Source: an uncultured Gammaproteobacteria bacterium (GTDB lineage: Bacteria > Pseudomonadota > Gammaproteobacteria > Xanthomonadales > Xanthomonadaceae). From it: a stretch of DNA of 35,661 nucleotides. Positions 1-35,661 of this stretch are shown piece by piece (within the stretch, counting starts at the first letter, position 1; the number at the start of each line of letters is the position of its first letter). The stretch covers positions 1 to 35,661 of the forward strand of contig CAJAPA010000118.1 of assembly GCA_903942465.1 (NCBI GenBank), in the 5' to 3' direction. The notes below the pieces were generated by a model. The model saw only the letters and a program-made list of their open reading frames with translations, did not search any database and was not told the origin of the DNA. Position numbers and translations under genes: made by a program.

Positions 1-1
1 C

Positions 2-427
2 GCCAGCTTCGCCCGCCGCCACAAGAAGCGCAAACTCAAATCTGAAATCAACGTGGTTCCCTACATCGACGTGATGCTGGTGCTGCTGATCATCTTCATG
101 GTGACCGCGCCATTGTTGAACCTGGGTGTCGATATCGACCTGCCGAAATCGAATGCCAAATCCATCGAACAGAAGCAGGAACCGATCGTGGTGGTGGTCG
201 ATGCCGCCGGCAGCTACACCCTGAAGATGCAGGATCTGCCGCAGCAGAAAGTCGATGCCGCGGTACTGGCCGCGAAAGTCTCGGCCTTCGTCAAGAACAA
301 CCCGGACGTGGCGGTGTTCGTTGCCGGCGACCGTTCGGCCAGCTATGACACGGTGTATCAGGCCATGGTCCTGCTGCAGCAGGCCGGTGTCGAGAAAGTC
401 GGCCTGATGAGCAACTCGGCCGACTGA
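2..427 (+). CDS. tolR: TolR, biopolymer transport protein (5' truncated by window edge)
   Basis: Open frame from base 2 (ASFARRHKKRKLKSEINVVPYIDVMLVLLIIFMVTAPLL), typical ExbD/TolR N-terminus and TM helix; directly upstream of tolA. Confidence 0.93.
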   Translation, partial: ASFARRHKKRKLKSEINVVPYIDVMLVLLIIFMVTAPLLNLGVDIDLPKSNAKSIEQKQEPIVVVVDAAGSYTLKMQDLPQQKVDAAVLAAKVSAFVKNNPDVAVFVAGDRSASYDTVYQAMVLLQQAGVEKVGLMSNSAD

Positions 428-430
428 GCG

Positions 431-1315
431 ATGGCGCAGCTTCCGCAGCAGAATTGGCAGGCATTGCTTTACACCGTGGCGCTGCACGCCGGCTTCATCG
501 GGCTGGTCTGGCTGGCGTCGGTCTGGGTCTTTCCGCAACAGGAACAGGCTAGTCAGGGCGAGCCGGTTGCCGCGACGCTGTCGATTTCCGCCGAAGACAT
601 GGCGCGTGCGAAAAAAGCGATCCGGGCTGCGGAATTGGCCAGTGCCAGCCAAGTGCAGCCAAAGCCGGAGCCGCGGCCGCAGACCAGTACCGAACCCCTG
701 CAGGAGACCGCGCAGGACTGGGTCGACCGGCCTGACCAGACCGTACAGGAAGAAATCAACCGAAACGCGCTGCTGCCCAGCGATGCGCTTGCGGAACAGA
801 AACTGAAACAGAAGCAGGGCCAGGTTGAATTGACCGACGACATCAAGAAAGACACGACCGAGGAAAACCGCCAGCGCCTTATCAAACAGCAGTTGGCCGA
901 GGTCAAACGGCAGCGAGCGCTGCTTCAGGAAGAAATCGAGGCCCAGAAGCTCGACGCGCTGGCAGCCGGCGCCGGGGGCACTGCGGCCGGGAAGTCGCCT
1001 GAACGTGCATCCGGAGGCGGCGGTAACGCGACCTCGGCAACCGCCAAGTACCTTTCCGCCATCAATGCCACTGCCCGCGCGAACTGGAATACCGTCCAGA
1101 TTCCGCAACAGACCCGTTGCCAGGTCGAGTTCACCCAGATCCGCGGCGGCGAAGTGATCGATGTGGCCTTCCGGACCTGCGCTTTGGATGCCCAGGGCCG
1201 TGAGTCGATTGAGCGCGCCCTGTACAAGACCCCGATGCCTTACGCTGGCTTTGAAAGCGTATTTCAGCGTAAAGTAAGTCTAACTTTCTGTTATCCCGAT
1301 GAGGTCTGCCAATGA
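431..1315 (+). CDS. tolA: TolA, cell envelope integrity protein
   Basis: N-terminal TM segment, charged Ala/Gln/Lys/Glu-rich central region, C-terminal TolA/TonB-like domain; between tolR and tolB. Confidence 0.88.
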   Translation: MAQLPQQNWQALLYTVALHAGFIGLVWLASVWVFPQQEQASQGEPVAATLSISAEDMARAKKAIRAAELASASQVQPKPEPRPQTSTEPLQETAQDWVDRPDQTVQEEINRNALLPSDALAEQKLKQKQGQVELTDDIKKDTTEENRQRLIKQQLAEVKRQRALLQEEIEAQKLDALAAGAGGTAAGKSPERASGGGGNATSATAKYLSAINATARANWNTVQIPQQTRCQVEFTQIRGGEVIDVAFRTCALDAQGRESIERALYKTPMPYAGFESVFQRKVSLTFCYPDEVCQ

Positions 1316-2616
1316 GAAAAATCCTGATGACCTGCCTGCTGGCCTGGCTTCCCTTGCAGGCGATGGCGCAGGCGCTGGATGCGGGCGTGGTGGTCGGTAA
1401 CGAATCGGCCCTGTCGATTGCCATCGTGCCGATGCCCTATCAGGGTTCCCGCACCGCACCGGCGCACGAGGTCGCCAAGGTCATCCGTGATGATCTGAAC
1501 CAATCCGGTCAGTTCAAATCGCTGGAAGAAGCGGCCATTACCGAAAAGCCCCTGCGCGGCGCCGATGTCCGCTTCGCCGAATGGAAGAAGCTGAAGCAGG
1601 ATTTCCTGGTGGTCGGGCGCATTGTCGATGGCGCCGATGGCAATTTCAGCATCCAATACGAATTGATGGATGTCGCCAAGCAGCAGTCGCTGCTGTCGCT
1701 GAGCATGCCGGCACGCGCCAGCAACGTGCGCCGCGCCGCGCACCAGGTTGCTGACCAGATCTATGAAAAAATTCTCGGTGTGCGCGGTGCTTTCGACACC
1801 CGCATTGCTTACGTCACCGCCACCGGTCTTGGCCAGGGCATCGAATACCGGCTGATGGTCGCCGATTCCGACGGTTTCAATCCGCAGACGCTGGTACGTT
1901 CGCGCGAGCCGCTGCTGTCACCGGCCTGGAGTCCGGACGGCAAGCGCATCGCGTATGTCAGCTTCCAGAAGGGCAGTTCCGCGGTTTACATCGTCGAGCT
2001 CGCCACCGGCGTCGGCGCGACCGACCCGGTGTCCAGCGCCAAGGGCATCAATGGCGCTCCGGCATTTTCACCGGATGGAACCAAACTGGCGTTGACCCTG
2101 TCGAAGTCCGGTAATCCGGAAATCTACATCATGGACATCGCCAGCCGCTCGCTGAAACAGGTCACCACCCACTTCGGCATCGACACTGAAGCGGTCTGGA
2201 TGCCGGACGGCCAGTCCCTGCTGTTTACCTCCGACCGTGGCGGCAAGCCCCAGATTTATCAGGTTTCCGCCAGCGGCGGCGAAGCCAAACGCGTCAGCTT
2301 CTCGGGCGAGTACAATGCACGTGCCACGGTGTCGTTTGACGGCAAGAAGATCGCCATGGCCCAAGGCGCCGGCAATGTCTACCGAATCGCCGTGCTCGAC
2401 CGCAGTTTCGGCGGCAGCGGGCGCTGGCAGACCATTTCGCCGGGCAATCTGGACGAGTCCCCAAGTTTCGCCCCGAATGCCAGCATGATTCTGTATGCCA
2501 CCAAGCAGGGACGCCGCGGCGTGCTTTACGCGGTATCGGCTGACGGCCGTGTGCGCCAACGACTGGTGCTGTCCGATGGCGATGTCCGCGAGCCGGCCTG
2601 GTCGCCCTACCGTTGA
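1312..2616 (+). CDS. tolB: TolB, Tol-Pal system beta-propeller protein
   Basis: Signal peptide, TolB N-domain, repeated SPDGKRIAYVS / SPDGTKLALTLSKSGNPEIYIMD propeller motifs; 4-bp ATGA overlap with tolA. Confidence 0.97.
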   Translation: MRKILMTCLLAWLPLQAMAQALDAGVVVGNESALSIAIVPMPYQGSRTAPAHEVAKVIRDDLNQSGQFKSLEEAAITEKPLRGADVRFAEWKKLKQDFLVVGRIVDGADGNFSIQYELMDVAKQQSLLSLSMPARASNVRRAAHQVADQIYEKILGVRGAFDTRIAYVTATGLGQGIEYRLMVADSDGFNPQTLVRSREPLLSPAWSPDGKRIAYVSFQKGSSAVYIVELATGVGATDPVSSAKGINGAPAFSPDGTKLALTLSKSGNPEIYIMDIASRSLKQVTTHFGIDTEAVWMPDGQSLLFTSDRGGKPQIYQVSASGGEAKRVSFSGEYNARATVSFDGKKIAMAQGAGNVYRIAVLDRSFGGSGRWQTISPGNLDESPSFAPNASMILYATKQGRRGVLYAVSADGRVRQRLVLSDGDVREPAWSPYR

Positions 2617-2653
2617 TTCCTGATTTCCCTTTCCGTGCCAACCCGAGGTTCCC

Positions 2654-3184
2654 ATGAAAACCCAAATGAAAATCGCCTTACTGTTGACAGTCGTATTGCT
2701 GTCGGCCTGTAACAAAAAGGTCAAGGAAGAAACCGTCGATCCCAATGCCGGAAGTGACACTTCCGGACAAACCAACCCCGGTGACCAAGGCAGTGCCATC
2801 GTCGAAGAAGGCGCATTCGGGCCGTCCGATCTGGACAGCAATACCTGTCTGCGCCAGCGCGTGGTTTATTTCGACTACGACCAGGACATGCTGAAGCCGG
2901 AATACCAGGCCATCGTTGCCTGCCACGCCAAGTATCTGCGCGACCGTCCTGCGGCCCGCATGCGTCTGGAAGGGCATGCGGATGAGCGCGGTACCCGGGA
3001 ATACAACATGGCACTCGGCGAGCGCCGCGGTAACGGCGTCAATGCCGCGTTCAGTGCCAATGCCGCCGATACCGGCCGCATTGAAGTGGTCAGCTCCGGC
3101 GAAGAACGTCCGGTCTGTCTCGACAGCGACGAATCCTGCTGGTCGCAGAACCGCCGCGTTGAAATCAGCTACAGCGTGAAGTAA
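2654..3184 (+). CDS. pal: Pal, peptidoglycan-associated lipoprotein
   Basis: Lipobox (LLSAC), OmpA-like domain with VYFDYDQDMLKPEY and LEGHADERGTREYNMALGERR. Confidence 0.97.
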   Translation: MKTQMKIALLLTVVLLSACNKKVKEETVDPNAGSDTSGQTNPGDQGSAIVEEGAFGPSDLDSNTCLRQRVVYFDYDQDMLKPEYQAIVACHAKYLRDRPAARMRLEGHADERGTREYNMALGERRGNGVNAAFSANAADTGRIEVVSSGEERPVCLDSDESCWSQNRRVEISYSVK

Positions 3185-3187
3185 GAC

Positions 3188-3949
3188 ATGCGCCTGTCTT
3201 TCGCCCTGTTGTTTTTGTTGGCCGCCGTGCCGGCACAGGCGCAGCGCACCAGCCTGGCCGACCGTGTTTCGGCCCTGGAAAGCCAGGCGGCGACGCAGAC
3301 CCAGGGTGCCGGCCAGGCCAATATGGAGCTGCTCAACCGCACAACGCAGATGCAGGATGAAATCCGCGCACTGCGGGCCATCATCGAGCAGTTGCAGAAC
3401 GATCTGGAACAGGCGCGTCAGCGCAACCGCGAGCAATACATCGATATGGATTCACGGGTCAGTGCCCTGGAGGGCGGCAACGCCAAACCGGCCTCTGCCG
3501 CACCCGTACCCGTAGCCGCAGCCGTCAAACCGGTACCGCCGGCCAAACCCGCACCGGCTGCGGCCGGTGAAAACGCCGTCTATCAAGCCGCCTACAACAG
3601 CCTGATCAAGCAGGGTGATGCGGTCACCGCCGCCGGCCAGTTCCAGAGCTTTCTGCAGACCTATCCGGACAGCCGTCTGGCGCCCAATGCCTGGTACTGG
3701 CTGGGTGAAAGTTATTACGCCACGGCCAGTTACGAGTTGGCGCTGAAGAGCTTCGGCATTCTGCTTGAACGCTTCTCCGATTCCGGAAAAGCCCCGGATG
3801 CCCTGCTGAAATCGGCGTACTGCCACCTCGAGCTGAAAAACACGGCGCAGGGCAAACAGCAGCTGGAGCGCGTGATCGCGCTGTATCCGGAGCATCCGGT
3901 GGCCGACATGGCGCGTAGCCGTCTGCGCGGGTTGAGCCTTGGCCAGTGA
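3188..3949 (+). CDS. cpoB: CpoB (YbgF), cell division coordinator / TPR protein
   Basis: Signal peptide, coiled coil, Pro/Ala linker, C-terminal TPRs (YQAAYNSLIKQGD...PNAWYWLGESYY); position after pal. Confidence 0.94.
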   Translation: MRLSFALLFLLAAVPAQAQRTSLADRVSALESQAATQTQGAGQANMELLNRTTQMQDEIRALRAIIEQLQNDLEQARQRNREQYIDMDSRVSALEGGNAKPASAAPVPVAAAVKPVPPAKPAPAAAGENAVYQAAYNSLIKQGDAVTAAGQFQSFLQTYPDSRLAPNAWYWLGESYYATASYELALKSFGILLERFSDSGKAPDALLKSAYCHLELKNTAQGKQQLERVIALYPEHPVADMARSRLRGLSLGQ

Positions 3950-4607
3950 TTCCAAGGCCGGTAACGCGCCGCGCCTGAAATTGACGGAGATCTTCCTGTC
4001 GCTGCAGGGGGAAGCACGCAGTGTCGGGCTGCCGACGGTATTCGTGCGTTTGACCGGATGTCCGCTGCGCTGCACATACTGCGACACTGCTTATGCCTTT
4101 TACGGCGGCGAGTGGTCGGATATCGATGACATCGTGGCCAAGGTCGCTGCTTTCGGCGTACCGAATGTGTGCGTCACCGGCGGCGAGCCGCTGGCCCAGA
4201 AACGCTGCATCCTGCTTTTGGATGCCTTGGTGTCCGCCGGATTTTCGGTGTCGCTGGAAACCTCCGGCGCCATCGATATCAGCCCGGTCGATACCCGTGT
4301 TTCCCGCGTGGTCGACATCAAGACCCCGGATTCCGGCGAGTCCGGCCAGAACCTGTGGAGCAACATCGCGCAGCTGACGCCGCACGACCAGCTCAAATTC
4401 GTCATCTGCTCACGTGCCGATTACGAGTGGGCCAAGGCCGAACTGGCTGCGCGTCGGCTGAATGAATGCTGTGAGGTTCTGTTCTCCCCCAGTTACACCC
4501 AGGTCACGCCACGGGAGCTGGCCGACTGGATCGTCGCCGACCGCCTGCCGGTGCGTTTCCAGATGCAATTGCACAAACAACTGTGGGGCGAGGAGCAGGG
4601 GCGATGA
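3939..4607 (+). CDS. queE: QueE, 7-carboxy-7-deazaguanine synthase
   Basis: Radical SAM motif ([16 protein letters not shown]), FLSLQGE start, [14 protein letters not shown] start overlaps the end of cpoB. Confidence 0.94.
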
Positions 4608-5275
4608 AAAGGGCGGTGGTACTGGTTTCGGGCGGCATGGATTCGGCGGTCACGCTGGCCATTGCACGCGCCGAAGGCTTCGAATGTTTTGCCCTCAGCG
4701 TCAATTACGGCCAGAGGCACGAATCGGAGCTGCAGGCCGCGGACCGGGTCTGTGCCATGCTCGGCGCCGCCGCCCACAAAGAGGTCCGGGTCGATCTGCG
4801 CAGCTTCGGCGGTTCGGCGCTGACCGCCGATATCGCGGTACCCGAATCGCCGACCAGCGGCATTCCGGTCACCTATGTGCCGGCCCGCAATACCATCATG
4901 CTGTCGGTGGCCCTGTCCTGGGCCGAGGTGTTGGGTGCCCATGACGTCTTCTGCGGCGTCAATGCCGTGGATTACTCCGGCTACCCCGACTGCCGCCCCG
5001 AATACATCAAGGCCTTCGAAATCATGGCCAATCTGGCTACGCAAGCCGGTGTAGAGGGCAAAACCCTGCGGATCCGGACGCCGATCATCGCGCTCAGCAA
5101 GGCCGATATCGTGCGCGAGGGACTGCGTCTCGGCGTGGATTTTTCCCAGACGGTGTCCTGCTACCAGGCCGATCCGGCCGGTCTGGCCTGCGGCAAATGC
5201 GATGCCTGCAGGCTGCGTGCTGAAGGTTTCCTGTCTGCAGGCGTGCCGGACAGCACCCGGTATGTGGCACATTGA
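4604..5275 (+). CDS. queC: QueC, 7-cyano-7-deazaguanine synthase
   Basis: [23 protein letters not shown]-loop, C-terminal Cys cluster ([17 protein letters not shown]); ATGA overlap with queE. Confidence 0.96.
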
Positions 5276-5287
5276 AACCATTTTAGT

Positions 5288-5293
5288 TATAAT
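5288..5293 (+). promoter_or_regulatory. candidate -10 element (TATAAT) for the tRNA-Lys pair
   Basis: Perfect TATAAT about 16 bp upstream of the first tRNA; no good -35 at 17 bp (TGGCAC). Confidence 0.5.
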
Positions 5294-5308
5294 GAGCGTC
5301 CGTTCGAT

Positions 5309-5384
5309 GGGTCGTTAGCTCAGTCGGTAGAGCAGAAGACTTTTAATCTTTTGGTCGAAGGTTCGAATCCTTCACGACCCACCA
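5309..5384 (+). tRNA. tRNA-Lys (anticodon UUU), CCA encoded
   Basis: GGGTCGT/ACGACCC acceptor stem, GAAGA-CTTTTAA-TCTTT anticodon arm, GAAGG-TTCGAAT-CCTTC T arm, CCA end; 76 nt. Confidence 0.97.
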
Positions 5385-5401
5385 TTTCGGACGACGCTGA
5401 C

Positions 5402-5477
5402 GGGTCGTTAGCTCAGCTGGTAGAGCAGAAGACTCTTAATCTTTTGGTCGAAGGTTCGAATCCTTCACGACCCACCA
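5402..5477 (+). tRNA. tRNA-Lys (anticodon CUU), CCA encoded
   Basis: Same fold as the preceding tRNA; anticodon loop CTCTTAA gives CUU; 76 nt. Confidence 0.96.
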
Positions 5478-5486
5478 TTAATAAAG

Positions 5487-5508
5487 CACCGCATGCCGGT
5501 GTTTTTTT
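5487..5508 (+). terminator. rho-independent terminator after the tRNA pair
   Basis: CACCG-CATGC-CGGTG hairpin followed by TTTTTTT. Confidence 0.85.
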
Positions 5509-5580
5509 GTTTTTGGTCTGAAGTCATCTTCTTAGAACCCTCCATTAGCGGCGAATCATGTGACAGAGGCTAGGCCCATG

Positions 5581-5643
5581 TTCACGCCGTGTGAAGTTGC
5601 CAATGCCTTTGGCACCGATAGTCGCCAAAAATGTTGTTTTGGC
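5581..5643. promoter_or_regulatory. cluster of three inverted repeats upstream of the S9 peptidase gene
   Basis: TTCAC-N5-GTGAA (5581-5595), TGCCAA-N5-TTGGCA (5598-5614), GCCAAAA-N6-TTTTGGC (5624-5643). Confidence 0.5.
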
Positions 5644-5694
5644 CCTAAATTGCCTTTAAAGTAGTGGCTTCATTCCGCATTCAGGAAAACGACA

Positions 5695-7626
5695 ATGGTA
5701 TTCAAACGCATTTTCATGGCCGTGCTGATGCTTGCGGCGGCGCAACCGGCGCTGTCGCAGCCCGTTCCGGTTGAGGATTTCTGGAAGCGCTCGAGTTTCC
5801 GTGAAGTCAAGATTTCTCCCGATGGCCGTTATCTGGCAGCGACCGTGCCGTTTGAGAAGTTGACCGCGCTGGTCGTAATGGATCTGGCCAGCAAGCAAGT
5901 CACCGGTTCGTTTAAACCTCAAGAGAAGGCCTATATCGGTGAATTCTACTGGGTCAGCAACAATCGCCTGCTGTTCACCTCCTCGGTTCGTGAGGGCGCC
6001 AATGCCCGTCCGTCCTGGACCGGCGCCTGGTACGCCATGAATGCCGACGGATCGAATATCGGTACGGCCTATGGCCGTGGCTATTATGCGCAGATTCTCG
6101 ATACGCTCAAGGACGACGATAAATTCGTTCTGGTGCAGTACGCCTCGGATACCGGATCCAGCACTTACGGTCGCATGAACGTTGAAAACGGCGATATCCG
6201 ACCCACCTTCAAAAAACCGCCGAAAGAAGGTTACGGCCAGTTCGTGAGCGACAACGCCGCCAAGGTACGTCTTTTCATCAATGCCAAGTCCTACAAGGAA
6301 TCAAAGGTTTATGTCCGTGCCAGCGAAGAAGCCGAATGGGTCGTGATTCATGACCAGAAAGCCACCGAGCAGGATTTCGAGTTCAAGGCTTTCTCTGCCG
6401 ATAACGAACTGCTGTATTACACACTGAGCCAGAAATCCGGTCCAAATGCGGTATTCACCTACAATTTCAAGAACGGCGAGAAGAAGCAGATTGCCCGCGA
6501 CGACAATGTCGACCCGGGTGTGCTGATGTCGTCCCCGGTCGACGACAGCGTCTATGCCATCCGCTATGAAGATGGGTTTCCCCGTTACGAATTCATCGAC
6601 AAATCTAATCCTTTCGCACGCAACCTGATCAAGCTTCAGGCATCCTTCCCGGACACTGATGTATACCCCGTATCCGCAACCAGGGATGGCAATAAAATCA
6701 TCTATGTGGTCGAGTCCGATAACGTGCCCGGCGAGTTTTATCTGTTCGACAACACCACCCAGAAGGCTGAACATCTGGTGTCACGTGCTTCCTGGATTGA
6801 TTCGTCAAAGCTGTCGCTGATGGACCCGATGAAGCTCAAATCCCGTGATGGTCTCGACATTGAGGTGTTCGTGACCGTACCTAAGGGTTCATCCGGCAAA
6901 AATCTGCCGCTGATCGTGAATCCGCACGGGGGGCCATTCGGACCCTACGACAGCTGGGGCTATAACCCGGAAGTGCAGATGCTGGCCAGTCGCGGCTATG
7001 CCGTGATGCAGGTCAATTTCCGGGGCTCCGGTAACTACGGCAAGGAGTTCCGGGAAAAAGGCTACCGTCAGTGGGGTAAAACCATGCAGGACGACTTGAC
7101 CGATGCCACCCGCTGGGCGATTTCCCAGGGCATTGCCGACCCGACCCGCATCTGCATTTACGGCGCGAGTTACGGTGCCTATGCCGCGCTGATGGGTGCG
7201 GCCAAAGAGCCGGCGTTGTACCGCTGTGCGGTCGGCAATGTCGGCACCTATGATTTGCCGACCCAGCTGAATTATTCAACCAGCGGCGGCGGCGGTATGA
7301 ATCCGGCTAAGGCGTTCTTCGGCGATGTCGCTCAGGATGACGTGGCGAAGTTTTCGCCGGCTCGTCTTGCCGGCAACATCAAAATTCCGATCATGCTTTT
7401 CGCCGGCGAAAAGGACACCACCTGCCCGCCCGAGCAGAGTAAAATGATGTATACCGCGCTGCAAAACGTCGGCACCCCGGTCGAACTCAAGATTTATCCG
7501 GGTGAAGGTCACGGCAACGTACTCAAGGAGAATCAAATTGATTATGCCAACCGCCTGCTGGCCTTCTTCGAGAAGAACCTGAAGGAAGGTACGGTGACCG
7601 CCGGTCCGCTGAAACCGGTCAAGTAA
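5695..7626 (+). CDS. S9 family peptidase (prolyl oligopeptidase family), secreted/periplasmic
   Basis: Signal peptide; beta-propeller N-domain; alpha/beta hydrolase C-domain with nucleophile motif GASYGAY, HGGPFGPYDSWGYNPEVQMLASRGYAVMQVNFRGSGNYG, and YPGEGHG His motif. Confidence 0.93.
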   Translation: MVFKRIFMAVLMLAAAQPALSQPVPVEDFWKRSSFREVKISPDGRYLAATVPFEKLTALVVMDLASKQVTGSFKPQEKAYIGEFYWVSNNRLLFTSSVREGANARPSWTGAWYAMNADGSNIGTAYGRGYYAQILDTLKDDDKFVLVQYASDTGSSTYGRMNVENGDIRPTFKKPPKEGYGQFVSDNAAKVRLFINAKSYKESKVYVRASEEAEWVVIHDQKATEQDFEFKAFSADNELLYYTLSQKSGPNAVFTYNFKNGEKKQIARDDNVDPGVLMSSPVDDSVYAIRYEDGFPRYEFIDKSNPFARNLIKLQASFPDTDVYPVSATRDGNKIIYVVESDNVPGEFYLFDNTTQKAEHLVSRASWIDSSKLSLMDPMKLKSRDGLDIEVFVTVPKGSSGKNLPLIVNPHGGPFGPYDSWGYNPEVQMLASRGYAVMQVNFRGSGNYGKEFREKGYRQWGKTMQDDLTDATRWAISQGIADPTRICIYGASYGAYAALMGAAKEPALYRCAVGNVGTYDLPTQLNYSTSGGGGMNPAKAFFGDVAQDDVAKFSPARLAGNIKIPIMLFAGEKDTTCPPEQSKMMYTALQNVGTPVELKIYPGEGHGNVLKENQIDYANRLLAFFEKNLKEGTVTAGPLKPVK

Positions 7627-7630
7627 ACGA

Positions 7631-7655
7631 AACGGCGCCGCAAGGCGCCGTTTTT
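7631..7655 (+). terminator. rho-independent terminator after the S9 peptidase gene
   Basis: AACGGCGCC-GCAA-GGCGCCGTT perfect 9-bp stem followed by a T run. Confidence 0.92.
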
Positions 7656-7683
7656 CATCGGGGCAATCCGATAAAATGGCTTC

Positions 7684-10600
7684 ATGTCCGCATTCCCCAG
7701 AACCCTCAGCCAGGATCAAGGCCGGCTGCACCGTCTGCAGGCCGCCGCCAAACGAAATCCGGCCGATGCGGAAGCAGCGCAGCGCCTGGCCGCCGCGCTT
7801 TCGGAAAGCCGCGCTGCCTTCGGGGTCCGCGCATCCGGATTGCCCGGGGTACAGGTCGATGAAAACCTGCCGGTCGGTCAGTATGCCGATCGGCTCCGCC
7901 AGCTGATCACCGATCACCCGGTTGTGGTGGTGGCCGGTGAAACCGGTTCGGGCAAGACCACCCAGATTCCGAAAATCTGCCTGAGTGCCGGCCGCGGCAT
8001 TGCCGGCATGATCGGCTGCACCCAGCCGCGCCGCATCGCGGCGCGAGCCGTGGCCAACCGCGTTGCCGAAGAGCTGCAGACGGCCGTCGGCGGCGCCGTC
8101 GGTTTCCAGGTCCGCTTCAACGAACAGGTCGGCGAGCGCACCTACCTGAAATTCATGACCGACGGCATCCTGCTGGCCGAGATCCAGAGTGATCCCTGGC
8201 TGTCGCGCTACGACACCCTGATCATCGATGAGGCGCACGAGCGCAGCCTGAATATCGATTTCCTGCTCGGCTACCTGAAATCCCTGTCTGCCCGCCGCCG
8301 TGATCTCAAAATCATCATCACCTCGGCGACCATTGATACCGCACGCTTCGCGGCGCATTTCGCCGACGCGCCGGTGCTGGAAGTGGAGGGGCGCAGTCAT
8401 CCGGTCGAAGTCCGCTACCGGGACTTACAGCGTCCCGGAGATCAGCCCGCCCGTGAGCGTGCCGATGATTTGACCCTCCCCGAGAAAATCGTGGTGGCGG
8501 TGGACGAGATCACGACGCAGGACGGACTCGGCGACATCCTTGTGTTTCTGCCCGGCGAGCGCGAAATCCGCGAAACCCATCTGGCCCTGTCACGGCGAAA
8601 ATACCGAGCGACCGAAGTCCTTCCGCTTTATGCCCGCCTTTCGGCCAAAGATCAGGACCGCGTGTTCCATCCCGATCGGGGGCGTCGCATCGTGTTGGCC
8701 ACCAATGTCGCGGAAACCTCGCTGACCGTGCCGCGCATCCGCTATGTCATCGATCCGGGCTTGGCGCGGGTCAAGCGTTATTCGCCGCGGCAGAAGATGG
8801 ACCGCCTGCAGATCGAGCCGATATCGCAGGCCAGTGCCAACCAACGCAAGGGCCGCTGTGGCCGGATTTCATCGGGCATCTGTTACCGACTGTACAGTGA
8901 AGACGATTTCAATCAACGCCCGGAATTCACCGACCCGGAAATCCGCCGGGCTTCGCTGGCCGGCGTCATCCTGCGCATGCTGCATCTGCGTCTCGGCGCC
9001 CTCGAGAAGTTTCCGTTCATCGATATGCCGGATGCGCGTGCCATCAATGACGGCTGGCAGAACCTCGCCGAACTCGGCGCCATCGATGCCCAGCGCCAGT
9101 TGAGCGTCATCGGCCGTCAGATGGCGCGTCTGCCGGTGGACGTCAAACTGGCACGCATGCTGGTCGCCGCCAACAGCCATGATGTCCTGCATGAAATGAC
9201 CGTCATCGCCGCCTTCATGGGCATAGCCGATCCGCGCGAACGGCCGGCGGATGCCAAAGAAGCGGCGGACAATGCGCACCGTCTGTTCCAGGATGCCTCT
9301 TCCGAATTCCTCGGCGTCATCGCGCTTTGGCGGGCTTACCGGACGGCTCATGAAGACCTGAGTCAGAGCCAGCTGCGCAAATGGTGCGAGCGTCACTTCC
9401 TGTCCTATCTGCGCATGCGCGAATGGCGTGAATTGCATCGGCAACTGCTGATTAGCTGCCAGGAGCTGCAATGGCCGTTGACCGCCTGGGATGCCATCGA
9501 GGCGAAGCTGCTGGCACAGGCCAGTGATGCCAAAGCCATGGCGCAGCACTACAGGCTGATCCACCGTGCGCTGTTGGCCGGCCTGCCGACCCAGGTGGGG
9601 CATCGCAATGACAAAGGCGGCTTCGATGCGCCACGCCAACGCCGTTTCAACCTGTTTCCGGCCTCGCCGCTGGCCAAACAGCCACCGTCCTGGTGTCTGG
9701 TCGGCAATCTGCTGGATACCCAGAAAGTCTGGGGGCTGATGGCGGCGCGCATCGAGCCCGACTGGCTGGTTGAAGAATGTCCACATCTGCTCACGCGCAC
9801 CTACCATGATCCGCACTGGTCGCGCCGGCAGGGCCGGGTGGTCGGGCATTGCCAGATCAGTCTGCTCGGTCTGTTGCTTGTGGCCAAAAAGCCAGTGCAT
9901 TACGGCGGATTGTTTCCCGAGGAGGCGCGTGGCATTTTCATCCGGCAGGCACTGCTGACCGGTGAAATCAACACGCGTTCGGGGTTCGTGTCGCGCAATC
10001 TGCAGATGTTGGCCAAAGCGCATGACGAGGAAGCCAAGCAGCGCCGCAGCGGACTGGTGGTCGATGAGCACTGGCAGGAACGCTGGTATCTGGATCGGAT
10101 ACCGCCCGAAATCTGCTCCTCGGAATCGCTCGACAAGTGGTTCCGTGCCTTGCCGGAAGCGAAAAAGCAGGGTCTGCTGTGGCAAAGCAGCGATCTGATG
10201 CTGGCCGAGCAGAGCGGTATTGCCTTGTTTCCCGACTATTACGTGCTCGGCAGCAATCGTCTGGCCTTGCATTACAGCTTCGCGCCGGGCCAGGCCGATG
10301 ACGGCGTCACTCTGGATGTGCCGATTCATCTGTTGAATGCCTTGGATGAGTCGCGTCTGAGCTGGCTGGTGCCCGGACTCCTTGAAGAAAAAGCCGCCGC
10401 CTTGATCCGCGCATTGCCCAAAACGCTTCGGCGCAACTACGTGCCGGCACCGGATTTCGCCCGGGCGTTCCGTCAGGCCTTTCCCGAGGCCGATGCCGAT
10501 GCGCTGGAAGGCGTGCTGGCACGGTTCCTGACCCGCAGCACCGGCGCTCCGGTCAGCGCACTGGATTTCAGGGAAGCGGTTCTCGAGCCGCATCTGCAGA

Positions 10601-11568
10601 TCAATCTGCGGCTGGCCGACCGGAACGGACAGGTTCTGGCGCAGTCCCGCAATCTGGCGGAATTGCAGCAGCGCTATTCGGCGCTGGCCGAGCGGGCGTT
10701 TTCCGAACAGGCCGGGCAGGGCTTTGGCGAGGCCGCGTTGGCTGGTTTTCCGGAAAGCCCCATTGCCACGGAATTGGCCACGGCCGAGGGTCTGATCGCC
10801 TATCCGGCCCTTGTGCTGGAAGACGGCGCGGTGCATCTGCGTGCCGTGGCCTCCCGGCCCGAAGCGCAGCGTCTGCATTCGGCGGCGGTCCGTCATTTCC
10901 TGATGGAAAATCTGCGCGACAAGCGCAAGTCCGCGGCCAAACAGCTTCCGGTCGAGCCGCGTCTCGGGCTGCTGTATGCCACCCTGGAATCGGCCGAACG
11001 GCTGCGCGCCGATTGCGTGCAGGCCGCCTGCAATGCCCTGATGCAAGAGGATTATGCCGGTATCCGCAGTCGGGCTGAATTCGAGGCGGCGGCCAAAACG
11101 CTTTCCGCTGCCTTATTCGGCGAGAGCATGACCGTGCTGGCGCTCTTGCAGGACTGCATGGCCACCACCGCGCGCATCCGCGCGCAGCTCAAGCCCGAAC
11201 TGATGGGTTGGGCCAGCGGCAATCTGGCGGATATCAAAGCACACCTGGATCGATTGGTGTTCCCGGGCTTTCTGGCGGCACATCCGGCGGCGTTTCTGAA
11301 GCAGTTGCCTCGTTATCTGAAAGCTCTGCAGCTGCGTCAGGAGCGCGCCTTGCTGGATCCGATCAAGGATCAGGTGCGTCTGCTGGAGGCCAAACCGTTC
11401 AACGACGCGGTCGTCCGGATGCTCGAACGACAGGTGGATAAAGCCGAAAGCCACCGCTTCCGTCAGGACGTTGAAGAGCTGAATGTGCAGATTTTCGCGC
11501 AGGAATTGGCATTGAAGGGTGCGGTTTCCCGCAAGCATCTTTCCCGCCAGATGAGCCTGCTTATTTGA
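7684..11568 (+). CDS. hrpA: ATP-dependent RNA helicase HrpA (DEAH box)
   Basis: GETGSGKTTQIPK Walker A, DEAHERSLNIDFLLG, SATIDTARF, QRKGRCGR motif VI, HA2 domain, long C-terminal DUF3418-like region; 1294 aa. Confidence 0.96.
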   Translation: MSAFPRTLSQDQGRLHRLQAAAKRNPADAEAAQRLAAALSESRAAFGVRASGLPGVQVDENLPVGQYADRLRQLITDHPVVVVAGETGSGKTTQIPKICLSAGRGIAGMIGCTQPRRIAARAVANRVAEELQTAVGGAVGFQVRFNEQVGERTYLKFMTDGILLAEIQSDPWLSRYDTLIIDEAHERSLNIDFLLGYLKSLSARRRDLKIIITSATIDTARFAAHFADAPVLEVEGRSHPVEVRYRDLQRPGDQPARERADDLTLPEKIVVAVDEITTQDGLGDILVFLPGEREIRETHLALSRRKYRATEVLPLYARLSAKDQDRVFHPDRGRRIVLATNVAETSLTVPRIRYVIDPGLARVKRYSPRQKMDRLQIEPISQASANQRKGRCGRISSGICYRLYSEDDFNQRPEFTDPEIRRASLAGVILRMLHLRLGALEKFPFIDMPDARAINDGWQNLAELGAIDAQRQLSVIGRQMARLPVDVKLARMLVAANSHDVLHEMTVIAAFMGIADPRERPADAKEAADNAHRLFQDASSEFLGVIALWRAYRTAHEDLSQSQLRKWCERHFLSYLRMREWRELHRQLLISCQELQWPLTAWDAIEAKLLAQASDAKAMAQHYRLIHRALLAGLPTQVGHRNDKGGFDAPRQRRFNLFPASPLAKQPPSWCLVGNLLDTQKVWGLMAARIEPDWLVEECPHLLTRTYHDPHWSRRQGRVVGHCQISLLGLLLVAKKPVHYGGLFPEEARGIFIRQALLTGEINTRSGFVSRNLQMLAKAHDEEAKQRRSGLVVDEHWQERWYLDRIPPEICSSESLDKWFRALPEAKKQGLLWQSSDLMLAEQSGIALFPDYYVLGSNRLALHYSFAPGQADDGVTLDVPIHLLNALDESRLSWLVPGLLEEKAAALIRALPKTLRRNYVPAPDFARAFRQAFPEADADALEGVLARFLTRSTGAPVSALDFREAVLEPHLQINLRLADRNGQVLAQSRNLAELQQRYSALAERAFSEQAGQGFGEAALAGFPESPIATELATAEGLIAYPALVLEDGAVHLRAVASRPEAQRLHSAAVRHFLMENLRDKRKSAAKQLPVEPRLGLLYATLESAERLRADCVQAACNALMQEDYAGIRSRAEFEAAAKTLSAALFGESMTVLALLQDCMATTARIRAQLKPELMGWASGNLADIKAHLDRLVFPGFLAAHPAAFLKQLPRYLKALQLRQERALLDPIKDQVRLLEAKPFNDAVVRMLERQVDKAESHRFRQDVEELNVQIFAQELALKGAVSRKHLSRQMSLLI

Positions 11569-12019
11569 TGCGTCGGACCTTGACCCAGCTGTTGTAGCCT
11601 TCGACCTGAAGCTTCCATCCGGACATGTAGTTGTGCACCAGACGCACTTTCGGGTTGGTCAGCTTGCTGGTGAACAGTTCGCCGGGCGCCGCCTGCATCC
11701 AGACTTGGCCGTTGGCCAAGGTGAATTCGGTATAACCGCGCCAGCCGCGGAACTCGCCGACCAATGCACTGTTGATATCCGAAAAATCCTCGGCCGGTTT
11801 TTCAACCTGCTTTTCGACCACTTTTTCGACCACAACGGTCTTGACCCCGGTGATCCAGTTGTCGAGCTGTTTCAGTTCGTCGGCGCTGAGTTTGTCCAGA
11901 CCGGCAGCCTTGAACCGTTCCGGCCCCATCCGTTCGCGCAGGGATGCGGCATCGGTCGATTGCGCCAGCGTGCTGCCGCCAGCCAGAAGAAGCAGGGTAA
12001 AAAGAAGAAAAGGTTTCAT
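11561..12019 (-). CDS. uncharacterised secreted protein (signal peptide, charged linker, beta-rich C-terminal domain)
   Basis: MKPFLLFTLLLLAGGSTLAQ signal peptide; start placed at the internal Met (12019) rather than at the upstream ORF start. Confidence 0.75.
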   Translation of the reverse strand: MKPFLLFTLLLLAGGSTLAQSTDAASLRERMGPERFKAAGLDKLSADELKQLDNWITGVKTVVVEKVVEKQVEKPAEDFSDINSALVGEFRGWRGYTEFTLANGQVWMQAAPGELFTSKLTNPKVRLVHNYMSGWKLQVEGYNSWVKVRRIK

Positions 12020-12076
12020 GCCGGCTCCCGGATTTTTGTCATACTGTCCTAGTGTAATGTATTTTTCCGGACCCCC

Positions 12077-14176
12077 GTGCCCAAAGCCGCCGCCAACCTG
12101 ACCCAACGACTCGCCGCCTGGCAGCAGAAGCCGGAATTCGCGGCGGTGACGGCAAGTGCCACCCGGAACTTGGATGCCGCCGGCCTGGAGGAGTTGCTGG
12201 CCCTGTGGGATGTCCTCTCGGGCCTGTCCGCCGACCCCGACATGCTGCTGGCGGCCGCCGTTTATCTGGCACCGTCCCTGCAGACCGAGCATTTCACCCT
12301 GAAACCCGAGCAGCTGCGTTTGCTTGAGGGCCTGTCCGCTTCGCGCAAGGTCTGGGATATCTACCGCCAGCACGGCCGCAGCGGCAATGCCGAGGGACTG
12401 CGCCGTCTATTGCTGGCCATCATTCTGGATCTGCGCGTGTTGATCGTGTTGCTGGCCTGGCAGCTGGTGCAGATGCGTAAAGCGGTTTCCTGGCCGGAAC
12501 CCGAGCGGCTGGCCTTGGCGCACCTGACCGCCGATATCCATGCGCCGCTCGCCAACCGGCTCGGTATCTGGCAGCTGAAATGGGAGCTGGAGGATCTGGC
12601 CTTCCGCATCATGAAGCCGGAGCAGTATCAGGCCATTGCACGCCAGTTGCAGGAAAAACGCGGTCTGCGCGAACGTTACATCGAGCAGGCGACGCACCAG
12701 ATCGAGGCGTCGCTGGCCAAGGCCGGCATTGCCGCCGATGTCGCCGGAAGACCCAAGCACATCACCAGCATCTGGAAAAAGATGCAGCGCAAGAATCTCG
12801 ATTTCGAAGGGCTTTACGATATCCGCGCCATCCGCGTGCTGGTCGATGATGTCGCCGCCTGCTACAGCGTGCTTGGCCTGGTGCACCAGCTGTGGACGCC
12901 GATACCCGGCGAGTTCGACGATTACATCGCGCAGCCGAAGAGCAACAATTACCAGAGCCTGCACACCGCGGTTATCGGACCGGACGGACTCGGCCTGGAA
13001 GTGCAGATCCGGACCCGTAACATGCACGAGCATGCCGAGATGGGCGTGGCGGCGCATTGGCGTTACAAGGAAGGCGGCAAGGCGCAGGGCGAATTCGAAA
13101 AGAAAATCGCCCAGATGCGGCAGCTTCTGGAGAACAGCAAGGCGGCCGACGAAACCGTGTTGATGGCCGGTCTCGGTACCGAGCTGGTGGAAGACCGTAA
13201 ATACCTGCTCACCCCGAAAGGCGAGGTCATCGACCTGCCGGCGGGTGGCACCGTTCTCGATTTCGCCTATCACGTGCATACCGATGTCGGCCACCGGTGC
13301 CGCGGTGCCAAGGTCAATGGCCGCATCGTGCCTTTGGAATACCGGCCGAACTCCGGCGACCGCATTGAAATCATGACCGGAAAAACCGGCGTGCCCAAAC
13401 GCGATTGGCTGTTGGCCTCCAACGGCTATCTGGCCAGCTCGCGTTCGCGGGACAAGGTGCGTGCCTATTTCTTCCGGCTCGACCGTCAACGCAATCTCGA
13501 AGACGGGCGCGAGCTGCTGGAGAAGGAATTGCGCCGCGTGGCCCTGATGCAGGCCGACCTGAAACCGGTGCTCGACAAGTTCAAGATTGCCGACCGCGAT
13601 GAGCTGTGCATCGCGCTGGCGCTCGGCGATATCAGTCCCAGTCTGATCACCCGCGCTCTGCACGAGCACCTGCAACCCGCATCCGAAACATTGCCGATAC
13701 GGCGCGCTCCGGCGCCGCGCAAGGCGGCCGGACGCAGCGACATGACCGTGGAAGGTGTCGGTAATCTGCTGATGCAGCTGGCACGTTGCTGCCAGCCGGT
13801 TCCCGGCGATGCCATCGTCGGCTACCTGACCAAGGGCAAGGGGGTCAGCATCCACCGGGCCAATTGCGCCAGCGCCGCCTATCTGATTTCGCAGCATCCG
13901 GAACGGGAACTGCCGGTGAATTGGGGCGGCCGCGAAGACGGGCGCTACGAAGTTTCCATCCTGATCCGCGCCTATGACCGAAAATGGCTGCTGAAGGATC
14001 TGACCAATCTCATCGCGCAGGCCAACGTCAACATCGCCGGCGTCAATACCCTGTCGCAGGGCAGTCCGATGGCTGAATTGAAAATGAACCTCAAGGTCGC
14101 CGATTTCGGACAGCTCAGTGCGCTTCTGGGTAAGCTGGACGCCGTCCCCGGCGTGCTGGAAGTCCGCCGTTTCTGA
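12077..14176 (+). CDS. relA: RelA-type (p)ppGpp synthetase with degenerate hydrolase domain
   Basis: Synthetase domain LYDIRAIRVLVDDVAACYSVLG...GEFDDYIAQPKSNNYQSLHTAV; TGS domain; C-terminal ACT; HD hydrolase motif absent; GTG start. Confidence 0.92.
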   Translation: MPKAAANLTQRLAAWQQKPEFAAVTASATRNLDAAGLEELLALWDVLSGLSADPDMLLAAAVYLAPSLQTEHFTLKPEQLRLLEGLSASRKVWDIYRQHGRSGNAEGLRRLLLAIILDLRVLIVLLAWQLVQMRKAVSWPEPERLALAHLTADIHAPLANRLGIWQLKWELEDLAFRIMKPEQYQAIARQLQEKRGLRERYIEQATHQIEASLAKAGIAADVAGRPKHITSIWKKMQRKNLDFEGLYDIRAIRVLVDDVAACYSVLGLVHQLWTPIPGEFDDYIAQPKSNNYQSLHTAVIGPDGLGLEVQIRTRNMHEHAEMGVAAHWRYKEGGKAQGEFEKKIAQMRQLLENSKAADETVLMAGLGTELVEDRKYLLTPKGEVIDLPAGGTVLDFAYHVHTDVGHRCRGAKVNGRIVPLEYRPNSGDRIEIMTGKTGVPKRDWLLASNGYLASSRSRDKVRAYFFRLDRQRNLEDGRELLEKELRRVALMQADLKPVLDKFKIADRDELCIALALGDISPSLITRALHEHLQPASETLPIRRAPAPRKAAGRSDMTVEGVGNLLMQLARCCQPVPGDAIVGYLTKGKGVSIHRANCASAAYLISQHPERELPVNWGGREDGRYEVSILIRAYDRKWLLKDLTNLIAQANVNIAGVNTLSQGSPMAELKMNLKVADFGQLSALLGKLDAVPGVLEVRRF

Positions 14177-14202
14177 GGCGTACGCAAGCATCCACCACCT
14201 GA

Positions 14203-14208
14203 TAAAAT
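14203..14208 (+). promoter_or_regulatory. candidate -10 element (TAAAAT) for mrcB
   Basis: GATAAAATGATCC about 27 bp upstream of the mrcB GTG start. Confidence 0.35.
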
Positions 14209-14234
14209 GATCCGAACCTGGCCATAAGATTCCC

Positions 14235-16607
14235 GTGAACATATCCGATAACGATCCGGCACCCAACGACTCCATGCTCAAGCGCGGCATATGGCGCCTG
14301 CTGTTCCTCGCGGTCGGTCTTTTCATCGGCATCGGCATTCCCTACATCTGGTACCTCGACAAGCAGGTGCGCGATCAATTCGCCCAGCTCAACTGGCAGG
14401 TGCCGACTAAAGTTTTCGCCCGGCCTCTGGTGCTCAAGCCCGGTCTGCCGCTGGATGGCGGCAGCCTCGAGCTGGAGCTGCAGGCCGGCGGTTACAAGGA
14501 TGACGGCCGTGGTGTTTTGGCCGGAAGCTACGGGCGCAGTGGCGGCCGTTTCCGTCTGACCACCCGCGAGTTCTTCGATGTCAACGGCAAGGTGCCATCA
14601 CGCCAGCTCGAGGTGCTGCTAGTCTCCGGCCGTGTCGCTGCCGTGCGCGATGCCAAAACGCGGCGCAATCTGGGTTCCGCGAAAGTCGATCCGGTCCGGA
14701 TTGCCACTCTTTACGGCAATACCACCGAGGAGCGGCGTCTGGTCAAGATCGACCGCGTGCCGAAACTGCTGGTCGACGGGTTGCAGGCGGTGGAAGACCG
14801 TAATTTCCAGAATCACATCGGCATCGATCCGATGGGCGTGGCGCGCGCCATTTATGTCAATATCCGCGAAGTCGGCTTCGAGCAGGGCGCCTCCACGCTG
14901 ACCCAGCAGTTGGTGCGCAGTCTGTTCCTGAGCAATACCAAAACCATCACACGCAAGGTCAAGGAAGCGCTGTATGCGCTCATCATCGAAGCGCGCTTCG
15001 ACAAAAAAACCATTCTCGAGGCTTACCTCAACCAGGTCTATCTCGGACAGGTCGGCGACCAGTCCATCCACGGCATCGCCGCCGGTGCCGATTTCTGGTT
15101 CGGCCGCGATGTCACGCAGCTGCAGGATCACGAAATCGCGCTGCTGATCGGTCTGGTGCAGGGTCCGTATTACTGGGATCCGCGCAAGCATCCGGAGCGC
15201 GCACTCAAACGCCGCGCCATCGTCATCCAGGAATTCCTGGAGGCCGGCCTGTTCACGCCCGAACAGGCGGAAAAAGCCAAGGCGGCGCCGTTGGGTGTCG
15301 TGGCCAAACCCATTCTGGCCCGCAACCGCGCGCCGGCCTTCCTCGATATCGTGCGCCGGCAGCTGGCCAAGGACTACGATAACGACGATTTGAGCGGTCA
15401 GGGGCTGACCGTGCTGACCACGCTGTCCCCCGCTGCCCAGACCTATCTGGAGAAAGCGGTCACCGGGACCCTGTCGCGTGTTCAGCGCGACAAGGGACCC
15501 GAACTGCAGGCCGGCGCCATCGTCACCGAGGCCGGCACCGGCAACATCGTGGCCGCGGTCGGCAACCGCAATGTCGGCACGCCGGGATTCAACCGTGCGG
15601 TCGATGCCAAACGGCCCATCGGATCCTTGATCAAACCCTTCGTGTTCATGCTGGCGCTGGCACGTCCGGATGACTGGTCACTGTCGAGCTGGATCAGCGA
15701 CGAACCGGTGGCGGTCAATACCGAAGACGGCAAGATCTGGGAACCGAAGAATTCCGACCGCAAGAGCCACGGTACCGTGACGCTGGCTTCGGCCTTGGCC
15801 AATTCCTACAATCAGGCCACGGTCCGCCTGGGCATGCAGGTCGGACCCGGACGCGTCGGCGAGCTGGTGCATGCGCTGACCGGTGAGAAAGTCAAAGCGC
15901 ATCCCTCGCTGTTGCTGGGATCGGCCGATCTTTCGGTTTATACCATGTCGCAGATGTACCAATTCCTTGCTTCCGGCGGCCGCGTGCAGCCCCTGCAGTC
16001 GGTGCGTGCCGTGCTCGATCCGCAGGGCAAGGCGCTCAGCAAATACGAAAAAGAACCGGTCATCGCACAGAAAGGCGATGCCATGGCGGCGCGTCTTCTC
16101 GCGTTCGGCTTGCAGCAGACGGTGACTTCCGGCAGCGCCCGCGCCCTGCTGTCCGAAGGTCTGGGCGATCTGCAATCGGCCGGTAAAACCGGCACCAGCA
16201 ACGATTCGCGTGACAGCTGGTATGCCGGCTACACCGGTGACCATCTGGCGGTGATCTGGGTCGGCAACGACAAAAATGAACCGACGGGCTTATATGGCGC
16301 CACCGGCGCCATGCGGGTCTGGGCGCAGCTGTTCAAACGACTGCCGAGCCGCCCCCTGCGCATCTCGGGGGAAGGTCTTGAATGGGCCTATCTGGATGCA
16401 TCGCGTTTCGCCACCACCGACGACTTCTGCCCGGGTGCGCGCCGCGCGGTGTTCATCGCCGGTTATCTGCCTTCCGAAAATGTGTCCTGCGGCGAGCGTC
16501 CTGTCGCTGAAACCGAATCCGGATCCTGGCTTGACTGGTTCACCGGCGACAAGAATGCGCCCGCCGAGGAAACGCCGCCGGCGCCGGAAGTCCGGAACCG
16601 CCCATGA
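14235..16607 (+). CDS. mrcB: Penicillin-binding protein 1B (bifunctional transglycosylase/transpeptidase)
   Basis: GT51 motifs (EDRNFQNHIGID, GASTLTQQLVRSLFLS), SLIKPF / SYN / KTGTS transpeptidase motifs, UB2H-like N-domain; GTG start (precise start uncertain). Confidence 0.94.
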   Translation: MNISDNDPAPNDSMLKRGIWRLLFLAVGLFIGIGIPYIWYLDKQVRDQFAQLNWQVPTKVFARPLVLKPGLPLDGGSLELELQAGGYKDDGRGVLAGSYGRSGGRFRLTTREFFDVNGKVPSRQLEVLLVSGRVAAVRDAKTRRNLGSAKVDPVRIATLYGNTTEERRLVKIDRVPKLLVDGLQAVEDRNFQNHIGIDPMGVARAIYVNIREVGFEQGASTLTQQLVRSLFLSNTKTITRKVKEALYALIIEARFDKKTILEAYLNQVYLGQVGDQSIHGIAAGADFWFGRDVTQLQDHEIALLIGLVQGPYYWDPRKHPERALKRRAIVIQEFLEAGLFTPEQAEKAKAAPLGVVAKPILARNRAPAFLDIVRRQLAKDYDNDDLSGQGLTVLTTLSPAAQTYLEKAVTGTLSRVQRDKGPELQAGAIVTEAGTGNIVAAVGNRNVGTPGFNRAVDAKRPIGSLIKPFVFMLALARPDDWSLSSWISDEPVAVNTEDGKIWEPKNSDRKSHGTVTLASALANSYNQATVRLGMQVGPGRVGELVHALTGEKVKAHPSLLLGSADLSVYTMSQMYQFLASGGRVQPLQSVRAVLDPQGKALSKYEKEPVIAQKGDAMAARLLAFGLQQTVTSGSARALLSEGLGDLQSAGKTGTSNDSRDSWYAGYTGDHLAVIWVGNDKNEPTGLYGATGAMRVWAQLFKRLPSRPLRISGEGLEWAYLDASRFATTDDFCPGARRAVFIAGYLPSENVSCGERPVAETESGSWLDWFTGDKNAPAEETPPAPEVRNRP

Positions 16608-17107
16608 AGCACGCGTTGCCGATCGTGCTGGTGCTCGCGCTCGCCGCCTGCAGCCGGCCGGAAACCACCCCCGTGACCGCGCACGATCTCAGTCCGGAGC
16701 AGATGCTGGATAAAATCCGTGCCCAGCCGGAAGTCGGCAACGAAGTCGTGTTCCAGGCGCTGGCCGATGAAGCCATTCTTGATCTGCATGCCGACGCCCT
16801 TGCGGCCGAGGCAGCGGGCAGTTATCCGCAGGCGAGAAAATTGCTGGACGACGCTTTGCTTCTGAATCCTGCTGACCCGCAGGTGCTGCAGAGCCGGGCT
16901 GAACTGGCCATCCGTGACCAGGCCTGGGTGCAGGCCGAGCAGTATGCCCGGCGCTCCTTCGATTCCGGAGCCAAGCTCGGCAGTCTGTGTCGACGTAACT
17001 GGCTGACCATGCATTACGCACGTATGGCGCAGGGCCGCAGCTTGCCGCCGCCGCAGCTGGCCAAGAACCTCAACGAGTGCACGCTCGTTCCGCCGGCACG
17101 CCTGTAA
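16604..17107 (+). CDS. TPR-like lipoprotein, candidate PBP1b activator (LpoP-like)
   Basis: Lipobox LALAAC-SRPE; TPR-like helices (AAEAAGSYPQARKLLDDALLLNPADPQVLQSRAELAIRDQAWVQAEQYARRS); ATGA overlap with mrcB. Confidence 0.75.
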   Translation: MKHALPIVLVLALAACSRPETTPVTAHDLSPEQMLDKIRAQPEVGNEVVFQALADEAILDLHADALAAEAAGSYPQARKLLDDALLLNPADPQVLQSRAELAIRDQAWVQAEQYARRSFDSGAKLGSLCRRNWLTMHYARMAQGRSLPPPQLAKNLNECTLVPPARL

Positions 17108-19053
17108 TGTCGGAATGGACCGCGCAATGCGCCGAGGCGCTCTCGGCCGATGGGCTTCTGGCCCGACAGCTGCAGGGCTTCGCATTCCGTGAAAGCCAGC
17201 AGGCCCTGTCCGAGGAAATCGCCCGTGCCATCGAGGACCGCGCGGTGCTGATTGCCGAGGCCGGCACCGGCACCGGCAAGACCTATGCCTATCTCGTGCC
17301 GGCGCTGCTGTCCGGCAAGCGCGTGATCATCTCCACCGGCACCAAAGCGCTGCAGGACCAGCTCTATCACCGCGATCTGCCGCGCATCAAACAGGCGCTG
17401 TCGACCCCGGTGCATTCCGCGCTGCTGAAAGGCCGTGCCAATTATCTCTGCCTGTTCCGGATGGAGCAGGCCAAATCCGAAACCTTCGCCAGCCGCGAGG
17501 CCACGCTGCAATTCCAGCGTGTGCTGCAGTGGGCCGGCAAGACCAAGCGCGGCGATCTGGCCGAACTTTCCAGCATTCCCGAAGACAGTCCGATCTGGCC
17601 GCAGGTCAGTTCCACCGCCGACAACTGTCTCGGCAGCGAATGTCCGTACTGGAGTGAGTGTCATCTGGTCAAAGCGCGGCAAGAGGCCCAAAGCGCCGAT
17701 ATCGTGGTGGTCAACCATCACCTGTTACTGGCCGATCTGGCCATCAAGCAGGAAGGTTTCGGCGAAGTCCTGCCCGGCGCTTCGGTGTTCATTCTCGATG
17801 AAGCGCATCAGGTGCCCGAACTGGCCCTGCAGTTTTTCGGCGAGTCGGTCAGCACCCGGCAATGGCTCGATCTGGGCAAGGACATTCTGCTCGAATCGGG
17901 GAAAATCACCGGCAGTTCGATTCTTCTGGCACCGCCGGTCAAAGCGCTCGAGCTGCGCATCAAGCAACTGCGCGCCGAATGCGAAGCCGTTCCCGGCAAG
18001 GCCGCAGCCGCGGTCTTGGCTGCGCAGCCGAAAATCGTCACGGCACTGCAGGATGTCCGGGAGTGCGCGGAGGAACTGTTGGCCGCCCTGCAGCTGCAGG
18101 CGGGCGCTTCGACGGCACTGGATCAATGCACGGCCCGCGCCGATGCGCTGCTGGCGCGCTGGCGCTTGTGGTCCGGCGGCCTGAACCGCGAACCGGATGC
18201 CGATGTGCCGATGGCGGCAGTGCGCTGGTACGAACTCAGCCAACGCGGCATCACCCTCAACGCCACGCCGATGGATGTGTCGACGCCGTTGCGGCATTAC
18301 CGCGAGCAGAGCCAGGCCGCCTGGATCCTCACCTCGGCGACGCTTGCGGTCAATGATTCGGTCGATCATCTGGCGGCCAAGCTGGGCTTGAACGACCCGC
18401 GCGTGCTGGTGCAACCCAGTCCGTTCGACTGGCAGAACCAGGGCCTGTTCTATCTGCCCAAGCAGATGCCGGAACCGTCCAGTCCGAATTTCGTCAATGC
18501 CCTGTTGGATGCCGCCCGCCCGGTACTGGAAGCTTCCGGCGGCCGCGCCTTCCTGCTGTTCACCTCGCACCGCGCCCTGAAGCAGGCCGCGCAGCTGCTC
18601 GAAGGCGGGCCGTGGCCGCTGTTCGTGCAGGGCACGGCACCGCGCATGGAACTCCTCGAACGTTTCCGCAATTCGGGCAACGGTGTGCTGCTCGGCGCCG
18701 CCAGCTTCTGGGAAGGCGTGGATGTCGCCGGCGATGCCCTGAGTGTCGTCATCATCGACAAACTGCCGTTTGCCGCACCGGACGATCCGGTGCTGGAAGC
18801 GCGGCTGGAATCGGTGCGCCAGCGCGGCGGCAATCCGTTCATGGAAGAGCAGATTCCCTCGGCGGTCATTGCCCTGAAACAAGGGGTCGGCCGGCTGATC
18901 CGCACCTTTGAAGACCGCGGCGTGCTAATGATGGGCGATACCCGTTTGGTCAGCAAACCCTACGGCAAAACCTTCATCCAATCCCTGCCGCCGTTTCCGC
19001 GCACACGTGAGCTCGACGATGTCCGCGAATTTTTTGCTAAAGTGCCGGCATGA
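17107..19053 (+). CDS. ATP-dependent DNA helicase, DinG/YoaA (XPD-like) family
   Basis: EAGTGTGKTYAYLVPAL, Fe-S cysteines (YLCLFRM...NCLGSECPYWSECHL), FILDEAHQ, GVGRLIRTFEDRGVLMMGDTR. Confidence 0.94.
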   Translation: MSEWTAQCAEALSADGLLARQLQGFAFRESQQALSEEIARAIEDRAVLIAEAGTGTGKTYAYLVPALLSGKRVIISTGTKALQDQLYHRDLPRIKQALSTPVHSALLKGRANYLCLFRMEQAKSETFASREATLQFQRVLQWAGKTKRGDLAELSSIPEDSPIWPQVSSTADNCLGSECPYWSECHLVKARQEAQSADIVVVNHHLLLADLAIKQEGFGEVLPGASVFILDEAHQVPELALQFFGESVSTRQWLDLGKDILLESGKITGSSILLAPPVKALELRIKQLRAECEAVPGKAAAAVLAAQPKIVTALQDVRECAEELLAALQLQAGASTALDQCTARADALLARWRLWSGGLNREPDADVPMAAVRWYELSQRGITLNATPMDVSTPLRHYREQSQAAWILTSATLAVNDSVDHLAAKLGLNDPRVLVQPSPFDWQNQGLFYLPKQMPEPSSPNFVNALLDAARPVLEASGGRAFLLFTSHRALKQAAQLLEGGPWPLFVQGTAPRMELLERFRNSGNGVLLGAASFWEGVDVAGDALSVVIIDKLPFAAPDDPVLEARLESVRQRGGNPFMEEQIPSAVIALKQGVGRLIRTFEDRGVLMMGDTRLVSKPYGKTFIQSLPPFPRTRELDDVREFFAKVPA

Positions 19054-19733
19054 ATCTCCTTGTCCTCGATACCAGCACCGAAGCCTGCGCCGTTGGCGTG
19101 TCGGCCGGCGACCGGCATTTTGGCCGCTTTGAATTGACGCCGCGCCGGCATACCGACTGTGTGCTGCCTTGGAGCGAGCAGTTGTTGGCCCAGGCCGGTC
19201 TGTCCAAATCCGATCTGCAGGCCATCGGCGTGGGAATCGGTCCGGGTGCGTTTACCGGCGTACGCTTGGCGGTCTCGCTGGCGCAGGGCATGGCCTTGGC
19301 CTTGAATCTTCCGGTGCTGCCGGTCTCGACATTGGCGGCAATCGCGCAGGCACAGGAGCATGACGGCCCGATTGCGGTGGTCATGGATGCCCGCATGGGC
19401 GAGTGTTATGTCGGTTATTTCCAAAAGCGCGATGGTATTGCCGAAGCCCTGGCGCCCGAGTGCCTGCTGAAGCCCGAACAGATTGCGTTGCCGTGCGAAG
19501 GCGATTGGATCGGCGCCGGTTCGGCATTCGGTGCCTATGCCGGGCAACTGCCTGCGGCATTCACCGGTGCCATGCAGCGGATCGATGCCGATGCGCTGCC
19601 GCAGCCGGAAGCACTGTTGCAATTGGCTGCATACGGATTCAATTCCGGTCTGGCACGGGCGCCGGAGTACATCGAGCCGGCCTACCTGCGCGATAAAGTC
19701 GCCTTGACCCTGGCCGAGCGGGCGGGCGGCTGA
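19050..19733 (+). CDS. tsaB: TsaB, tRNA t6A37 threonylcarbamoyladenosine biosynthesis protein
   Basis: MNLLVLDTSTEACAVGV, GIGPGAFTGVRLAVSLAQGMA; ATGA overlap with the helicase gene. Confidence 0.95.
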   Translation: MNLLVLDTSTEACAVGVSAGDRHFGRFELTPRRHTDCVLPWSEQLLAQAGLSKSDLQAIGVGIGPGAFTGVRLAVSLAQGMALALNLPVLPVSTLAAIAQAQEHDGPIAVVMDARMGECYVGYFQKRDGIAEALAPECLLKPEQIALPCEGDWIGAGSAFGAYAGQLPAAFTGAMQRIDADALPQPEALLQLAAYGFNSGLARAPEYIEPAYLRDKVALTLAERAGG

Positions 19734-19742
19734 GTTCGCTTC

Positions 19743-20006
19743 TTAATGGCGATAAATCCAGAATAAGAATGCGCCGTTCACCAGAACCGTGACCAGGAAA
19801 ATGCTTTGAAACCTGCGCTTTCCGGTTTTGTGGCGCAACAAACGCTGTGCCAAAAAGGCGCCCGGCCAGCCGCCCAGCAGTGCCAACAGGTGCAGGATGT
19901 TTTCGGGGATGCGATTTCCGCCACGTCGGGCGGCGGCCTTGTCAATTCCGTACAGCAGAAAGGTCAATGCATTGAGAATCGCCAGAGTGATGGCCATGCG
20001 TTGCAT
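19743..20006 (-). CDS. DUF1294 family small membrane protein
   Basis: FLLYGIDKAAARRGGNRIPENILHLLALLGGWPGAFLAQRLLRHKTGKRRFQ typical of DUF1294. Confidence 0.88.
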   Translation of the reverse strand: MQRMAITLAILNALTFLLYGIDKAAARRGGNRIPENILHLLALLGGWPGAFLAQRLLRHKTGKRRFQSIFLVTVLVNGAFLFWIYRH

Positions 20007-20022
20007 CAGCTTACGGTACGCT

Positions 20023-21390
20023 TCAGGCCGGGCTGCCGACCAGTATCCAGGTACCCAAGCCCAGAAAGGCCAGGAAGCCCATCACATCGGTGACGGTGGT
20101 GACCACCACGCCGCCGGCAAGCGCCGGATCGATGTCCATGCGTTTGAGCAGCAGGGGTACGGCCACACCGGCCAGTGCAGCCACCACCAGATTGATCAGC
20201 ATGGCCGCCGCGATGACCATGCCGATTTTCGGCTCGAACCAGAGTGCCGAAATGACACCGACCACCAAGGCCCAGACGATGCCGTTGATGAAACCGACCA
20301 TGGTTTCCTTGTTGAACAGGGCTTTCAGATTGCCCAGGCCGACCTGGCCGAGCGCGATGCCGCGCACCATCAGGGTCAGGGTCTGGGTGGCGGCCACGCC
20401 GCCCATGCTGGCGACGATCGGCATCAGGATGGCCAGCGGTACGATTTTCTGCAGCGTGCCTTCGAACTGGCCGATGACCCAGGACGCCAGAAAAGCCGTG
20501 GCCAGATTGATGCCCAGCCAAAGCGCCCGGCGCTTGGCAGCGCGCGGTACCGGGCTGAACAGATCTTCGTCCTCGTCGAGGCCGACCGCGCTCAAAGCCT
20601 GATGTTCGGCCTGGCCGCGGATGATGTCGACCACGTCATCGATGGTGATGCGGCCGAGCAGGATGTTGTTGGCATCCACCACCGGCGCGGAAATCCAGTC
20701 GTGGTCGGAGAATTGCGTGGCCACTTCGTTGTCCGGCGTTTCCAGCGGGATGCCCGGCTGTTCGTCGTCGATCAGTTCGTTGATGGCGGTCGAAGGGTCT
20801 TTGGTCAGCAGGTCGCTGACCGAAATCCGGCCCATGTACTGGTTTCGGCGCGAGACCACGTAGAGGTAGTCGGTGTGCTCCGGCATTTCACCGCGCAGGC
20901 GCAGATAGCGCAGCACCACATCGATGTTGACGTCGGCACGCACGGTGATGACGTCGCTGTTCATCAGGCGGCCGGCGGAGTCCTCGGGATAGGACAAGGC
21001 CTGTTCGAGGCGTTCGCGATGGTCGCGGTCCATCGACTTGAGCACTTCCTCGATCACCGTATCGGGCAGGTCGTCGATCAGGTCGGCCAGATCGTCGAGA
21101 TCGAGGTCTTCCACGGCGGCGATGATTTCGTCCTGGTCCATCTCCGCGATCAGGCTTTCGCGCACGTCCTCGCCGACATGCACCAGCACTTCGCCGTCGT
21201 CTTCCGGATCGACCAGGCCCCAGACGATGTTGCGCTTGGCGGCGGGCAGGGATTCCAGCAGGTTGCCGATTTCAGCCGGCGAAAGGATGTTGACCAGACG
21301 CCGCACCGGTCCCAGACGGCCCGAATCAAGCGCGTCGGAGAGCAGGCGCAGCTGTTGCGCCGTCTTGGTGTGGCGGACGTGTTCAACCAT
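20023..21390 (-). CDS. mgtE: MgtE, magnesium transporter
   Basis: MgtE N-domain, CBS pair, C-terminal five-TM domain with GGVAATQTLTLMVRGIALG and TTVTDVMGFLAFLGLG. Confidence 0.95.
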   Translation of the reverse strand: MVEHVRHTKTAQQLRLLSDALDSGRLGPVRRLVNILSPAEIGNLLESLPAAKRNIVWGLVDPEDDGEVLVHVGEDVRESLIAEMDQDEIIAAVEDLDLDDLADLIDDLPDTVIEEVLKSMDRDHRERLEQALSYPEDSAGRLMNSDVITVRADVNIDVVLRYLRLRGEMPEHTDYLYVVSRRNQYMGRISVSDLLTKDPSTAINELIDDEQPGIPLETPDNEVATQFSDHDWISAPVVDANNILLGRITIDDVVDIIRGQAEHQALSAVGLDEDEDLFSPVPRAAKRRALWLGINLATAFLASWVIGQFEGTLQKIVPLAILMPIVASMGGVAATQTLTLMVRGIALGQVGLGNLKALFNKETMVGFINGIVWALVVGVISALWFEPKIGMVIAAAMLINLVVAALAGVAVPLLLKRMDIDPALAGGVVVTTVTDVMGFLAFLGLGTWILVGSPA

Positions 21391-21415
21391 ACGGTGCCCT
21401 CCCGGTAATCCGGGT

Positions 21416-21444
21416 ATTATCCGCGCAATCGGCGGCGATGAAAA
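21416..21444 (-). promoter_or_regulatory. candidate sigma-70 promoter for mgtE
   Basis: On minus strand TTTTCA-N17-GATAAT in the 66-bp gap upstream of mgtE. Confidence 0.45.
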
Positions 21445-21456
21445 GACGGAAAGCGC

Positions 21457-21720
21457 TTAATCTTCGAAGCGCCGCAGAAACAAGGCTTCGAGCGCATCCA
21501 GTGCCTGATCGGCATCCTCGCCGTCGGCGCGGGCGGTGATTTCGCGCCCCGGTCCGGCCGCCAGCAGCATCACACCCATGATGCTCTTGGCATTCACTTC
21601 GCGGCTGCCGAGGCTGAAGCTGACGTTGCATTCGAAATGGCTGAGGGTCTGCACGACCTTCGCGGACGCCTGCGCATGCAGTCCGTTATCCGCGCTCACC
21701 AGGAGTTTTCGTTCCGCCAT
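21457..21720 (-). CDS. HPr family phosphocarrier protein (His15 and Ser46 present, Arg17 replaced by Gln)
   Basis: MAERKLLVSADNGLHAQASAKVVQTL...REVNAKSIMGVMLLAAGPG; adjacent to rapZ and hprK; SD GGAG before ATG. Confidence 0.93.
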   Translation of the reverse strand: MAERKLLVSADNGLHAQASAKVVQTLSHFECNVSFSLGSREVNAKSIMGVMLLAAGPGREITARADGEDADQALDALEALFLRRFED

Positions 21721-21722
21721 AA

Positions 21723-22595
21723 TCACTCCAGTTCCCTGTGGTACACCATTACCTTATCATGCCCGCCGGCGCTGCAGTGCCGGGCCAGGCTTTCGGCCAG
21801 ATAGACCGAGCGGTGTTTGCCGCCGGTGCAGCCGAAAGCGACGGTCAGGTAGCTGCGGGTCTCGGCCTCGAAGCGGGGCAGCCAGGTATCGATGAACGCG
21901 GTGATCTGCTTCAGATAGGTGCCCACTTGCGGATCGGCCTCGAAATACGCTCTCACCACGGCATCCTTGCCCGACAGCGGGCGCAGCTCGGGCACCCAGT
22001 GCGGATTGGGCAGGCAGCGCGTGTCGAACACGAAGTCGGCATCCGGCGGTACGCCGCGTTTGTAAGCGAACGATTCGAACAGGATCGAAATGCTGCTGCG
22101 GGCATGGCCCTGGACTTCATCGAGTACGCGCTTGCGCAGCTGGTGCACGTTCAGTTCGGTGGTATCGACCACCAGATCAGCCAGCGCCACCAGAGGCTGC
22201 AGCTGACGGCGTTCCTGGGCGATGGCATCCGACAGCGGCAGTCCCTGCATCGACAGCGGATGCTTGCGGCGGGTTTCGGAGAAGCGCTTGATCAGCACCG
22301 CGTCGTCGGTGTCGAAGAACACCAGTTTGGTATCGAAGCCCTGGGCCTTGACCCGCGTCAGCAGATCGCCGATCAGGCGCAGGTCGTTGGTCAGGTTGCG
22401 GACGTCAATACCGACCGCGACCCGATGCCGGCGCAGGTCGTCGCTGGCCATGTTCTGCACCAGATCCGGCAGCAGATTGGCCGGCAGATTATCGACGCAG
22501 TAGAAACCGAGATCTTCCAGGGTACGCAATGCCACGCTTTTGCCGGAGCCCGACAGGCCGCTGACGATGACCAGGCTGGACGGCGTGGCGCTCAT
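21723..22595 (-). CDS. rapZ: RapZ, RNase adapter / nucleotide-binding protein
   Basis: [45 protein letters not shown]. Confidence 0.96.
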
Positions 22596-23545
22596 GAGGA
22601 CACATCCGTATTGTCGAGCAGCTGCTGGTGCCGGGCCATGAAATCGTTGGCCGGGTCCTTGCCCTGTTGGCGCAGCATCTGCAGACGTACCGCCACTTCG
22701 GTCAGTACCGCCAGATTGCGTCCGGGGGCCACCGGCAGATTGAACACCGGAATGTCCATGTCGAGCACGCGTTGCGTGGAGGCGGTGCCGGTCAGGCGGA
22801 AATCGGCATTGTTGTGTTCGGGCCGGAAGTGCAGCAGGTTGATGATCAGCTTCAGGTATTTGCTGCTCTTCACCGAGGTGTCGCCGAACATCTGGCGGAT
22901 GTTCATGATACCGAGGCCGCGCACTTCCATCATGTCCTGCAACAGGGGCGGGCAGCTGCCTTCGAGGATGCTGGGCGTGATCTGGGTGAACTCGGGAGCG
23001 TCATCGGCCACCAGCCGGTGGCCGCGGCTGATCAGTTCCAGCGCCAGCTCGCTCTTGCCGGCGCCGGCTTCGCCGGTGATCAGCACGCCGAACGAGAAGA
23101 TTTCCATGAACACCCCATGCAGCGAGGTCTGCGGCGCCAGACGCACCGACAGGAAATGCTGGAGCAGGTTCAGGCATTCAAAACCGCGGCGGTCGGACAC
23201 CCACAGCGCGACCTGGGCGTCCTCGCAGGCCTGTTGCAGATCGGCCGGGCAGGATTGGCCCTGACTGATGACCAGTGCCAAGGGATTCTGTTCGATGATT
23301 TTGCTGATGTTCTCCCAGCGCAGGCGCGCATCCAGACGATCGAGCCAGGCCAGTTCGGCCAAGCCGAGAATCTGTACTTTATTGGGATGGATGACATTCA
23401 GATAACCGGCCAATGAAGGCCGTTTAGAGGTCACTTCATTGCGGTCGGTGCGGACGTCCTTGCCTGACTTTCCGGCCAACCAGCGCAACGCGAGCGTCTG
23501 CTGTAACTGGTCGAACAGCTCGCGGGCACTGATGCTGGTATTCAT
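22592..23545 (-). CDS. hprK: HprK, HPr(Ser) kinase/phosphorylase
   Basis: [27 protein letters not shown] and HprK signature [15 protein letters not shown]. Confidence 0.96.
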
Positions 23546-23575
23546 GGGCAGCCGATGGGAAGGACTGCCTTCATT

Positions 23576-23902
23576 CTAGCCAAATTTTTCCATCTTTGCC
23601 GCGCTTTCGCCGCGGTGATGGTCCTTCATTTTTTCCTTGTTCTTGACCACCATCCGGTCCAGTTTGTCGGCCAGCAGATCGATGGCGGCGTACATGTCGG
23701 GCGCGGTGGCGTAAGCGAAGTGGTTTTTACCGGGCGTGTGCAGGGTGGCTTCGGCTTTCTGCTCGAGCTTCTCCACGGACAGGATCATCTTGATGTCGAG
23801 ATGATGGTCGAAGTGTTTGCCGATGCGTGCCATTTTGTCTTCCGCGTAGCTGCGGATGGCGGCGGTGACGTCGACCTGGTGTCCGGTGATGTGCAGTTGC
23901 AT
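23576..23902 (-). CDS. hpf: Hpf/YhbH, ribosome hibernation promoting factor
   Basis: MQLHITGHQVDVTAAIRSYAEDKMARIGKHF; SD GGAGGT before ATG at 23902. Confidence 0.94.
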   Translation of the reverse strand: MQLHITGHQVDVTAAIRSYAEDKMARIGKHFDHHLDIKMILSVEKLEQKAEATLHTPGKNHFAYATAPDMYAAIDLLADKLDRMVVKNKEKMKDHHRGESAAKMEKFG

Positions 23903-23977
23903 GGTGACCTCCTTCTTTGGCTTCAGAACCAAGCTAGCACAGGCGGTGTTAAAAAAGAATCAAGCCCGCACGGCCGT

Positions 23978-25363
23978 TCACGGCGATTTTTTCCGGAGAT
24001 GTGAAGGCGGAATGCCGAGCGCTTCCCGGTACTTGGCAATGGTCCGGCGCGCTACCGGCAGGCCGCGGGCCGCCAACAGCTGCTCCAGCTTGGCATCCGA
24101 CAGCGGTTTGCCGGCCGGCTCGCCCGCAATCAGGTCGGCGATCTGGCCCTGCACGGCGCCGGCAGCCTGAACGGTTCCCGAATCATCGGTGATGCCGGAG
24201 CCGAACAGCGTGCCCAGTTCGATCATGCCATGCGGCGTGGCCAGCCATTTGCCGCTGCAGGCACGGGATACCGTTGATTCGTGCAGGCCGATACTTTCGG
24301 CGATTTCGCGCATGCTCATGGCCTGAAGGGCCGAAGGGCCGGACTCCAGGAAGGGTGTCTGTTTGCGGACCACCGCCTTCACTACTTTCAGCAGGGTATC
24401 GCGGCGCGATGCGATTCCGGCAATCAGCCAGCGCGCCTCCTGCAGATACTGGGCCAGATGCGCGGCATCGGCGCCCCGGCTGTTACGGGTCAGTTTCAGG
24501 TAATAGGCATTCAGTCGCAGATGCTGGCCGGCATCGCGCAGGCTCTGCACCTGCCAGCCGTTGCGTTTGGGCATTACCGCAAAATCGGGCTCGACGTACT
24601 CGGTGCGCGAGTGCTGGAACAGGGCACCGGGTTTGGGATCCAGGGTTTTCAGCAAGGCCACGGCTTCCGCAGTGCCCAGCGGATCGAAGCTGCCGGCTTT
24701 GGCCACTGCCGGCGCACCGCCCTTGGCCAGAGCATCGAGATGGCGGGCGGCGATCTCGGTCGCAAGTGCCAGCAGTGACGGTTCCGCCGCAATCTGGGTC
24801 AGCTGTACCTGCAGGCATTCCGACAGCGAGCGCGAGGCGACGCCGACCGGGTCGAAACGCTGAATCAGATGGCGTACCGCTTCGATTTCAGCCTCCTTTG
24901 CCGGGGGTGCCAGTGCGCTGGCCGTGCACAGTTCCTCGGCCGAGGCCTGGCAGTAACCGTCCTCATCGAGACTGTCGATCAGGGCTTCGCCGATGGCCAG
25001 ATCACGACGGCTCAAGGCGCTCAGCTGCAATTGTTCGCCGAGGTGGCTACGCAGGGTTTTGGGTTCCGGCAGCAGGTCCCAGAGGGATTCCTCCGCCTCC
25101 GGGGCGGCGGTATGCCGGAAATCCGCATCCGTATCCCCACGGTCCCCGGCTTCGGCATCTTCGGAAAAGTCGGCCGGTTCGTCCGGCAGGGCGGCGGTCT
25201 CGGTGTCGGCATCGATGCGCTCCAGCATCGGATTGGCGGCCAGCGCGTTGTCGATTTCCTGCTCGAGTTCGGTCTGCGTGCATTGCAGCAGCTTGAGCGC
25301 GAGCTGCAGCTGGGGAGTCAGCTTGGTGCTTTGCCGGGGCGAGAGCTGCGCACGGGCCTTCAT
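23978..25363 (-). CDS. rpoN: RNA polymerase sigma-54 factor
   Basis: Gln/Leu-rich region I, HESTVSR HTH, C-terminal RpoN box ARRTIAKYRE. Confidence 0.96.
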   Translation of the reverse strand: MKARAQLSPRQSTKLTPQLQLALKLLQCTQTELEQEIDNALAANPMLERIDADTETAALPDEPADFSEDAEAGDRGDTDADFRHTAAPEAEESLWDLLPEPKTLRSHLGEQLQLSALSRRDLAIGEALIDSLDEDGYCQASAEELCTASALAPPAKEAEIEAVRHLIQRFDPVGVASRSLSECLQVQLTQIAAEPSLLALATEIAARHLDALAKGGAPAVAKAGSFDPLGTAEAVALLKTLDPKPGALFQHSRTEYVEPDFAVMPKRNGWQVQSLRDAGQHLRLNAYYLKLTRNSRGADAAHLAQYLQEARWLIAGIASRRDTLLKVVKAVVRKQTPFLESGPSALQAMSMREIAESIGLHESTVSRACSGKWLATPHGMIELGTLFGSGITDDSGTVQAAGAVQGQIADLIAGEPAGKPLSDAKLEQLLAARGLPVARRTIAKYREALGIPPSHLRKKSP

Positions 25364-25370
25364 GCGCGGA

Positions 25371-26090
25371 TTACAGCTTGAACTGCTCGCCCAGATAGAC
25401 GCGGCGGACGTCGGGATGATCCATCAGATAGCCCGGTTCGCCCTCGGCCAAGGCCGTGCCTTCGAACAGGATGTAGGCGCGGTCGCAGATGCCGAGCGTT
25501 TCACGGACGTTGTGGTCGGTAATCAGCACGCCGATGCCCCGCTGTTTGAGGTGGCGGATGATGGTCTGGATGTCGAGCACGGAAATCGGATCGACACCGG
25601 CGAAGGGTTCGTCGAGCAGGATCATGCGCGGATTGGCGGCCAGGGCGCGGGCGATTTCGACCCGCCGGCGTTCGCCACCGGACAGGCTGGCCCCCATCTG
25701 GGTGGCGACATGGGCGATCTGCAGTTCATCGAGCAGGGAATGCAGCGCCGCATCGCGGCCGTCGGCATCGAGATCGGCGCGCAGTTCGAGCACCGACAGG
25801 ATGTTTTCCGACACTGACATTTTGCGGAATACCGAAGCTTCCTGGGGCAGATACCCGAGGCCCAGACGGGCACGTTCGTGCATGGCCAGACCGGTGATGT
25901 TGCGGCCGTCGAGTTCGATGCGGCCGGCATCCGCGGCCACCAGGCCGACGATCATGTAGAAACAGGTGGTTTTGCCGGCGCCGTTGGGGCCGAGCAGGCC
26001 GACCACTTCGCCCGGATTGAGGTCGAGCCCGAAATCGTGCACGACCGCCCGCTGTTTGTAGGATTTTTTGAGGCCGCGTGCGCTGAGCAT
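25371..26090 (-). CDS. lptB: LptB, LPS export ABC ATPase
   Basis: [48 protein letters not shown]. Confidence 0.97.
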
Positions 26091-26587
26091 CAGTTGCCGG
26101 CTCCGCTCGCCGGATTCAGACGCATCTGCACGCGTCCGCCGTTGCCGCCGCCGGTCAGCCGGCCGGTTTTGAGATCGTAGCGGATCGATTCGCCGCGCAT
26201 GCTGCCACGGGCCTGGTCGATGATGACGCCGCCGTTGAGCTGGATCTGCTCGCTGCTGATCAGGTACACGATCTGTTTGGCCGAAGCTTTCATCACATCA
26301 CCGTTGTCGTTGGTCTGCTGCATGCGCGTGGGCGCACCGCTGAGGGTGACCTTGACCACGTCGCCCTTGACCCGCGAAATCACCGCCTTGTCGGCTTCGA
26401 TCCTGAGGCTGCCCTGGGTGATGAGCACAGTGCCGTTGATGCTCGACTCGCTGGTGTCGGTCAGCAGGGCGTCGGTATTGTCGGCGCTGATGTCCATCGG
26501 CTGTTTGCGGTCGCTGCTCTTGGCCCCGGATTGGCCGGCGAACAGGGTGGCGAACAGAAGAACGGTAAGCAGATTATTCAGGCGCAT
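26090..26587 (-). CDS. lptA: LptA, LPS transport periplasmic protein
   Basis: [45 protein letters not shown]; between lptB and lptC. Confidence 0.94.
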
Positions 26588-27131
26588 AACGGGCGGTGAC
26601 CTTGGAGAGTAATTGGACGCGGCGCTGTTTCATATCGGCTTCAAGGCCGACTCCGCTGAGTATAGAGCGGCCGTGGTTGACGGTCACTTGGCCGGCGCTG
26701 CGCAGCCGGTTTTCCTTGGGGAAAATGCTCAGTTCATTGGCGCTGAATTCGGTTTTCAGGCCTTTCGGCGACACCGGGCCGGTGATGAGCACGTTCTGCT
26801 GCAGGCGGATTTCGCGCGCGCGGTCGGAGACCCAGGCGCTATCGGCGACGGCGCCCCAGTTCCGGCCCGCTTCCTCGCCGGGAAACACGAATACCGGCTT
26901 TTGGATGGTGAGCGATTTGCCGTCGGGATCGCGTTCAAGCAGGGGCGATTTCAGGGAGAACGCCGTCTTTCCATCCTCATTGAAGGCATGCATGCTGAAA
27001 TCCTGCAGGCGGTAGTCCGAGCGTGCGGTTTTTTCGGCCTGCTGGTCGCGTTCACCGCGCATATCCCAGACCACCATGGCCAGGACCGCGACCGCGACGC
27101 TCATGGCCAGCGTGGCTTTGCGGTAATTCAC
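26574..27131 (-). CDS. lptC: LptC, LPS export periplasmic protein
   Basis: Single N-terminal TM, OstA-like beta fold, position between kdsC and lptA. Confidence 0.9.
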   Translation of the reverse strand: MNYRKATLAMSVAVAVLAMVVWDMRGERDQQAEKTARSDYRLQDFSMHAFNEDGKTAFSLKSPLLERDPDGKSLTIQKPVFVFPGEEAGRNWGAVADSAWVSDRAREIRLQQNVLITGPVSPKGLKTEFSANELSIFPKENRLRSAGQVTVNHGRSILSGVGLEADMKQRRVQLLSKVTARYAPE

Positions 27132-27655
27132 GGGGCACCGAACCGGCGCTGCAGCTCTTCATCTTTGCCCTGGATGGACAAAATGAAATCGCAGAATTCA
27201 CGGGCCGCGCCATGACCGCCGTTGAACCGGCTGGTCCACAGGGCATTGGCCTGGATCGGGGTCAGGGCGTCGGCCGGGCAGGCCGGCAGGCCGACCGACT
27301 GCAGACAGGCCAGATCGGGGTAGTCATCGCCCATGTAGGCGACTTCGTCAAGGGTGATGCCCTCGGCGGCGCACAGCTGTTTGACCACCGCCAGTTTGTC
27401 GGCCACGCCGTCGAACACATGCTGCAGACGCAGGTCGCGGCCGCGGGCCTGAACGATGCGGCTGTGGCGCGCGGTGATGAGCGCGACCCGGATGCCGCAA
27501 TCCTCGAGCAGGCGAAGGCCCTGACCGTCATGGACGTGGAAGGATTTGGTTTCACCGCCATTCTCATCGAAACTCAGCCGGCCATCGGTCAGCGTGCCGT
27601 CGACATCGAAGCAGACCAGTCGGATGTTCTTGGCGCGGGCATCGGCACTGGCCAT
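27128..27655 (-). CDS. kdsC: KdsC, KDO-8-phosphate phosphatase
   Basis: LVCFDVDGTLTDGRLSFDENG, YMGDDYPDLACL HAD motifs. Confidence 0.95.
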   Translation of the reverse strand: MASADARAKNIRLVCFDVDGTLTDGRLSFDENGGETKSFHVHDGQGLRLLEDCGIRVALITARHSRIVQARGRDLRLQHVFDGVADKLAVVKQLCAAEGITLDEVAYMGDDYPDLACLQSVGLPACPADALTPIQANALWTSRFNGGHGAAREFCDFILSIQGKDEELQRRFGAP

Positions 27656-28656
27656 CAGACCACCCGTGCCCGCAGAAGATCATGGATATTCAGCGCGCCG
27701 ACGCAACGACCCTCGGCATCCACGACCAACAAGCCATTGATGCGGTGCTGCTCCAGCAGGTGCGCGGCCTCGACAGCCAGATGGCCGGCCGGAACCGTTT
27801 TCGGATGTTTGGCCATCAGTGCCGAAACCGGCGTGGTATTGAAGTCGATTGGACCGTTGCCCAGCGCGCGGCGCAGATCGCCGTCGGTGAACACACCCAG
27901 CAGGCGGCGCTCGGCATCAAGCACAGCGGTCATGCCCAGACGTTTCTGGCTGATTTCCAGTAGGGCTTCGGTCACGCTGGCCTCCGGACCTACCGCCGGC
28001 AGATCGGGACCTTGATGCATGAGGTCATCGATGCGCACCAGCAGGCGGCGGCCGAGACTGCCGGCCGGATGCGAGCGGGCGAAATCGTCGGAACTGAAGC
28101 CGCGTGCTTCCAGCAGGGCGACGGCCAGGGCATCGCCGAGAGCGAGGCTGACCGTGGTGCTGGAGGTCGGAGCCAGGCCATGCGGACAGGCCTCTTCCGG
28201 TACGGTTACATCCAGATGCACATCGGAGAATCCCGCCAGACGCGACTGCGACTTGCCGGTCATGCTGATGATGACATTGCCCTGGCGCTTGAGCACCGGC
28301 ATGATCATGTTGATTTCATCGGACTCGCCGGAATAGGACAGGGCCAGCACCACGTCGGCGTCGGTAATCATGCCCAGATCGCCGTGACTGGCTTCGCCCG
28401 GATGCACGTAGAACGCCGGGGTACCGGTGGAGGCCAGCGTGGCGGCGATTTTGTTGGCGACGTGGCCGGATTTGCCCATGCCGGTGCAGACCACGCGGCC
28501 GGTACAGGCCAGCAGATGCCGGCAGGCTTCGGCAAAGGCCGCATCAAGCCGGCTTTCCAGATGCTGCAGCGCCTCGATTTCCACCGACAGCACCCGTCGC
28601 CCGGCTCGGATCCAGGCGTCATCGCTCGAAAATTTTTCAGCGCTGTGAAGGGTCAT
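27655..28656 (-). CDS. kdsD: KdsD, arabinose-5-phosphate isomerase
   Basis: SIS domain (GMGKSGHVANKIAATLASTGTPAFYVHPGEASHGDLGMI) plus CBS pair. Confidence 0.95.
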   Translation of the reverse strand: MTLHSAEKFSSDDAWIRAGRRVLSVEIEALQHLESRLDAAFAEACRHLLACTGRVVCTGMGKSGHVANKIAATLASTGTPAFYVHPGEASHGDLGMITDADVVLALSYSGESDEINMIMPVLKRQGNVIISMTGKSQSRLAGFSDVHLDVTVPEEACPHGLAPTSSTTVSLALGDALAVALLEARGFSSDDFARSHPAGSLGRRLLVRIDDLMHQGPDLPAVGPEASVTEALLEISQKRLGMTAVLDAERRLLGVFTDGDLRRALGNGPIDFNTTPVSALMAKHPKTVPAGHLAVEAAHLLEQHRINGLLVVDAEGRCVGALNIHDLLRARVV

Positions 28657-28717
28657 CGGCCGTCTTTAGCGGTATCATGTCGCCTTATTGTACGACTTAT
28701 GATGCGAGCGTGTGCGG

Positions 28718-30219
<1,502 letters not shown>

Positions 30220-30930
30220 TCAGCGTACCGACAGGACCCGCATCTCGATGTTGTCGCCTTTGGTGTTGAGTTCCTGGATCAATACCGGCGCAAAATCCAG
30301 CGATTTGGCGAAATAAATCCGCGTACTGCGGCCATCGCTGCTTTCGCGGATGCGGTCGATGCGCACGGTGTCGAGTTTGCCCAAGGTGGTGTCCAGTTTC
30401 TGTTCGCCGACGCGCTTGAACGTATAGGTTTCCACGCGGCCCTTGTTGATGACCTTGTACACGAACTGCGGCCCTTTGCCGGCGCGCAGGTCTTCCAGCA
30501 GGGCCAGTGTCAGGCTGTGCTGGTCGAGCAGGCCGGGCGCATAGGGAACCTGCCGGCGGTCTTTGCCGTCGACGAATTCATAGATTTTTGCGCCTTTCTG
30601 CAATGCGGTCGATTTGGTGCTGTTCTTCCACGCCACCTTGGTGTCGATGCGGCTACTGACCAGCTCCAGCTCCCCGTTGCGGCGGATCAGCTGACTGGTT
30701 TCGGTCACGCCGGCGCCGGCCAGACTGGCCACGCCATCGGTGCCGTTGGTCCGGGTGATGAACTGCGAAAAGCCATCTTCTTTCAGCACGTACTGCATGT
30801 CGGCGGTGCCCAGTGCGGAGCCGTTGCGGTACACGCGCAGCTTGTAGCTGAAGCCGTCCAGGCTGTCGGCAAGGCCGGTGGCACTGAAGCTCAGCAGCAG
30901 CAAACCGAGGACAACACGGCGCATGGTCAT
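30220..30930 (-). CDS. DUF3108 domain-containing secreted protein
   Basis: Signal peptide; DUF3108-like DTTLGKLDTVRIDRIRE...FAKSLDFAPVLIQ; start ATG overlaps purN stop (ATGA). Confidence 0.85.
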   Translation of the reverse strand: MTMRRVVLGLLLLSFSATGLADSLDGFSYKLRVYRNGSALGTADMQYVLKEDGFSQFITRTNGTDGVASLAGAGVTETSQLIRRNGELELVSSRIDTKVAWKNSTKSTALQKGAKIYEFVDGKDRRQVPYAPGLLDQHSLTLALLEDLRAGKGPQFVYKVINKGRVETYTFKRVGEQKLDTTLGKLDTVRIDRIRESSDGRSTRIYFAKSLDFAPVLIQELNTKGDNIEMRVLSVR

Positions 30931-31583
30931 TCCAGTTCGAGTCGGTGATTGAGCCATGATACCCGAGTGTCCGCACCGTCATGCAGGGTGATGCGGCCAT
31001 CGGCGATGGCCCGTACAGTCGCGATTAAGAGTGGGTGTTCGATGGCGAGCACCCGTTCTGCCAGTTGTTCCGGCGAGTCATCGGGCAGCACGGCGATTTT
31101 GGCTTGGCTCAAGATGCGGCCGCCATCGAGTACCGACTCAACTCGATGCACGCTGGCGCCGTGTTCGACATCGCCGGCCGCCAGGGCGCGGGCATGCGTG
31201 TGCAGGCCGGGGTATTTGGGCAGCAGCGAGGGGTGGATGTTGATCATCGGACACGGCGCCGCGCGGATGCCGGCCTCCGAGATGATGCGCATGAAACCGG
31301 CGCAGACGATCAGTTCAGGACAAGCGGCGGCGGCGGCCTGCATCAAGGCCGCGTCGAAATCCTCGCGCGTGGCAAACGATTTCGGATCGAGATGGGTGTG
31401 CGCAATGTGCTGTGATTCGGCATAGGCGATGGCACCGGAATCGGCTTTGTCGGAAAAAACCCCGACGATCTGTATCGGCAATTCGCCGAAGCTCGCCGCC
31501 TGATGCAGGGCCTGCAAGTTAGTGCCGCGGCCCGATGCGAAGACCGCGACCCGCAGGGCTTCAGGCGATGCGGGTGCGCTCAT
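30927..31583 (-). CDS. purN: PurN, phosphoribosylglycinamide formyltransferase
   Basis: [47 protein letters not shown]; start set at Met 31583 rather than the ORF start. Confidence 0.94.
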
Positions 31584-32598
31584 CGCCGCTGCGCGTGACC
31601 ACCTGGCCGATGGTTTTATGGCCAAGGCCCAAGGCGTCGAGTGCGTTGCCAACGGCTGCGGTCTGTTCGGGGTGCACGACCAGCACGAAACCGACGCCGC
31701 AGTTGAAGGTGCGCCACATTTCCGGCGCGGCGACATTGCCTTCGCGTTGCAGCCAGTCGAACACCGGCGGCAGCACCAGGGTGCTGGCTTCGATGTCGAG
31801 GCCCAGGCCTTCGGGAATGACGCGGATGATGTTTTCGCTCAGGCCGCCGCCGGTGATGTGCGCCATGGCCGGAATGCGGTGCTGCTTGAGCAGGGCCAGA
31901 ATCGGTTTCACATAAAGTTGCGTCGGCGCCATCAGCGCATCGATCAGACGTACACCGCCGACATCCAGATCGGCAGGACGGCCGGCGCGATCATAGATCT
32001 TGCGGACCAGCGAATAGCCGTTCGAGTGCGGACCGGACGAATCGATGCCGATCAGGATATCGCCGGCGCGTACGTCGCTGCCGTCGATGATTTCGGATTT
32101 TTCCACCGCAGCCACGGTAAAGCCGGCCAGGTCATATTCGCCGGGCGGATACATGTCGGGCATTTCCGCGGTTTCGCCGCCGATCAGCGCGCAGCCGCTC
32201 ATTTCGCAGCCTTTGGCGATGCCGCCGACGACGGCGACCGTGGTCTCGACATCAAGTTTGCCGGTGGCGAAATAATCGAGGAAGAACAGGGGCTCGGCGC
32301 CCTGCACCAGCACGTCGTTGACGCACATGGCGACCAGATCGATGCCGATGCTGTCATGGCGGTTCAGTTGCTGCGCCAGTTTCAGTTTGGTACCGACGCC
32401 GTCGGTGCCGGACACCAACACCGGTTCGCGGTAACGGCCGGACAGATCGAACAAAGCGCCGAAGCCGCCCAGTCCGCCCATCACTTCGGGGCGGAAGGTT
32501 TTCTTGACCAGGGGTTTGATGCGTTCGACCACGGTGTTGCCGGCATCGATGTCAACGCCGGCGTCGCGGTAGCTCAGAGGGGTGTTTTCCGGGGTCAC
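31561..32598 (-). CDS. purM: PurM, phosphoribosylformylglycinamidine cyclo-ligase
   Basis: [56 protein letters not shown] start. Confidence 0.97.
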
Positions 32599-32688
32599 GC
32601 CGTCATTCCGAAAAAAGAAAGTCGTATTCTACCAGTTACTGCGATAATAGACGGTGCAAAACCCCATAAACTGAGGCAAGATACCTCC

Positions 32689-33921
32689 ATGATGTCCCGC
32701 CATTTCGCCCGTATCGCCCTGTTTTCGCTGCTGATGGCGGGCGCTGGCCTGCTTGCCGCGCAGACCGCGGCGCCGGCCAAACCGCCAGCGGCCAAAACCG
32801 TGCCGGCGGGCAAAACCTCGCCGACTTCCGCGGCCGAAGAGACTGCGCCGGTCGAGCGCAAGCGTCCGGTGCGCAATCCCGAACTGTACAGCACCACCGT
32901 CGAACTGCTGTCGCAGGGTGAAGCCGCCCGCAATGCCGCCTATGCGCGGGCGCTGGTGCAGGTCATCAATCAGCTCACCGGTCGCACCGATGCCGGCGGC
33001 AATCCGGTCATCCGCGGCGCGCTGGCCAATGCCCCGAAGTGGGTGCAGTCCAGCAATGCCAATCAGACCGCATCCGACACCGAAGGCAATACCCTGGTCG
33101 GCGGTGCACCGGTGCTGAAAGCCGCGTTGCGGGTCAGCTTCGATCCCAATCCGGTCGATTCGCTGATCGCCGCCGCCGGTTTCCGCTACTGGACCGGTGA
33201 ACGCCCGAAACCGATGCTCTGGCTCACCATCGATGACGGCCGCGGGCCGCGTCTGGTGACCTCGCAGCAATTGAATGTGATCAAATCCCTGGCCGATCGC
33301 GGTCTGGAACGCGGCATCCGTTTTCTGGTGCCGCAGGGCAGTGCCGCCGATCAGGCGGCGGTGCCGGCCATCCAGAATCTCGATGGCAAGGCTTTGGATC
33401 CGATCAACGCCCGCTACCGCAACAACACCATGCTGATCGGCAAGGTCTACCGTTCGGTCAGCGGCTGGTCGGCCTGGTGGCTGCTGTGGCAGGACGGCGC
33501 GGAGCTGTCGCGCTGGCCGGTGACTGAAGCCGATGCCCGCAAGGTCATCGCCTCCGGCGCCGACCGCACCGCCGAGTATTTCGCCAAGCGCGATTCCAGC
33601 GTGCTGGATGCCGGCCGTTCCGGCGTGGTGCGCATGGAAATCAGCGGCATCAACTCGCTGACCGATTACGTGCGCGCCATCGGCTTCCTGCAGACCCATG
33701 CTTCGGTGCGCGCAGTCGATGTCGATGTCGCCATGCCGGGCAAGCTTCTGTTGCGGGTGGATCTGCGCAGCGGCGTCAATGCCTTCCGCGGTCTGATGCG
33801 CACCAACAACACGTTGCAGCCGCTGGGCCCGGTCAGCATCGCCCTGCCGGCCGCGCCCGGCGATGGGCCCGACGCGCTGCCGCGCAGCGAATCCGTCGAA
33901 CGCTACCTGTTACGGAACTGA
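32689..33921 (+). CDS. DUF2066 domain-containing secreted protein
   Basis: Signal peptide at MMSRHFARIALFSLLMAGAGLLAAQ; DUF2066-like body; divergent from purM and upstream of perM as in related genomes. The listed 799-aa ORF extends upstream only as antisense to purM. Confidence 0.85.
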   Translation: MMSRHFARIALFSLLMAGAGLLAAQTAAPAKPPAAKTVPAGKTSPTSAAEETAPVERKRPVRNPELYSTTVELLSQGEAARNAAYARALVQVINQLTGRTDAGGNPVIRGALANAPKWVQSSNANQTASDTEGNTLVGGAPVLKAALRVSFDPNPVDSLIAAAGFRYWTGERPKPMLWLTIDDGRGPRLVTSQQLNVIKSLADRGLERGIRFLVPQGSAADQAAVPAIQNLDGKALDPINARYRNNTMLIGKVYRSVSGWSAWWLLWQDGAELSRWPVTEADARKVIASGADRTAEYFAKRDSSVLDAGRSGVVRMEISGINSLTDYVRAIGFLQTHASVRAVDVDVAMPGKLLLRVDLRSGVNAFRGLMRTNNTLQPLGPVSIALPAAPGDGPDALPRSESVERYLLRN

Positions 33922-33926
33922 GAGCG

Positions 33927-35027
33927 ATGATTCCCCTTAAATGGCAATTCCCGCTGCTTCTGCTGCTGCTGGCCGTGGCGGTGTGGCTGCTGAGTCCGAT
34001 TCTGTTTCCCTTCATCTTCTCGCTGGTGTTGGCCTGGATGGGCCTGCCGCTGGTGCGCCGTTTCGAGCGTTGGGGTCTGAAGCACGACAATGCCGTACTG
34101 TTGGCGCTGGCGGTGTTGTTCGGTAGCCTGGTCCTCGGTCTGCTGATTCTGATTCCGCTGCTGTGGATGCAACTGTCATCGCTGGTCGACGGCGTGCCGC
34201 GGTTTCTGATCTGGGTCCGTGAAACGGCGCTGCCCTGGCTGGCGCTGCATCTGCCCATCGATGTCTCGAATTTTTCCGATCGTGAACATTTCGAAGCCTG
34301 GATCGAACCCTACAAGAAAGACATCGGCAATGCCGCGGCGTCCCTGATCGGCACCATTACCCGTTCTTCCGGCGCGGTCCTGGCCTTCGTGTCCAATATG
34401 CTGTTGGTGCCGCTGATCACCTTCTACTTCCTGCGCGACTGGAACCTGATCCTGGGCAAACTGCATCAGGCCATTCCGCGTCCGTATGAAGCCACCGTGG
34501 CCCGGCTCAGCCGCGAGTCGAACAGCGTGCTGGGCGGTTTCATCGACGGCCAGTTCCGGGTCATGCTCTGCCTCGGCGCGCTGTATGCCGGCGGCCTGTG
34601 GCTGATCGGCATCGATTCGGCACTGCTGATCGGCTTCCTGTCCGGCGCCTTGAATTTCGTGCCGTACATGGGCTTCGTGGTCGGCATCGTGCTGGCCGCC
34701 ATCGCCAGCATCATCCAGTTCGGCGATGTCCAGCATCTGATCTGGGTCGGCGTGGTGTACGGCATCGGCCAGTTCACCGAAAGTTTCATCCTGACGCCGC
34801 GCATCGTCGGCGACCGCATCGGCTTGAATCCGGTGATGGTGATTTTCGTGTTGATGGCCGGCGGCCTTCTGTTCGGCTTCCTCGGCATCCTGCTGGCCTT
34901 GCCGGTCTCGGCCGTGCTCAATGTGGTGTTCAAATACCTGTACGAAGAACGTTATCTGAAAAGCCGCATGTATGCGGCCGTGCCGGCGCCGCCGGACATC
35001 GATCCACCGCCAAGGCCGGACGTGTGA
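33927..35027 (+). CDS. perM: AI-2E/PerM family transporter
   Basis: Multiple TM helices with FYFLRDWN, GQFRVMLCLGALYAGGLWLIGI, GALNFVPYMG, ESFILTPRIVGDRIGLNPV. Confidence 0.93.
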   Translation: MIPLKWQFPLLLLLLAVAVWLLSPILFPFIFSLVLAWMGLPLVRRFERWGLKHDNAVLLALAVLFGSLVLGLLILIPLLWMQLSSLVDGVPRFLIWVRETALPWLALHLPIDVSNFSDREHFEAWIEPYKKDIGNAAASLIGTITRSSGAVLAFVSNMLLVPLITFYFLRDWNLILGKLHQAIPRPYEATVARLSRESNSVLGGFIDGQFRVMLCLGALYAGGLWLIGIDSALLIGFLSGALNFVPYMGFVVGIVLAAIASIIQFGDVQHLIWVGVVYGIGQFTESFILTPRIVGDRIGLNPVMVIFVLMAGGLLFGFLGILLALPVSAVLNVVFKYLYEERYLKSRMYAAVPAPPDIDPPPRPDV

Positions 35028-35661
35028 ACGCGCAGTTGCCGCTGGCCTTCAAGGCCGGCACCGACCATCGTTTCATCGATTTCCTCGGCCAGGACCCGCT
35101 CCGGCAGGCTTTCGAGCAGGCTGCCGAAGGCAAGGCCGAACATCACATCTTTCTGGTCGGCGCCCAAGGTGCCGGTAAAACCCATTTGCTGCGGGCCAGC
35201 GCCGGGCATGCGCTTGCGCTGGGGCAGGCAGCGGTCTATGTGCCGCTCACCCGTGCCGCCGGCATGCTGGGCGAGGTGCTGGACGGCTTGAGCGGTCTGG
35301 CACTGGTGTGTCTGGATGATGTGCAGGCCCTGGCTGGAAACCGCGACGCCGAAGAAGCCCTGTTCCATTTCTATAACCGCGCCGGCGCCGAGGGCATGCG
35401 TCTGCTGTTCACCGCCAACGCCATGCCGGCCCAGCTCGGCATCACTCTGCCGGATCTGGTGTCGCGCCTCGAGCAGGGTCTGCGCCTGCATGCCGAGGTG
35501 CTCGATGAGTACGGCAAACGCCGTGTGCTGCAACGCCGCGCCGCCGGCCGCGGTCTGCAGATGGATGAGGCGGTATTGGATTATCTGTTCACCCGCGTCA
35601 GCCGCGATCTGCACACACTCAGCCAATTGCTCGACCGGCTCGACCATGCCAGCTTGGCCGC
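35024..35661 (+). CDS. hda: Hda, DnaA regulatory inactivator (3' truncated by window edge)
   Basis: GTG start overlapping perM stop (GTGA); MNAQLPLAFKAGTDHRFIDFLGQDPLRQ, GAQGAGKTHLLRA, LALVCLDDVQALAG, AQLGITLPDLVSRL; frame open to the window end. Confidence 0.9.
   Translation, partial: MNAQLPLAFKAGTDHRFIDFLGQDPLRQAFEQAAEGKAEHHIFLVGAQGAGKTHLLRASAGHALALGQAAVYVPLTRAAGMLGEVLDGLSGLALVCLDDVQALAGNRDAEEALFHFYNRAGAEGMRLLFTANAMPAQLGITLPDLVSRLEQGLRLHAEVLDEYGKRRVLQRRAAGRGLQMDEAVLDYLFTRVSRDLHTLSQLLDRLDHASLA

Follow-up and report, generated by a model that had tools for sequence, protein, structure and literature searches.

A Gln17 HPr in an Arenimonas clade devoid of Enzyme I: probable loss of the PTS phosphorelay and retention of the HprK input

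HPr is the classic two-input protein: Enzyme I (EI), which acts at His15, competes with HprK, which acts at Ser46. The HPr encoded in the window (the whole stretch of 35,661 nucleotides that was analysed) retains both residues and carries a glutamine at position 17, which raises the question of which inputs it still receives. The gene order around it is rpoN-hpf-hprK-rapZ-HPr-mgtE, all on the minus strand, and hpf-hprK-rapZ-HPr-mgtE is the operon that holds the HPr gene. The features are as follows.

23978..25363, minus strand: rpoN, start of the conserved rpoN-hpf-hprK-rapZ-HPr neighbourhood (Pfam, locus comparison)
23576..23932, minus strand: hpf, ribosome hibernation / sigma-54 modulation protein (Pfam, locus comparison)
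22592..23545, minus strand: hprK, HPr(Ser) kinase/phosphorylase, motifs intact (Pfam, motif check)
21723..22595, minus strand: rapZ, between hprK and HPr (Pfam, locus comparison)
21457..21720, minus strand: HPr gene, 87 amino acids, His15/Gln17/Ser46 (ORF translation, Pfam)
21670..21678, minus strand: His15 (CAT, 21678-21676), Ala16 (GCG) and Gln17 (CAG, 21672-21670), active-site codons checked
21585-21583, minus strand: Ser46 codon AGC, checked
21547..21603, minus strand: stretch around Ser46 (HPr residues 40-58, REVNAKSIMGVMLLAAGPG), identical in 10/10 EI-less genomes
21391..21456, minus strand: 66-base gap between HPr and mgtE (locus comparison)
20023..21390, minus strand: mgtE magnesium transporter, next gene downstream of HPr (Pfam, locus comparison)

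The minus-strand ORF 21720-21457 translates to MAERKLLVSADNGLHAQASAKVVQTLSHFECNVSFSLGSREVNAKSIMGVMLLAAGPGREITARADGEDADQALDALEALFLRRFED, whose numbering is that of canonical HPr; the earlier note had placed His15, Gln17 and Ser46 correctly to the base. The protein is a member of the HPr family by profile match and by fold. It matches PF00381 (PTS-HPr) with E=2e-25 and 89 bits (cut-off 23), and its AlphaFold model is a confident HPr fold (pLDDT 91.7) whose top structural matches in the PDB are HPrs (TM about 0.95), including the HPr of the HprK complex 1kkl. An assembly or binning artefact at position 17 is rejected, since the same residue and the same gene content are found in independently assembled genomes of relatives, including that of the isolate Arenimonas maotaiensis.

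The window's genome is a 2.07 Mb assembly of 193 contigs, with an estimated completeness of 100%. The observation that no EI gene lies nearby, made in the earlier note, extends to the whole genome: a profile search whose control profiles matched gave no PF05524 match anywhere, which rejects an EI encoded elsewhere. Profile searches of the same genome found no match to PF00359 (PtsN-type EIIA) or PF03610 (EIIA-Man), and a single HPr. The phosphorylatable His15 typical of the HPr family is present. Of the features of a functional PTS phosphocarrier, the Enzyme I donor, the EIIA acceptor and Arg17 are missing. The genome encodes one HprK (Pfam C-domain, E=3.2e-58), which keeps the P-loop (GEAGAGKS), the VADD motif and the signature motif. 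Judging from the sequences, both elements of an HprK-regulated HPr are present, namely Ser46 with its conserved helix and an HprK with intact catalytic motifs.

The EI-bearing members of the genus have the gene set rpoN-hpf-ptsN-hprK-rapZ-manX-HPr-EI, often with mgtE after it, and some carry the manX-HPr-EI block nearby in the opposite orientation. In these relatives ptsN is located between hpf and hprK and, in many of them, EIIA-Man between rapZ and HPr; both are missing from the window locus. Several EI-bearing relatives have the EI gene between HPr and mgtE, where the window has only the 66 bases.

The window's genome is Arenimonas-like (Lysobacteraceae), and among named organisms Arenimonas sp. 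GDDSR-1 and the isolate A. maotaiensis are closest to it; a search of the literature on the PTS of Arenimonas returned no relevant paper. The genus comparison covered 27 genomes, 15 with EI and 12 without. Arg17 is present in all 15 EI-bearing genomes. Ten EI-less genomes contain HPr, with Gln17 in nine and His17 in one (G008), and all ten keep His15; the remaining two assemblies are only 74% and 81% complete, and the contig of G016 stops just after hprK. The EI-less sister genomes lack PtsN as well and retain HprK, and the loss of HPr and HprK is seen in none of the ten. The replacement of Arg17 therefore co-occurs with the loss of EI, as had been proposed (10/10 EI-less genomes are not Arg, 15/15 EI-bearing genomes are), and EI-bearing close relatives with Gln17 were looked for in these 15 genomes and not found. 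Among EI-associated HPrs, mostly from the family, Arg17 is invariant in 136/136 sequences compared. The comparison suggests that Arg17 is a sequence marker of EI-dependent HPr. At positions 15, 17 and 46 the choice of synonymous codon varies.

In a tree of six locus genes, the EI-less genomes group together as a single clade and require one change of state only; a tree of four non-PTS genes likewise recovers this clade as monophyletic (support 98/99). Both trees rule out many independent losses of EI. The co-occurrence of Arg17 and EI is consequently a single event, which limits causal inference, and with one origin the loss of Arg17 could conceivably be unrelated to that of EI. HprK also has clade-specific residue differences, which a single event is too little to read as co-evolution with residue 17 of HPr. 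Arg17Gln might thus be neutral or lineage-specific, and have been fixed by chance on the branch where EI was lost: a single coincidence in time would suffice, and the HPrs of the clade are also set apart by changes at positions 11 (Arg/Lys to Pro/Glu/Asp) and 19 and in the acidic C-terminal tail. However, the residue concerned does not vary in the 136 EI-associated HPrs, and the substitutions that mark the clade cluster beside His15 and reduce the basic charge (positions 11 and 17). Residues 13-16, 18, 20-21, 23 and 40-58 are invariant in the EI-less clade. The basic charge beside His15 is gone and the helix that faces HprK is frozen. This agrees with the earlier description of the HprK target region, Ser46 included, as intact.

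Selection on the gene also bears on this point. A codon model gives HPr an omega of 0.078 for the EI-less clade, compared with about 0.08–0.09 for the EI-bearing relatives. In the absence of selection (omega 1), His15 would be kept in all ten genomes with a probability of about 9e-7, and position 17 would stay Gln or His with one of about 1.5e-6 (0.011 and 0.003, respectively, when the tree is cut to 30% of its length), values which are to be read as orders of magnitude because some branches are long. The retention of His15 without selection is implausible; purifying selection still acts on His15 and on position 17. The persistence of Gln or His at position 17 throughout a long tree makes a neutral Arg17Gln unlikely. 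The earlier note had considered that EI-dependent phosphorylation of His15 was "relaxed or lost": EI is indeed missing, but neither His15 nor position 17 can be called "relaxed". The window's own subclade (G000, G005, G006, G013 and G024) has a long branch in the concatenated trees, of about 0.7–0.8 changes per site, which reflects the fast evolution of this small-genome lineage.

Beyond the genus, HPr is missing from 124 of 125 EI-less genomes: from 7/7 at the level of the order, 79/80 in the class sample and 38/38 in the phylum sample (one of these 38 has a sub-threshold EI match). A survey published in 2008 reported the same strong correlation between EI and HPr, with few exceptions (PMC2405797). 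The lone genome that has HPr without EI, G266, is 94% complete and its HPr has Arg17; a congeneric genome has EI, and G266 (1/118 in the class and phylum samples) does not provide a usable second case. The HPr of the window might be a gene in decay that will eventually be lost, with the change at position 17 as an early step of pseudogenisation, given that EI-less genomes elsewhere are nearly always without HPr, that the locus has lost its other PTS genes and that EIIA-Man has been lost repeatedly. This is highly improbable, because omega is as low as in the EI-bearing relatives, the gene is intact wherever it is found among the EI-less genomes of the genus, and the residues listed above do not vary. 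The order-level family f8 (G079, G097, G104, G110 and G116) lacks HPr and HprK as well as EI, unlike Arenimonas, which kept the first two.

Another possibility is that some other donor, a PEP-using enzyme or a kinase, continues to phosphorylate His15 and that HPr keeps both modifications. The conservation of His15 in 10/10 EI-less genomes, beyond the neutral expectation, is in line with it. EIIA-Man is kept in only two genomes of the clade, G007 and G008, whose positions on the tree imply at least three losses, and that of G007 retains His10. On the contrary, the window's genome has no EI N-terminal domain, most of the clade lacks the EIIA acceptor, and the EIIA-Man of G008 (L155, about 10167-10556, next to HPr) has His10Tyr at its phosphorylation site, in the very genome whose HPr has His17. 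Furthermore, mutations of Arg17 impair the function of HPr with enzyme I (PMC5320558). An alternative donor is thus very unlikely.

The reading that we favor, with a probability of about 0.75, is that the HPr of the window has lost the PTS phosphorelay and acts solely as a substrate of HprK. EI-dependent phosphotransfer is almost certainly gone from the EI-less clade, as far as gene content can tell, and His15 is probably not phosphorylated there. In E. coli, the basic surface of HPr docks EI, and presumably it does so in Arenimonas. A single loss of EI and PtsN would go back to the ancestor of an Arenimonas subclade; once there was neither EI to dock nor phospho-His15 to stabilise, the basic residues near the active site (Arg17 and Arg/Lys11) would have been replaced. 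HprK would toggle Ser46, and the state of Ser46 would set the binding of HPr to its regulatory targets. The purpose of the HprK input in Proteobacteria is hard to read because it is entangled with that of EI. That selection on HprK and HPr persists in full in a clade which has no EI and nearly no acceptors indicates that the Ser46 branch plays a separate role that matters for fitness. This clade, which includes the cultured A. maotaiensis, is a natural case in which one half of a two-site switch would survive alone, and it offers a clean organism for finding that role.

A pure Ser46 switch leaves the conservation of His15 without explanation. His15 and Gln17 may have been held since the change because the unphosphorylated GLHAQAS surface contacts HprK or a target. 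It is possible, at somewhat less than even odds, that the active-site loop has been reused in this way, as a permanently unphosphorylated surface on a one-input Ser46 switch. In E. coli, Arg17 also helps HPr bind targets such as MtlR and Rsd (PMC5320558, PMC6763467). His15 and Arg17 are reported to differ in their roles in CcpA signalling (Horstmann et al. 2007, as cited in PMC4591507), and this report, in the form in which it is cited there, offers a precedent for a role of non-phosphorylated His15.

Xanthomonas campestris, which belongs to the same family, has the same locus order, an HPr with His15 and Ser46 and an active HprK (PMC6916182, PMC2405797). The purified HprK phosphorylates PtsH at Ser46, and also at Ser60 in vitro; by analogy, the HprK of the window would phosphorylate Ser46. 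The phenotype of the hprK mutant is suppressed by the deletion of ptsH, not by that of ptsI or of the EIIA genes. Overproduced PtsH-H15A still alters phenotypes, which S46A does not (PMC6916182). A finding that speaks against the favored reading is that the deletion of ptsH alone gave no phenotype in Xanthomonas (PMC6916182). The hprK-ptsH genetics shows that an EI-independent Ser46 branch was already present in the family. The partial regulatory PTS of Xanthomonas (EI-R, HPr, EIIA-Man, PtsN, HprK) keeps EI, PtsN, EIIA-Man and Arg17, whereas the window's genome has lost all four. We know of no report of a CcpA homologue in Xanthomonas.

Crh (catabolite repression HPr) of Bacillus subtilis is modified by HprK at Ser46 only. 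It shares the HPr fold with the HPr of the window, to which it is a structural match and which is likewise a predicted substrate of HprK. Its sequence GLQARPAA, matched to PDB 2rlz, has Gln15 and Arg17: Crh has lost His15, kept Arg17 and coexists with a full PTS, whereas the HPr of the window keeps His15, has lost Arg17 and is accompanied by no other HPr or EI. It is the mirror image of Crh rather than a Crh. NPr/PtsO of the nitrogen PTS resembles the HPr of the window in that it is encoded near rpoN/hpf/rapZ and is regulatory, without a sugar permease. However, its partners EI-Ntr and PtsN are both missing from the window's genome, which encodes HprK, absent from E. coli.

ptsH genes without a free-standing ptsI have been reported in Bartonella and Ureaplasma (PMC2405797), where, as in the window, HPr occurs and no free-standing EI gene was found. 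In the genus g460, which is probably Bartonella, all 30 free HPrs examined have Arg17, and most HPr-bearing genomes encode another HPr domain within a longer ORF (about 850 amino acids), probably an EIIA-HPr-EI fusion. This genus is rejected as a second case. One further sequence, L097, titled Bacillus subtilis SK7B5 (JAHREJ010000005.1), contains a xanthomonad-type HPr/EI locus whose HPr is 59% identical to that of the window; this assembly is probably contaminated or mislabelled.
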